Shown here: piece by piece, positions 1 through 56,756 of the stretch
How the letters are laid out: each line of letters begins with the position of its first letter
Numbering within the stretch: position 1 is the stretch's first letter
Assembly (NCBI GenBank): GCA_015060225.1
Contig: SUYX01000012.1
Location: forward strand, 1 to 56,756
Source of the DNA: Bacteroidales bacterium
GTDB taxonomy: Bacteria > Bacteroidota > Bacteroidia > Bacteroidales > UBA932
Direction: 5' to 3'
Length of the DNA: 56,756 nucleotides
Notes under the pieces: model-generated
Database searches by the model: none
What the model was told of the DNA's origin: nothing
Seen by the model: only the letters and a program-made list of their open reading frames with translations
Translations under genes and position numbers: made by a program

Positions 1-104
1 GTTGTACATCAATGCAAATCACGCAAGTATGTAGAAATCAGAACAGTTGCCAACTCATTACCTCGTTCTTGAACTTTCCGCATAAACTTTTTATTCTTAG
101 CGGA

Positions 105-764
105 TTATGAGATTATTCCAAATATAGAATATGTATTTTCCAATCCGTTTGTCCATGAATCCAAAATATATTTGTTCTTTAGGAACTTGTAGAACTTGTC
201 AGTATTCTTCCTGCCTAAAGAACTTACATTTCCCCACATTAGACTTATATCTGCAAAAAGGGAAAAATAATGGAAATACACCAAGTTATAAACAGGATCC
301 GACGGATTAATATAAAATGATTTCAGATTCTTGCGTCTATCATCTATCTCATTCAAAATGCTTCTTATAAGTTTTACAAAATACTTGTCTGATTTTATTT
401 CCTTTTCTTTCTTATACAAAAAGCACTTGATTGCTCTCTTTTCTATAATAAGGAGTATCTGGATTAATTTATAGAAGTAATCATTGCTGTCAGAAATTGG
501 CATTTCAATGATATTTTCCGCAACGCGTCTATTGTCCAACTCTGAATAATCAGTTCCTTTATAGATAGTGCAATTTTCCAGTTGTCTAAATTCTAAACTG
601 CCAAGAATATTGTTCAGTTCTCTATGGTTCTTTGACTCTACCTGAAGGCGTTTAGCCTGTCCCAGAAGAGTCATGTCCGGAAAAGGGTATTGTGGCCTGC
701 CATTAAATTTTTGCGCAAACGACTTGATACCCTGTAGAATGCTATAGGATAATGTAAGATACAT
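105..764 (-). CDS. Hypothetical protein, 219 aa
   Basis: I do not recognise this protein. It is rich in Lys, Asn, Ile and Tyr, has no signal peptide and no clear membrane segment, and is AT-rich relative to its neighbours. The middle (about residues 90-125) looks helical and basic. The start is the ATG whose complement ends at 764; no other start is obviously better. It lies downstream of the hpf terminator and is separated from it by about 75 bp, so it is probably transcribed on its own. The 104 bp before its stop show no recognisable gene. Low recognisability and AT-richness suggest accessory DNA, but no mobile-element gene is visible. Confidence that it is expressed is moderate. Confidence 0.5.
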   Translation of the reverse strand: MYLTLSYSILQGIKSFAQKFNGRPQYPFPDMTLLGQAKRLQVESKNHRELNNILGSLEFRQLENCTIYKGTDYSELDNRRVAENIIEMPISDSNDYFYKLIQILLIIEKRAIKCFLYKKEKEIKSDKYFVKLIRSILNEIDDRRKNLKSFYINPSDPVYNLVYFHYFSLFADISLMWGNVSSLGRKNTDKFYKFLKNKYILDSWTNGLENTYSIFGIIS

Positions 765-837
765 ATGTAAACGGGGATTTTATTCTCCTACAAAGATACT
801 ATAAATCCTGTTCTCCAGCAATCTGATTTTATAAAAA

Positions 838-864
838 TAAAAAGGGGGCTTCCCAGCCCCCCTG
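838..864 (-). terminator. Intrinsic terminator of the xerC-hpf transcript
   Basis: Read on the minus strand this is an AGGGGGGCT/AGCCCCCT-type stem with a short loop, followed by a T-rich tract (the A-rich run at about 831-843 on the plus strand). It lies about 35 bp after the hpf stop codon. Confidence 0.8.
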
Positions 865-897
865 CTAACAATAAAAAATGTTTATGAAACATCGGGC

Positions 898-1191
898 TTA
901 TTTGCCCATTTTTTTCTCCTTGATTTTTACTATCTGTTCCTTGAGAACATCCACGCAGTCAACTACTGCATCTTCAAATGTTGAGGCATTCTTCTCTATG
1001 AAAAGATCCTTGCCCGGCATGTTTACCCTTATTTTCACACATTTGTTTGCCGTGTCAGGCAAAAGGGTAAGGGTAACCTCGGCATTGATGATATCCTCAT
1101 AGAACTTGTCCAACTTCCCTACTTTCTTGTCAATGAATTCCAACAATTTAACGTCTGCGTCAAATTTTACCGATTGAACTCTGATATCCAT
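898..1191 (-). CDS. hpf: Ribosome hibernation-promoting factor, short HPF/RaiA type
   Basis: A 97-residue protein of the HPF/RaiA family. Members bind the 30S decoding region in stationary phase and promote inactive 70S or 100S ribosomes. The sequence opens with MDIRVQSVKFDAD, has the family's KKVGKLDKFYEDI helix near residue 25 and the KIRVNMPGKDLFIEK strand near residue 55, and ends in a Lys-rich tail. There is no C-terminal dimerisation domain, so it is the short form. Its ATG lies 1 bp past the xerC stop codon, so the two are very likely cotranscribed; hpf is last and is followed by a good terminator. The xerC-hpf order opposite rpsU is a familiar Bacteroidales arrangement. Confidence 0.93.
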   Translation of the reverse strand: MDIRVQSVKFDADVKLLEFIDKKVGKLDKFYEDIINAEVTLTLLPDTANKCVKIRVNMPGKDLFIEKNASTFEDAVVDCVDVLKEQIVKIKEKKMGK

Positions 1192-1192
1192 A

Positions 1193-2131
1193 CTAACCTC
1201 CTTTTTTAGCCCTTGGATGGGCGGTTAAATATATATTTTTCAGCTGCTCAAAGGAATTGTGGGTATAAACCTGCGTTGCCGCCAGCGAGGAGTGCCCGAG
1301 TACCTCCTTTATGCTGTTGAGTTCTGCTCCTCCATTCAAAAGATGTGTGGCAAATGAATGCCGGAGCACATGCGGCGAGATTTTACCTTCAACCCCCTTC
1401 AAAGAAGCCAATTCTTTCTTCACTACATTATTAACAAAATTCAGATACAACGGGGTACCCTTATCCGTTAAAAAAAATGCATCCGGAGTGTCAAAATCAA
1501 ACTCTTCCCTTCGTTTGTGTAAATATAATAAAATTTTTTCATATAACATACCTATCATAGGAATTTCACGCTCTTTATCCCCTTTTCCCACTATTTTGAA
1601 CAATTTTCTATGCAAATCAACCATCCCAATCTTAAGATCAGTCACCTCCTGACGTCTCATGCCGGTTGCATATATGAGAAGAACAATCAGCCTGTCCCTC
1701 ATTTTGGCAAAATCATCGGGAAACTCACCATTTATATACTCCTCCATAACCTCCTTCCTGTAGAACTGGGGGAGCATACGGCTCTCCTTGGGGCGTGGCA
1801 CCACTTTGGCCGGATTCTCTTTAAGTTTTCCCTTAAAAAAGAGCCATTTGCAGTATCCCGACAAGGCACTCAAGTGCAGGTTGGCACTCCTTGCCTGAAC
1901 CCCCTCCTCCCCCAGCAGATGGGCAATGTATCCCCTTATGATTTGTGAAGTGAGGCACTCCAGCCATTTGTCGGGAGAGAGATTGTGAAGATTTTCCTTA
2001 TCTGTCCCCTCCTGGCCATATACATATATATAATAGCGCACCAGGGCATCTTCATACAATGCCACCGTACGTGCCGAATACCTTTTCTGCACACGCAAAA
2101 ACTCAAGATACTCATCTATAGGGTTCTTCAC
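1193..2131 (-). CDS. xerC: Tyrosine recombinase, XerC-like
   Basis: A site-specific recombinase of about 312 aa, probably resolving chromosome dimers at dif. From the GTG at 2131 the N-terminal SAM-like domain begins at once (MKNPIDEYLEFLRVQKRYSA). The catalytic residues are present: Arg159 in ATGMRRQE, Lys183 in GKGDKER, His254 and Arg257 in SPHVLRHSF, His280 in LGHSS and Tyr289 in QVYTH. An in-frame ATG at 2200 would add 23 residues, but that codon sits in the rpsU -7 box on the other strand, and the GTG start matches family length. The frame stays open further upstream into antisense rpsU; I treat that as chance. It is cotranscribed with hpf. Whether it is XerC or XerD cannot be settled from one copy. 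Confidence 0.88.
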   Translation of the reverse strand: MKNPIDEYLEFLRVQKRYSARTVALYEDALVRYYIYVYGQEGTDKENLHNLSPDKWLECLTSQIIRGYIAHLLGEEGVQARSANLHLSALSGYCKWLFFKGKLKENPAKVVPRPKESRMLPQFYRKEVMEEYINGEFPDDFAKMRDRLIVLLIYATGMRRQEVTDLKIGMVDLHRKLFKIVGKGDKEREIPMIGMLYEKILLYLHKRREEFDFDTPDAFFLTDKGTPLYLNFVNNVVKKELASLKGVEGKISPHVLRHSFATHLLNGGAELNSIKEVLGHSSLAATQVYTHNSFEQLKNIYLTAHPRAKKGG

Positions 2132-2176
2132 TCTGTTGCTGCATTTTATATAATGTTGTAAATTTAGCAAAAAACT

Positions 2177-2207
2177 TTTGTCAATTTGAAAAGTTTGCAT
2201 ACTTTTG
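2177..2207 (+). promoter_or_regulatory. Bacteroidales-type promoter for rpsU
   Basis: A TTTG at 2177-2180 and TACTTTTG at 2200-2207 are separated by exactly 19 bp. This matches the Bacteroides -33 TTTG / -7 TAnnTTTG consensus and is the cleanest promoter in the window. Confidence 0.85.
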
Positions 2208-2220
2208 CAGTCCAAATAAA

Positions 2221-2227
2221 AAGGAGG
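2221..2227 (+). promoter_or_regulatory. Strong Shine-Dalgarno before rpsU
   Basis: AAGGAGG lies nine bases upstream of the rpsU ATG. Almost no other gene in the window has such a site. It fixes the rpsU start and is likely the autoregulatory element described for Bacteroidota rpsU. Confidence 0.85.
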
Positions 2228-2236
2228 TGGTTTAAG

Positions 2237-2428
2237 ATGATTATAGTTCCAATTAAAGAGGGTGAGAACATTGAGAGAGCTTTGAAAAAATTCAAAAGAA
2301 AATTCGAGAAGACCGGCATTGTTCGTGAGCTTAGAAACAGAAAGACATTCGTTAAGAAATCTGTAGCTAGAAGAGAGGAGATTAAGAAAGCTATCTATGT
2401 ACAGCATCTAAGACTTGATGAGGAATAA
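2237..2428 (+). CDS. rpsU: 30S ribosomal protein bS21
   Basis: A 63-residue bS21 starting MIIVPIKEGENIERALKKFK. It is basic throughout, with the RRELRNR-like and KKSVARREE helices typical of the family. Upstream in-frame codons exist, but the ATG at 2237 is set by a perfect AAGGAGG at 2221-2227, nine bases before it. That is striking in Bacteroidales, where most genes lack a Shine-Dalgarno sequence. In Bacteroidota, bS21 takes part in hiding the 16S anti-Shine-Dalgarno tail, and rpsU is known to keep a strong Shine-Dalgarno for autoregulation. It has its own promoter and terminator, so it is monocistronic. Confidence 0.96.
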   Translation: MIIVPIKEGENIERALKKFKRKFEKTGIVRELRNRKTFVKKSVARREEIKKAIYVQHLRLDEE

Positions 2429-2453
2429 TTCCGCATCAGTGTGTTATATATAG

Positions 2454-2485
2454 GATGGCATCCCTTATGGGTTGCCATCTTTTTT
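2454..2485 (+). terminator. Intrinsic terminator of rpsU
   Basis: The stem is GATGGCA/TGCCATC with an inner CCC/GGG extension and TTAT loop, followed by six T residues at 2480-2485. Confidence 0.88.
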
Positions 2486-2486
2486 A

Positions 2487-2494
2487 TACCTTTG
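2487..2494 (+). promoter_or_regulatory. -7 box for leuA
   Basis: TACCTTTG fits TAnnTTTG and sits 28 bp before the leuA ATG, just past the rpsU terminator. No good -33 TTTG is seen at the usual distance. Confidence 0.6.
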
Positions 2495-2521
2495 CATCCT
2501 GCAAATAATTACCATTACGCC

Positions 2522-4018
2522 ATGGAAAACAAGATTTATGTATTTGACACAACCTTGAGGGACGGAGAACAGGTTCCCGGATGTCAGCTTAACACAATTG
2601 AGAAGATTGAGCTTGCTCGTTCTCTGGAGATGTTGAATGTAGATATCATCGAGTGCGGTTTTCCTGCATCAAGCCCGGGTGATTTCAATTCTGTAGTTGA
2701 AATTTCCAAAAATGTCACTGAACCTGTAATATGCGCCCTCACCAGAGCGGTTGAGTCAGATATAGATGCAGCAAAAGAGGCACTTCATTACGCAAGGAGG
2801 AAAAGGATACATACCGGTATTGGAACAAGCGATTACCATATAAAATATAAATTCAACTCAACCCGCGAGGAGATTCTGGAAAGGGCCGCCAAAGCGGTGG
2901 GGTATGCAAGAAGGTTCACCGACGATGTGGAGTTCTATGCAGAGGATGCTGGGCGCACAGACAATGATTTCCTTGCAAAGGTGATTGAAACAGCCATTGC
3001 AGCCGGTGCCACAACCGTAAATATCCCCGACACTACAGGATATTGCACCCCTTGGGAATACGGGGAGAAGATCAGTTACCTTGTAAACAATGTACCAAAC
3101 ATACATAAAGCCATCATCTCCACCCATTGCCACAATGATCTGGGCATGGCTACAGCCAATACCATTTCAGGTATAATGAACGGTGCAAGACAGGTGGAGG
3201 TTACTGTAAACGGCATTGGTGAGAGGGCCGGAAATACCTCTTTAGAGGAGGTTGCAATGACCCTGAAATGCCGCAAGGACCTACCTTATTATACAGAGAT
3301 AAAACATAAGAACATATACAAGACATCAAGGCTCGTGTCAACACTCATGAGGATGCCTGTGCAGCCCAACAAGGCAATTGTGGGGAGGAATGCCTTCGCC
3401 CACTCGTCGGGAATACACCAGGATGGAGTGTTGAAGAACAAGGAGAGTTATGAGATAATTGACCCTATGGATGTGGGTATAAACGATTCCCTCATTGCCC
3501 TGAGTGCCAGAAGCGGACGTGCCGCCCTCAAGCACCACTACGAGCGTTTGGGCATAAATCTTACTCCCGACGAACTTAATGAAGCTTACAGGAAATTCCT
3601 GATGCTGGCCGACCGCAAGAAGGATATAAATGACGCCGACCTGAGGGTGATAGTTGGGGTAAACCGTAATGAGGCAACCCGCAGGATAAGGCTCAAATTC
3701 CTGCAAGTGATGTGCGGAAAGAACTCTGTACCAATGGCCACCGTAAAACTGAATATAGATGGTGAGATATGCCAGGCTACATCCAGCGGAAACGGTCCTG
3801 TTGATGCAGCTTTTACTGCGGTGAAGAAACTCATAAACAGAAAGATAGTAGTTGAAGAGTTCCTTGTGCAGGCCATTACACGTGGCTGCGACGATGTTGG
3901 AAAAGTACACATACAGGTTGAAAACCGGGGAAATACATATTATGGTTTTTCTGCCAATACCGACATTGTAACCGCATCTGTAGAGGCCTTCATAGATGCA
4001 ATCAGTAAATTTATCTGA
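2522..4018 (+). CDS. leuA: 2-isopropylmalate synthase
   Basis: A 498-residue enzyme that condenses acetyl-CoA with 2-oxoisovalerate, the first committed step of leucine synthesis. The N-terminal HMGL-like TIM barrel shows DTTLRDGEQ at residues 9-17 (metal and substrate binding), a central [11 protein letters not shown] and the metal ligands in [11 protein letters not shown]. The C-terminal third (from about residue 365) is the LeuA regulatory domain, which binds leucine in relatives. The length fits LeuA and exceeds that of enzymes lacking the allosteric domain. The ATG at 2522 was chosen because the conserved region begins four residues later; the frame upstream runs through the rpsU terminator. 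leuB, leuC and leuD are not in the window. Citramalate synthase is a less likely alternative. Confidence 0.93.
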
Positions 4019-4069
4019 GTCCAATATGCAGATTTTGTTATGGATAAGTTAAGATTCAGCAAATATTGC

Positions 4070-4077
4070 TATATTTG
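4070..4077 (+). promoter_or_regulatory. -7 box for the [FeFe] hydrogenase gene
   Basis: TATATTTG matches TAnnTTTG and lies 48 bp before the ATG at 4125. The -33 region is weak. Confidence 0.6.
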
Positions 4078-4124
4078 CAGCCTATTTTAGCATATTTTTG
4101 AAACAAAATACCTACTAACCTGAT

Positions 4125-5561
4125 ATGGCATTTACAAATAATGTTATGATTGTCCGCCACGGTCTGCTGGCAAAACTTGTAAGATTGTGGAGAGACGACA
4201 AATTAGTTGAAGAAATTGACAGGCTTCCAATTGAACTGAGCCCAAGAAAATCGAAGGTAAAAGGGCGTTGTTGTGTACACAAGGAGCGTGCTGTATGGAA
4301 ATACAAATCACTTCCGCTGCTTGGATTTGACATGACAGATGAGAAAGATGAACTTACTCCTCTTTCTTATTATGCACAGGCTGCAGTTACAAGAGAAAAA
4401 AACCTTAAGGAGGAGATTCTTACAGTAATAGACGAGGCTTGTTCTTCATGTGTGCAGGTAAACTATGAGATTACAAACCTTTGCCGTGGTTGTGTTGCAA
4501 GGAGTTGCTACATGAACTGTCCTAAGGATGCAATCCATTTCAAGAACAACGGTCAGGCCGAGATAGACCACGACAAATGTATCAGTTGCGGCATCTGCCA
4601 CCAGAGTTGTCCATACCATGCAATTGTATATATTCCTGTACCTTGCGAGGATGTTTGTCCGGTTAAGGCTATAAGCAAGGATGAGTACGGGGTTGAGCAT
4701 ATAGATGAGAGCAAATGCATCTATTGCGGAAAATGTATAAATGCGTGTCCTTTTGGTGCAATCTTTGAGATTTCACAGGTATTTGACATTCTTCAGAGCA
4801 TCAGACGTGGAGAAAAAGTTGTTGCAATGGTTGCACCGGCAATCCTTGGCCAGTTCAGCGAGCCTATAGACCAGATTTACGGTGCCATTAAGGCAATAGG
4901 TTTCTCAGATGTAATTGAGGTTGCCCAGGGTGCAATGGTAACTACAGAGAAAGAGGCTCACGAACTTGAGGAAAAACTTGAGGAAGGGCAGCCTTTCATG
5001 ACAACCAGTTGTTGCCCTTCATACATACAGTTGGCAAAGAAACATATTCCTGAAATTGAGAAATATATATCAACCACAAAATCTCCTATGTACTACACTG
5101 CAGAGATTGTGAAGGCTAAAGATCCTCAGGCAAAGACAGTGTTCATAGGACCTTGTATTGCCAAGAGGAAAGAGGCAACATATCATGACAATGTTGATTA
5201 TGTGATGACATTTGAGGAGTTGGGCTCAATACTGGACGGATTTGACATTGACGTAAACAAGATTGAGCCATACCCAATGGCTTTCGCCTCTGTTAAGGAG
5301 GCCCATGGTTTTGCACAGGATGGCGGTGTTACCCAGGCTGTTAAAGTATTCCTGGACAAAGCCAATCTGCAGGCCCTCAAGGTTGCAAATCTCAACAAGA
5401 AGAATATTGCAATGCTCAAGGTTTATGCCAAGACAGGGAAATGTCCGGCACCATTCATAGAGGTAATGGCTTGTGAAGGAGGTTGTGCTTCCGGCCCTTG
5501 TATAAGGACAGACAAGAACACCTCACAAAGGAGAATGACAGCAGAGTTGAACAAACGATAG
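4125..5561 (+). CDS. [FeFe] hydrogenase, short monomeric, group-B-like
   Basis: A 478-residue [FeFe] hydrogenase, expected to be cytosolic and to pass electrons between ferredoxin and protons. The H-cluster motifs are present: L1 TSCCPSY at 294-300, L2 GPCIAKRKEA at 342-351, and L3 EVMACEGGCASGP at 446-458. The 4Fe-4S ligands are Cys296/297, Cys344, Cys450 and Cys454, with Cys296 in the proton-transfer position. Two ferredoxin-type clusters precede it (CISCGICHQSCP at 152-162 and CIYCGKCINACP at 198-208), with further Cys residues at 106-132 and 174-178. GPC in L2 and GGCASGP in L3 differ from the MPC and GCxxGGG of group A and resemble group B. No maturase (HydE, HydF, HydG) is nearby. It has its own promoter and a strong terminator. 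Confidence 0.93.
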   Translation: MAFTNNVMIVRHGLLAKLVRLWRDDKLVEEIDRLPIELSPRKSKVKGRCCVHKERAVWKYKSLPLLGFDMTDEKDELTPLSYYAQAAVTREKNLKEEILTVIDEACSSCVQVNYEITNLCRGCVARSCYMNCPKDAIHFKNNGQAEIDHDKCISCGICHQSCPYHAIVYIPVPCEDVCPVKAISKDEYGVEHIDESKCIYCGKCINACPFGAIFEISQVFDILQSIRRGEKVVAMVAPAILGQFSEPIDQIYGAIKAIGFSDVIEVAQGAMVTTEKEAHELEEKLEEGQPFMTTSCCPSYIQLAKKHIPEIEKYISTTKSPMYYTAEIVKAKDPQAKTVFIGPCIAKRKEATYHDNVDYVMTFEELGSILDGFDIDVNKIEPYPMAFASVKEAHGFAQDGGVTQAVKVFLDKANLQALKVANLNKKNIAMLKVYAKTGKCPAPFIEVMACEGGCASGPCIRTDKNTSQRRMTAELNKR

Positions 5562-5568
5562 AAAATGA

Positions 5569-5611
5569 ATCCCGGGAAAGGCAAAAAAAAAAGCGTTCCC
5601 GGGATTTTTTT
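5569..5611 (+). terminator. Intrinsic terminator of the hydrogenase gene
   Basis: The arms ATCCCGGGAA (5569-5578) and TTCCCGGGAT (5596-5605) pair perfectly, followed by a run of T residues. Confidence 0.88.
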
Positions 5612-5624
5612 GATTTTAAAATTG

Positions 5625-5632
5625 TATATTTG
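5625..5632 (+). promoter_or_regulatory. -7 box for the met operon leader
   Basis: TATATTTG matches TAnnTTTG. Transcription would start at about 5637-5640, almost on the ATG of the leader ORF at 5639, so the leader peptide may be translated from a nearly leaderless RNA. Confidence 0.6.
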
Positions 5633-5638
5633 CATCAA

Positions 5639-5698
5639 ATGCAAGGAAACCTTCATATCATTCAGATTTCTTCTTATGTGATGCGAATGCATCGCTAA
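5639..5698 (+). CDS. Putative 19-aa leader peptide of the met operon
   Basis: A short ORF (19 codons plus TAA) between the -7 box and metY. Its last codons read Val-Met-Arg-Met-His-Arg, with Met codons at 5681 and 5687. These codons overlap a set of competing hairpins (5680-5712). The genes downstream make methionine precursors, so a Met-sensing attenuation peptide is plausible. The evidence is position, Met codons and hairpins only; no homology is claimed. Bacteroidota are known to use leader-peptide attenuation, for example the Bacteroid-trp RNA. Confidence 0.4.
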   Translation: MQGNLHIIQISSYVMRMHR

Positions 5699-5712
5699 GA
5701 TGCTGCATTTTT
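5680..5712 (+). promoter_or_regulatory. Putative attenuator hairpins before metY
   Basis: GATGC (5680-5684) can pair with GCATC (5689-5693), or that GCATC can pair with GATGC at 5699-5703. A longer fold, AATGCA (5686-5691) with TGCATT (5704-5709), ends in a T run and looks like a weak intrinsic terminator. The folds are mutually exclusive and overlap the end of the leader ORF. Confidence 0.4.
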
Positions 5713-5805
5713 CCATTTTAGAATAATCTTGGGCCGGGAGCGCAGGCTTATTCATCCGACAAAAAGACAATACACCTTACATTAACCGCATAATACACCA
5801 TTATT

Positions 5806-7089
5806 ATGTCCAACTATAAATTTGACACGTTACAAGTGCGTGCCGGGCAGGAGCCCGACCCTACTACAGGAGCATGCATCACTCCTATATACCAGACATC
5901 CGCTTATGCATTCCGGGATGTAGAACACGGCAAAAGCCTTTTTGAACTGAAAGAGGCCGGAAACATATACTCACGATTGGGCAATCCCACTGCAGAGGTG
6001 CTTGAGAACAGGGTAACCGCCCTTGAAGGGGGTACAGCAGCGGTATCTGCTTCCAGCGGCATGAGCGCCCAGTTCCTGACAATTTCATCAATATGCAATG
6101 CCGGAGACAACATAATAAGTTCAATGGCCCTTTATGGCGGCACTTTCAACCAGTTCAAGGTTACACTGCCAAAACTGGGAATAAACATAAAGATGTCAAA
6201 GTGTACAGATGCACAGGAGATAGAGAGCCTGATAGATGAAAACACAAAAGCCATTTATGTGGAGACCATTGCAAATTCAGATTTCTCAGTACCTGATTTT
6301 AAAATGCTGTCAGACATCTGCAGGAAACACAAGATACTTTTCATAGTTGACAATACATTCGGATGTGCCGGTTATGTATGTTCCCCAGCAGAACTTGGGG
6401 CAAACATCATCTGCCATTCAGCAACAAAATACATTGGGGGACACGGCAATTCACTTGCCGGAATGGTGGTTGACTGCGGAAACTTCGACTGGTTTGCCAG
6501 CGGAAAATACCCCCAACTCACAGAGCCATGCGCCTCATACCATAACATAAAGTTTGCAGAACATTTCGGGAATACTGCCTTTGCTGCATATGTAAGATGC
6601 GTAGGATTGAGGGACTTCGGCTGCTGCCTCTCCCCTTTCAATGCGTTCCTTATCCTTACCGGATGCGAGACACTTTCCCTCAGATGCCAGAGGGTTTGCG
6701 ACAACACCCTTGCATTGGCCAAATGGCTTGAGAAACATCCTATGGTTGCAAGAGTGAATTATCCCGGACTTGAGAGCCATCCTTCACATGCAAACGCACT
6801 CAAATATCTGCGCAACGGCTTTGGAGGTGTCCTCACTGTAGACCTAAACGCCAGCAGGGAAGATACAGGCAAGTTTGTGAACAACCTCAAACTGTACACA
6901 TTGCTTACCAATTTGGGGGACAACCGTTCACTCATCTCCCACCCTGCCACAACAACCCACGGCCAGTTGAGTGATGAGGAACTTTTGAGTATAGGAATCA
7001 CCCCAGGAACACTAAGAATAAGCCTTGGAATTGAAGATATTGAAGATCTCATAGCTGATTTCCAGCAGGCTCTTGATTCAATAGAATAA
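5806..7089 (+). CDS. metY: O-acetylhomoserine aminocarboxypropyltransferase
   Basis: A 427-residue PLP enzyme of the Cys/Met metabolism family. It makes homocysteine directly from O-acetylhomoserine and sulfide. The PLP lysine is Lys208 in HSATKYIGGHG. Other family marks are IYSRLGNPT near residue 54, EGGTAAVSASSGMSA near 74 and VDNTFGCAGY near 181. Length and the HSATK context favour MetY over MetB or MetC. It opens a co-directional run metY-metX-thrA-asd with gaps of about 11 bp, so it is very likely the first structural gene of one operon. Upstream lie a -7 box, a leader ORF with Met codons and hairpins. The neighbour metX supplies its substrate. Confidence 0.93.
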   Translation: MSNYKFDTLQVRAGQEPDPTTGACITPIYQTSAYAFRDVEHGKSLFELKEAGNIYSRLGNPTAEVLENRVTALEGGTAAVSASSGMSAQFLTISSICNAGDNIISSMALYGGTFNQFKVTLPKLGINIKMSKCTDAQEIESLIDENTKAIYVETIANSDFSVPDFKMLSDICRKHKILFIVDNTFGCAGYVCSPAELGANIICHSATKYIGGHGNSLAGMVVDCGNFDWFASGKYPQLTEPCASYHNIKFAEHFGNTAFAAYVRCVGLRDFGCCLSPFNAFLILTGCETLSLRCQRVCDNTLALAKWLEKHPMVARVNYPGLESHPSHANALKYLRNGFGGVLTVDLNASREDTGKFVNNLKLYTLLTNLGDNRSLISHPATTTHGQLSDEELLSIGITPGTLRISLGIEDIEDLIADFQQALDSIE

Positions 7090-7100
7090 ACTGCAGGAAA

Positions 7101-8210
7101 GTGGAAAAAAGATTATTCAAATACGACAAACCTTTTTCTCTTGAGTGTGGAGATGCCATTGAAAACCTTGAAATATGCTACCATATTTCAAAGGAGTTTG
7201 GCAGCACACCCCAAAATGAGAAAAAGGTTATCTGGATTACACATGCACTTACAGCAAATTCAGACCCATGTGACTGGTGGGATACCCTTGTAGGGGAAGG
7301 TAAATTTCTGGATCCCAGAAAATACACCATAATCTGTGCCAATATCCTTGGCTCATGTTATGGCAGTACCTCCCCCTGCTCCATAAATCCGGCAACCGGG
7401 AAACCTTACATGCTGGATTTTCCAAAAACCACAGTAAGGGACATAGCACAATGCCACAACCTCCTTCTGGAGCACCTTGGCATAGAGAAGATAGACCTCC
7501 TCACAGGAGGGTCCGTAGGTGGATTCCAGGCATTGGAATTGAGTATCCTTTATCCCGACAAAGTAAAGAACCTTGTACTCCTTGCTTGCAACAGCCGCTT
7601 TACCCCATGGGGAAGCGCTTTCAATGAATCCATGAGGATGGCACTGCATGCAGATCCTACTTTTGAAGAGCAGGAGTATACAATTTCCAGGGAGTGGGAA
7701 GATTTCTCAACCAGAAGGATAAATGGAAAGAGCAATATAATGAGGGGAGAAAAGGTGGTTCCGGTTGGAGGCAAAGCCGGCCTTGCCGCTGCCAGGTCAC
7801 TGGCCCTCATCTCCTACAGAAGTTTTGAGGGTTACAACACAACCCAATATGAAAGTGACGATGACTGCATATTCCCACAGAGGGCCGGATCATACCAAAG
7901 GTACCAGGGGAAGAAACTGGTTGACCGGTTTGATGCCTACTCTTATCTGAGCATGCTCAATCTGACAGACAGCCACAATGTAGGACGCAACAGGGGTGGA
8001 GTGGAAAACGGCCTTAAAATGGTAAAGGCAAACACTGTATGTGTAGGGATTGACAGCGACGGCCTGTTCCCTACAATTGAACAGAAATATATGGCAGAGC
8101 ATATCCCCGGTGCAAGATACAGGGAAATAACATCTGCATTCGGCCATGACGGATTCCTCCTTGAGTGGAAACAGATAAAGGAAGTTATAGAGAGTGAGAA
8201 ACTTATTTAA
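7101..8210 (+). CDS. metX: Homoserine O-acetyltransferase
   Basis: A 369-residue alpha/beta-hydrolase that transfers acetyl from acetyl-CoA to homoserine. The nucleophile is Ser138 in LTGGSVGGFQ; the acid and base are Asp320 in IDSDGLFP and His349 in AFGHDGF. The first codon is GTG at 7101, eleven bases after the metY stop, and the conserved region begins directly after it; no better ATG is available. The product feeds metY, and its substrate comes from the homoserine dehydrogenase domain of the next gene. Some MetX-like proteins use succinyl-CoA; sequence by eye cannot exclude that. Confidence 0.93.
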   Translation: MEKRLFKYDKPFSLECGDAIENLEICYHISKEFGSTPQNEKKVIWITHALTANSDPCDWWDTLVGEGKFLDPRKYTIICANILGSCYGSTSPCSINPATGKPYMLDFPKTTVRDIAQCHNLLLEHLGIEKIDLLTGGSVGGFQALELSILYPDKVKNLVLLACNSRFTPWGSAFNESMRMALHADPTFEEQEYTISREWEDFSTRRINGKSNIMRGEKVVPVGGKAGLAAARSLALISYRSFEGYNTTQYESDDDCIFPQRAGSYQRYQGKKLVDRFDAYSYLSMLNLTDSHNVGRNRGGVENGLKMVKANTVCVGIDSDGLFPTIEQKYMAEHIPGARYREITSAFGHDGFLLEWKQIKEVIESEKLI

Positions 8211-8221
8211 CAGTAAGAATT

Positions 8222-10690
8222 ATGCAAGTATTGAAATTCGGCGGCAGTTCAGTTGCCAACGCTACAAATATGAACAAGGTAATTGCCATTGTAAGAAAGG
8301 CTATTGCCAATGACCGCACTGTTGTTGTAGCATCTGCAATAAGCGGTGCCACAGACGCCCTGCTCCTTATAGGCAAAACAGCAAAAGCAGGTGATGAAAA
8401 CTATCTGAATCTCATTGACACACTACAGCAGAAGCACACTGCAATTATTGAGGAGCTTATTCCAGCTGAGGAATCGGAGGTAATAAAGATAAAATGCAAC
8501 GCCCTGTTCAACCAGTTGAGGGAGATTTGCAAAGGTGTATATCTTTTAAAAGAACTTACTGAGCTCAGCCAGGACCACCTTGTAAGTTTTGGTGAGATGC
8601 TCTCTACAAACATCATAAGCGCAAAGCTCAAATCGCTGAACATCAGCCACCAGTGGAAAGACTCCAGAGATCTTATAAAGACAGAGGCCCAGGCAGGAAA
8701 GAATGTGGTAATAGACAACCTTACCACCAACAACATATGGGAATACTTCAACAATGACCAGCACAAACTCTACATAATGCCAGGGTTCATTGCCTCTGAT
8801 ATGGCAGGACGCACCACTACACTCGGGCGCGGAGGTTCAGACTATACCGCATCCATAATTGCTGTGGGGACCCAGGCCAGAAGGCTTGAGATATGGACAG
8901 ATGTGTGTGGAATGATGACAGCAGACCCACGCATTGTCCCCGATGCCCATCCAATTAGGAACATCTCATACAAGGAGGCGCTGGAGCTCTCACACTTTGG
9001 GGCAAAAGTGGTTTACCCGCCTACAATCCAGCCGGTTGTAAAACAGGGTATCCCAATCTATGTAAAGAACACCTTTGCTCCCGACGACTTCGGCACCCTT
9101 ATTGAGCGCAATCCGCCTCAGGGCCAGGAAAAGATAAGGGGAATTTCAAGTTCCAACAAGATTGCCCTCCTCTCAATGGAAGGGAGCGGCATGGTAGGCA
9201 TACCGGGCTATTCGAGCAAACTGTTTGATGTATTGAGCAAGAACAATGTGAACATCATACTCATTACCCAGGCCTCATCTGTACACACCATGTGCATAGC
9301 CATTGCCGAAGATGATGCAGACAAAGCCAAAAAAGCGGCAGATGAGCTTTTCGCCTACGAAATCTCTCTTGGCAAAGTAGATCCGCTCAGAGTTGAGAAA
9401 GGGTTCTCAATCATTTCACTTGTAGGTGATGATATGAAGAACCAGAGCGGTGCCAGCGGAAAAATGTTTGAGGCACTTGGCAGGGAGGGGATAAACATCC
9501 GCGCCATTGCCCAGGGTTCTTCAGAGAAAAATGTCTCTGCCGTTCTGCATACAGAGGATGTGAATGATGCTATCAGAGCAATTCACACAGAGTTCTTCTC
9601 AAACTCGGCCAACCGGGTGAACCTCTTCATTGCAGGATACGGTACAGTATCAAAGGCCCTTGTTTCAATAATCTTTGCACAGCGCAAATCAATTGAGGCA
9701 AGATTGGGTAAGGAGATTGTAATTTGCGGCCTGTGCAACAGCCGCAACTATCTGCTCAACAGAAACGGTATAGAGGAGAACTTCAACCTGCAGGAGGGAG
9801 AGAAGAATACAGACAACAGATACATTTCTGAAATATGCAAGCTCAAACTGAGCAACTCAATATTTGTAGACTGTACTGCAAACAGGAACATTGCATCGCT
9901 GTATGTAGACATGTTCAGAAACAAGTTCTCTGTTGTAACCTGCAACAAGATTGCAAACTCCCTTTCATACGAATCATACAGGGAACTCTTTGCCACAGCA
10001 AGGCTTGAGAAAGTACAGTATAAATACGAAACTACCGTTTGTGCAGCCCTCCCTGTCCTTGAGACAATCCTCCAGCTTGTAAACTGCGGTGATACAATTT
10101 ACAGGATAGAGGGGATATTGTCGGGAACATTAAACTTCCTGTTCAGCAACTACAATGGGGAGACACCTTTTGCAACTTTGGTAAAAGAGGCGGCAGAAAA
10201 GGGATATGCAGAACCGGATCCAAGATTGGACCTTGCCGGAACAGATGTTTTTCGCAAATTCCTAATCTCTTCCCGACAAGGTGGATTTCCTATTGAGAGC
10301 AGTGATGTGGATTTCCAGGGATTTATCCCGGAAGAGATTATGTGCAAGGAGCAGACTGATTTCCCTGCATACGCAGAGGAGTTCTACGCAAAACTGCTGG
10401 CATACGAACCGCAGCTCAAAGAACAATACACCAAGGCTGCAGCCAAAGGGGAAAAATTGAGGTTCATTGCCTCACTTGATGCAAAGGAGTGCAACGGAAA
10501 CGGCAAGCCAAAATGTACCATTTCTCTCAAGAGCATAGGCGCAGAGCATCCTTTCTACACCCTTGAGGGGACAGACAATGCAGTAATAATTGAGTCTGAC
10601 TACTACCCTAACGCCATTGTCATAAAAGGGGCAGGGGCAGGGGCAAGACAGACTGCCGGAGGAGTTTTGAATGACATTTTAAGTTTATAA
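8222..10690 (+). CDS. thrA: Bifunctional aspartokinase / homoserine dehydrogenase
   Basis: An 822-residue fusion. The N-terminal aspartokinase domain begins with LKFGGSSVAN at residues 4-13 and continues to about 290, including the GRGGSDYTAS substrate loop near 200. Two ACT domains follow (about 310-460), where threonine or a related amino acid usually binds. The C-terminal homoserine dehydrogenase domain runs from about 470, with its NAD(P)-binding strand IAGYGTVSKAL and the catalytic region GILSGTLNFLF near 640. It catalyses the first and third steps of the aspartate family pathway. Here it sits with metX, metY and asd rather than with thrB and thrC, so the operon looks tuned for methionine supply. 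Confidence 0.95.
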   Translation: MQVLKFGGSSVANATNMNKVIAIVRKAIANDRTVVVASAISGATDALLLIGKTAKAGDENYLNLIDTLQQKHTAIIEELIPAEESEVIKIKCNALFNQLREICKGVYLLKELTELSQDHLVSFGEMLSTNIISAKLKSLNISHQWKDSRDLIKTEAQAGKNVVIDNLTTNNIWEYFNNDQHKLYIMPGFIASDMAGRTTTLGRGGSDYTASIIAVGTQARRLEIWTDVCGMMTADPRIVPDAHPIRNISYKEALELSHFGAKVVYPPTIQPVVKQGIPIYVKNTFAPDDFGTLIERNPPQGQEKIRGISSSNKIALLSMEGSGMVGIPGYSSKLFDVLSKNNVNIILITQASSVHTMCIAIAEDDADKAKKAADELFAYEISLGKVDPLRVEKGFSIISLVGDDMKNQSGASGKMFEALGREGINIRAIAQGSSEKNVSAVLHTEDVNDAIRAIHTEFFSNSANRVNLFIAGYGTVSKALVSIIFAQRKSIEARLGKEIVICGLCNSRNYLLNRNGIEENFNLQEGEKNTDNRYISEICKLKLSNSIFVDCTANRNIASLYVDMFRNKFSVVTCNKIANSLSYESYRELFATARLEKVQYKYETTVCAALPVLETILQLVNCGDTIYRIEGILSGTLNFLFSNYNGETPFATLVKEAAEKGYAEPDPRLDLAGTDVFRKFLISSRQGGFPIESSDVDFQGFIPEEIMCKEQTDFPAYAEEFYAKLLAYEPQLKEQYTKAAAKGEKLRFIASLDAKECNGNGKPKCTISLKSIGAEHPFYTLEGTDNAVIIESDYYPNAIVIKGAGAGARQTAGGVLNDILSL

Positions 10691-10702
10691 CACAGTATAA
10701 AG

Positions 10703-11737
10703 ATGAAGATAGCAGTAGTTGGAGCAACCGGACTGGTTGGAAGAAACATGTTGAGGGTCCTTCAGGAGAGGAATTTCCCTGTTACAGAACTTATCCCCGT
10801 AGCATCTGAGAAATCGTCGGGAAGCAAGATAGAATTCAACGGAAAAGAATATACAGTGTGCACCCCTGCCCAGGCAATAGAGAAGAGACCTGCAATTGCA
10901 TTGTTCTCTGCAGGGAGCGGTGTTTCCAAAGAGTGGGCACCGGAGTTTGCAAAGGCCGGATGCCGCGTAATTGACAACTCTGCCTGCTGGAGGATGGACC
11001 CTACCAAGAAACTTGTGATTCCTGAGATAAACGGGGATGTCCTTGAGAAGGATGACTTTATAATTGCAAACCCAAATTGCTCTACAATACAGATGCTTAT
11101 TGCAGTTGCAGATCTCCACAAGAGATTCCGGATAAAGAGGATTGTGGTTTCCACATACCAGTGCATTACCGGCACCGGCAAGAAGGCTGTTGACCAGATG
11201 ACTGCTGAGAGGGAAGGGAAAGAATCTCCTGTTCAGGCATACCCATACAGGATAGACCTCAATCTCCTCCCGCATATTGATGTTTTCCTTGAGAACGGAT
11301 ACACCAAAGAGGAGATGAAAATGGTGAATGAAACCCACAAGATAATGAGGGATGAGAGCATCAGGGTATCCCCTACTGCAATAAGGGTTCCGGTACTTGG
11401 AGGTCATGCAGAATCCATAAACCTTGAGTTTGCCAAGCCATTTGAGATGAAGGAGATTTTTGAGACCTTGCGAGGTACAGCCGGCGTTGTGGTACAGGAT
11501 GCGGTGGCTATGGAAAACGGGGCGCAACCAAGCGCAATAGGCTCTATGGAAAACCTCCCTTACCCTATGCCTCTTTTCACAAAAGACAAGGATGAGGTAT
11601 TTGTGGGAAGAATCAGGCGCGACCCATCATTGGAAAATGGCATAAATCTCTGGTGTGTTGCCGATAATCTGAGGAAAGGGGCAGCCACTAACGCAGTGCA
11701 GATTGCAGAATTATTGATAAAGAAGGGGTTGGTTTAA
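10703..11737 (+). CDS. asd: Aspartate-semialdehyde dehydrogenase
   Basis: A 344-residue NADP-dependent enzyme that reduces aspartyl phosphate to the semialdehyde, the step between the two activities of the upstream thrA product. The N-terminal Rossmann motif is VVGATGLVGRNML (residues 5-17). The catalytic cysteine is Cys126 in ANPNCSTIQ; the catalytic histidine lies in PVLGGHAES. It starts 12 bp after thrA and is last in the operon. The terminator's 5' arm overlaps the final codons, a compact arrangement. Confidence 0.95.
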   Translation: MKIAVVGATGLVGRNMLRVLQERNFPVTELIPVASEKSSGSKIEFNGKEYTVCTPAQAIEKRPAIALFSAGSGVSKEWAPEFAKAGCRVIDNSACWRMDPTKKLVIPEINGDVLEKDDFIIANPNCSTIQMLIAVADLHKRFRIKRIVVSTYQCITGTGKKAVDQMTAEREGKESPVQAYPYRIDLNLLPHIDVFLENGYTKEEMKMVNETHKIMRDESIRVSPTAIRVPVLGGHAESINLEFAKPFEMKEIFETLRGTAGVVVQDAVAMENGAQPSAIGSMENLPYPMPLFTKDKDEVFVGRIRRDPSLENGINLWCVADNLRKGAATNAVQIAELLIKKGLV

Positions 11738-11748
11738 CCCCTTTTTTT
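11723..11748 (+). terminator. Intrinsic terminator of the met operon
   Basis: AAGGGGTT (11723-11730) pairs with AACCCCTT (11736-11743) and a run of T residues follows. The 5' arm and the stop codon of asd overlap. Confidence 0.9.
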
Positions 11749-11751
11749 ATG

Positions 11752-11759
11752 TACTTTTG
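11752..11759 (+). promoter_or_regulatory. -7 box for parE
   Basis: TACTTTTG matches TAnnTTTG; TTGG lies 19 bp upstream at 11729-11732. It is 28 bp before the parE ATG and directly follows the met operon terminator. Confidence 0.6.
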
Positions 11760-11787
11760 CATATTTAGTGTTAATGTGCCGTAAAAG

Positions 11788-13674
11788 ATGAGTGACCAGA
11801 CCGAAAACCATATAAAGTTCTCAGACTATACAGAGGACGATTTTGAAACCCTGAGTTGGAACGAACATATCCGCAGGAGATCCGGAATGTACATTGGCAA
11901 GTTGGGAGACGGCTCTTCTCCCGATGATGGCCTGTATGTACTTTTCAAGGAGATAGTGGACAATGCAATTGACGAGTTCATAATGGGACACGGCAAAAGC
12001 ATAAAGATGACCATCGGAGAGGACAATATGGTTACGGTAAGGGATTTCGGACGCGGAATTCCTTTGGGGAAGCTTATTGATGCAGTAAGCAAGATGAATA
12101 CCGGAGCCAAATATGGCAGCAGCGCATTCTCAAAATCTGTAGGATTGAACGGTGTAGGTACCAAAGCGGTAAACGCCACCTCATCCTATTTCTATATACA
12201 GTCTTTCAGGGACGGGGAGAGTGCATGGGCACAGTTCTCAAAGGGAAACCTCGTGGATTCCGGCAACTGCACCACAACAGAAAAGGACGGCACCTTTGTA
12301 AAATACATTGCAGACACAGAACTGTACGGCAACTATAAATACAACTTTGAGTTCATTGAGACAATGCTCAAGAACTACTCTTACCTAAATATGGGGCTTT
12401 CGCTCAATTTCAACGGTACAGAGTACAAATCAAAGAACGGCCTTCTGGATCTTATCAACGATTCCCTCTCTGAGACGCCCCTCTATGAGCCTATCCACCT
12501 TAAAGGTAAGGATATTGAAATTACAGTCACCCACGGCACAGAGAATGGGGAGAATATAAGTTCATTTGTAAACGGACAGAATACAATACACGGAGGAACC
12601 CATCTTTCCGCATTCAGGGAGGGGGTTGCAAAAGTTATAAAGGATTTCTTCAAGAAAGATTTTGACCCTAAAGATGTAAGACAATCGATAGTAGGGGCAA
12701 TAAGCATAAAGGTTGTAGAGCCTAACTTTTCAAATCAGACAAAAACTTATCTGAGTTCAAAGGAGGTTGAACCGGGTGGCCAGAGCATAAGGAACTTCAT
12801 TGTTGAATTCCTCGCTTCTGAACTGGACAACTACCTTCACAAAAATCCTTCACAGGCAGATGCCATCCTAAAGAAAGTACTTGCAAACGAAAAAGAGAGG
12901 AAGGCAATATCGGGAATACAGAAACTTGCCAGGGAGAGGGCAAAAAAAGCCAGTCTCAACAACAAGAAACTCAGGGACTGCCGCATACACTACGGTGACA
13001 AGGACCCTAAGAACCAGGATACAATGCTCTTCATTACCGAGGGTGACTCTGCCAGCGGCTCAATTACAAAAAGCCGTGATGTAAACACCCAGGCAGTATT
13101 CTCTCTAAGGGGAAAACCTTTCAACTGCTACGACTGCACAAAAGAGATTGTGTATAAGAACGAGGAGTTCAATCTTCTGCAGGCTGCCCTCAATATTGAG
13201 GATGACCTGGAAAACCTCAGGTACAATAAGGTTATTGTTGCAACCGATGCCGATGTTGACGGCATGCATATCCGTCTGCTGTTGCTCACATTCTTCCTGC
13301 AGTTCTTCCCTGACCTTATAAGAAAAGGGCATCTCTACATTCTCCAGACACCACTTTTCCGTGTAAGGAAAAAGAACGAGACATATTACTGCTACACCTC
13401 CGAGGAGAAGGAAAAAGCAATAAAGAAACTTGGCAAGAACCCTGAGATCACCCGATTCAAAGGTTTGGGAGAGATTTCTCCCGACGAGTTCAGAGGATTC
13501 ATTGGAGAGAGCATAAGGCTCGACAAAGTAAGGCTGAGCAAAGACGACAACATTCACGAACTGCTTGAGTTCTACATGGGCAAGAACACCATGGAGAGGC
13601 AGAACTTCATAAAGGGGAACTTGAGGTCTGACCTTATCCTTGAGGAACTTGCCGAGAAATCCAATGTATATTAG
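11788..13674 (+). CDS. parE: Type IIA topoisomerase subunit B, ParE type
   Basis: A 628-residue GHKL-ATPase subunit of topoisomerase IV. The ATP-binding Bergerat fold has [10 protein letters not shown] near residue 51, DFGRGIPLG near 87 and [12 protein letters not shown] near 120. A transducer domain follows, then the TOPRIM domain with [10 protein letters not shown] and the metal-binding [14 protein letters not shown]. The [13 protein letters not shown] motif lies near the C-terminus. The length and absence of a large C-terminal insert fit Bacteroidota ParE better than GyrB. parC is not in the window. It is followed 15 bp later by an acyltransferase gene on the same strand, probably cotranscribed. 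Confidence 0.9.
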
Positions 13675-13689
13675 AAACATTTTACAGTT

Positions 13690-14253
13690 ATGAGAAAGTA
13701 TATCTGCAAATTCTTCATGTGGGCACTGGGCTGGAAAGCCATAGAACCCCCAATTCCAGGCCCTAAAGGGATAATTCTGGGAGTACCGCATACCTCTGCC
13801 TGGGATTTTCTTATCTCATATTTCTACTACTACTCAGTAGGCGGCAAAGCATTCGTAATGATAAAGAAGGAATTCTTTTGGGGTCCTTTGGGCCCAATCA
13901 TGCGCTGGATGGGAGGAGTTCCTGTTGACCGATCAAAAGGGGCCACTGTTGCCAAACAGATGATAGATGCAATGAATAAGGCAGAGTACATGCACCTTGC
14001 AATTGCACCGGAGGGGACCCGCAAACGTACAGACAACTGGAAAAGCGGTTTCCACACTATTGCCAGAGCCTGCAATGTCCCTGTTTATCTAGGCTACTTC
14101 GACTGGAAGACAAAGACAGTTGGAAGAGGCATTGAATTCAAACTTACAGATGATGTAAAGGGAGACCTCAAAAGAATAAGACAATACTATAAAGATAAGG
14201 GTGTAGTAGGAAAGCATCCGGAACTTTTCTCTACAGGAAAAGATTTGGAATAA
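13690..14253 (+). CDS. PlsC-like lysophospholipid acyltransferase family protein
   Basis: A 187-residue acyltransferase of the 1-acyl-glycerol-3-phosphate acyltransferase superfamily, expected at the inner face of the membrane. The catalytic HxxxxD is His34-Asp39 (VPHTSAWDF); the substrate-binding motifs GGVPVDRSKG (about residue 77) and IAPEGTRKR (about 109) follow. It is shorter than canonical PlsC (about 240 aa), so the exact acceptor is unclear. It lies between parE and an acyl-CoA ligase gene; pairing with the latter suggests a role in using or remodelling acyl chains. Confidence 0.85.
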   Translation: MRKYICKFFMWALGWKAIEPPIPGPKGIILGVPHTSAWDFLISYFYYYSVGGKAFVMIKKEFFWGPLGPIMRWMGGVPVDRSKGATVAKQMIDAMNKAEYMHLAIAPEGTRKRTDNWKSGFHTIARACNVPVYLGYFDWKTKTVGRGIEFKLTDDVKGDLKRIRQYYKDKGVVGKHPELFSTGKDLE

Positions 14254-14300
14254 TTTTTGTATAATTACACACCCGAATACTAAACCAACAACAATACAAT

Positions 14301-16175
14301 ATGAATTTTAAAACATTAAAAGAGTTACTTCATTGTAGCACAGAGGCTTTTGCAAACAACAAGTTCCTATGCTTCATTGGTGGCGATTTTTACACTTTTA
14401 AACAGTTCGGCGAAAAGGTAAAGGCTATAGCTGCCTTGGTACATAAAAACGGTGCCAAACAGGGAGACCGTGTGGGAATCCTCTGCCAGAGCATGCCGAA
14501 CTGGGGTGTAGCTTTCATGTCCGTTTCTGCATATGACAAAATAGCTGTTCCCATGTTGCCTGATTTCTCAGTGGACGAGATAAACAATATCATTGACCAT
14601 TCCGAGTGCAAAGGTATATTTGTATCAAAGAGGCTTGCCCACAAACTTACAGAAGAGATGCAGGCAAAACTCGATTTTATTATTGAAGTTGATACATTCA
14701 AAGTGCTCAAGGGTGCAGAATGCTCTGAGACAGTAAATGAGGAGGTTGAGAAGATGGGCTCAAAAGAGGAGGACCTTGCTACAATCATATATACATCGGG
14801 AACAACAGGAAACTCAAAAGGTGTAATGCTTACACACGGCAATCTGTGTTCTCACGTAAAGATTGCCAACAAGATGAGGCCTTCTTACGAGTGGGATGTC
14901 TGGTTGTCGGTACTTCCATTGTCACACACACTGGAGTTCAGCCTTTCATTCCTGCTCCCTATGCTTGCAGGAGCTTCTGTATATTATCTTGAGAAGCCAC
15001 CGGTACCAAAATTGCTTATGCAGGCGTTCAAACAGGTAAGGCCAACTACAATGCTTACTGTGCCAATGATCATTGAAAAGATATACAAGAATGCTGTTCT
15101 TCCAAAAATAAACGGCAATCCAATTATGGCAAAGATGTACAAATCTGCCATTGGAAGAAAACTTATAAACAAAGTTGTCGGGAAGACTCTTAGAGATACT
15201 TTTGGTGGTAGGATGAGATTCTACGGTATTGGAGGTGCAAAACTGGATGGTACAGTTGAGAGATTCCTCCTTGAGGCAAACTTCCCATATGCAATAGGAT
15301 ACGGCCTTACAGAGTGCTCTCCACTTCTTGCCGGAGCAACCCCTGATCTTGTAAAATGGCAGACTACAGGCCCTGCAGTACCAGGTGTACAACTGAGAAT
15401 CAACAATCCTGATCCTGTAACCGGAGAAGGTGAAATAGTTGCAAAAGGTCCTAACATCATGCCAGGATACTACAAGAACCCTGAGGCCACAAAAGATGCC
15501 TTTACAGAAGACGGATGGTTCAGAACTAAAGACCTCGGTTATATAGATGAAAAAGGATGGCTTTCAATCAGAGGCCGTCTGAACAGCATGATTGTAGGCC
15601 CAAGCGGTGAGAATATTTACCCGGAGGAGATTGAGACAGTTATCAACACCCACGGCTGCGTAGCAGAATCTGTGGTTATAATGAAAAAAGGTGCCCTTGT
15701 TGCCAAAGTATGTATCCACCCCGACATGATAGAGGCAATAAGCAAAATAAAAGATGAGGCACTTGCCGCATACAACGAGAAGAAACTCCAGTTGATTGAA
15801 GCATACGAGGCCAAAAAGGCTGAGTGGCTGAAGGAGTATGAGGAGAAAAAGGCTGTATGGGCCAAAGAATATCAGGACAAGAAAGCTGAGTATGAAGCTA
15901 AAATTGAGGAGTGGAAGAGAGAATACGACCAGATGAGGCGTGAAATGTACAAGAGCTACACCGCCAAAAGGGAGGAGGCCGCCGCTGCATATCTTTCCAA
16001 GAAGGAGGAGGCCAAAAAAGCTCTTGACAGCAAGATGAAGGAGTGGGAGAAGGATATCCAGAAATATGTGAACGACAAGGTGAACAAATTTTCAAAAATC
16101 TCCCATGTTGAGCTCCGCACAGAAGCTTTTGAGAAAACAGCCACCCAGAAGATCAAACGTTATCTGTACGCATAA
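14301..16175 (+). CDS. Long-chain acyl-CoA ligase with hendecad-repeat insert
   Basis: A 624-residue AMP-forming ligase activating fatty acids. The phosphate loop is YTSGTTGNSKG (164-174), followed by GYGLTECSP (333-341) and the adenylate-binding GWFRTKDLGY (405-414). The C-terminal subdomain ends with the usual KTATQKIKRYLY containing the catalytic lysine. Between the two halves of that subdomain, about residues 480-588 form a long charged helix. It has seven 11-residue repeats, each starting with Tyr (YEAKKAEWLKE, YEEKKAVWAKE, YQDKKAEYEAK and so on), which is much longer than the short linker I expect in relatives. The insert could bind membranes or oligomerise; this is inference. It follows the PlsC-like gene by 47 bp. 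Confidence 0.9.
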   Translation: MNFKTLKELLHCSTEAFANNKFLCFIGGDFYTFKQFGEKVKAIAALVHKNGAKQGDRVGILCQSMPNWGVAFMSVSAYDKIAVPMLPDFSVDEINNIIDHSECKGIFVSKRLAHKLTEEMQAKLDFIIEVDTFKVLKGAECSETVNEEVEKMGSKEEDLATIIYTSGTTGNSKGVMLTHGNLCSHVKIANKMRPSYEWDVWLSVLPLSHTLEFSLSFLLPMLAGASVYYLEKPPVPKLLMQAFKQVRPTTMLTVPMIIEKIYKNAVLPKINGNPIMAKMYKSAIGRKLINKVVGKTLRDTFGGRMRFYGIGGAKLDGTVERFLLEANFPYAIGYGLTECSPLLAGATPDLVKWQTTGPAVPGVQLRINNPDPVTGEGEIVAKGPNIMPGYYKNPEATKDAFTEDGWFRTKDLGYIDEKGWLSIRGRLNSMIVGPSGENIYPEEIETVINTHGCVAESVVIMKKGALVAKVCIHPDMIEAISKIKDEALAAYNEKKLQLIEAYEAKKAEWLKEYEEKKAVWAKEYQDKKAEYEAKIEEWKREYDQMRREMYKSYTAKREEAAAAYLSKKEEAKKALDSKMKEWEKDIQKYVNDKVNKFSKISHVELRTEAFEKTATQKIKRYLYA

Positions 16176-16193
16176 ACATTTACAGCACTTTAT

Positions 16194-16226
16194 AGAGGGG
16201 AATCTTCACGGGTTTCCCTCTTTTTT
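16194..16226 (+). terminator. Intrinsic terminator of the acyl-CoA ligase gene
   Basis: AGAGGGGAA pairs with TTTCCCTCT across a short loop and six T residues follow. Confidence 0.85.
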
Positions 16227-16253
16227 GCATCAACAAATAACATTTGCCGGTTT

Positions 16254-16335
16254 GGGGAACAAATCCAGACCGAAATGTTCCACAAACGCACATAAATCAA
16301 TATTGGGGAACACTTTAGTGCATATTTGTTCCCCC
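16254..16335. repeat. Decayed pair of 51-bp repeat units
   Basis: GGGGAAC recurs at 16254 and 16305, 51 bp apart, and an inverted GTTCCCC closes the region. The first unit has GGAACA and TGTTCC arms, as in the units before dnaG and inside the helix-hairpin-helix gene. Identity with those units is low, so this is a degenerate member of the family. Confidence 0.5.
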
Positions 16336-16345
16336 ACATAATAAT

Positions 16346-17107
16346 CTTCAATTTAATTACCCATCTGCAAAATTTTCCACTGCAGGCGAATAAAGGTCAT
16401 GTTCCGCCTTCCACCTGGCTGGCAACCTGTTGCATCTGTACCTGGTTCAGGAACTCGACAACTGCGTTGCCTCAAACATGCCTGAACCGGCCGGCACATC
16501 TGCAATGGTTGCTTACGCCGTTCCAGGAGTCACATGACAGTTATTCTCTTCCGTTGCAAATTCTGCAAATTTATCATTTACGGAACATTACTATTGGTCT
16601 GTACATTCGGGGAGGGAACAAGTACCCTGAGTGATTTCCTGGATGAGGCGGTAAGAGAGGCTGGAAAAATCATCGTCTTGTGACGGCGACTGTCCGACGA
16701 CGTTAGACATCCTTGAGGATGGCTAAAAGGAGGAGTTCGCCGTCAAGATGATTTTTTCAGCCGAACAGCCTCAGACAGGCATGAACGAAGGTTCTTGTTC
16801 TATCTCCAGATATACTGCCAAGAGAATGCTTCATCCCAATAAAGTATTCGAACTGCAGCAAAATGATCATTTTTTGATGCAGTTCCCCTCTCGCACAATA
16901 TTTCTGCTGCAAAATCAGCCATTTTTGATGCAGTTGTGATAAATAGATGGAGAACTGCTGCGGAAATAGCATATTTTGATGCAGAAATGGTATTGTTACA
17001 AAATCATGTCTTGATTTTGTAGATAAACTGCATGCCAGAGGGACGGCGGAACATGACCTTTATTCGCCTGTAGTGGCAAAATCTGCAAATGGATGAATTA
17101 ATTGAAG
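16346..17107. repeat. Roughly 760-bp fold-back region with 67-bp inverted ends
   Basis: The ends 16346-16412 and 17041-17107 are inverted copies matching at 57 of 67 positions, with a perfect 26-bp core (16383-16408 and 17045-17070). Nearer the centre a second inverted pair (about 16660-16690 and 16732-16760, sharing GACGGCGA and AAAATCATC) encloses small hairpins. GGTTCAGG (16444) and CCTGAACC (16481) form another. No convincing ORF lies inside. It may be a decayed mobile element or a structured non-coding region. It occupies the gene-free stretch between the acyl-CoA ligase and mutB. Confidence 0.65.
16853..16984. repeat. Three 30-bp palindromic repeats (family CTGC...GATGCAG)
   Basis: Copies begin at 16853, 16914 and 16955. 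Each has the plan CTGCnGCAAAA, a 7-8 bp centre, then TTTTGATGCAG, so the ends are self-complementary. Start-to-start distances are 61 and 41 bp. Two more copies lie after recA at 50637-50717. Confidence 0.7.
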
Positions 17108-17138
17108 GAATTATTTGTCGGGAAGAGGAAATAAAATG

Positions 17139-17170
17139 AAAAGAGGACCACCGGAAGGGTGATCCTCTTT
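17139..17170 (-). terminator. Intrinsic terminator of mutAB
   Basis: Read on the minus strand, AAAGAGGATCACC pairs with GGTGGTCCTCTTT across a five-base loop, followed by a T-rich tract. It lies 23 bp after the mutB stop. Confidence 0.85.
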
Positions 17171-17192
17171 ATCGTGCAATCTGAATTTCAGA

Positions 17193-19316
17193 TTAGAATT
17201 TCTGCATAAGCATCTCAACAATCTTGATTGCTGCATAGGCTACTGGAGTACCAGGGCCGAAGATTGCAGCAGCACCTGCTTTGTAAAGGGCATCATAATC
17301 CTGTGCAGGGATAACACCACCTGCTACAACAATGATATCCTCTCTGCCAAGTTTCTTAAGCTCGTCTACAATCTGAGGAACAAGAGTCTTGTGACCTGCA
17401 GCAAGTGAAGATACACCCACTACGTGTACGTCGTTCTCCACTGCCTGTTTTGCAGCCTCCTCCGGAGTCTGGAACAATGGACCCATATCAACGTCAAAGC
17501 CACAGTCTGCATAACCGGTTGCAACAACTTTAGCACCACGGTCGTGACCGTCCTGACCAAGTTTTGCAATCATGATTCTTGGCTGACGACCCTCTTTCTT
17601 AGCGAACTCAGCAACAAGCTCTTTTGCTTTCTCAAAGTCTGAGTCATTCTTAACCTCAGAAGAGTAAACACCTGTATTCATACGGATAACTGCTTTATAA
17701 CGTCCTACAACTTTCTCACAAGCATCAGAGATCTCTCCCAATGAAGCTCTTGCTTTAGCAGCCTCAACAGCCAACTCAAGAAGGTTGCCTGATTTGTTTG
17801 CAACTGCCTCAGTAATTGCGTCAAGACACTGCTGTACTTTAGCGTTGTCGCGGTTTGCTCTAAGCTCTTTAAGTCTTGCAATCTGCTGCTCACGTACTTT
17901 AGCGTTATCAACGTCAAGAATCTCAATAGGATCCTCTTTCTCAAGACGGTATTTGTTGATACCTACGATAGTGTCAATACCAGAGTCAATTCTAGCCTGT
18001 TTGCGGGCTGCAGCCTCCTCAATTCTAAGTTTTGGAATACCTGTCTCAATAGCCTTAGCCATACCGCCAAGTTTCTCAACCTCCTGAATGTGCTCCCAAG
18101 CTTTGTCTGCCAACTCTTTGGTAAGGCTCTCAATGTAGTATGAACCTGCCCATGGGTCGATAGATTTACATACGCTGGTCTCCTCCTGGATATAGATCTG
18201 GGTGTTACGTGCAATACGTGCAGAGAAGTCTGTAGGAAGTGCGATAGCCTCATCCAATGCATTTGTATGCAATGACTGGGTGTGACCAAGAGCTGCACCC
18301 ATAGCCTCGATACATGTTCTTGCTACGTTGTTGAATGGATCCTGCTCTGTAAGTGACCAACCTGAAGTCTGACAGTGGGTTCTCAATGACAATGATTTAG
18401 GGTTCTGAGGGTTGAACTGGTTAACCAACTTGGCCCAGATCATACGTGCAGCACGCATTTTTGCAATCTCCATGAAGTGGTTCATACCAATTGCCCAGAA
18501 GAATGAAAGACGTGGGGCAAATGCATCAACTGAGATACCTGCTTTGATACCTGTTCTCAAGTACTCAAGACCGTCTGCCAATGTATAAGCCATCTCAATA
18601 TCATTGGTTGCACCTGCCTCCTGCATGTGGTAACCTGAAATTGAAATTGAGTTGAACTTAGGCATATATTTAGATGTGTAAGCGAAGATGTCGCCAATGA
18701 TTCTCATTGAGAACTCAGGTGGGTAAATGTAGGTATTACGTACCATGAACTCTTTAAGGATATCGTTCTGGATAGTACCAGCCATCTCCTCAAGTTTCGC
18801 ACCCTGCTCAAGACCGGCAACAATGTAGAATGCCATAACTGGAAGAACGGCACCGTTCATTGTCATTGAAACAGACATCTTGTTCAAAGGAATCTGGTCG
18901 AAAAGGATCTTCATATCCTCAACTGAACAGATAGATACACCTGCTTTACCAACATCACCTACTACACGTGGATGATCAGCATCGTAACCACGGTGTGTAG
19001 CCAAGTCAAAAGCTACTGAAAGACCTTTCTGTCCTGCAGCAAGATTTCTTCTATAGAATGCATTTGACTCCTCTGCTGTAGAGAAACCTGCATACTGTCT
19101 TACAGTCCAAGGTTTCTGTACATACATGGTGCTGTAAGGTCCACGTAGGAAAGGAGCTACACCTGCAGCATAGTTCAAATGCTCCATTCCCTCTAGGTCA
19201 GAGGCACTGTAGTTTGTTTTAACAGCAATCCTCTCTGGTGTCATCCACTCACTGTTCTGCTGCTGTGTGCAAGCGGCGCCACCGTTATATTTTAGTTCTG
19301 AAAAATTCGGACGCAT
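17193..19316 (-). CDS. mutB: Methylmalonyl-CoA mutase large (catalytic) subunit
   Basis: A 707-residue adenosylcobalamin enzyme interconverting succinyl-CoA and methylmalonyl-CoA, the key step of propionate formation through succinate. The N-terminal substrate barrel has [15 protein letters not shown] near residue 63 and the [10 protein letters not shown] histidine region near 228. The C-terminal cobalamin domain has [10 protein letters not shown] with the lower axial ligand His591, followed by [15 protein letters not shown]. The complete DxHxxG marks it as the catalytic subunit, in contrast to its neighbour. It starts 31 bp after mutA and is last in the operon. Confidence 0.95.
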
Positions 19317-19347
19317 AATCTTATATGTCTTTTAATTTTATTATTGC

Positions 19348-21213
19348 TTATTTAATACCCAATTTAGCCTGATAACCTTTTAGTGTCTCAAGAACGTTGC
19401 TCTTCACACTTATGAAGTTCTCAATGCCTTTAGCTGTAAGTTCCTCTTTGCAAGCTGGCTCACCGGCAACAACCACAATAGCTTTGTCTCCAACAAGAGA
19501 AGCAATCTGTGGAACGCCCTCTGCATACTCGTCATCAGATGAACAAGCAACAATAATATCTGCTTTTGCCTCCAATGCAGCTTTAACACCCTCCTCAACT
19601 GATGAGAATCTGTTGTTGTCAACAACCTTGAATCCTGCTACAGCAAAGAAGTTGCAAGCGAACTGGGCTCTTGCACGGCACATTGCAAGGTTACCGTAAG
19701 TAACCATAAATGCAACAGGCTCCTTGCCGCTCTTCTCGGTTGCAAAACGCAAAGCCTCAAATGGCTGAGCACCCCTGTATTTCTGTAGTGGCTGACCTAC
19801 AACAGCACCACATGCACATGGTGCAGGTTTTCTGGTAACAACCTCCAAAGTAACATCTTTGTCAACTTTCTCAGTAAAGTTAGGATACTGGTTAGAACCA
19901 AGGATAATCACTCTGCGGGTCTCAATCTTCTTGTCTCTTGCATCAGCAGTAGCCTTGATGGTATTCTGTACAAAGCCTGCTTTGAATGCCTCAACATAAC
20001 CGCCCATATTCTCAACCTCTGTAAAGAGTTTCCATGCAGTCTCAGAAATTGACTGTGTAAGGTTCTCAATGAAGTATGAACCTGCTGCAGGGTCAACAAC
20101 TTTATCAAAGTTAGCCTCCTCCTTAAGGATAGACTGTGTATTTCTTGCAATACGGTTGCTGAACTCACCTGGAGCACGGAACGGATAATCAAATGGAAGT
20201 ACCTCCAAAGAGTCAACACCTGCTATTGCAGCACTCATTGCCTCAGTTGTACCTCTAAGCATATTTACATATGGATCGTAAACTGTCATATTCCACTCGC
20301 TGGTAACAGCGTGGATCTTCATCTTCTGGCAGCACTCTTTCTCTGAACCGTAAGCTTTAACAATGTTTGCCCATAACATTCTTGCTGCACGGAATTTTGC
20401 AATCTCCATGAAATAGGTTGAACCTACTGCAAAAGTGAATTTGATACGTCTTGCTGCATCATCTGCACTTAGGCCCAACTCTACAAGTTTGTTGATATAC
20501 TCGCTACCCATAGCAAGGCCGAATCCCAACTCCTGAGAGATGTTTGAACCTGCATCATTGAATGAGTAAGCCTCAACACCAATAACTCTTACTCTTGGAT
20601 AATCCTTAACTGCATCAACAACAGCCTTAAGGGTATCCATTGATTTGTCTGAACAGAAAGATCCTGTCTGATTAAGCACCCTTAGAGGATCAAAATCAAA
20701 TGAAGCTTTCAAATCCTCAGCAGCTACACCCTGTGCTTTTGCTACAGCAAGGAAAGAGTTGATTATCTCTACTGATGCACAGCAGCAGCCAGCGAAGTTA
20801 ACCTCAACCTTTGCAAGATCAATTCCTTTAAGAAGGGTATTCATCTCAGCCTCGCTGATGGCTTTTTTGCCGTCAATGCAGAAACCTACAGACTCAACAC
20901 CTTTCTTAAGTCCGTCCAAAGCCTGTGCATTTGCAGCCTCAAAACCGCATACGCAAGCGCAATAGTCCTGACGTACCAACCAGTTGTTGTTGTCTTTTGT
21001 ACCTCTTACAAAAGGGAAAGCACCTGCCTCAGTACCCAGATGTTTTACACTCTCCAGGTTCTCGGCACGGTAGTAAGGGCGAACTGAAAAACCTTCTTCA
21101 GTTTTCCATACGAGTTTTTTCTCGTAGTCGGCACCTTTCAAATCTTTGATTATCACCTCTTCCCATTGCTCTGTGGAAACAGGTGGAAACTCAGCAAATA
21201 GTTTTTCTGCCAT
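19348..21213 (-). CDS. mutA: Methylmalonyl-CoA mutase small subunit
   Basis: A 621-residue subunit of the heterodimeric mutase. It shares the barrel fold with MutB (EFPPVSTEQWEEVI start, VRPYYRAENL, SRIARNTQSIL) but its C-terminal domain lacks the DxHxxG cobalamin motif, reading VTYGNLAMCRARAQF instead. The substrate-site histidine region is also not conserved. This is the expected state of the non-catalytic structural subunit. It is first in the mutAB operon, behind a TAACTTTG -7 box. Confidence 0.94.
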   Translation of the reverse strand: MAEKLFAEFPPVSTEQWEEVIIKDLKGADYEKKLVWKTEEGFSVRPYYRAENLESVKHLGTEAGAFPFVRGTKDNNNWLVRQDYCACVCGFEAANAQALDGLKKGVESVGFCIDGKKAISEAEMNTLLKGIDLAKVEVNFAGCCCASVEIINSFLAVAKAQGVAAEDLKASFDFDPLRVLNQTGSFCSDKSMDTLKAVVDAVKDYPRVRVIGVEAYSFNDAGSNISQELGFGLAMGSEYINKLVELGLSADDAARRIKFTFAVGSTYFMEIAKFRAARMLWANIVKAYGSEKECCQKMKIHAVTSEWNMTVYDPYVNMLRGTTEAMSAAIAGVDSLEVLPFDYPFRAPGEFSNRIARNTQSILKEEANFDKVVDPAAGSYFIENLTQSISETAWKLFTEVENMGGYVEAFKAGFVQNTIKATADARDKKIETRRVIILGSNQYPNFTEKVDKDVTLEVVTRKPAPCACGAVVGQPLQKYRGAQPFEALRFATEKSGKEPVAFMVTYGNLAMCRARAQFACNFFAVAGFKVVDNNRFSSVEEGVKAALEAKADIIVACSSDDEYAEGVPQIASLVGDKAIVVVAGEPACKEELTAKGIENFISVKSNVLETLKGYQAKLGIK

Positions 21214-21264
21214 ATTTTTATTTTTATATATGAATGGATAATATGATTTTTCTTAAAAATCGTT

Positions 21265-21295
21265 CAAAGTTAAGAATAATCTGTTTTAAAACCAA
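21265..21295 (-). promoter_or_regulatory. Promoter for mutAB
   Basis: On the minus strand TAACTTTG (21272-21265) matches TAnnTTTG, and TTGG (21295-21292) lies 19 bp upstream, a near match to the -33 element. Confidence 0.6.
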
Positions 21296-23326
21296 TTATT
21301 TAAACGCCTCCTCAACCACAGAATCATCCGCTATTGCAGGAATTGTCACTTTAAGTCCCGGGGTCCTCGCCATTTCCCTTTCAATGGCAGAGACTGCACC
21401 TTTGTTCCTTGCCCAACTTCTGCGGGCAATACCATTGTTCACATCCCACAACAGCATATTCCTTATTCTGCGGTCCGCATCCTCAGACCCGTCAATCACC
21501 ATACCGAATCCCCCGTTCATTACCTCTCCCCAACCTACTCCACCGCCATTATGCAAAGAGACCCAGGTTGCCCCCCTGAAGGCATCACCAATTACATTCT
21601 GCACTGCCATATCTGCAGTAAAGCTGGAGCCGTCATATATATTTGAAGTCTCCCTATACGGAGAATCTGTTCCGGAAACATCGTGATGGTCCCTTCCAAG
21701 CACAATTGGGGCACTCACTTTCCCTTCCCTTATGGCCTTGTTCATCGTAAGTGCAATTCCAATCCTTCCCTGTGAATCTGCATACAGGATACGGGCCTGT
21801 GACCCCACCACCAGTCTGTTCTTCCCGGCCTCCTTTATCCAGTGGATATTGTCGGCCAGCTGCGGCTTTATCTCGTCGGGAGCATCCTGCATCAGATCCT
21901 CCAGCACCTGTGCTGCAAGCATGTCGGTATATGCAAGATCCTCCGGTTTTGAGGATGTGCATACCCACCTGTATGGTCCGAACCCGTAATCAAAAAACAA
22001 TGGGCCCATTATATCCTGCACATAAGAGGGGTACCTGAACTTCCTGCTCTTTTCGGTATCATTGGAAGATGCATCCATCCCCGGATTGAATATATCCGCT
22101 CCGGCGCGTGATGCTTCCAACAGGAATGCGTTACCGTAATCAAAGAAGTACATTCCCCTTCCCGACAATTTGTTGATTGCCGCCACCTGCCTTCTCAAAC
22201 TCTCCTGTACACACTCCTTGAATTTCTCAGGCTCTTTGGCCATCATCTCCTTGCTCTCCTCAAACGAATACCCTACAGGATAATAACCGCCAGCCCATGG
22301 ATTATGCAATGAAGTCTGGTCTGAGCCAAGATCCACATGTACATTTTCAGCAGCCAGTTTCTCCCACAAATCCACCACATTGCCATGGTAAGCGAGTGAC
22401 ACCGCCTCCTTGGCTGCACGTGCCTTCTCTATACGGGCTACAAGCTCATCCAAATCCGAATACACTTCATCAACCCAGCCCTGAGAATATCTGGTCTGTA
22501 TAGCCTTTTCATTTATCTCTGCCACAACACCCACAACACCTGCTATAACGGCAGCCTTAGGCTGTGCCCCACTCATCCCCCCAAGCCCTGAACTCACAAA
22601 TACCTTGCCTGCCGGCTCAGGATTTCCATGCATTCTGGCCGCATTCAGTACAGTTATGGTTGTACCGTGTACAATTCCCTGTGGGCCTATATACATGAAC
22701 GACCCGGCCGTCATCTGCCCATATTGTGAGACCCCCAGGGCATTGAACTTCTCCCAATGGTCCTTGCTTGAATAGTTTGGAATCACCATTCCATTGGTAA
22801 CTACAACCCTTGGAGCATCCTTATGAGAAGGGAACAATCCCAGAGGATGTCCTGAATAAAGGACGAGGGTCTGCTCATCAGTCATTTCAGAGAGATACTT
22901 CATTGTAATCCTGTACTGGGCCCAATTCTGGAACACAGCTCCGTTTCCGCCGTATGTAATCAGTTCATGAGGATGCTGTGCAACTGCATTATCGAGATTA
23001 TTGCTCATCATAAGCATTACAGCAGCAGCCTGAACACTCCTGTGGGGAAAATCATATATACTTCTGGCATGTATCCTGTAATCCGGTCTGTAACGGTACA
23101 TGTAGATTCTGCCATACTCCTCCAACTCCTGTACAAACTCCTTTGCCAGGAACGGATGCTGCTCTGCAGGGAAATACCTCAGGGCATTGCGCAACGCCAG
23201 CTTCTTCTCCTCTTTTGTAAGAATCTGTTTCCTGCGGGGAGCATGGTTCACACTCTCATCATAAGGCTTTGCAGGAGGTATCACAGAAGGGATACCTTCA
23301 CATACAGTCTCTCTGAAATTATCCAT
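21296..23326 (-). CDS. hutU: Urocanate hydratase
   Basis: A 676-residue urocanase, converting urocanate to imidazolone propionate in histidine breakdown with tightly bound NAD. Recognisable blocks are ITYGGNGAVFQNWAQYR near residue 123, MTAGSFMYIGPQGIVHGT near 205, SSGLGGMSGAQPKAA near 244, and the C-terminal HNGGGVGWGEVMNGGFG. It is longer than the roughly 555-residue form of many bacteria, which is common in the Bacteroidota type. The other hut genes (hutH, hutI) are not present. It begins 3 bp after the stop of an ABC permease gene on the same strand, so it is probably cotranscribed with an exporter of unrelated function. Confidence 0.93.
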   Translation of the reverse strand: MDNFRETVCEGIPSVIPPAKPYDESVNHAPRRKQILTKEEKKLALRNALRYFPAEQHPFLAKEFVQELEEYGRIYMYRYRPDYRIHARSIYDFPHRSVQAAAVMLMMSNNLDNAVAQHPHELITYGGNGAVFQNWAQYRITMKYLSEMTDEQTLVLYSGHPLGLFPSHKDAPRVVVTNGMVIPNYSSKDHWEKFNALGVSQYGQMTAGSFMYIGPQGIVHGTTITVLNAARMHGNPEPAGKVFVSSGLGGMSGAQPKAAVIAGVVGVVAEINEKAIQTRYSQGWVDEVYSDLDELVARIEKARAAKEAVSLAYHGNVVDLWEKLAAENVHVDLGSDQTSLHNPWAGGYYPVGYSFEESKEMMAKEPEKFKECVQESLRRQVAAINKLSGRGMYFFDYGNAFLLEASRAGADIFNPGMDASSNDTEKSRKFRYPSYVQDIMGPLFFDYGFGPYRWVCTSSKPEDLAYTDMLAAQVLEDLMQDAPDEIKPQLADNIHWIKEAGKNRLVVGSQARILYADSQGRIGIALTMNKAIREGKVSAPIVLGRDHHDVSGTDSPYRETSNIYDGSSFTADMAVQNVIGDAFRGATWVSLHNGGGVGWGEVMNGGFGMVIDGSEDADRRIRNMLLWDVNNGIARRSWARNKGAVSAIEREMARTPGLKVTIPAIADDSVVEEAFK

Positions 23327-23329
23327 ATA

Positions 23330-24655
23330 TTAGTATTTTAACCATTTCCAAATCTCTTTCCAACCCGGTTTCTTCCCATACATGAGAATACCTACCCTGT
23401 ATATTTTTCCCGACAAATATGCCATTCCTACAAAAGTAAGCACCAGCACACCTATTGAAAGGGCAAGTTCCCATGCAGGGACACCGTAGGCAATTCTGGC
23501 CATCATCACCATTGGGGAAGTAAACGGAATCACCGAGCCCCAGAATGAGAGTGAGCTGTCGGGATACTGGAAAGTATGCAGCATAAGGAACAAACCTATA
23601 ATGAGCGGCATGGTGATTGGAAATATCAGCTGCTGTGTATCCGCTTCATTGTCCACGGCTGCTCCAACTGCTGCAAACATGCTTGAATACAAAAGATAGC
23701 CCAAAGCAAAATATACCACAAAGCATGCTATTATCTGAATGTAGTTCACCCCCTTGAGAGCCTGAAGGAAACCGTCACCCTCACTTTGTACTGCAGCGGT
23801 AATCTCCTCCACAGGTATCTCCGGAGAAGCCGCCGCCACAGTCTGTGCAGCATCATTCAACCCCAATACAGAACCTGCAACTGTAACTATGAGCAATGTG
23901 AACACAATCCATATGAAGAACTGGGTAAGGGCTACAGATGCAACTCCCAGAATCTTCCCCATCATAATCTGGAAAGGCTTCACAGATGAGACAATCACCT
24001 CAATGATTCTGGTGGTCTTCTCCTCAATCACACTCCTCATTACCATACTTCCGAACATGAAGATGAACATATAGATAAGGAAACTTGCAATATAGCCTAT
24101 AGCCATAAATATCTCAACCTTGGAAACCTTCTCCTCACCTTTGTCATCAAGGGTGTATGTCTGCAGTCTCACATCAGATTCAATATCTGACATTATCTGC
24201 TCCAGCTGCGGAATCTCATACCCTTTGAGCTTGTAGTCCTCAACCGCCTCCTCTACATTCCTGGAAATCCTGTTCTTGAGATCCATGTTCATCTGTTTCT
24301 TTGAATAAGTCACAACAGAGACATTCTTTGAAGAATCAAGTTCCGAGATGCCAACCACCGCAAAATAGCCCAGGCTGTCCATACCTCCCTTCAGCTGCTC
24401 AATGTCCATATCCTCAACCTGTGTAAAAACAAACTCCTCATCGTTCTGCATATAAGGCATCACTATCCCGCTCCTGTCCACCACTGCTATCTCAAGCCCC
24501 TCCTCTCCGCCGGAATACACGGCAATGAGACTTGGCACAACCATAAGTGCTGCAAACAGAATTGGGGTAAGCAGCGTAGTAAGTATAAACGATTTTTTCT
24601 TTACCCTTATTGCAAACTCCCTTGCAATAATTACAGATATCTTGCTCTTTCCCAT
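23330..24655 (-). CDS. ABC-2 type permease, NatB-like
   Basis: A 441-residue membrane protein. One N-terminal segment (about 20-45) is followed by a large extracytoplasmic domain (about 50-180), and then five or six membrane segments from about 185 to 425. The pattern and the motif VIEEKTTRIIEVIVSSVKPFQIM are those of NatB/YhaP-type ABC-2 exporters. It pairs with the ATPase gene 12 bp upstream. Substrates in the family include sodium and unknown small molecules, so the substrate here is open. Confidence 0.85.
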   Translation of the reverse strand: MGKSKISVIIAREFAIRVKKKSFILTTLLTPILFAALMVVPSLIAVYSGGEEGLEIAVVDRSGIVMPYMQNDEEFVFTQVEDMDIEQLKGGMDSLGYFAVVGISELDSSKNVSVVTYSKKQMNMDLKNRISRNVEEAVEDYKLKGYEIPQLEQIMSDIESDVRLQTYTLDDKGEEKVSKVEIFMAIGYIASFLIYMFIFMFGSMVMRSVIEEKTTRIIEVIVSSVKPFQIMMGKILGVASVALTQFFIWIVFTLLIVTVAGSVLGLNDAAQTVAAASPEIPVEEITAAVQSEGDGFLQALKGVNYIQIIACFVVYFALGYLLYSSMFAAVGAAVDNEADTQQLIFPITMPLIIGLFLMLHTFQYPDSSLSFWGSVIPFTSPMVMMARIAYGVPAWELALSIGVLVLTFVGMAYLSGKIYRVGILMYGKKPGWKEIWKWLKY

Positions 24656-24667
24656 TTTTCAGACTAT

Positions 24668-25576
24668 TTAATTGTTGGTAACAAGTTTAATGAAAATGTC
24701 ATTCATCCTTGGCATCAGCTCCTGGTATGAAACTATATCGTTCCCCTTTATAAGCTCACCCAAAATCTGTGCACTCGTAGCATCTTTCTGCACATCCAGA
24801 ACAGCTCTCCTGTTCCCTTTATACAATTCATCAGAAACTACAGATACCGGAGCCATGGCAATATCCACAGGGCTCTCACCCCTATAGATGACCTCCACAT
24901 GATTGTTCCCGTATTGGCGTCTGATGTCGTCAACCTTTCCGGTAATTATAAGATTGGATTTGTTTATCAGGGCTATGCTGTCACACAACTCCTCAACACT
25001 CTCCATATTGTGAGTAGAGAGGATTATTGTTGTCCCCTGCTCCTTCAGAGCCAGAATCTCTTTGCGGATAAGGTTTACATTAACAGGATCAAAACCTGAA
25101 AACGGCTCATCCAGAATAAGCAGCTGTGGCTTGTGCATAACAGTTGTAATGAACTGTATCTTTTGGGCCATACCCTTTGAGAGTTCCTCCACCTTCTTGT
25201 CCCACCAGCCCTGGATTCCAAACTTCACAAACCACTCCTTCAGTTCTGCAGTAGCCTCTCTTGTTGACATCCCTTTCAGCCTTGCAAGATAAATGGCCTG
25301 CTCCCCAACCTTCATCTTCTTATATAGCCCTCTCTCCTCAGGAAGGTATCCTATACTCTCAACGGCATCCGGCCTTATAGGGGCTCCGTTGAACATGAGT
25401 TCTCCGCTGTCGGGAAGGGTAATCTGGTTTATTATTCTTATAAGGGTGGTCTTTCCCGCGCCATTCGGCCCCAGAAGACCAAAAATTTCCCCTTTAGGGA
25501 TATTGAGGCTCACAGAGTTGAGAGCCGTAAACTTACCGAACTTCTTGGTAATGTTTGAACAGGTAATGATTCCCAT
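24668..25576 (-). CDS. ABC exporter ATPase, NatA-like
   Basis: A 302-residue ATP-binding subunit. Walker A is GPNGAGKTT near residue 35, the signature is ELSKGMAQKIQ near 138, and Walker B is LLILDEPFSGFDP near 155, with the switch histidine in LSTHNME. A C-terminal domain of about 80 residues follows, as in NatA-type exporters. It starts an operon with the permease and hutU, from a -7 box inside the end of the preceding gene. Confidence 0.9.
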   Translation of the reverse strand: MGIITCSNITKKFGKFTALNSVSLNIPKGEIFGLLGPNGAGKTTLIRIINQITLPDSGELMFNGAPIRPDAVESIGYLPEERGLYKKMKVGEQAIYLARLKGMSTREATAELKEWFVKFGIQGWWDKKVEELSKGMAQKIQFITTVMHKPQLLILDEPFSGFDPVNVNLIRKEILALKEQGTTIILSTHNMESVEELCDSIALINKSNLIITGKVDDIRRQYGNNHVEVIYRGESPVDIAMAPVSVVSDELYKGNRRAVLDVQKDATSAQILGELIKGNDIVSYQELMPRMNDIFIKLVTNN

Positions 25577-25604
25577 CTTCCAATGATTTATTTTTAGCTG
25601 TATC

Positions 25605-26957
25605 TTACAAAGGTAACAAATATCCTCTTAATTTATCCGCATTTTCTGCAGTAATCACCCTCTCTTTTACAAGTTCTTCCAACAGGTGCAGTTCCCCTTT
25701 AAAGTATTCTTTTCCCTTCAATTTCAGATAAGTGACAATTCCTCTTGCCGCATATGGCCCAATATACGGATGCTGCTCCAGCAATTTCCTATCTGCATTG
25801 AGAACAGAGAACCCCTTAACATCACTGCCGTTTACAAAAATATTCTTTTCAATCCCTGCAAACCTCTCCTGCGTAAATCCCTCAATCTCCAACAACTGCC
25901 TCACATCCACAAAAGAACCTCCAAGAGCCTCCCTGTACCTGAGGATCTTTTTGGCATAATACCCTCCAATCCCATACAGTTTCACCAGTGCCGCACTGTC
26001 TGCAGTATTCAGATTGCACATAAAGCGGTTCTTCTCCACCTTCTTCCCATATATGCTCCCCCTCCTTCCCGACGAATCCTTGTTGCCGATTTTGTTTCCC
26101 GACAAATCCGTACTTTCCGGTTCCTTCCCAAGCAGAACCGAATTGCCTGGTTCCCTCCCCGAGAAATCCGCACTGTCCGGTTCTCTCCGCTGCAGACCAC
26201 TCTGTCGAGGAACATTCTGCACCTTATCCGTTCCCCAAATGGCATTTCCTTCAGGGCAGGGAACATTCTGGGCAATTTTTGTTCCCACAGTACCACTTTT
26301 TGCCACCCCGGGCACATTTTTAGCACCATTTGTTCCCGCATTGCCATTTTTTACCACCCCAGGCACATCTAAGGCACCTTTTGTGCCCGAGCCCCTCCTC
26401 GGAAGCAGAAGATACCCCTCCAACGCCGTATATACAGCACTATCCACCACATACAACCTGGCAAAATCCTCCCTGTAGCGGAACCGCCCCCCCTTGCTCC
26501 TGTATTTGAGGATGCTCTGCGCCTGCCGTGCAGTGAATCCCAACAGCTGAAGGCTATCCCCCGTAATTGTGTTGGGATCAAATGCAAACCGCATTCCCCG
26601 GACAAATCTGCCACCGGCACCAGAGGCACTGGCGTCACCACCAGCAGTACCAGCACCAACGCCAGCACCACCCCGGACCCCAGAGGCACCACCTCCAACA
26701 CCGGCAACCCCTGCCACCTCACCAACCACGGTACCACCAACACCACCTCCTCCAGTACAACCTCCGGCAACATCAGAAACCTCATCAGCCATCCGGGCAC
26801 CTTGAACTTTATGCCATACAAATGTAACCACCTGAAACACAAACAGCAGGGCAATGAGGACAATCACCCCCATTGCTCTGCTGTTTGAAATCTTCACACT
26901 ACGGTCCCTGCCGCTACTCCTCTTCTGATTGCTCTCCCCCACCATAACCTGCTCCAC
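25605..26957 (-). CDS. ComEA-like helix-hairpin-helix protein with repeat-filled linkers
   Basis: A 450-residue protein with one membrane helix (about residues 29-48) and three helix-hairpin-helix units (about 125-185, 312-375 and 383-448), as in ComEA-like DNA-binding proteins. Two parts are odd. Residues 64-116 are almost only Gly, Ala, Val and Ser, from GC-rich DNA. Residues 191-250 are four 17-residue units beginning GTK, GTN, GTK and GTD, each with (D/N)VP five residues on; the DNA matches the 51-bp repeats before dnaG. A third stretch (258-299) has looser 10-residue repeats ending LSG or SSG. The first ATG overlaps rsmI by 44 bp; Met29 is an alternative start. A role in DNA uptake or binding is inference. 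Confidence 0.75.
   Translation of the reverse strand: MEQVMVGESNQKRSSGRDRSVKISNSRAMGVIVLIALLFVFQVVTFVWHKVQGARMADEVSDVAGGCTGGGGVGGTVVGEVAGVAGVGGGASGVRGGAGVGAGTAGGDASASGAGGRFVRGMRFAFDPNTITGDSLQLLGFTARQAQSILKYRSKGGRFRYREDFARLYVVDSAVYTALEGYLLLPRRGSGTKGALDVPGVVKNGNAGTNGAKNVPGVAKSGTVGTKIAQNVPCPEGNAIWGTDKVQNVPRQSGLQRREPDSADFSGREPGNSVLLGKEPESTDLSGNKIGNKDSSGRRGSIYGKKVEKNRFMCNLNTADSAALVKLYGIGGYYAKKILRYREALGGSFVDVRQLLEIEGFTQERFAGIEKNIFVNGSDVKGFSVLNADRKLLEQHPYIGPYAARGIVTYLKLKGKEYFKGELHLLEELVKERVITAENADKLRGYLLPL
25609..25616 (-). promoter_or_regulatory. -7 box for the natAB-hutU operon
   Basis: On the minus strand this reads TACCTTTG, matching TAnnTTTG, 33 bp before the ATPase ATG and within the last codons of the upstream gene. 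Confidence 0.55.
26208..26387 (-). repeat. 51-bp repeat units in frame within the HHH gene
   Basis: Three to four units spaced 51 bp encode 17-residue repeats. One reads GGGAACA, a 14-bp centre, then TGTTCCC: perfect 7-bp palindromic arms. The reading frame gives GTKnnnNVP, the same as one frame of the array at 54438-54693. Confidence 0.75.
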
Positions 26958-27615
26958 TTACAATCATTACTATTTCACCTTTCGGCTCATGTTTCATATA
27001 CCACTGCTGAAGCTCCTCAACAGTACCCCTTTTGCACTCCTCATGCAACTTGCTTATCTCCCTGCAAACTGCGGCCATACGGCCCGGGCCAAAGAACTCA
27101 ACCATCTGTCCCAATGTCTTTACCAGACGGTAAGGAGACTCATAAATGATCATGGTCCTCTCCTCCAGAGCCAACTGTTTGAACTTGGTCTGCCTTCCCT
27201 TCTTAACCGGAAGAAATCCCTCAAAACAGAACCTGTCACAAGGGAAACCGGAAGTAACCAGTGCCGGTACAAAAGCGGTAGCACCAGGCAAAGTCTCAAC
27301 TTCAATACCGGCCTCAACACAAGTCCTTACAAGGAGAAATCCCGGATCTGAAATACCAGGAGTCCCCGCATCACTTATCAGGGCCACATTCATACCTGCA
27401 AGTATTTTCTCACATACACCTGCAGCAGTCTTGTGCTCATTGAACTTGTGATGGCTCTCCATATGAGTGGAAATCTCATATTTCTTCAACAATACGGAAC
27501 TGGTCCTGGTATCCTCCGCCAGAATCAGGTCAACCTCCTTCAACACCCTCAACGCCCTTAAGGTAATATCCTCCATATTCCCGATAGGGGTAGGTACCAA
27601 ATACAATTTTGCCAT
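26914..27615 (-). CDS. rsmI: 16S rRNA (cytidine1402-2'-O)-methyltransferase
   Basis: A 233-residue SAM-dependent methyltransferase of the tetrapyrrole methylase fold, modifying C1402 in the ribosomal P site. Typical blocks are LYLVPTPIGNMEDITLRAL at the start, AEDTRTSSVLLKKY near residue 34, ALISDAGTPGISDPGF near 83 and LPGATAFVPAL near 112. The ATG at 27615 was preferred over an in-frame one five codons upstream because homology begins at MAKLYLVPTPIGN. It lies 19 bp after folE and probably shares its transcript. Confidence 0.94.
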   Translation of the reverse strand: MAKLYLVPTPIGNMEDITLRALRVLKEVDLILAEDTRTSSVLLKKYEISTHMESHHKFNEHKTAAGVCEKILAGMNVALISDAGTPGISDPGFLLVRTCVEAGIEVETLPGATAFVPALVTSGFPCDRFCFEGFLPVKKGRQTKFKQLALEERTMIIYESPYRLVKTLGQMVEFFGPGRMAAVCREISKLHEECKRGTVEELQQWYMKHEPKGEIVMIVSGAGYGGGEQSEEE

Positions 27616-27634
27616 ATTCTTCCTCTCCAATTTT

Positions 27635-28234
27635 CTAATGCAGACTCACCCCAATCAGCCTCATGAACTCCTCCCTGGTTCTTATATCCTTAAGAAAGGC
27701 ACCTGTAAAAGCAGATGTTGTAGTTACCGAGTTCTGCTTCTGCACACCCCTTATCTGCATACACATATGGGCAGCCTCAATTACAACCGCCACACCTAAA
27801 GGATTGAGAGTCTCTTGAATACAATCCCTTATCTGTATTGTAAGTCTCTCCTGCACCTGCAACCTGCGGGCAAACGCATCCACCACACGTGGAATCTTGC
27901 TCAATCCGGTAATGGTTCCGTTAGGAATATAAGCCACATGCGCCTTGCCGTAAAAAGGAAGCATATGGTGCTCGCACATAGAATATATCTCAATATCCTT
28001 AACAAGAACTATCTGGTGGTAATCCTCCTGAAATATTGCAGACTTGAGGATTGCAACAGGATCCATACTGTACCCCTGGGTAAGGAACTGCATAGCTTTA
28101 GCCACCCTTTCCGGGGTTTTCAGCAATCCCTCTCTCTGCGGATCCTCTCCCAGCAACTTCAGGATTTCATAATAATGTTCCGCCAGTTTCTGCGTGGTTT
28201 CAGGGTCAAACTGCTCAATTTTTGTATATGCCAT
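27635..28234 (-). CDS. folE: GTP cyclohydrolase I
   Basis: A 199-residue enzyme forming dihydroneopterin triphosphate, the first step of folate synthesis. Zinc ligands are in MCEHHMLPF and the later Cys in AHMCMQIRG; the [13 protein letters not shown] and [23 protein letters not shown] blocks are well conserved. The ATG at 28234 was chosen because the upstream in-frame stretch crosses the -7 box at 28269-28276 and the terminator of the next gene. Confidence 0.95.
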
Positions 28235-28268
28235 AAACAAGCTCTTTCTAATTGTAACTATCGGGAAA

Positions 28269-28276
28269 CAAAGATA
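28269..28276 (-). promoter_or_regulatory. -7 box for folE-rsmI
   Basis: On the minus strand TATCTTTG matches TAnnTTTG, 35 bp before the folE ATG and just past the DUF2795 terminator. Confidence 0.6.
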
Positions 28277-28310
28277 TAAAAAAATGGCAGGAAAAAAGTC
28301 TCCTGCCATT
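28277..28310 (-). terminator. Intrinsic terminator of the DUF2795 gene
   Basis: AATGGCAGGA (28283-28292) and TCCTGCCATT (28301-28310) pair; on the minus strand a run of T residues follows. Confidence 0.88.
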
Positions 28311-28320
28311 TATTGTACTT

Positions 28321-28542
28321 TTAATACTCCTCTTCATCAAAAAAGAAATCCTCTTTGCTTGGATAGTCAGGCCAGATCTCCTCAATGCTCTCGTAAACCT
28401 CACCATCATCCTCAAGGTCGTTCAAATTCTCAATAACCTCAAGAGGGGCACCCGAACGGGTTGCGTAATCAATCAACTCATCTTTTGTTGCAGGCCATGG
28501 TGCATCCTCAAGTTTGGATGCAAGCTCTAGTGTCCAATACAT
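28321..28542 (-). CDS. DUF2795 family small acidic protein
   Basis: A 73-residue, very acidic protein beginning MYWTLELASKLEDAPWPATK, with the DELIDYATRSGAPLEVIENL core of DUF2795. The function is not known. It ends in an Asp/Glu/Phe-rich tail. It has its own -7 box and terminator, so it is monocistronic, and such conserved single genes are common in Bacteroidales. Confidence 0.88.
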   Translation of the reverse strand: MYWTLELASKLEDAPWPATKDELIDYATRSGAPLEVIENLNDLEDDGEVYESIEEIWPDYPSKEDFFFDEEEY

Positions 28543-28598
28543 AGTATAAAATTTTAGTTTTTAACCAATTAATACTTGCCTATTATTCAATAGGGGCG

Positions 28599-28606
28599 CA
28601 AATATA
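28599..28606 (-). promoter_or_regulatory. -7 box for the DUF2795 gene
   Basis: TATATTTG on the minus strand, 57 bp before the ATG. Confidence 0.55.
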
Positions 28607-28619
28607 GTATAAAAATTCA

Positions 28620-29177
28620 TTATGGCAACCAAAAGACCTCTTTTTCGTCATTTTCTATGCACAAAAATCTTGCAAGAGTAAACAAATAATCAGAGAGTCT
28701 GTTCAGATACCTCTGTCCAACAGCCAGTTGTTCAGACACTTCGGTATTAGCCTCTCCACCCGTTCCAATCATGAGGGAATGCCTTTCCGCCCTGCGACAG
28801 ATGGTCCTTGCAACATGGCATTCAGATGAAACCCTCGGAGCTCCCGGCAAAATGAATGCAGTCTGCGGAGGAAGAGCTGCAGTCATCCTGTCTATCCCGT
28901 TTTCCAGCCACACAATTGCATCTTCCTTAACCTCCTTCAATGCCTTAACAGAGCCGTCCGAGGCAAAATGGGCAGAAATCAGCATCAGCTCCTCCTGTAT
29001 CTTTCTCAAGTCCTCCCTCACCTGGGAAATATCAGTATCACTTATTATTATCCCGATAAATGAAATCAGCTCATCCAGATCTCCATACGCTTCAACTCTC
29101 GGATGATTTTTAGGAACCCTTTTACCGCCAACCAGAGAAGTGGTTCCCTTGTCTCCACCTTTAGTGTAAATTTTCAT
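28620..29177 (-). CDS. Cob(I)alamin adenosyltransferase, PduO type
   Basis: A 185-residue ATP:corrinoid adenosyltransferase. It begins MKIYTKGGDKGTTSLVGGK, with RVEAYGDLDELISFIG near residue 28 and the conserved region RVSSECHVARTICRRAERH near 115, which carries ATP- and cobalamin-site residues. It makes adenosylcobalamin, the cofactor needed by the methylmalonyl-CoA mutase encoded at 17-21 kb. It is the last gene of a five-gene run starting with a two-component system. Confidence 0.93.
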   Translation of the reverse strand: MKIYTKGGDKGTTSLVGGKRVPKNHPRVEAYGDLDELISFIGIIISDTDISQVREDLRKIQEELMLISAHFASDGSVKALKEVKEDAIVWLENGIDRMTAALPPQTAFILPGAPRVSSECHVARTICRRAERHSLMIGTGGEANTEVSEQLAVGQRYLNRLSDYLFTLARFLCIENDEKEVFWLP

Positions 29178-29189
29178 ATCCTATATAAA

Positions 29190-29906
29190 TTATTTTTCCA
29201 TAGCAGGGTGCGGATTCACCGTATCACTCTCAATAATTCCGTCCCTCAACTTTATTATTCTCCTTGCATGCAGGGCAATATCCTCTTCATGAGTAACCAG
29301 AATAACGGTATTGCCGTTCTTGTATATCTGCTCAAACAACCTCATTATATCAATGGAGGTCTTTGTATCCAAATTTCCCGTAGGCTCATCCGCCAGAATT
29401 ATTGAAGGGTTGTTGATGAGCGCCCTTGCCACAGCAACCCTCTGGCGCTGTCCTCCCGAGAGTTCAGCCGGCTTGTGGTCCATCCTCTCCTCCAGCCCCA
29501 CTGCTGTCAATGCCTCCCTGGCCCTCATCTCCCTTTCTGAACGGGGAACACCGGAATATATCAGAGGAAGAGCAACATTCTCCAGAGAAGTATACCTTGG
29601 AAGCAGGTTGAACGACTGGAACACAAAACCAATCTCCTTGTTCCTTACCTGTGCCAGTTCTCCATCCTCCATCCTGCTCACATCTGTCCCATTAAGCACA
29701 TATGTCCCTCCCGACGGGGTATCCAGACACCCAAGAATGTTCATGAGGGTAGATTTCCCCGAGCCAGAAGGACCCATTATGGCCACATACTCATTTCTGC
29801 ATATTGAAAGGCTCACTCCATTGAGGGCTTTCACCTGCGAACTTCCCAATTGGTAGAATTTCTTCAAATCCCCAATCCTTATCACTTCCTTTCCACCATT
29901 TTCCAT
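29190..29906 (-). CDS. ABC transporter ATPase, LolD/MacB type, no adjacent permease
   Basis: A 238-residue ATPase. Walker A is GPSGSGKST near residue 46, the signature LSGGQRQRV near 148 and Walker [13 protein letters not shown] near 170. The pattern is that of LolD, FtsE and MacB-type ATPases, which work with FtsX-like permeases on lipoproteins or cell-envelope tasks. No permease gene lies beside it. It sits between mqnB (6 bp) and the adenosyltransferase gene (12 bp). Confidence 0.9.
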
Positions 29907-29912
29907 ATCTCT

Positions 29913-30599
29913 CTACAATATTCCAAAAATTTCCCTGCAACAGTTTTCCAATGTATCCAGCGCCTCTTCGGTCTTCCATTTTTTTGAATCCCTCTCACCA
30001 ACCACATTGGAAACGGTCCTGAGCTCAAATACCGGAACCTTCTCCATCATGGCTGCATAATAAACTGCTGCACCTTCCATACTCTCAATATGAGGAGAAT
30101 AGAGCCTTTTTAGCTCATCTGTACGGGCTGTATCTCCCGTTATGCATTGTATTGTAACTCCAACTCCCTCTCCATATCCCGACAAAGCCTCCTCAATATG
30201 GCTATACGGCAGCAATTGGCGTGCCAATGCCCCATCTGTATACGGAAAATCATCTTTGCCTATTATTCCACATCTGAAAAGATCTGCAAACCCCTTTCCG
30301 GTTTCAAACCCCAGATCCCCAAAATACTCCCTGGAGATTATTGCAGCTGATGCAATGGGAAACTTCTCAAGATCATAACTTCCCGCTATTCCAATATTCA
30401 CTACCAGACCATAAGGCCTGTTCTCAAGCCTTCCGCTCCATATTTCACGCGTAACACAATAACACGCATTGGTAGCCCCTATTCCAGTGAGACGGAAATC
30501 AATCTCCGCATCACTTTTAATATTGGGTTCTACCTCTGCATAGGCCCTCAGGGCCCTGTCCAGTTCCTGCTGCTCAGCTGCCGTTACAAGTATTCTCAT
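29913..30599 (-). CDS. mqnB: Futalosine hydrolase
   Basis: A 228-residue nucleoside hydrolase of the MTA/SAH nucleosidase fold. It removes hypoxanthine from futalosine in the alternative menaquinone pathway. Visible marks are ILVTAAEQQELDRAL at the start, the TGIGATNACYC glycine block near residue 37, VVNIGIAGSYDL near 65, and ESMEGAAVYYAAM near 170 with the substrate-binding Met-Glu. No other mqn genes lie in the window. An MTA/SAH nucleosidase is the alternative, but the residues around IGIAGSYDL fit MqnB better. Confidence 0.85.
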   Translation of the reverse strand: MRILVTAAEQQELDRALRAYAEVEPNIKSDAEIDFRLTGIGATNACYCVTREIWSGRLENRPYGLVVNIGIAGSYDLEKFPIASAAIISREYFGDLGFETGKGFADLFRCGIIGKDDFPYTDGALARQLLPYSHIEEALSGYGEGVGVTIQCITGDTARTDELKRLYSPHIESMEGAAVYYAAMMEKVPVFELRTVSNVVGERDSKKWKTEEALDTLENCCREIFGIL

Positions 30600-30600
30600 T

Positions 30601-31977
30601 CTACAAAGACATCAGATCAAATTTAAAAATCACTCCTCCTCCAGGATTATGCTCAACTGTAATGTTCCCTTTATGGAATAATACAGAACTCTTCACAATG
30701 GCAAGTCCAAGGCCACTTCCCCCTGATTTGCGCTCCCTCCCCTCCTCAATTCTGTAGAACCTGTCAAAAAGTTTGTCCATTGCTTCATCGGGAATACCCT
30801 TGCCATTATCTGAATAGGTAAAGTTTATCCTGTAATTGGACTCACCGGAAATTTGGGTGATACCTGCTCTGATTACAATATCGGTATTTGGCCCGGCATG
30901 CTCCAGAGTGTTGTCTATAAGGTTCTTGAATAGTGAATATATGATATCGTGGCTGCTCTTTATGGAGAGTTCACGGCTTATCTTTGGTGAAAATGTGGTA
31001 TTGTTTGCCCTCATCTTGAATGAAAGCTCCTCCTCTATCTCCTTAAGGCACGACGATATGCCTATATCCTCTATTTTATAATATTCCGACTGTTCATCCA
31101 GCTTATTTAGGGCGGAGACCTCATTCACCAGCTCTGTAAGCCTCAATGACTGCTTGTATGCCCTATGGGCAAAATGACGCATCTGTTCCGGGGTCATGTC
31201 CTCTTCATTGATTATGGTCTCAAGATATGCCCTCATTCCTGTAAGTGGAGTCTTCAGTTCATGGGCTATATTATGGGTAACCTCCTGCTTGAACTGCTTG
31301 ACTTTCTCCAGCTGTTCGTATGTATCCACTATCTTGCGGCCCACCTCTCCATATTCATTATTGGGAAATGTCAACCTTGAAAAATCCTTTTTGTTTGATT
31401 TTACCATAAAGAAGAATTCATTGAATGCCTTCAGTGGTTTTGTAAGCTTTCTTGAAATATAGATAAGGGTTATAACAAGGACCACTATCAGTATAAGTAT
31501 GGCATATTGGTATACCTTGCTGTGGTTCACCACCTCTATCTTCTCATATATGTATGGGGTTGATGTACGGATATAGAATTCGGGATACTTTCGTGCGTAG
31601 TACAGATACTCCTTGTTGGTTTGTGCAGAGAACCTCAGGGCTGTACCCTCCCCGCTCAGTGCGGCCTCAAATATCTCATCCCTGCTTTTCTGGGCATCAT
31701 AATGCGCATTGTTATCCATACCCTTGAAATACAGGATATTGAAATTTGTATCAATTATGGTGAATCTGAATTCATCGGGACAAACAATCTCGTCATAAGG
31801 GATATTCTGACAATACGAGAAGTATATTTCTTCATTGAATGCGATGAGCTGGTCCCTTACGCTGCCAAGGCTCATATCCCGGTTCTGCCACAATATATAC
31901 ACCAGAAATGCCGTCACCACTATTGCCAATATTACAATGTAGTATATAATAATCTGGTATTTGAACCTCATTTTCAT
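30601..31977 (-). CDS. Sensor histidine kinase
   Basis: A 458-residue membrane kinase. Two membrane segments (about 9-29 and 158-174) bracket a periplasmic sensor of about 130 residues. A HAMP-like linker follows, then the HisKA helix with the phosphorylated His239 in NIAHELKTPLTG. The catalytic domain has NLIDNTLEHAG, GKGIPDEAMDKLFDRFYR and GGSGLGLAIVK. It starts 33 bp after the response regulator gene and is its partner. The signal is not evident from sequence. Confidence 0.92.
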   Translation of the reverse strand: MKMRFKYQIIIYYIVILAIVVTAFLVYILWQNRDMSLGSVRDQLIAFNEEIYFSYCQNIPYDEIVCPDEFRFTIIDTNFNILYFKGMDNNAHYDAQKSRDEIFEAALSGEGTALRFSAQTNKEYLYYARKYPEFYIRTSTPYIYEKIEVVNHSKVYQYAILILIVVLVITLIYISRKLTKPLKAFNEFFFMVKSNKKDFSRLTFPNNEYGEVGRKIVDTYEQLEKVKQFKQEVTHNIAHELKTPLTGMRAYLETIINEEDMTPEQMRHFAHRAYKQSLRLTELVNEVSALNKLDEQSEYYKIEDIGISSCLKEIEEELSFKMRANNTTFSPKISRELSIKSSHDIIYSLFKNLIDNTLEHAGPNTDIVIRAGITQISGESNYRINFTYSDNGKGIPDEAMDKLFDRFYRIEEGRERKSGGSGLGLAIVKSSVLFHKGNITVEHNPGGGVIFKFDLMSL

Positions 31978-32010
31978 ATCCTTCCCTCCCTTATTGAAAA
32001 AGTTGTGCCG

Positions 32011-32763
32011 CTATACATGAAGGCTGTATCCGTAGCCAGACCTGTTGACTATCCAGTCTCCACATTTTCCTATCTTCTTCCTGAGTCTTGCTATGTGGAC
32101 ATCTACAGTACGGTCAAGTACAAAGCTCTCTTCCTTCCATACATGCGCCAGAATATCTTCTCTGGAGAATATCTTGTTGGGATTCTTTGCCATAAGAATG
32201 AGGATTTCATTCTCCTTTTTTGTAAGCACCACCTCCACATCATCCACAAAGACCCTCTTGTTGTCAAATTCAATGACCAGATTCTTATGACTGAACACAT
32301 CCCCTCCAGATTCACCGCTCCTTTCCACCTTTTCCACTTTTTCTGCAGAATCTTCAACTTTGCAATTGTCGGGATTATTGCTGTAACACCTGGTAAGGAC
32401 AGCGTTAACTCTGGCCAGTACCTCTTTTACCGAGAATGGTTTTGGAATATAATCATCCCCTCCTCTATTAAATCCGCTGAGGATATCCGCCTCAGTATCC
32501 AGAGCCGATATGAAGATAATTGGAACATTGCTGCCGTATTCTTCTCTGAGAAGCTGTGCAAGTTTGAGTCCGCTTATCCCATCCATCATTATATCCAACA
32601 ACAACAGATGATACGGGTTCTTTATTTTGAATAGCGCCTCTTCTGAACTTGACGCTGCATCCACTACATATCCGGCCTGCTGCAGATTGTATTTGAGTAT
32701 TTCACAAATGTCCTCCTCATCATCAACTACAAGTATCCTGAATTTTTCCAATTTGTTCTCCAT
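32011..32763 (-). CDS. Response regulator, OmpR/PhoB family
   Basis: A 250-residue regulator. The receiver domain has the acidic pocket VVDDEED (12-18), the phosphorylated Asp57 in LLLDIMMDG and the conserved Lys in PKPFSVKEV near 108. A winged-helix DNA-binding domain occupies about 150-250 (LTKKENEILILMAKNPNKIFSRE, DVHIARLRKKIG). It is first in the run that includes the kinase, mqnB, an ABC ATPase and the adenosyltransferase, and is divergent from trkA. Confidence 0.93.
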   Translation of the reverse strand: MENKLEKFRILVVDDEEDICEILKYNLQQAGYVVDAASSSEEALFKIKNPYHLLLLDIMMDGISGLKLAQLLREEYGSNVPIIFISALDTEADILSGFNRGGDDYIPKPFSVKEVLARVNAVLTRCYSNNPDNCKVEDSAEKVEKVERSGESGGDVFSHKNLVIEFDNKRVFVDDVEVVLTKKENEILILMAKNPNKIFSREDILAHVWKEESFVLDRTVDVHIARLRKKIGKCGDWIVNRSGYGYSLHV

Positions 32764-32791
32764 ATATAGGGGTTGGGAATTAGTATGGTTA

Positions 32792-32799
32792 CAAATATA
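32792..32799 (-). promoter_or_regulatory. -7 box for the two-component operon
   Basis: TATATTTG on the minus strand, 29 bp before the response regulator ATG. It is 22 bp from the divergent trkA -7 box. Confidence 0.6.
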
Positions 32800-32820
32800 A
32801 CATTTTTTTTAGTTTTTAGC

Positions 32821-32828
32821 TATATTTG
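32821..32828 (+). promoter_or_regulatory. -7 box for trkA
   Basis: TATATTTG on the plus strand, 20 bp before the trkA ATG, facing away from the response regulator promoter. Confidence 0.6.
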
Positions 32829-32848
32829 CGTAACCAACATTACATGAT

Positions 32849-34198
32849 ATGAAAATCATTATAGCAGGAGCCGGCGAGGTTGGAAGTCACCTTGCAAAAA
32901 TGCTCAGCAATGAATCCAATAATCTTACCATAATTGATGCGGACGAAAGCCGCCTAAATCACCTGCGTGAGGTTGCTGATGTAATAACAATACAAGGAAA
33001 TCCTACCTCAATTGAAACTCTCAAAGAAGCAGGTGCCGAGAAGGCGGACCTGTTCATTGCTGTGAGCCCTGCCCAAGACCAGGATATCAATATAATAAGC
33101 GCACTCCTTGCAAAAAAAATGGGAAGCCAGAAGGTTACAGCTCGCATAAACAATGATGAGTATATGCACCACGAGAACAAGCTGCTGTTCACAGAACTCG
33201 GCATAGACCTTCTCTTTTATCCCGAGAAGATTGCCTCTTATGAGATTGTAGACCTTCTAAAGCAGACAGGCACCACTGAATTCATGGAATTTGCAAGAGG
33301 TGTACTGCAGATGGTGGCATTCCGTCTGGAAGATGGGGCTCCACTTATAGACAAATGTGTAAGTGATATCTCATCATTCAGCGGAGAGAGCCAATACAAG
33401 GCCGTAGCAATAGCAAGAGAGGAAGACACCATAATTCCAGGCCCTGACACCAAATTCCAGGAAAACGACCTTGTATTTGTAATATGCACAAGGGCCGGTG
33501 TACAGGATGCGATGAGTTTCAGCGGCAAGAAGGAGATTGAGATTAAAAATCTGATGATTGTAGGTGGAGGAAGAATTGGAGAGATGCTTGCAAAAAAAAT
33601 GAGCAAAGTCTCGGACCATATAAAAATCATAGAGATAAAGCCTGAAAGATGCGAATATCTTGCAGAAACGCTGGATAAAGTTCTTGTAATAAACGGCGAC
33701 GGCCGCAATTCAGACCTTCTTATGGAAGAGGATGTCACCAAATATGACGCTTTTGTTGCCGTAACAAGCAACTCCGAAACCAATATCCTTTCCTGTGTTG
33801 CTGCAAAGAAAATGGGTGTTTCCAAAACCATTGCAGAGGTAGAGAATATTGAATATATAAAACTTGCGGAAGGGATGGGCGTAGATGCCGTAATAAACAA
33901 GAAACTCTCCACTGCCGGACGTATTTTCCGCTTTACTCTCAGCAATAAGGTAAGGTCAATCAAATGTCTCAACGGATCTGATGCAGAGGTACTTGAGTTC
34001 ATTGTAAACCCGAGCAGTGCCATTACAAAAGGGCCTCTTAAGGAACTTCACTTTCCCAAAGAGGCTATTATAGGTGGGGTGATCCGAGGTAATGAAGTGT
34101 TTATCGCTACTGAGGATACAATAATAAAACCTTACGATAGGGTTGCCGTATTTGCCCTTCCGCAAGGTTTGTCAAAAGTGAACAAATTCTTTATCTGA
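32849..34198 (+). CDS. trkA: Trk system potassium uptake protein TrkA
   Basis: A 449-residue peripheral membrane protein gating the TrkH potassium channel. It has two repeats of an NAD-binding Rossmann (RCK-N) domain plus RCK-C domain. The first begins IIAGAGEVGSHLAKML (residues 3-18); the second begins MIVGGGRIGEMLAKKM near 235. This is the long, duplicated TrkA form. The channel subunit gene is not in the window. The stop codon TGA abuts the stop of the convergent gene in TGATCA, leaving no intergenic space. Confidence 0.94.
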   Translation: MKIIIAGAGEVGSHLAKMLSNESNNLTIIDADESRLNHLREVADVITIQGNPTSIETLKEAGAEKADLFIAVSPAQDQDINIISALLAKKMGSQKVTARINNDEYMHHENKLLFTELGIDLLFYPEKIASYEIVDLLKQTGTTEFMEFARGVLQMVAFRLEDGAPLIDKCVSDISSFSGESQYKAVAIAREEDTIIPGPDTKFQENDLVFVICTRAGVQDAMSFSGKKEIEIKNLMIVGGGRIGEMLAKKMSKVSDHIKIIEIKPERCEYLAETLDKVLVINGDGRNSDLLMEEDVTKYDAFVAVTSNSETNILSCVAAKKMGVSKTIAEVENIEYIKLAEGMGVDAVINKKLSTAGRIFRFTLSNKVRSIKCLNGSDAEVLEFIVNPSSAITKGPLKELHFPKEAIIGGVIRGNEVFIATEDTIIKPYDRVAVFALPQGLSKVNKFFI

Positions 34199-35329
34199 TC
34201 AGAACAGTCCCACAAGCACAAAGAGCCAGTGGGCAATAATTCCTGCACAGAGTCCCCCTATTGTGTGGGCTATTATTGCTTTTGAGGTAAGTTCTCTGTA
34301 TCCCAAAGAATCAAGCATTGCAGTATGGGTGCTCAAATAACCGCTCCAGCACATCCCCATTGCTGTAAATACTGCAATTGCATTGCCGTCTATAAGACCA
34401 CTTGCCTGAAACTTTGGCACCAGTCCCAATGCTGCACCTACAGCACCCAATGATGTCATCGGGAAGGCAACCAGCTCTGGATTTGTAAAACCAAAGAGCC
34501 ACTCGAAAATGAAATCAAGTTTTTCAGCGATGGCCGGCAACAGTGCAATTCCTTCATATGCAGCACCTGAATAGCCGTTTTCTCCAGGACCGAAAGTGAG
34601 CATCATCACAAAAGTTGAAATGATCAATACCCCCGGAATTATTGCAAGTCCAAGGTCTACACCCGATTTTCCTCCATCCAACAGAGAATTGAGAATTCTC
34701 AGGAACAGCCCCTCCTCTTTAGCAGTCTCTTCATGCTGGAGTTCCTCGGTCACGCTCTCCTCTACCGCTACAACACCTTTATCAAAATCAGGTTTTGCCT
34801 TAAGAATAAGCCTCTGGGCAATCCTTGTTGAGATCATACTCCCGATGAATGCCCCCATCAAACCTATAATTGCAGCCGATGCAAATCCCCTGCCCGCCAT
34901 AAACACAATAACAACAAGCCCCATTCCGAAAGCTGTTCCAAAATTGGTGATTGAAATCAGCTGGAACTTCTTGAAATATTTGCTGAAATTCTTGTCATTG
35001 GCCAGTGTAATGATTGCAGGATTGTCAGAAAGGAATGTGAGCACACCTCCCAAAGCTGCAACTCCAGGGAGATTCCATAGAGGTTTCATCAAAGGTCTCA
35101 ACAATTTCTCAAGCACTCCCACAACTCCAAATTCAACAAGTATTTTCCCTAATGCCCCTGAAAGCACTGTAATACCCATAATATAAAAGACCGTCTCTAT
35201 AAGAAGACTATAGGCTGTATTCATTAGGGTATTCAGCATATTTGGAGTACCCATCACATAACCCATGGAGCCAAAGAGAAGAAAAAAAACTATAATAAAA
35301 AAGAGCGGTTCGAGTTTTTTTGTTTTCAT
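34199..35329 (-). CDS. Gate-domain inner-membrane protein
   Basis: A 376-residue polytopic membrane protein with roughly eight to nine helices. Conserved nucleoside-recognition (Gate) features appear, such as GKILVEFGVVGVLEKLLRPLM near residue 60 and FLSDNPAIITLAND near 98. A hydrophilic loop at about 185-210 splits two halves. Similar proteins are annotated as nucleoside-recognition or spore-maturation-like membrane proteins of unknown substrate. It follows the porin gene by 20 bp and probably shares its transcript. Confidence 0.75.
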   Translation of the reverse strand: MKTKKLEPLFFIIVFFLLFGSMGYVMGTPNMLNTLMNTAYSLLIETVFYIMGITVLSGALGKILVEFGVVGVLEKLLRPLMKPLWNLPGVAALGGVLTFLSDNPAIITLANDKNFSKYFKKFQLISITNFGTAFGMGLVVIVFMAGRGFASAAIIGLMGAFIGSMISTRIAQRLILKAKPDFDKGVVAVEESVTEELQHEETAKEEGLFLRILNSLLDGGKSGVDLGLAIIPGVLIISTFVMMLTFGPGENGYSGAAYEGIALLPAIAEKLDFIFEWLFGFTNPELVAFPMTSLGAVGAALGLVPKFQASGLIDGNAIAVFTAMGMCWSGYLSTHTAMLDSLGYRELTSKAIIAHTIGGLCAGIIAHWLFVLVGLF

Positions 35330-35349
35330 CTATAATTTCAGGTTAATCG

Positions 35350-36351
35350 TTATCTGTTCAAAAGAGCCATCTGCCACCTCAAGCCTATATTGAAGGTTTG
35401 CGGCACGGGATTGGAGGTGTTTGAACACCAGAAGGCATGCAATCTCAGAGTTTGTCTGTCCCCCTTTATAGGAAAATACTCCACTCCTGCTCCGTAAAAT
35501 CCCAGTTCCACACCCGGCAATACATACCTGTCATAAACGAACTGAGCCTGTGCCTCCTGACTGTTGTTCACATCATATCCACCCTTTGCAAAAATGCTTA
35601 CGCACTCAGAAACATTGTAATGTATTTTACCATGCAGTGAAAAATCTTCAAAGAATGCCGTCCCCTTACCGGCATATCTGTTCATGTAATCCAAATCAAC
35701 GGATGTCTTTCCAAAATTGAATTTGTTTCCAAGGGCAAGATAATTGATGAAATGCCCCTCCTCATACTCAATCATATTGGCAGACCATATTGTACTATAC
35801 CACCCGGCCGGCCTTCCGTACCATATAAGATTATATGCATACAGATTCTGCATTTCCTCTGTAGAAAACGGAGAATTGGTAACCTGCACATAAAACTGGC
35901 TGTTGGCACCCGACTTGAATCCGGCATTTACCCCTACTTGGAACGGAGATACATGGTTCCAGAAATCAGAAGCAAAATAGACATCTATAGGGGCATAATC
36001 GTACTCAATGGTACCTATGCAAATCATCTGTTTTCCTGCAGTAACCGAAAACCAGTCATTTGCCTTGTATGTTACATTGGCCCAATCGGTAGCATTAAAG
36101 AATGACCTTGGATTTTCATGATCTACATACAGACGGTGTCTGAAACTGTATGAGAATTTCTCATTTATCTCCCCGTTCACAATCATTTTGAGGTACCTTC
36201 CAACAAAACCGCTCTCTTTATCTGTAACCTCACCGTCAAATCTGGCATCCAACCTTACGGAAACCTTCTGGCCAGACTGCTGGGCATAAAAGGGAGAAGG
36301 GATGATCAAAGAGGATAATAAAAGTATAAAACAACAAATTATCTTTTTCAT
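35350..36351 (-). CDS. Outer-membrane porin-like beta-barrel protein
   Basis: A 333-residue protein from the ATG at 36351. It has a signal peptide (MKKIICCFILLLSSLIIPSP, cleaved near QQSG) and alternating beta-strand pattern to the C-terminus. The strands FSYSFRHRLYVDHEN, NVTYKANDWFSVTAGKQM and the final FNIGLRWQMALL resemble phosphate-selective porin O/P-like barrels. The upstream in-frame ATG at 36381 would put ten residues before the signal peptide. It lies between the ABC-F and Gate-protein genes. Confidence 0.75.
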   Translation of the reverse strand: MKKIICCFILLLSSLIIPSPFYAQQSGQKVSVRLDARFDGEVTDKESGFVGRYLKMIVNGEINEKFSYSFRHRLYVDHENPRSFFNATDWANVTYKANDWFSVTAGKQMICIGTIEYDYAPIDVYFASDFWNHVSPFQVGVNAGFKSGANSQFYVQVTNSPFSTEEMQNLYAYNLIWYGRPAGWYSTIWSANMIEYEEGHFINYLALGNKFNFGKTSVDLDYMNRYAGKGTAFFEDFSLHGKIHYNVSECVSIFAKGGYDVNNSQEAQAQFVYDRYVLPGVELGFYGAGVEYFPIKGDRQTLRLHAFWCSNTSNPVPQTFNIGLRWQMALLNR

Positions 36352-36388
36352 AAAACTTTTCAAATCAGGCTCAAATGTCAAAGATAAG

Positions 36389-38173
36389 TCAATTATCGTT
36401 CAGTTCCAACCATCTCATCTCTTTCTCATCCAATAATGCAATCACTTCCCCAATTCTTACCGATGCCTCCCTCAAGGAGTCTCCCTGCAATTCTCCTCCC
36501 GACAACGTCTCCTCCAGCACCTTCTTTTCAGTTTCCAACACCTCAAGATCCTTTTCCAATTGCTCAAGTTCCCTCTGTTCCTTATAGCTCAATTTCCTTT
36601 TTGGGGGCTGCTGAGGATTCGCCTGGCAACCCTTCTTCTGCACGTTCTTCTGCATCTGGGCCCTCTCCAAAGCCTTTTTCTCCTTTTCCTTTTCTTTAAT
36701 GTACTCCCTGTATTCCGAATAGCTTCCCACAAAATCCTTTACTACACCTTCCCCCTCAAACACAAACAGATGGTCAACAATCTTATCCAGGAAAAAGCGG
36801 TCATGCGAAACTATAATTACGGACCCTTCAAAATCCTTGAGATACTCCTCCAGGACATTCAATGTTAAAATATCCAGATCATTGGTAGGTTCATCCAGAA
36901 TAAGGACATTAGGGTTCCTCATAAGTACCGTAAGAAGATAGAGTCTCCTCTTTTCCCCACCACTCAATTTTTCAATCTTGTTATAATGCATACTTGGAGG
37001 AAAAAGGAAATAATTGAGAAATGTTGAAACAGGAACACTCTTCCCATCTCCCAATGTCACCACCTCAGCAATCTCCCTTACAGCCTCAACTACTGTATTA
37101 TCCTGGTTGAACTCTATTCCCTGCTGCCTGTAATAGCCAAAACTTACAGTTTCACCTATCTGAACTTCACCTGCAGTAGGGGCAAGTTCTCCAGTAATAA
37201 TATTGAGGAATGTAGATTTTCCAATACCATTCTTCCCCACAATACCTATCTTTTCTCCTGGGGCAAAATTATAGGTAAAATCCTTCAAGCCGGTCCAGTT
37301 GTCCCATTTGAAATCAACATGGGAACAATTGACAATCTTTTTTCCCAATCTTGAAGATTTTACATTTATATTCAAGTTCTTCTCCTCAATCCTCTGCCCA
37401 GCCCTCTCTTTCAAATCATAAAAAGCATCAATCCTGTACTTTGCCTTTGTTCCTCTTGCACAAGGCATACGCCTCATCCAGTCGAGTTCAGTTCTCAACA
37501 GATTGCGTGCCCTGTCAATATCCCTACGCATATTGGCCATACGTTCCTCCCTCTTCTGGAGATAATAGGAGTAATTGCCATCATATGAATATAGAGTACC
37601 GTCTGCCATTTCAACAATACGGTTACATACCCTGTCAAGGAAATACCTGTCGTGGGTAACCATAAGCAGAGTGCATTTCTGTCGGGAAAAATAATCCTCC
37701 AAATATTCTATCGTTTCAAGGTCAAGATGGTTAGTAGGCTCATCCATAACCAGAAACTGCGGTTTCTTTACAAACATACATGCAATGGCAACCCTTTTGA
37801 GCTCACCGCCACTGAGTTGGGAAACAGGCTTGTCCGCTTCATAAAGTTTCAACGAGTACAAAATCTCCTCAATCTCATATTTCTCACAATTCTTTGCCTC
37901 TTGAGAAACTATTTCACGGATAGTTCTGTCGGGATCATAAATATTGTCCTGGGCAAGGAATGCTATCTGGATATCTTTCATGAATTTGACATTACCGTCA
38001 CCATCTGATCCCTCCACGCCAGCCAGGATACGGAGGAAAGAGGTCTTTCCCGTACCGTTAGGGGCAATGAGGGCTATCTTGTCACCCTCATTAATATTCA
38101 TATTTATATTTTTGAAGAGAACCTTTGGACCGTAAGACTTGGATACATTCTCAACCTGTAAATAACTTGCCAT
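36389..38173 (-). CDS. ABC-F family ATPase, Uup-like
   Basis: A 594-residue soluble protein with two ABC domains and no membrane domain, acting on ribosomes in its family. Domain 1 begins LQVENVSKSYGPKVLFKN with Walker A APNGTGKTS near 41 and LSGGELKRVA signature; domain 2 has GKNGIGKST and LSGGEKRRLYLL, with DEPTNDLD. The linker between them is helical and basic. The C-terminal 90 residues form a charged coiled coil (KEKEKKALERAQ and EQLEKDLEVLE), as in Uup. The ATG at 38173 is the start that fits the family. It leads an operon with the porin and Gate genes. Confidence 0.92.
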   Translation of the reverse strand: MASYLQVENVSKSYGPKVLFKNINMNINEGDKIALIAPNGTGKTSFLRILAGVEGSDGDGNVKFMKDIQIAFLAQDNIYDPDRTIREIVSQEAKNCEKYEIEEILYSLKLYEADKPVSQLSGGELKRVAIACMFVKKPQFLVMDEPTNHLDLETIEYLEDYFSRQKCTLLMVTHDRYFLDRVCNRIVEMADGTLYSYDGNYSYYLQKREERMANMRRDIDRARNLLRTELDWMRRMPCARGTKAKYRIDAFYDLKERAGQRIEEKNLNINVKSSRLGKKIVNCSHVDFKWDNWTGLKDFTYNFAPGEKIGIVGKNGIGKSTFLNIITGELAPTAGEVQIGETVSFGYYRQQGIEFNQDNTVVEAVREIAEVVTLGDGKSVPVSTFLNYFLFPPSMHYNKIEKLSGGEKRRLYLLTVLMRNPNVLILDEPTNDLDILTLNVLEEYLKDFEGSVIIVSHDRFFLDKIVDHLFVFEGEGVVKDFVGSYSEYREYIKEKEKEKKALERAQMQKNVQKKGCQANPQQPPKRKLSYKEQRELEQLEKDLEVLETEKKVLEETLSGGELQGDSLREASVRIGEVIALLDEKEMRWLELNDN

Positions 38174-38192
38174 AAATGTAATGTTTGAAATA

Positions 38193-38200
38193 CAAAAGTA
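38193..38200 (-). promoter_or_regulatory. -7 box for the ABC-F operon
   Basis: TACTTTTG on the minus strand, 20 bp before the ABC-F ATG, immediately past the ompA terminator. Confidence 0.6.
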
Positions 38201-38202
38201 AT

Positions 38203-38233
38203 AAAAAAGAGGTTGCCTTCCGACAACCTCTTT
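38203..38233 (-). terminator. Intrinsic terminator of the ompA cluster
   Basis: AAAGAGGTTG (38206-38215) pairs with CAACCTCTTT (38224-38233); on the minus strand a run of T residues follows. Confidence 0.88.
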
Positions 38234-38255
38234 CCCTGTATTTTGAAAACTGTAA

Positions 38256-39446
38256 TTAGTTAGCTTTCTCAATAACAACAACTCTGGTAAGAGCACGGCT
38301 GTTCTCCCACATGTTAGGCTGGCCACCCAAACCTTTCCACTCAATCTGGCTCTCGCTTACGCCAGCTTTGATAAGTGCATCGTAAACAGCTTTAGCACGT
38401 TTCTCAGAGATTCTCTGGTTAGTTTTAACTGAACCGGTAGCTTTATCAGCGTAACCGTTGATGATGTATTTAACCTCTGGAGTTGCTTTCATGATGTCAG
38501 CTGCCAAACCGATGTTAACTTTACCTTTACCATCGATAACTGCGCTACCAATCTGGAAGAAGATAGCTCTAGGACCTGCAACTGGAACCTCAACAATTTT
38601 CTCTACTACCTGTGGAGCTTTAGCTTTCTCAGCTGCCAAAGCCTGCTGTGTCTCTACAACTTTTGTCTGCTCAGCTGCCAAAAGCTCTTTGTATTTCTTT
38701 ATGTCACCGTTAGCAGCAACAAGAAGAGCCTCGTCTGAAACTTTTGTAAAGTTCTTTCCACCTTTGTCAGCAACAGCGCTCTTCTCGCCAAAGCCGAAAT
38801 AGTAAGTTGCACCGATTGAAGCACCGATCAAACCATTTGCAATAGTCTCGCTATAGTCACCGAATGCAGACTCAGCAACCTCACCTCTTACCTCAAGGTT
38901 AAGAGCCCATCTTGAGTTAACATTATACATAGCGCCCAAACCTAGTGAACCGCTGATAAGAGCTTTCATGCCATCATCACCGCCAATGTCAGCCTTTGCC
39001 AACTGCAAAGCAGGACCCATGAATGCATAAGCCTCAAATTTTCTGTCAGGATTGTAACCTGCAATAGCGTTTGAAAGGTTGAACATACCGTCAACTCTTA
39101 GTACACCTACTGTCTTTTTATACTCAGTAGCAGCATCCTCATTAACAACCGGACCATTATAGTCAGCGTCAAATACAATATTTGAGAACATCTTCTGTGA
39201 ACCTACAGAAGCACCAAATCTAACACCCCATACAGGGTTGATCAATTTACCTAGTGAGACATTGAAAACTGGTGTAAAACCATTATCCGAAGCATTAGGT
39301 TTAACAATAAGCTGACCACCTATACCTGCGCTTACAAAGAAATTGTCTTTTGAGCTCTCAGCATAGTATCTGCTTGCTGTCTGAGCTGTAGCAGCAGTTG
39401 CTAGACCAGCCAACACCAAAGAAAGGATTACTAATTTGCTTTTCAT
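38256..39446 (-). CDS. OmpA family outer-membrane protein
   Basis: A 396-residue protein. The signal peptide is MKSKLVILSLVLAGLATAATAQ. An eight-stranded-type barrel region spans about 30-220, then a linker (about 240-290) rich in Ala, Lys and Glu forms a coiled coil. The C-terminal OmpA peptidoglycan-binding domain has FFQIGSAVIDGKGKVNIG, YIINGYADKATGSVKTNQRISEKRAKAVYDAL and the conserved Arg/Asp positions. It links the outer membrane to peptidoglycan. It is last in a co-directional run with two YjbH-like genes and a lipoprotein gene. Confidence 0.93.
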   Translation of the reverse strand: MKSKLVILSLVLAGLATAATAQTASRYYAESSKDNFFVSAGIGGQLIVKPNASDNGFTPVFNVSLGKLINPVWGVRFGASVGSQKMFSNIVFDADYNGPVVNEDAATEYKKTVGVLRVDGMFNLSNAIAGYNPDRKFEAYAFMGPALQLAKADIGGDDGMKALISGSLGLGAMYNVNSRWALNLEVRGEVAESAFGDYSETIANGLIGASIGATYYFGFGEKSAVADKGGKNFTKVSDEALLVAANGDIKKYKELLAAEQTKVVETQQALAAEKAKAPQVVEKIVEVPVAGPRAIFFQIGSAVIDGKGKVNIGLAADIMKATPEVKYIINGYADKATGSVKTNQRISEKRAKAVYDALIKAGVSESQIEWKGLGGQPNMWENSRALTRVVVIEKAN

Positions 39447-39491
39447 TATTTTAGTTTTTTAATTATTAATATTCGTTTGTTTTACTTACCG

Positions 39492-40265
39492 TCATTTCAG
39501 ATGTATCTTATAACACAATCCTCCGGTAAAGTATTTCAACTTCTGCATTTGAAACTGAACATGCAGCTGATCAAACAGCAAATATGACGCACCCATTGAG
39601 AAGTTTATATTGTCATACTCGGCTATCAACCTCAAATTGGGAAGAATTGACGGCTCGTATGTAACTCCTGCCGCAAGGCCATTGAGATGGTTGGATCTTC
39701 TGTTGTTGTAAACATATGACACAGAAACTCCAATTCTCTCTGTCCCCACCAGAAAATGTTTTGTGGCCGCAAGATAAAAACGGCAGAAATATCCGTTTCC
39801 ATCAGCTGAGGCAATCTGTCCTTCTCCAGATTCGGTATAAGGGTCTGATGTACCTATAACCACAGCCGGCATATGCTTCCAGAACTGTCCCTCCTTAAGG
39901 AGCCTTACCCTTGCAGAAAAATATCTGTCCTGATTACAGAATTTTTCAGGGTCCTGGAACCAGCCTATTCCAATGGTCTTTGCCTTGAACATTGTGGCAG
40001 TATAACCTATCTCAAGGAACGGGAATATGGTAACATTCAAAAAATAGTTGTATGTACCGTAATTCCAAGTATCAGGTGTAAGTTCTTCATTAAGAAAATT
40101 TCCACCTATCATAACAGTCTTTGAATCCTGCATCTCCGCAGAGGGAGCGTTCAAAAGGCCTGTTGTACCATGCGTCATCTGAGCTGAAAGGACAATGCTG
40201 AGGCTTAAGAAGAAGCCCGAGAGCAGTATTTTCTTAAAAGCACCTAGCATTGTACTTTCTCTCAA
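39492..40265 (-). CDS. YjbH-like outer-membrane protein, N-terminal type
   Basis: A 257-residue secreted protein. After a signal peptide (KILLSGFFLSLSIVLSAQ) comes THGTTGLLNAPSAEMQDSKTV, the characteristic start of YjbH/GfcD-like barrels. Beta-strands continue to the end. Classic YjbH proteins are about 700 residues; this is about one third, so the function may be split with the gene at 41350. Start at 40265, or five codons later. YjbH relatives are linked to exopolysaccharide production or export. Confidence 0.75.
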   Translation of the reverse strand: MRESTMLGAFKKILLSGFFLSLSIVLSAQMTHGTTGLLNAPSAEMQDSKTVMIGGNFLNEELTPDTWNYGTYNYFLNVTIFPFLEIGYTATMFKAKTIGIGWFQDPEKFCNQDRYFSARVRLLKEGQFWKHMPAVVIGTSDPYTESGEGQIASADGNGYFCRFYLAATKHFLVGTERIGVSVSYVYNNRRSNHLNGLAAGVTYEPSILPNLRLIAEYDNINFSMGASYLLFDQLHVQFQMQKLKYFTGGLCYKIHLK

Positions 40266-40285
40266 TTAATTTAATTCAGATCAAA

Positions 40286-41329
40286 TTACTCTCCTTCAAC
40301 GCTTGAACCGCCACCCCAAGCAGTTGCACCTGAATGGTGAGCATTGTTGTGGTCGCCACCGTTGTCGTGACCGTTGTCATGATTGTCATGCGAATCAGCA
40401 CCTGCTATTGCTTGTGCAGTAGTGTTTACAGCCTCCAAAGCGTAAGCAGTCATCTCAGTACCGTCAACAGTGTATGAAACAGTCCACAAGTTGAAGCTTC
40501 TGCATACGCAGTAACCAGCCAATGAAATCTCACCGTTCTCATTCAACATGTAAGTGAAAGGAACTGCTTTAGCAGCGAAGTCTGCATATGCAGAACCGTT
40601 GTACTGGGTGTTAAGCTGAATAACTGCAGCATCAATAGCCTCCTGAGCATACTCCTCAGAAACGTTGCTCATATCAGCAATGAAACCGACATAGTGAACA
40701 TCTTTAACCAAATATGGCTCAGAAGTAACACCGTTTGCATGGTTAGCATGGAAGTTCATGTGAACATTTACATGAAGGTCGCTGTCAAGGCAATAGTGTG
40801 TGTGAACCTGTACATAGTCACCTACTGAAACCTCACCATTCTCAATAGAGAACAATGATGTAACCTCGCTTGCAGTCATTGAAGCATTGGTAACCTCAGC
40901 AGAAATCTCCAACTCAGGAGTCTCTTCCCCACCTGGTTTGTAATCCTCAGGAACCAATACCAAGTCAACATTTGTAATGCTAACTCTATTGTTGTCACCA
41001 ATTTTCTCAATCTTTACAGTTTTCTCGCCCTTCAAATAACCAGGAGCAGAAGCTACCACTGTTACTGAAGGCACATACTGGCTCAACTCAATTGTAAATG
41101 GGTTGCTTGTAGCAGACTTGCCATCTACAGTAATCTGGGCACCAGAAAGAACCTCCTGTACACCAGTCTCCAAATTTACTGCATAAACAGTACCAACTAC
41201 TCTATAGCTGGTAGCAGTCTTTGCAATAGGGCTTTTCTCATAACAGCTTGTAAATACAAAAGAACAAACTGCTAGAACGGCCATCGCAACTTTTGCGCTG
41301 AAACCGAAAAATGATTTTTTCATTTGCAT
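40286..41329 (-). CDS. Lipoprotein, possibly DUF3869-like
   Basis: A 347-residue lipoprotein with the lipobox FTSC at about residues 26-29. Residues 40-130 resemble a carboxypeptidase-regulatory-like Ig fold (VVGTVYAVNLETGVQEVLSG, VTVVASAPGYLKGEKTV), as in DUF3869 lipoproteins. The later part is beta-rich. The C-terminus (about 310-337) is rich in His, Asp, Asn and Gly, which could bind metal. It lies between two YjbH-like genes and is likely part of the same surface complex. The exact family is uncertain. Confidence 0.7.
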   Translation of the reverse strand: MQMKKSFFGFSAKVAMAVLAVCSFVFTSCYEKSPIAKTATSYRVVGTVYAVNLETGVQEVLSGAQITVDGKSATSNPFTIELSQYVPSVTVVASAPGYLKGEKTVKIEKIGDNNRVSITNVDLVLVPEDYKPGGEETPELEISAEVTNASMTASEVTSLFSIENGEVSVGDYVQVHTHYCLDSDLHVNVHMNFHANHANGVTSEPYLVKDVHYVGFIADMSNVSEEYAQEAIDAAVIQLNTQYNGSAYADFAAKAVPFTYMLNENGEISLAGYCVCRSFNLWTVSYTVDGTEMTAYALEAVNTTAQAIAGADSHDNHDNGHDNGGDHNNAHHSGATAWGGGSSVEGE

Positions 41330-41349
41330 CTTAAATTAAATTAATATTA

Positions 41350-42630
41350 TTAAAAATTCAACAATTCTGATTTTAAGTAATAAGGGTTATACTTTATATT
41401 ATTACTGATATTGTCATCAACATTTGCCCTGAATCTCTGCCCATAAACAAATGCACCACCCGCATTATAGGCAAAGCCCCAGTTTCTGCTCGGCATTATC
41501 CTAGGTATATACCCTTTCCTCTTGTACTTGTATGGAGGAAGGGTTATCTGGAACCTGAATCCTGCATTTACACCGTCATTCCACCAGTCAGACGGGATTA
41601 TGGTTCCATAAAAGCCTATTGAGCAATACCTGAAATGCCTTATCATATCAAATCTGAAACCACAGTCACCACCAAGGAAAGATTCCCCCCTCAACGCCAA
41701 CTGAGTATCATATTTAGCCCAGTAGTAGTTTACTCCCAACTGCCCTGTAATCTTGGCGTCCTCAGTACTGAAACCATACTTGAAAGGGTGCTCGTTCTTT
41801 ATCCCGTTCATAAAGGACCATTGGCCCCACTCTCCCCATATTGTGTAGCTTACTCTTCCGTCTATCCAGAACCTGCCTCTAAGGGATTCAATGAATGTGG
41901 GATGGTACTCTGCCTGAAGATCCAAACCGGCCCTGTTACTGTTGAAGAAACCTGCAGTTCCTGTAACAAAGACATTATAAGGAAGCCTCACAGTATGGGA
42001 AACAGTAAGGAATCCCGGACGCACATCATCATACTTATATCCGTAATCATTCACTACCGGAACAATTATCTGGGCATTCACCTTTCCTCCTTTCCACAGG
42101 GAAACCTGAAGAGTGGGATTCAGATTGAACCTCACCTGGTATGGCCTTGACAATTTGCTGTTCCTGAAATTGAACTCCGGATATATGAGCAAATCAACTT
42201 TATACAAAGAACTATTGTACCTTCTGGCTCCCTTTACAAGCTCCCAACTCTCACCAAGATCATAACTCACCTTCCAGTCATTCCTTCCAATCGCCCTCCC
42301 TTCCTTTACAGAGCAATACAAAGAAACCATAGGCACATTGTTATCCAGCACAACAAGCCTGCACCTTTTACCTCCTTCCGGCAGACCATGCTTCTGAATC
42401 TCATCCAACGCCACTCCTATCCCTACTCCCGACAATCTGTATGCAGAGTTCTCCACCACATAAACCCTCTCCTTGCCGTCCTCTGCCCAACTTACATTTT
42501 CAAACCCTAGTCCGATAAGTGTATCAACTGCATCATTCCCACTCTGAGCAACCGCCAAAAGCGGCCACACAGACATCAAAAGCATCAAAAATATGCTTCT
42601 GAAGGCCTTCCCAGCGCGTTTTTTACTCAT
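41350..42630 (-). CDS. YjbH-like outer-membrane protein, C-terminal type
   Basis: A 426-residue secreted protein from the ATG at 42630, with signal peptide (SIFLMLLMSVWPLLAVAQ). A small domain (about 35-140) is followed by a beta-barrel-like region with YPEFNFRNSKLSRPYQVRFNLNP and many Tyr/Trp-rich strands. The C-terminal strands resemble the second half of YjbH/GfcD proteins. Upstream in-frame codons were rejected because they lie before the signal peptide. It heads the run ending with ompA. Assignment to YjbH is by eye and needs a profile search. Confidence 0.68.
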   Translation of the reverse strand: MSKKRAGKAFRSIFLMLLMSVWPLLAVAQSGNDAVDTLIGLGFENVSWAEDGKERVYVVENSAYRLSGVGIGVALDEIQKHGLPEGGKRCRLVVLDNNVPMVSLYCSVKEGRAIGRNDWKVSYDLGESWELVKGARRYNSSLYKVDLLIYPEFNFRNSKLSRPYQVRFNLNPTLQVSLWKGGKVNAQIIVPVVNDYGYKYDDVRPGFLTVSHTVRLPYNVFVTGTAGFFNSNRAGLDLQAEYHPTFIESLRGRFWIDGRVSYTIWGEWGQWSFMNGIKNEHPFKYGFSTEDAKITGQLGVNYYWAKYDTQLALRGESFLGGDCGFRFDMIRHFRYCSIGFYGTIIPSDWWNDGVNAGFRFQITLPPYKYKRKGYIPRIMPSRNWGFAYNAGGAFVYGQRFRANVDDNISNNIKYNPYYLKSELLNF

Positions 42631-42790
42631 CAAACGATAGTATTTCACATTAAAACCAGCCGCTAAGATATACATTTTTGGTAATGTGACCAAATAAACT
42701 TTAAATATTTTATAATTTTCATAAGCTCCTTTGAGCCACATCTACAGCCCAATACGTTCCTCTATACATTCAGGGCTGATTATCAACAAA

Positions 42791-42822
42791 TACGGGGAAT
42801 CCTTTCTACAGAATTCCCCGTA
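42791..42822 (-). terminator. Terminator of the fumarase gene
   Basis: TACGGGGAAT (42791-42800) and ATTCCCCGTA (42813-42822) pair perfectly, with a modest T-rich tail on the minus strand. Confidence 0.7.
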
Positions 42823-42847
42823 TGACAATGTAACTTTATCCCAAGAC

Positions 42848-44479
42848 TCAATCTTTACAGCAGATAGGTCTGATTTGTGAGAAAAAGTCATTTCCTTTAT
42901 CATCTACAAGGATGAATGCAGGGAAGTTCTCAACTTCAATCTTCCAGATAGCCTCCATACCCAACTCAGGATACTCGACGCACTCAACACTCTTGATATT
43001 CTCCTTTGCAAGGATTGCTGCAGGACCGCCAATACTTCCAAGATAGAAACCGCCGTGCTTGTGGCATGCATCAGTTACCTGCTGGCTTCTGTTTCCTTTT
43101 GCAATCATAATCATGCTGCCTCCGTTCTCCTGGAAAAGATCCACATAGCTGTCCATACGGCCTGCTGTTGTAGGTCCGAACGAACCGCTGGCCATTCCCT
43201 TAGGTGTTTTTGCAGGGCCTGCATAATAAATAGGATGGTTCTTGATATATTCAGGAAGTCCTTCACCTTTATCAATTCTCTCCTTAAGTTTTGCATGGGC
43301 AATATCCCTACCTACTATAATAGTACCGTTCAAAAGAAGGAATGTAGATACAGGATACTGGCTCAACTGCTCAAGAATCTCATTCATTGGACGGTTCAAG
43401 TCAACTTTAACACCTTTTGCCAAAGCAGAACCTGAAAGATACTGCTCAGGGATAAGGCGTGCAGGATTTGCATCCAGAGTCTCAAGCCATATACCATCCT
43501 TGTTTATCTTTGCCTTTACATTTCTGTCTGCACTACAGCTTACACCCATACCTACAGGGCATGAAGCACCGTGGCGAGGGAGACGTATTACCCTAATATC
43601 ATGTGCAAAATATTTTCCTCCGAACTGGGCACCTATACCAAGGCAATGCGCTGCCTTAAGAAGGCGTTTCTCCATCTCAACATCCCTGAATGCGTAACCT
43701 TCCTCACTTGCTGAGGTTGGAAGTGAATCATAATATTTGGTTGAAGCAAGTTTTACAGTCTTGAGGTTCAACTCAGCGGAAGTACCGCCAATTACAAATG
43801 CAATATGGTATGGAGGGCATGCTGCAGTACCCAAAGTCTTCATCTTTTCAACCAAATAAGGTTCAAGTTTGTCGGGAGTAATGAGTGCTTTGGTCTCCTG
43901 GAACAAGTATGTCTTGTTTGCACTTCCACCGCCTTTTGCCACGAAAAGGAATTTGTACTCGTTGCCGTCTGTAGCAAAAATATCTATCTGTGCAGGAAGG
44001 TTGCAGCCTGTGTTCTTCTCGTTGTACATATCCAACGGAACATTCTGCGAATACCTCAAGTTGTCATTTGTATAGGTATCAAACACGCCATGTGAAAGGG
44101 CCTCCTCATCACCGCCGCCGGTAAATACGAACTGGCCTTTCTTGGCTACGATTGTTGCAGTACCTGTATCCTGGCAGAAAGGGAGCTGTCCTTTGGCAGA
44201 AACATCTGCATTCATAAGCATCTGGATTGCAACAGCCTTGTCGTTGTCACTGCTCTCAGGGTCTGAAAGGATTTTTGCAACCATCTCATTGTGTTCAGGG
44301 CGCAACATAAAAGATACATCATGCATAGCCTCTCTTGCAAGAAGTCTCAATCCCTCAGGATCCACTTTGAGGAACTCTTTGTCACCAAATTTCTCTACAG
44401 AAACATAATCTTTTGTAAGAAGATGATACTCAGTGGTATCTTTCCCCATAGGGAACATCTCTTTATAAACAAATTCCAT
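42848..44479 (-). CDS. Fumarate hydratase, class I (iron-sulfur)
   Basis: A 543-residue one-chain class I fumarase. It carries the alpha and beta regions of the two-subunit enzyme. The cluster cysteines are in [24 protein letters not shown]-type and [16 protein letters not shown] segments, and the C-terminal part has [12 protein letters not shown] and [10 protein letters not shown]. This oxygen-sensitive type fits an anaerobe and the succinate/propionate route served by MutAB. It begins 20 bp after prfB on the same strand. Confidence 0.94.
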
Positions 44480-44499
44480 AATATATATAAGTGTGTTTA

Positions 44500-45559
44500 T
44501 TATTGTTTTGTATTCTCCATCAAATAGCTTCTCATAAATTCATTCAAATCACCGTCAAGCACTGCCGCAGTATCCGAGGTTTCACAGCCTGTCCTCAGAT
44601 CCTTCACCATCTTGTACGGATGCAGCACATAGCTCCTTATCTGGGACCCCCACTCAATCCTCTTCTTCTGCCCCTCAAGTTCTGCCTGCTTTGCCCTCTT
44701 CTTTGCAAGTTCTATCTCATAAAGATGCGATTTCAATATTCTCAACGCATTCTGCCTGTTATCCAACTGTGAACGGGTCTCGGTATTTTCCACAACAATC
44801 CCGCTCGGGATATGCTTTACCCTCACACCTGTCTCCACTTTGTTCACATTCTGTCCTCCTGCACCGCTTGAACGGAAAGTATCCCACTCAAGGTCTGAAG
44901 GATTTATAACAATCTCTATTGAATCATCCACCAACGGATACACAAACACCGATGAGAATGTAGTCTGCCTCTTCCCCTGCGCATTGAAAGGGGATATCCT
45001 TACCATCCTGTGCACACCATTCTCGCTCTTGAGATAACCATAGGCAAAATCACCCTCAAACTCAATTGTGGCAGATTTTATACCAGCCTCATCACCCTCC
45101 AGCACATCATAAACAGTAACTTTATAACCATTTCTCTCACCCCATCTGGTGTACATCCTCAGCAGCATACTGCTCCAATCATTGCTCTCGGTACCTCCTG
45201 CGCCAGAATTTATCTTCAACAAAGCTCCAAGATTGTCTCCCTCCTCGCCCAACATGCTCTTGAGTTCCAACTCACCCAACATATTCTCAATCTTGCCGTT
45301 CTCCACCTCAATCTCCTCATCAGAGGCACCCATCTCCCTCAACAGTTCCACCTCCTCCAATGCCTGTGCAACCGCATCCAATGAATTCACCCAATACTTT
45401 ACTCCCGACAATTTCTTCAAAAAAGCCTCCGCCTCCTTGGGATCATCCCAAAAACCTTCCGAAGTGCTTATCTTCTCCTTCTCCCGGACATCTGCCTTCT
45501 TGCCGGCATAGTCAAAGAGACCTCCTTAGCGCATCCAGGCGCTCATTAAAACTGCTCAT
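44500..45559 (-). CDS. prfB: Peptide chain release factor 2, programmed +1 frameshift
   Basis: RF2 of 352 aa, made by joining 45559-45515 with 45513-44500 on the minus strand. The zero frame gives 15 residues from the ATG at 45559 and then reads TGA at 45514-45512. Before it stands AGGAGG, then CTT TGA C, the classic autoregulatory site: RF2 ends at its own UGA when abundant, else the ribosome slips +1 into GAC. The downstream frame contains the GGQ motif ([15 protein letters not shown]) and the SPF-type codon-recognition region. The domain order is that of standard RF2. A -7 box lies at 45582-45589. Confidence 0.95.
45512..45526 (-). promoter_or_regulatory. prfB frameshift site
   Basis: The site reads AGGAGGTCTCTTTGAC on the minus strand (covering about 45526-45511): a Shine-Dalgarno-like stimulator, the slippery CTT and the in-frame TGA. 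Confidence 0.93.
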
Positions 45560-45581
45560 TCCAAAATATAATTTATATATG

Positions 45582-45589
45582 CAAAGGTA
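45582..45589 (-). promoter_or_regulatory. -7 box for prfB-fumarase
   Basis: TACCTTTG on the minus strand, 23 bp before the prfB ATG, just downstream of the recX stop codon at 45598. Confidence 0.55.
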
Positions 45590-45597
45590 ATAAAAAA

Positions 45598-46083
45598 CTA
45601 CCCCAAATCCTTTTTTAACTCAATAATTTGGCTGTATGAGAATCCCCTTCCAACCAGAAACCTCACCAGTTTGGCCCTTTTTATCTGAATATCTGTCTCT
45701 CCCTTCATGCTTTTCCATTTTTTTGCAGCCAATTCTCTGAGTGTATCCTGCATAAACAATTCCCCATTTTCATCCAGCGCAACTCCGATTGTTCCCTCAT
45801 CAACACCAATCATTTTAAGGTTATATGCAATCTTTGCCGGTCCCCATTTTGCAAATCTTGCCTTGTCCCTCACATATGCTCCTGCAAAACGGGCATCATC
45901 CACATATTTATCTGCAACCAGGGAATCCACCACCTCATCCATCTGATGCTGAAGAAATCCTTCCCTGCCGCACTTGCGCTCCCTGATATCCCACAAATGA
46001 AGTTTCCTGCGTATCTGCCCTGTACAGTACTCACTCCTGCTGCACTGCATCTGCAACCTTTCCAAAGCCTGCCCAATTGTCAT
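45598..46083 (-). CDS. recX: Regulatory protein RecX
   Basis: A 161-residue RecA modulator with three tandem three-helix repeats. Visible blocks are ALERLQMQCSRSEYCTGQIRRKL, DSLVADKYVDDARFAGAYVRDKARFAKWGPAKIAYNLK (central signature) and the C-terminal LVRFLVGRGFSYSQI. It inhibits or tunes RecA filaments. Here it is not adjacent to recA but lies about 3.5 kb away, following the patatin gene by 6 bp. Confidence 0.9.
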   Translation of the reverse strand: MTIGQALERLQMQCSRSEYCTGQIRRKLHLWDIRERKCGREGFLQHQMDEVVDSLVADKYVDDARFAGAYVRDKARFAKWGPAKIAYNLKMIGVDEGTIGVALDENGELFMQDTLRELAAKKWKSMKGETDIQIKRAKLVRFLVGRGFSYSQIIELKKDLG

Positions 46084-46089
46084 AACAGA

Positions 46090-48366
46090 TCAGAAATAGT
46101 GTCCCAAACTGACATAGGCGCCAAACCTATGCTCATAATCGGACCAATGAACATTAAAAGAAACCGGACCTACAGGGGTATTAAGAGAATACTTGAGCCC
46201 TACACCCCATAACCCGCGGCCGTTCTCGGAAAACACCTGGTCCAGGCTGGAAGCATCTCTCATATAATTGACCATACCATATATATAATGGTTGCTCCCT
46301 ATCCTCTGCCTGAGGTCAAGTCTCCCTATCATAACGGCATTATATGCAGGATTGGCATAATTGATACCTATGAACGGAAGCTGCTGCCTGAAATATCTTC
46401 CCGGCTCAGAACCTCCTATATAATTTATGAAAGGTATCTCCGTACAGTCTCCAATGATTACCCTGCCATAAAAATGCGGAAGAACGGCAAACCTCTCACC
46501 TATACCCAACGCTCCCTGCAACATGAGCCTTACTGAACCGAAACTCTTGAAACCGCTTCTAAAATCTGTCTGCCACACAGTTCCATCAACTTCAAAATAC
46601 ATACCGTCCATTGCATAGTAGCTGTCATCCCTGGTATCCATTTCCCCCTTGAAGTAATAGCTCTCATAGCTGCTGTCCTTAATGGCATACTCCTGATAAT
46701 TGTCGGGAATATTATGCTTTAGGTATCTGCTGAAATCATAATGCTCAAAACGGGCACCCAGCATGAAATTGAAGTTCCTCAGATAAATATTGGACAGATT
46801 TATTTCTCCGCTCTGATATACAAAAGAGAGGTTGTTCTGGTTCTCAGTAGATTTATAGATGTTCATATCCATACCACCTATCTTGTACTTGAACTCAACC
46901 TTTGGAAAATCCTTGGAAGTAAAGGAGTAGTCAAACTCTCCGTAAGGGTTATAGCTCAACCTCCCGGTAAATCCGGCCTTTGAGCCAAGAAGTCCATATT
47001 CATTCACACCAAGATGCACAAGAATCCCGGCAGCCTCCTCGGAATCGAATCTGGCTCCCAGCGCAAGAACATTGGTAGGGCCATTCACAATATTCACCAC
47101 AAGCCTCTCATCGTCTGTTCCACTGCCCTGAACCGTATATGTAACTGAAGAGAAGGCCCTTGTACCCATCAGTATGGATATTCCCCTGTTTATATCAGCA
47201 CCTGTAAGCTTGATATTTGGCTTCAATCCCGACAATCTCCTCAACCAGTGCTCATTCTTCTTGGCCACACCATTTATGGCAACACTCTTGAAGCAGAATG
47301 TATCCCTGACAAGTTCCGTGGCCTTTACCTGATTCTGGTCCTTCTCTCCCAATGACAAAGTATTCAATTTTAAGGCAAGCTCCTCCAGTTGGGCATATTT
47401 TTCTTTAGCAGCCACGTAACCGTTTATGGTAAGCTGCTCTATTGCCGGCTTGTTGAAGCTGTATGTACCGTATTCAGAGACATCAGGCTTGATAAGTATG
47501 TCAACCTGTCTGAGATTCTTCTGATATCTGTCATTCCCCATGAGGGCTATCATCTGGGCAAGGACCTGAGGCATTGACTTCAGATTCTCCGCACCAGGAT
47601 AATCATTTTTTATATCCACCCCTATAATGATGTCAGCACCCATGCTCTTGGCCACATCAACCGGAAAGTTGTTAATGATTCCACCATCAACCAATACTTT
47701 ACCATCCATCTCCACAGGGGCAAATACACCTGGTATGGCCATAGTTGCCCTCATGCAGAAAGGGAGCTCCCCTTTATCCAGCACTACCTGCTCACCTGTA
47801 GAAAGATCGGCAGCCACACAGGCAAACGGGATAGGCAGATTGGAAAAATCCATCCTCTCCTGATACCCCATTGAAATGCCGCTCAACAAGTTGAGCACAT
47901 TCTGTCCGCTTATAAGGCCGGCCGGCAACCTGGAAACAGGCGAATCCTTTACATCCGGATTCATGCTATAGAACGGTATTTTCAAAAGATACCTGGAATC
48001 GAACATTTTACCAGAGAATGACTCATCTCTCCTGGAATAAGTGTTGTCACTCAGAAGATATTTCCAGTCGCATCCTGCCACAATGGAATCAATCTCCACA
48101 GCTGTATAACCCATAGCATATATTCCACCTACAAGGCCACCAATACTGGTACCCACAATCATATCAATAGGGACTTTTGCCTCCTCAAGCACTTTAAGTA
48201 CACCAATATGGGCAGCCCCTTTGGCCCCTCCACCACACAGCACCAGTGCAACCTTAGGACGCCTTGCAGCCATACCATCCTCATTTCCATTGGCCGAAGC
48301 CAAAGGTACACAAGCCATCAAAGCTGCAATGCCCAATATCAATTTTCTGTAAAACATCCCTTTCAT
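46090..48366 (-). CDS. Patatin-like phospholipase with POTRA and barrel (PlpD-like)
   Basis: A 758-residue surface protein. A signal peptide (KLILGIAALMACVPLASA) precedes a patatin domain (about 38-300) with the oxyanion hole CGGGAKGAAHIG, the nucleophile in GTSIGG and the catalytic Asp in DGGIINN. After a POTRA-like segment (about 370-450), the C-terminal half is a BamA/TpsB-type barrel (GLLGSKAGFTGRLSYNPYGE to the final HRFGAYVSLGHYF). PlpD-type proteins are type Vd autotransporters. The start at 48366 (or 48357) fits the signal peptide; an upstream ATG is rejected. Confidence 0.88.
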   Translation of the reverse strand: MKGMFYRKLILGIAALMACVPLASANGNEDGMAARRPKVALVLCGGGAKGAAHIGVLKVLEEAKVPIDMIVGTSIGGLVGGIYAMGYTAVEIDSIVAGCDWKYLLSDNTYSRRDESFSGKMFDSRYLLKIPFYSMNPDVKDSPVSRLPAGLISGQNVLNLLSGISMGYQERMDFSNLPIPFACVAADLSTGEQVVLDKGELPFCMRATMAIPGVFAPVEMDGKVLVDGGIINNFPVDVAKSMGADIIIGVDIKNDYPGAENLKSMPQVLAQMIALMGNDRYQKNLRQVDILIKPDVSEYGTYSFNKPAIEQLTINGYVAAKEKYAQLEELALKLNTLSLGEKDQNQVKATELVRDTFCFKSVAINGVAKKNEHWLRRLSGLKPNIKLTGADINRGISILMGTRAFSSVTYTVQGSGTDDERLVVNIVNGPTNVLALGARFDSEEAAGILVHLGVNEYGLLGSKAGFTGRLSYNPYGEFDYSFTSKDFPKVEFKYKIGGMDMNIYKSTENQNNLSFVYQSGEINLSNIYLRNFNFMLGARFEHYDFSRYLKHNIPDNYQEYAIKDSSYESYYFKGEMDTRDDSYYAMDGMYFEVDGTVWQTDFRSGFKSFGSVRLMLQGALGIGERFAVLPHFYGRVIIGDCTEIPFINYIGGSEPGRYFRQQLPFIGINYANPAYNAVMIGRLDLRQRIGSNHYIYGMVNYMRDASSLDQVFSENGRGLWGVGLKYSLNTPVGPVSFNVHWSDYEHRFGAYVSLGHYF

Positions 48367-48379
48367 CTTCCCGATAAAA

Positions 48380-49462
48380 TTATTTCTTCCCTGCAAGCAT
48401 ACCACATGCCGCATATATATCCTCACCCCTGCTGGCACGCAAAGTGGTCATAAGCCCTGCCCCGTTGAGTCTCTCCTTAAAGTTCTCTATAACAGGCATA
48501 GGGGAAGGGGCCAACGGTGAATCCGGTATTGCATGGAACCTTATGAGGTTCATCCTGCACTCAAGCCCCTTGAGCATCCTCACCAGCGCATCCGCATGCC
48601 TTTTGCTGTCATTCACCCTGTCAAACATAATATACTCAAAACTCACCCTGCGTTGCCCTGTAAAATCATACTCCCTTATAAGATCCAGGGTATCCTCCAG
48701 CGGAAACCCCTTCTCCATAGGCATCAGTTCCACCCTCTCCCCCGGGAACGGGTTGTGCAGGCTTATTGCCAGATGGCATTTTGTAAGATCCAGAAATGCC
48801 TTCAAAGGATTCACCGCCCTATACACCCCACGGTTCTTCTCATCTTCCCGATAATCCGGAAGTTCAATCAGTTGAGGAGACATCGTAACTCCAATACTGC
48901 TGAGGGTTATCCTTTTCGGGCTCCATGCAAATCCCCAATCTGCAGTAAGTATCTCTATAGTCTTGAGTACATTTGCAAGATTGTCCAGAGGCTCTCCCAT
49001 ACCCATGAACACCGCATTGGTAAGTTCCTGGGCCTCATCTATCCCCATAAACTGGGAAATAATCTCGTTCACCTGCAGATTTCCGCTGAACCCCTGCCTT
49101 CCGGTCATGCAGAAACGGCACCCCATCTTGCACCCCGCTTGAGATGAAACACAAATTGTGGCTCTTGGTTCATCGGGAATCATAACTGCCTCAACACTTG
49201 TACCTGTATGGCATGGGAAAAGGTACTTCTTTGTACCGTCCACTGATGCCTGTACCTGAGTATACGCAACCCTTCCCACCTCGCACTCCTGCTGCAGCAA
49301 CTCCCTTGCCGCCTTGGAGAGGTTTGTCATCTGGTCTATGGATGTAACCCTCTTCTTATAAAGCCAGTCCGCTATCTGTTTTCCGGTAAATGCCGGTAGT
49401 TTATACTCTATGGCAAGCTGCTTCAATTCCTGCAGCGACATGCCCAACAAAATTTTCTTCAT
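48380..49462 (-). CDS. rlmN: 23S rRNA (adenine2503-C2)-methyltransferase
   Basis: A 360-residue radical SAM enzyme, also acting on tRNA A37 in relatives. The radical SAM cluster motif is CKMGCRFCMTG near residue 110; the second catalytic cysteine is near the C-terminus in EDIYAACGMLAG. SLHNPFPGERVELMP near 238 and FEYIMFDRVNDS are conserved. The start at 49462 (ATG) is better than an upstream TTG. Its gene is divergent from recA across about 70 bp. Confidence 0.94.
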   Translation of the reverse strand: MKKILLGMSLQELKQLAIEYKLPAFTGKQIADWLYKKRVTSIDQMTNLSKAARELLQQECEVGRVAYTQVQASVDGTKKYLFPCHTGTSVEAVMIPDEPRATICVSSQAGCKMGCRFCMTGRQGFSGNLQVNEIISQFMGIDEAQELTNAVFMGMGEPLDNLANVLKTIEILTADWGFAWSPKRITLSSIGVTMSPQLIELPDYREDEKNRGVYRAVNPLKAFLDLTKCHLAISLHNPFPGERVELMPMEKGFPLEDTLDLIREYDFTGQRRVSFEYIMFDRVNDSKRHADALVRMLKGLECRMNLIRFHAIPDSPLAPSPMPVIENFKERLNGAGLMTTLRASRGEDIYAACGMLAGKK

Positions 49463-49488
49463 ACTTGGCAAAGTTACGATTTTTTGAG

Positions 49489-49496
49489 TATATTTG
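49489..49496 (+). promoter_or_regulatory. -7 box for recA
   Basis: TATATTTG on the plus strand; TTGG lies 20 bp upstream (49465-49468). It is 36 bp before the recA ATG. No clear SOS operator was seen. Confidence 0.6.
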
Positions 49497-49532
49497 TTGG
49501 GATAATAACTAACAATTTAATTCTGAAAAAAC

Positions 49533-50573
49533 ATGGCTAAAGAAAGTGTAGAAACTCCAAATGCAGCTGAAGTGAATGCAGCCAAACTCAAAGCATTGCA
49601 GGCTACTTTGGACAAGATTGAGAAGGATTTTGGAAAGGGGACAATAATGAAGCTGGGGGATCAGCCAAAATGGGATGTATCTGTTGTGCCAAGCGGTTCC
49701 ATTGCATTGGATTGCGCATTAGGTATAGGGGGTTATCCAAAAGGAAGGGTTATTGAAATTTACGGACCTGAGAGCAGTGGTAAAACCACTCTTGCAATAC
49801 ATGCAATTGCCGAGGCGCAGAAGACAGGCGGCATTGCCGCAATAATTGATGCCGAGCACGCATTTGACCGTACCTACGCCAAAAAACTTGGAGTAAATGT
49901 AGATACATTGCTCATCTCTCAGCCCGACAACGGCGAGCAGGCCCTTGAGATTGCAGACAGCCTCATCCGTTCAGGTGCAATTGACATAATTGTAATAGAC
50001 TCCGTTGCAGCCCTTACCCCTAAAGCAGAGATTGAGGGTGAGATGGGAGACTCAAAGATGGGCCTTCAGGCACGCCTTATGAGCCAGGCATTGAGGAAAC
50101 TCACCGCCAACATAAGCAAGACCAACACCTGCTGCATCTTCATAAACCAGTTGCGTGAGAAGATTGGTGTAATGTTCGGCAACCCTGAAACCACAACCGG
50201 AGGTAACGCCCTCAAATTCTATGCATCTGTAAGACTGGATGTAAGAAGGACAACCCAATTGAAGGACGGCGAGGATGCTACCGGTAACCGTACACGCGTA
50301 AAAGTTGTAAAGAACAAGATGGCTCCCCCTTTCAAGAAGGCTGAGTTTGACATCCTCTACGGTGAGGGCATCTCCAAAGTTGGTGAAATCCTCGACCTTG
50401 GAGTTGAATTTGACATCATAAAGAAGAGCGGCAGCTGGTTCAGCTACGGCGACAGCAAAATCGGCCAGGGGCGTGAGGCAGTAAGGCAACTCCTCATTGA
50501 CAACCCTGAATTTGCAGAGGAAGTTGAGGCAAAAGTACGCGAAGCATTGGCAAGTGCCGGCGAACAGGACTAA
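49533..50573 (+). CDS. recA: Recombinase RecA
   Basis: A 346-residue DNA-strand exchange protein. Walker A is GPESSGKTT (78-86), the Walker B is [12 protein letters not shown], the loop region [17 protein letters not shown] is intact, and [21 protein letters not shown] marks loop L2. The C-terminus is short and acidic. It is monocistronic, between its own promoter and a terminator at 50597-50629. Confidence 0.97.
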
Positions 50574-50596
50574 AAACTATATGCCAACACTATACT

Positions 50597-50629
50597 GAGG
50601 GGGACCCGAAAAGGTCTCCCTTGTTTTTT
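50597..50629 (+). terminator. Intrinsic terminator of recA
   Basis: AGGGGGACC pairs with GGTCTCCCTT around a CGAAAA loop, then GTTTTTT. Confidence 0.85.
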
Positions 50630-50636
50630 ATAGGAA

Positions 50637-50717
50637 TTGCTGCAAAAACGGCCTCTTTTGATGCAGAATCGCACTTCAGACCCCATTGCGCTGCAAAAAC
50701 AGCCTCTTTTGATGCAG
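50637..50717. repeat. Two 30-bp palindromic repeats (family CTGC...GATGCAG)
   Basis: Copies start at 50637 and 50688, spaced 51 bp. They match the three copies at 16853-16984: GCTGCAAAA, a 7-8 bp centre with GCC, then TTTTGATGCAG. They sit directly after the recA terminator. Confidence 0.75.
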
Positions 50718-50893
50718 ATATTACTTATTTGTATATAAAACTACAACTGTCGCCTTCCCTTTAAATGTATTGTGGAGTTTCTTCTGTGTTACTCTGCCGG
50801 AGACATCATAAAATCATCTTCCCGATAATATTCTTTCTAACAAGTTTTACACACCCGACAAAATATCCTTTAAATCAGTATCATAATAATAAC
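50718..50893. other. Gene-free stretch after the palindromes
   Basis: I see no gene or strong hairpin. It contains CCCGATAA (50822) and CCCGACAA (50854), near copies of the word that is over-represented in the window. Confidence 0.4.
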
Positions 50894-51051
50894 AAATCAC
50901 TTCGGGGGACGACCTATATCTACTGCTCACGCAGAGTGCGGCTCCCGGCCTTCCGTTCCACACGGCCTCCGCCGGGCATCTGATGATGCCTTATTACGTC
51001 ATTCCTTCGGAATAACTCGCAACCGTCGAATGAGGTCCCCCTACGTGATTT
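50894..51051. repeat. Structured 158-bp element, copy 1
   Basis: The ends pair over 14 bp: AAATCAC, TTC, GGGGGAC with GTCCCCC, TAC, GTGATTT. Inside are CCCGGC (50944)/GCCGGG (50971) enclosing CCGT (50953)/ACGG (50962), a GCATC-TGAT-GATGC hairpin (50976-50989), and ATTCC-TTC-GGAAT (51001-51013). No ORF is convincing. A near-identical copy lies at 51971. It could be a mobile repetitive element or an RNA; the strand is undecided. Confidence 0.8.
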
Positions 51052-51067
51052 GTTGCTTTACTAACAT

Positions 51068-51571
51068 CTATTCAACACAGTCCGATCCGGCTCTTATTTG
51101 AAAAATATCTAGGACAAACTCTACAAAACTGTTATTTATGACATCTGGTTCGTACGTTTCATTATATTCAACATCGTGTTCCCAAAATACAATTGGGCAA
51201 CTTCCGTTTTTATTAATTTTCCTTGTATCAAAACAAGCAAAATTACCAAAGCCATCATGATAAAACGGAACGATATAAGAATACATAGCATTTTCAGACT
51301 CACAATGTTCAAAGTTATATGTAGCTGTCAAATCATAACGCGTATCTTTAGAGTTAAAAGAAATCCCAAGAATCTCATAACCATCAAAATAAAATCCATT
51401 GCTTAGGGATAATAAATACTTGTAATCTAATGGTAACTCAATGCTAAATCTTTTCTCAAATAGTTTAATATATTCACACGGTACAGGTGGATAAAGTTCT
51501 GTTTCTTCAGAAGGTAAGTTTTTGAGCATAGCATATATGCTATCTATTTGGTCTTTTATTCCAGTTGTCAT
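51068..51571 (-). CDS. SMI1/KNR4 (SUKH) family protein, likely immunity protein
   Basis: A 167-residue soluble protein. The SUKH core is visible: PPVPCEYIKLFEKRFSIELPLDYKYLLSLSNG (residues 27-58), FDGYEILGI and a C-terminal VPFYHDGFGNFACFDTRK. SUKH proteins are the common immunity proteins of polymorphic toxins. It overlaps the end of a truncated Rhs gene by 32 bp, the usual toxin-immunity layout. AT content is high. It is flanked on both sides by the structured 158/168-bp elements. Confidence 0.85.
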   Translation of the reverse strand: MTTGIKDQIDSIYAMLKNLPSEETELYPPVPCEYIKLFEKRFSIELPLDYKYLLSLSNGFYFDGYEILGISFNSKDTRYDLTATYNFEHCESENAMYSYIVPFYHDGFGNFACFDTRKINKNGSCPIVFWEHDVEYNETYEPDVINNSFVEFVLDIFQIRAGSDCVE

Positions 51572-51898
51572 ATTCGTATTTCCAATACTCTACTCTTGCT
51601 TTATCAAATTGTTTTCTATCAATATTACTTTTGTTATTATACTCAGGGTGATTTGTCTTATAGTAGCCACCGCTGGCAAGGTCATAGTATCCCTCATCAT
51701 TGAGGAGGTATTTCTGTACTCCTGATTCATATACGATATTGCCGCAGTAATCCTTTTGGCTTATTGCACCGGATATTGTGTATACTGTCCTGAGTTTCTC
51801 CCCTTCAGCACTGTAAAAGAACTTGATGGAGCTGCCGTTGGTAAAGGTCACCTCCTCTGGCAAATTTAACAAATTGTAGCGGATATTGCCAATGCCTC
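51540..51898 (-). pseudogene. Truncated Rhs-family tip with C-terminal toxin region
   Basis: About 110 residues are readable from 51872, and the same frame extends a few codons further to a TAA near 51900 (reading RGIGNIRYNLLNLPEEV), without a plausible start. The core YNLLNLPEEVTF, DYCGNIVYE and YLLNDEGYY is that of Rhs-repeat-associated proteins. The last 40 residues (YYKTNHPEYNNKSNIDRKQFDKARVEYWKYEYDNW) are basic and likely a variable toxin tip; I do not recognise its fold. An intact Rhs protein is over a thousand residues, so nearly all of the shell is gone and this is probably an orphan cassette. Confidence 0.72.
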
Positions 51899-51970
51899 TG
51901 TGTTATTCTCTTCCCGACAGAAAATAACCAGTCGTCCATTAATCAGGAACTAATTTCTCTAAATAACAAC

Positions 51971-52138
51971 AAATCACTTCGGGGGACGACACAGTCTCCT
52001 CTATATCTACTGCTCACGCAGAGTGCGGCTCCCGGCCTTCCGTTCCACACGGCCTCCGCCGGGCATCTGATGATGCCTTATTACGTCATTGCTTCGCAAT
52101 AACTCGCAACCGTCGAATGAGGTCCCCTTACGTGATTT
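51971..52138. repeat. Structured 168-bp element, copy 2
   Basis: It matches copy 1 (50894-51051) apart from a 10-bp insertion after GGGGGACGAC and three substitutions. Two of the three change one base pair of the small hairpin together (ATTGC-TTC-GCAAT at 52088-52100 in place of ATTCC and GGAAT). The third turns a G-C of the end stem into a G-T. Flanks also resemble each other for about 20 bp. Confidence 0.8.
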
Positions 52139-52313
52139 GATCTTTACTTACATTTATTCCGTAAATTTCAAAGTTCCTATAAAAAAATTCCTTTTTATTT
52201 GAATAACTTCGCAAAGCTTATTCCTCCAAAGCGGACAACTGCATCATACGAATCAGTTATTTCAAGTTTATGGGGCAAATACATTACTGGTATTGTATCT
52301 CCAATGCGTGTGT

Positions 52314-52335
52314 AGTTGACTCTTGTCAACTTTTT
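52314..52335 (+). terminator. Terminator-like hairpin
   Basis: AGTTGAC and GTCAACT pair around TCTT, followed by a short T run on the plus strand. No plus-strand gene is seen before it; it may serve the neighbouring lipoprotein gene in reverse only weakly. The remaining bases between 52139 and 52313 show nothing. Confidence 0.4.
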
Positions 52336-52344
52336 CATACCTAT

Positions 52345-53145
52345 CTACTTTCTATTTGCCCTTTCTTCAATATAATGCACTCCTTGCAACTGGGCACCGT
52401 CATCCCATTGGGAGATATAATACCCGCAATACTCGTCGGGAAGATGATAATAAAGGAAGAAATATATATTGTGGAGAGATGCAAGGTACATGATATAATC
52501 CACATTCACACCTTGCCCGTGATATGTATACCTGTGGTTAATTTCACCAGTTCGGATCTTCATATGCCTTTCCTCCATTTTACCGTCATATCCCTTCTCC
52601 ATTACCACTGTATCTCTAGTAATATACTTATCCCATGGTACATATTTTTCCAGCCATCCATCCTCATCCAGATATTTGTTCAACACGCTTGCTATCCCCC
52701 CATTCCTATACAATGTCGCTATCTCATGGTCAACAATTGTCCTGTCGGGATAATACTCAGCGTACAAGAGTGAATCAACCTCAAGGATCATATTGTTGTC
52801 AACCAATAACCTGTAATACTTGTACTCTATTTCTTTCCACCATTTTATCTGAGCATATTCAGACATTTGATTATAGTTTGACGGATAATAAGGTTCCACT
52901 TTATCACGCATATATCGGTCTCTAAAGTATCCTGCATTTGTAACCACTATGCAACTTGTATCTACTGTATCAGGAACATTGCCGCATTTCAACACCAAAG
53001 GAACAATATAACAGCCCGTACTCATTCTATCTGCAATATCCAGACTCTTGCGCAACGCCTCCGAATCCTTTCTGCCGGCCTGGTTACACCCCACAGCAGC
53101 CAGCACTGCCATTACAAAAAGGAGAAGAGTCCTATTCATAATCAA
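52345..53145 (-). CDS. Hypothetical lipoprotein
   Basis: A 266-residue lipoprotein with signal and lipobox (LLLFVMAVLAAVGC, Cys about residue 20). The mature part is rich in Tyr, Trp and acidic residues, and has HDEIATLYRNGGIASVLNKYLDEDGW-like content. I recognise no domain. It may be a secreted surface protein of this accessory island. An ATG two codons downstream is an equal choice. A TATATTTG -7 box lies upstream at 53163-53170 on the minus strand. Confidence 0.65.
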   Translation of the reverse strand: MIMNRTLLLFVMAVLAAVGCNQAGRKDSEALRKSLDIADRMSTGCYIVPLVLKCGNVPDTVDTSCIVVTNAGYFRDRYMRDKVEPYYPSNYNQMSEYAQIKWWKEIEYKYYRLLVDNNMILEVDSLLYAEYYPDRTIVDHEIATLYRNGGIASVLNKYLDEDGWLEKYVPWDKYITRDTVVMEKGYDGKMEERHMKIRTGEINHRYTYHGQGVNVDYIMYLASLHNIYFFLYYHLPDEYCGYYISQWDDGAQLQGVHYIEERANRK

Positions 53146-53162
53146 TTGTTTTTGTTTTTTTA

Positions 53163-53170
53163 CAAATATA
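53163..53170 (-). promoter_or_regulatory. -7 box for the hypothetical lipoprotein
   Basis: TATATTTG on the minus strand, 18 bp before the lipoprotein start. Confidence 0.5.
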
Positions 53171-53248
53171 ACAAAAGTTTTATACAGTTATATTCTCCGC
53201 CCTCCACACCATACACCTCTATAAAAAAGAAAAACCGAAATAATTTAT

Positions 53249-53256
53249 TATCTTTG
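53249..53256 (+). promoter_or_regulatory. -7 box for trpS
   Basis: TATCTTTG matches TAnnTTTG, 37 bp before the trpS ATG. Confidence 0.55.
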
Positions 53257-53293
53257 TAGTTTATTCCAACGGAAAACAATAAAGAGAATACAT

Positions 53294-54406
53294 ATGGAAA
53301 AGATTATCCTTACAGGAGACCGCCCTACAGGCAAATTGCACTTGGGGCATTATGTGGGTTCCCTAAAGAGAAGGGTTGAGTTGCAGAACAGCGGCGAGTT
53401 TGACAAGATATTCATTATGATTGCTGACGCACAGGCACTTACAGATAACGCAGACAATCCTGAGAAGGTTCGCCAGAACATCATTGAGGTTGCATTGGAC
53501 TACCTTTCTGCAGGTCTTGACCCTGAGAAATGTACCATTTTCATACAGTCACAGGTTCCTGAACTTTGTGAACTTGCATTCTATTATATGAACCTTGTAA
53601 CAGTACAGCGTCTGCAGAGGAACCCTACCGTAAAACAGGAGATTCAGATGAGAGGTTTCTCGGATGATGAGGAGAATGCAAACAAGAAGGGTACCCCTGT
53701 AGGATTCTTTACCTACCCTATCAGCCAGGCCTCGGACATCACTGCATTCAAGGCAACTACAGTTCCTGTTGGTGTTGACCAGGCCCCTATGATTGAGCAG
53801 ACCAGGGAGATTGTACACAAATTCAACACAGTTTACGGCGAGACCCTTGTCCTTCCGGAGATGATGCTTCCGGAGAACTCTGTATGCATGCGCCTTCCAG
53901 GTACAGACGGCAAGGCAAAGATGAGCAAATCGTTGGGCAACTGCATCTACCTTTCAGACACCTCAAAGGAGATAAAGAAGAAGGTGAACAGCATGTACAC
54001 AGACCCTGAGCACCTGCAGATTACAGATCCCGGACATGTTGAGGGGAATGTGGTGTTCACATATCTTGATGCATTCAGCACACCGGAGCATTTTGCAAAA
54101 TTCCTTCCTGAGTATGCAAACTTGGATGAAATGAAGGATCACTACCGCCGCGGAGGTCTTGGAGACGGCACCTGCAAGAAATTCCTGTTCAACATTATGG
54201 AGGAGTTCCTTGCCCCTATCCGCGAGAGGAGGAAAGAGTACGAGCAGAACATCCCTCAGGTATATGAAATTCTGCGCAAAGGCTCCCAGGAGGCACGCGC
54301 AAAGGCCGCTGCAACCTTGGAGGAGGTAAAGGCTGCCATGAAGATCAACTACTTTGAGGACGAGGAACTGATTAAGGCACAGGCAGAGGCATACAAAACA
54401 AAATAA
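53294..54406 (+). CDS. trpS: Tryptophan-tRNA ligase
   Basis: A 370-residue class I aminoacyl-tRNA synthetase. The HIGH motif appears as LHLGHYVGS (residues 16-24) and KMSKS as AKMSKSLGN near 211. [12 protein letters not shown] and [15 protein letters not shown] are typical. The C-terminal helical part is ordinary in length. It is followed by a 51-bp repeat array and then dnaG. Confidence 0.95.
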
Positions 54407-54437
54407 TCTTCCCGACAGGTAAACAACAGGCACCATC

Positions 54438-54693
54438 GGGAACAAAACGGCACCAAAATATGCCCGAGACACCGAAAAAGTGCACCGTGGGAACAAAACG
54501 GCACCAAAATGTGCCCGAGACACCGAAAAAGTGCGCTGCGGGAACAAAACGGCACCAAAATATGCCCGAGACACCGAAAAAGTGCACCGTGGGAACAAAA
54601 CGGCACCAAAATGTGCCCGAGACACCGAAAAAGTGCGCTGCGGGAACAAAACGGCACCAAAATGTGCCCGAGACACCGAAAAAGTGCGCCATC
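54438..54693. repeat. Five tandem 51-bp units between trpS and dnaG
   Basis: Units start at 54438, 54489, 54540, 54591 and 54642. Each begins GGGAACAAAACGGCACC and contains ATGCCCG or GTGCCCG and GACACCG. Units 1 and 3 are identical, as are 2 and 4, so a 102-bp pair was duplicated; unit 5 is one base longer. All three plus-strand frames and at least two minus-strand frames stay open because 51 is a multiple of three, so reading frames through them are not evidence of coding. Each unit has an imperfect GGGAACA/TGTGCCC palindrome. Confidence 0.93.
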
Positions 54694-54730
54694 GGGAGTA
54701 AAAATACCATTAAGGCACCAAAACAGAACT

Positions 54731-56734
54731 ATGATTGACAGAGGCACTGTAGACAGAATCCTGGATACCGCCCGAATAGAGGAGGTTGTGAGTGATTTTG
54801 TCTCCCTTAAGAGAAGGGGGGCAAACTACATTGCGTGCTGTCCGTTCCACCACGAGAAGACTCCGAGTTTTTCCGTTTCACCGAGCAAGGGTATCTACAA
54901 ATGTTTCGGCTGCGGAAAGGCAGGAAGTGTTGTGAGTTTTGTGATGGAACACGAGCAGATGAGTTATGTGGAGGCGCTCAAGTATCTGGGACACAAGTAC
55001 GGCATTGAGGTTAAGGAGAAGGAGGAGAGCGAGGAGGATGTGCGGCAGAGGCTCCACCACGAGTCACTGCTCATTGTGAATGATTTTGCCCAGAAGTTCT
55101 ATACAGAGCAGCTGCTTCACAGCGAGGAGGGGATTGCAGTAGGTCTGAGCTACTTTAAGGAGCGCGGCTTTACAGACGGGACAATAAACAAGTTCCTGCT
55201 GGGGTACGCCCCCAACAAGCGGAGGGAGTTTACCCACAATGCCCAGAGGAAAGGGTACAAGAAGGAGCACCTTGTAGAGGTTGGACTCACCATTGAGCGT
55301 GAGAATGGAGAACTTCTCGACCGTTTCTATGAAAGGGTGATGTTCCCGATAAGGAGCATCAGCGGAAAGGTTATAGCCTTTGGAGGCAGAAAACTCAGGG
55401 GAGACAAGGAGGTTGCAAAATACATAAACTCACCTGAGAGTGAAGTTTATGTAAAGAATAAGGTCCTTTACGGAATATACGAGGCAAAGCAGGCAATTGC
55501 AAAAAACCAGAAGTGCTATCTGGTTGAGGGTTATACAGATGTGATTTCCTTCCATCAGGCAGGTGTGGAGAATGTTGTGGCCAGCAGCGGAACCTCCCTC
55601 ACCACAGGGCAGATTCAGCTGATAAAGAGGTTCACCAACAATGTTACCGTACTTTATGACGGTGACTGGGCCGGAATAAAAGCATCCCTTCGTGGAATAG
55701 ACATGCTCCTGGAGGAGGGGCTGGAGATTAAGGTAGCCCTCTTCCCCGACGGAGAAGACCCCGATTCCTTTGCCCGCAAACATACAAAAGAAGAGTTGAT
55801 GGAATTCCTCACCAACAACGAGGAGGACTTCATTAGTTTCAAGCAGAGGCTCCTGGCACAGGAACTTACCAAAGATCCGCTCCAGAGGGCAAAACTGATT
55901 GGAGAGGTTGTAAACAGCATAGCGGTAATTCCTGATGCCATAGTGAGGGCTGTATATATTGAGCAGACCGCTGCCAAACTCAACATTAAGGAGGAATTGC
56001 TGCAGCAGGAGGTAGCAAAGCTCCGTCACAAGAAACAGAGCGACACCTTCTACCAGCAACAGAGGGAACAGGAAAGGCTGGAGAGGTTGCAGGGTATCCA
56101 ACAGGCAGATACTACACCGTTCACCCAGGGAGGAGAGCAGGGGGGGCAGCGCAACATCCCCGGGTTTGTTGTAAACACCTACTGCAGCGAGGCTGAAAAG
56201 GAGATACTTTACTATTTGCTCAAGTTCGGTTACCTTCCTATACATGTAGATGATGATTTCATGTACGGGGCAGAGAGGGATGACGAGCAGACTGTAGCAC
56301 AATATATCCTCTCACAGCTGCAGAACGACGAGCTGGAGCTGCAGAACCTCCAGTACAAGGAGATATTCAATGAATACTTCCAGCTGAAGGAGCACGAAAG
56401 CGACAAAGTGCTGAGATACTTTATGAACCACCCCAACAAGGAGGTTTCAAACATAGTTGCAGACTTGTTTATACAACCATACACAATTACAATACAGCAG
56501 TTCAGCAAATCACTTATTCCCGAAAGGAATGTACTGGGCAGAGTTGTACCAAAATCAATCCTCATATACAAGGCAAAGGTTACCGCACAGGCAGCAATGA
56601 ACCTTACCGAGGAGTTGGGACGGGCCCAGAAGGAGAAAAATGTGGAACTGCAGAACGAACTTATATCACAACTGACAACTCTTATGCAGGTGAGGAACTT
56701 CTTCTCCAAGGAGTTGAACAGGATAATATTATAA
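54731..56734 (+). CDS. dnaG: DNA primase
   Basis: A 667-residue primase from the ATG at 54731 (MIDRGTVDRILDTARIEEVV). The zinc finger is Cys37-His40 with Cys58-Cys61 (CPFHHEKTPSFSV, KCFGCGKAG). The RNA polymerase core contains the TOPRIM EGYTDVISFHQAG and YDGDWAGIKA. The C-terminal part (about 430-667), rich in Gln and Lys, is the DnaB-binding domain. The frame continues open upstream through the 51-bp repeats but homology starts at the chosen ATG. The remaining 22 bp of the window are empty except for a TGTCGGGA word. Confidence 0.96.
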   Translation: MIDRGTVDRILDTARIEEVVSDFVSLKRRGANYIACCPFHHEKTPSFSVSPSKGIYKCFGCGKAGSVVSFVMEHEQMSYVEALKYLGHKYGIEVKEKEESEEDVRQRLHHESLLIVNDFAQKFYTEQLLHSEEGIAVGLSYFKERGFTDGTINKFLLGYAPNKRREFTHNAQRKGYKKEHLVEVGLTIERENGELLDRFYERVMFPIRSISGKVIAFGGRKLRGDKEVAKYINSPESEVYVKNKVLYGIYEAKQAIAKNQKCYLVEGYTDVISFHQAGVENVVASSGTSLTTGQIQLIKRFTNNVTVLYDGDWAGIKASLRGIDMLLEEGLEIKVALFPDGEDPDSFARKHTKEELMEFLTNNEEDFISFKQRLLAQELTKDPLQRAKLIGEVVNSIAVIPDAIVRAVYIEQTAAKLNIKEELLQQEVAKLRHKKQSDTFYQQQREQERLERLQGIQQADTTPFTQGGEQGGQRNIPGFVVNTYCSEAEKEILYYLLKFGYLPIHVDDDFMYGAERDDEQTVAQYILSQLQNDELELQNLQYKEIFNEYFQLKEHESDKVLRYFMNHPNKEVSNIVADLFIQPYTITIQQFSKSLIPERNVLGRVVPKSILIYKAKVTAQAAMNLTEELGRAQKEKNVELQNELISQLTTLMQVRNFFSKELNRIIL

Positions 56735-56756
56735 TTGTCGGGAAGAAAATTGTTCA

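Follow-up and report, generated by a model that had tools for sequence, protein, structure and literature searches.

The element described here has its nearest counterparts, as far as kinds of repeat are concerned, in the ERIC, BOX and REP sequences of other bacteria; by analogy, it would work most like ERIC and BOX, and it sits where REPs sit. ERIC sequences of enterobacteria (~127 bp) are described as dispersed intergenic repeats that form one long hairpin and reportedly act as RNA on neighbouring transcripts (PMC2267715; PMC3049150). Our element is likewise dispersed, intergenic and composed of one long hairpin, a likeness by description. ERIC copies have the sequence of the whole palindrome in common, whereas in our element only the core sequence is common to the copies. 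The BOX, RUP and SPRITE repeats of pneumococcus are modular, structured and transcribed, and an internal module of BOX is predicted to fold alone (PMC3049150). The second repeat inside the copies treated below (family 2) resembles such an internal self-folding module, again by description and in another phylum. The outer stems of BOX are not known to be private to each copy.

REPs are characterised in PMC3733652 as palindromes that lie downstream of genes, where the neighbouring ORFs are co-directional or convergent, and its section 6 gives the CGTC REPs an 8-9 bp stem, an unpaired terminal CGTC tag and a 4-5 nt loop. The downstream position is similar in our element, and a CGTC precedes the palindrome of its inner hairpin P3 on the plus strand; this CGTC, however, overlaps a paired region, and with ~110 nt and a 26-bp outer stem the element falls outside the CGTC REPs as that section defines them. 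TIR-type repeats by Y1 (RAYT/TIRYT) transposases, with hairpin arms of ~20 bp, occur in the same genomes, but their arms are nearly constant (TTACGTYGTCTTTTTGTACAA) and their core is unrelated to the element. Integron attC sites have conserved ends and a variable middle. Our element shows the reverse, with variable ends and a nearly invariant core, and is thus not of the attC type. Palindromic candidate RNAs of Bacteroidetes (PMC8040213) can be set beside it by description only, and the element family was not found in the open-access papers searched. The absence of a known family in the original prediction agrees with Rfam 15, which gave no family in the window at gathering thresholds and none at E<=1 in six loci.

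The window, i.e., the whole stretch of DNA that was analysed, comprises 56,756 nt of a Bacteroidales genome (assembly GCA_015060225.1, contig SUYX01000012.1). Two near-identical copies at 50894-51051 and 51971-52138 (158 and 168 bp) had been pointed out in it, and in a global alignment they indeed differ by three substitutions and one 10-bp gap. The 14-bp end stem postulated for them is present, but it is longer: the arms at 50891-50910 and 51035-51054, found by an inverted-pair search, are 90% complementary over 20 nt. Copy 1 thus extends over 50891..51054, with the minus strand as RNA sense, in which 51035..51054 forms the 5' strand and 50891..50910 the 3' strand of this outer stem P1. Within copy 1, on the same strand, lie the conserved core segment CTCATTCGACGGTTGCG (51018..51034, from the family alignments), which in RNA sense forms the 5' sides of the internal loop and of P2, the inner hairpin P3 (50998..51016) and an 83-nt second repeat (50914..50996) that was detected by a repeat search. 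Copy 2 (51962..52147, minus strand) reaches 55.6 bits with the covariance model R2; its P3 (52085..52103, minus strand) reads GTCATTGC TTC GCAATAAC on the plus strand, and its 83-nt repeat occupies 52001..52083 (minus strand, repeat search). Predicted folding gave -62.5 kcal/mol for the plus strand (z -5.3) and -73.7 kcal/mol for the minus strand (z -5.4), each more stable than 200/200 shuffles.

Two of the three substitutions had been read as a paired swap (ATTCC/GGAAT to ATTGC/GCAAT). They do fall on one helix pair of P3, at which two-sided changes also occur in 7/20 copies of class B and 7/22 of class A (see below). The third does turn G-C into G.T on the plus strand; on the minus strand, which is the favoured RNA strand, it creates an A.C mismatch and therefore lends no support to selection there. 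The 10 bp ACAGTCTCCT, present in copy 2 and absent from copy 1, had been called an insertion. Since they are part of the normal core of the family, the better reading is that copy 1 lost them, as did the copy at G000:C11:131 (G000 being the window's own genome). Copy 1 is accordingly shortened in its core, and the core of copy 2 is complete.

As for the surroundings, copy 1 sits between the 3' ends of recA (49533..50573, plus strand; gene call and RecA relatives), its convergent left-hand neighbour, and of a SUKH/SMI1-KNR4 immunity-type gene (51068..51571, minus strand; PF09346, E 2.9e-18), directly after the stop codon of the latter. A 110-aa Rhs tip fragment (51540..51872, minus strand) shows a weak match to an LHH nuclease that stays below the cut-off (PF14411, E 0.0013), and its first part resembles, by eye, the Rhs proteins of contig C11 of G000. 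Copy 2 lies between this fragment and a gene whose start resembles a lipoprotein signal.

Dispersed bacterial repeats are usually recognised by the sequence that their copies have in common; in this family the outer half can be recognised only by its pairing, and BLASTN with a window copy therefore finds mostly the ~35-nt core and not the element. In G000 (2.15 Mb, 64 contigs, 86% complete) such a search gave 21 matches, among them both window copies and one on C11 in full and one shorter C11 copy in two pieces, the others covering the ~35-nt core and little more; read from the loci, each core match proved to be enclosed by inverted arms of its own. A 60-nt core query had matches in 6/61 genomes, namely 5/37 of the genus and one marginal case. 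The covariance model R2, built from 22 copies, returned 54 matches, some of them partial, in 5/39 genomes of the genus (G000 17, G008 12, G024 11, G015 9 and G022 5). In a sample of the family (199 genomes) its matches came from G000, G015 and G022, G008 and G024 presumably being outside that sample, and among 393 genomes of the order and 395 of the phylum from G000 only; these last two runs used stricter filters that recovered 9 of the 17 matches in G000, so that weak copies elsewhere could be missed. Neither a blastn search of plasmid and phage collections with a 69-nt core nor a search of viral contigs for one exact DNA pattern of the element gave a match.

In a kdsA tree, which covers 25 of the 39 genomes (14, including G021, are outside it), the five bearers group with G006 in a single clade (support 1.000); within this carrier clade G006 gave no R2 match. 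A restriction to one clade, known from metagenome-assembled genomes (MAGs), together with the absence from G006 is unusual for an RNA that is important to the cell. The best named relatives by RecA are Bacteroidales gut MAGs, one from water-deer caecum (96%), one from rabbit (Lapin, 89%) and Candidatus Merdivivens pullistercoris (86%). In the family sample, matches of 28-29 bits to the inner hairpin alone were obtained in four genomes of another genus. The two loci of this genus (g218) that were read, L275 and L276, show a hairpin resembling P2/P3, with a GCTA/TAGC variant, in other GC-rich contexts; a relation to the element is plausible.

Read in RNA sense, i.e., as the reverse complement of the window, the element consists of P1 (~26 bp), an internal loop, P2 (UUGC/GCAG), a GA/GAA internal loop, P3 (8 bp) and a variable tip. 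The first loop is conserved as 5' YUMAUUCGACGG / 3' AGAGGAGACU, its sides being given as AUUCGACGG and AGAGGAGACU; the GA/GAA loop becomes two Watson-Crick pairs in a few copies, leaving a bulged G. By the inner end of P1, two classes can be distinguished, A (GGGGAC/GUCCCC) and B (GCCUGC/GCAGGU), both ends being variable themselves. Mean pairwise identity is 90% (B) and 86% (A) in the core and 41% (B) and 50% (A) in the arms. The arms of one copy nevertheless pair with each other in 92% (B) and 87% (A) of the cells, compared to 54% and 59% for arms taken from different copies; P1 hence differs in its letters between copies and pairs within each, which amounts to very strong covariation.

Covariation was scored on 42 of 47 elements, 20 of class B (alignment A3) and 22 of class A (alignment A4); the 47 do not include the two window copies and two other copies with an insert, and L049, L091, L094 and L097 (orthologs of rows kept) as well as L032 (odd stem) were left out. 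A joint alignment of both classes (A2) was set aside because the 3' arm of class B was shifted in it by one column. In class B, 94.7% of the cells are paired, two-sided changes occur in 27/38 pairs and the covariation score is 0.607 (0.168+-0.015 when shuffled, 0.10-0.15 when slid); the corresponding values for class A are 83.7%, 29/38 and 0.437 (0.172+-0.014 and 0.12-0.21). In the outer 10 pairs of P1 in class A, only about half of the cells are paired in the register used, partly as a result of indels. Sliding the partners by 1-3 columns lowers pairing to 38-57%. None of 500 shuffles reaches the observed value by any measure in either class, fractions that are not true p-values because the copies are related by an unknown tree and the shuffle nulls take no account of this kinship.

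Selection on structure, as proposed in the original prediction together with the expectation of tens of copies with covarying pairs, is thus borne out by 54 covariance-model matches and two-sided changes in most pairs. Both outcomes that had been named as speaking against it, namely that only the two copies exist or that pairs are broken as often as kept, failed to appear. A stem that diverges in its letters and stays paired speaks for a functional RNA structure and not for a device that swaps toxin genes.

The question whether RNA or a DNA cruciform is the selected form, which had initially been left open between the two, can be approached through the mismatches. Those in the arms of the minus strand comprise 38 G.U, 10 A.C and 58 others (G.U versus A.C, p 6e-5). 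The first two should be about equal if double-stranded DNA, or both strands alike, mattered, and the excess therefore favours one RNA strand. These numbers replace an earlier, looser count of 76 G.U and 24 A.C on the minus strand (76 A.C and 24 G.T on the plus strand) that took in conserved pairs and misregistered stems. Three positions, one of them in class B only, are moreover conserved as G.U on the minus strand and would be A.C on the other; among them are the class B pair 21:91 (18/20 copies) and a U.G of P3 (42/42 copies). If C to T changes were biased towards the non-template strand, this could in part produce the excess of G.U, but hardly the conserved positions. RNA made from the reverse complement is thus better supported by the strand evidence than a DNA cruciform. 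Taken together, we consider it probable that we are dealing with a dispersed family of structured RNA elements, which in the reverse-complement orientation of the window would be transcribed as the 3' ends of mRNAs.

The position of the copies relative to genes was scored with heuristic gene calls (longest ORF) for 45 elements, two more having one side only and four orthologous pairs being counted twice among the 47. The flanking genes are convergent in 20 cases, co-directional and in the sense of the RNA in 20, co-directional and antisense in 5 and divergent in none; divergent spacings, in comparison, account for 5/21 in the window and for 31/116 when 13 named relatives, with similar calling, are added. 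The bias of co-directional pairs (20 to 5) has a p of 0.004 and becomes 18 to 5 without the second member of the four orthologous pairs. For the right-hand gene in RNA sense, the stop codon lies <=30 nt from the set end of the element in 24/40 cases, and the genes beside ten G000 copies, labelled by eye, resemble ordinary housekeeping genes.

A bidirectional intrinsic terminator which is replaced and re-grown at each gene end could also be expected to lie behind stop codons and where genes converge, and at L013 G006 does have an ordinary terminator where G000 and G024 carry the element, in opposite orientations. If an intrinsic terminator is defined by a GC-rich hairpin and a U-tract, the element is not a canonical one because U-tracts are missing in 37/47 copies: the longest T run 15-60 nt past the core is <=4 in these and 5-8 in the other 10. 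At L039, furthermore, the element was added next to an intact terminator, and the invariant internal loop would be superfluous, so that we regard termination as an improbable explanation. For a structured RNA at the mRNA 3' end, in contrast, the long P1 duplex would protect or define that end, and the invariant internal loop would represent a putative binding site for a host protein.

A comparison of orthologous sites indicates that new sites can gain the element, which is in this sense mobile. At L005, the element is present in G000, whereas in G024 (left flank 95% identical), G006 and G008 both the element and the arms are missing; TTTACC stands at both ends of the filled site, a possible direct repeat, the other sites being too diverged to show one. 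At L039, G024 has the element beside a terminator; G006 and G022 possess this terminator in intact form and are without the element. Remnants are found as well, in G024 at L007 (one arm plus the beginning of the core) and in G000 at L028, and partial tandem duplications run from the tip of the core hairpin through an arm into the flank (G000:C36:32662-33013 and G024:C41:16175-16321). G024 at L008 had at first sight looked like a pre-insertion state with an inverted target duplication. We rejected this; a deletion between CAT repeats is more likely there because L007 and L008 share arms and L007 leaves its remnant in G024. The few 5'-truncated copies seen do not decide on reverse transcription, and a reverse transcriptase family has matches in two of the five bearers, G000 and G008.

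One could further imagine that a mobile element entered the loops of existing terminator hairpins and that the private arms are those of the host. The arms are indeed private to most loci, and coreless hairpins stand at two orthologous sites, in G006 at L006 (25-bp arms) and in G008 at L009. The bare sites at L005 and L039, however, lack arms, 342 kb of partly overlapping loci contain just two hairpins with arms of >=15 bp and loops of <=20 nt, the neighbouring copies L007 and L008 share their arms, and the arms have a weak common consensus. On account of the bare sites and the rarity of long palindromes with short loops we rejected this origin, to which we would give next to no weight.

The same presence and absence at L005 and L039, the TTTACC at L005 and the avoidance of promoter regions would suit a miniature transposon acting at the level of DNA (MITE or IS200/IS605/REPIN type), in which the hairpin serves single-stranded DNA transposition and the RNA fold is incidental. 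A Y1 transposase gene, moreover, has matches in all six clade genomes and in 1/8 others tested. Yet one RNA strand is favoured by the asymmetry of G.U over A.C and by the conserved G.U pairs, the genome G006 lacks the element although it contains the Y1 gene, and variation is greatest at the outer ends, which is not the pattern of transposon ends. A MITE would have terminal inverted repeats in common with an autonomous element; the ends of our copies differ from one another, and no autonomous copy was noticed. In the four genomes in which the Y1 flanks were read by eye (G000, G024, G006 and G008; <=450 nt on each side), the gene has a different hairpin upstream in 4/4 and the element is absent from both sides, a finding at odds with a REPtron or TIRtron. 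The Y1 flanks and the reverse transcriptase matches thus yielded no transposase tied to the element, and a DNA transposon appears rather unlikely to us, even if it is the alternative that deserves most attention. Under the favoured reading of a 3'-end RNA family, the copies would have spread, arms included, as a non-autonomous element by a mechanism that we did not find.

The window copies differ from a short family member by an extra ~80 nt that are flanked by P3 and by the distal P2 strand. They are chimeric, because this extra piece is a repeat in its own right: as a query, the 83 nt of family 2 gave 24 matches in 8/39 genomes of the genus, including G005, G006 and G035 (short and weak in the latter), which carry family 2 without the first element. 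Stand-alone copies of family 2, which is represented outside the window by the loci L285-L298, are mostly intergenic, with a terminator-like hairpin after them in 8/21 places checked, and 8/18 predicted pairs show a two-sided change among 14 sequences.

The placement of the two window copies had led to the suggestion of a repeat that promotes the exchange of Rhs toxin/immunity cassettes by recombination. Four G000 copies do lie in Rhs/immunity regions (two in the window and two on C11, the latter likewise located after small genes that come behind Rhs proteins). Three of the four are chimeric and almost the same, and the chimeric form recurs with a similar right arm next to small ORFs in G008:C56. 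Beyond this chimeric subgroup, just one of the 47 copies (C11:3706) has, at a distance of <=1.5 kb to the left or right, a stretch homologous to an Rhs protein encoded in its own genome, so that the expected frequent proximity to rhs loci is not seen and cassette exchange is not supported as a general function; nothing links the conserved core to recombination either. We hence hold this explanation to be very improbable. Within the chimeric subgroup, such identical 3' ends may recombine. The likeness of the window and C11 copies is best read as duplication or transfer of the 3' ends of immunity genes, and by their sequence the window copies look as if they had travelled with such 3' ends in a duplicated Rhs region. 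Within the proposed family of 3'-end RNAs, family 2 would have entered the core first, followed by the duplication or transfer of the immunity-gene ends.

The private arms could have arisen by slow compensatory change, by selection against cross-pairing of mRNAs or by templated copying from arm to arm, all of which are candidates. A speculative extension, to which we assign a small chance, is that modular mobile RNA hairpins populate the 3' ends of one clade, each combining an invariant protein-binding core with a private outer duplex, where the arms are kept orthogonal by selection against cross-pairing or by templated copying and modules such as family 2 or the P2/P3 hairpin are swapped between element families. 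In any case, some 50 natural copies in five genomes constitute a natural experiment in which the letters of the helix are free to vary while those of the internal loop stay fixed, and a protein or process that reads the loop could therefore be found. The copies further demonstrate nested, modular repeats in gut Bacteroidales.

Several other repeats were encountered. The Y1 gene (RAYT-like, MGNHAHFL) carries the hairpin repeat TTACGTYGTCTTTTTGTACAA upstream (G000:C62, L267; G024:C13, L268; L269; L270; also L088 and L093), and similar hairpins occur elsewhere. A third repeat of ~220 nt with long arms, containing TTGACGGCGAACTCCTCCTTTTAGCC, is present at unrelated sites (L103 in G024:C53 and L148 in G006:C164), and L025 contains a stretch related to it. 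Among the 10-mers of the window, the commonest theme is TTCCCGACA / TGTCGGGAA, with TTGTCGGGAA occurring 9 times on both strands; the theme recurs near gene starts and ends in many flanks and is perhaps an uptake or promoter motif. Lastly, a tandem repeat at 54460-54740 of the window, upstream of a primase-like gene, reads GTKRHQNVPETPKKC in one frame.
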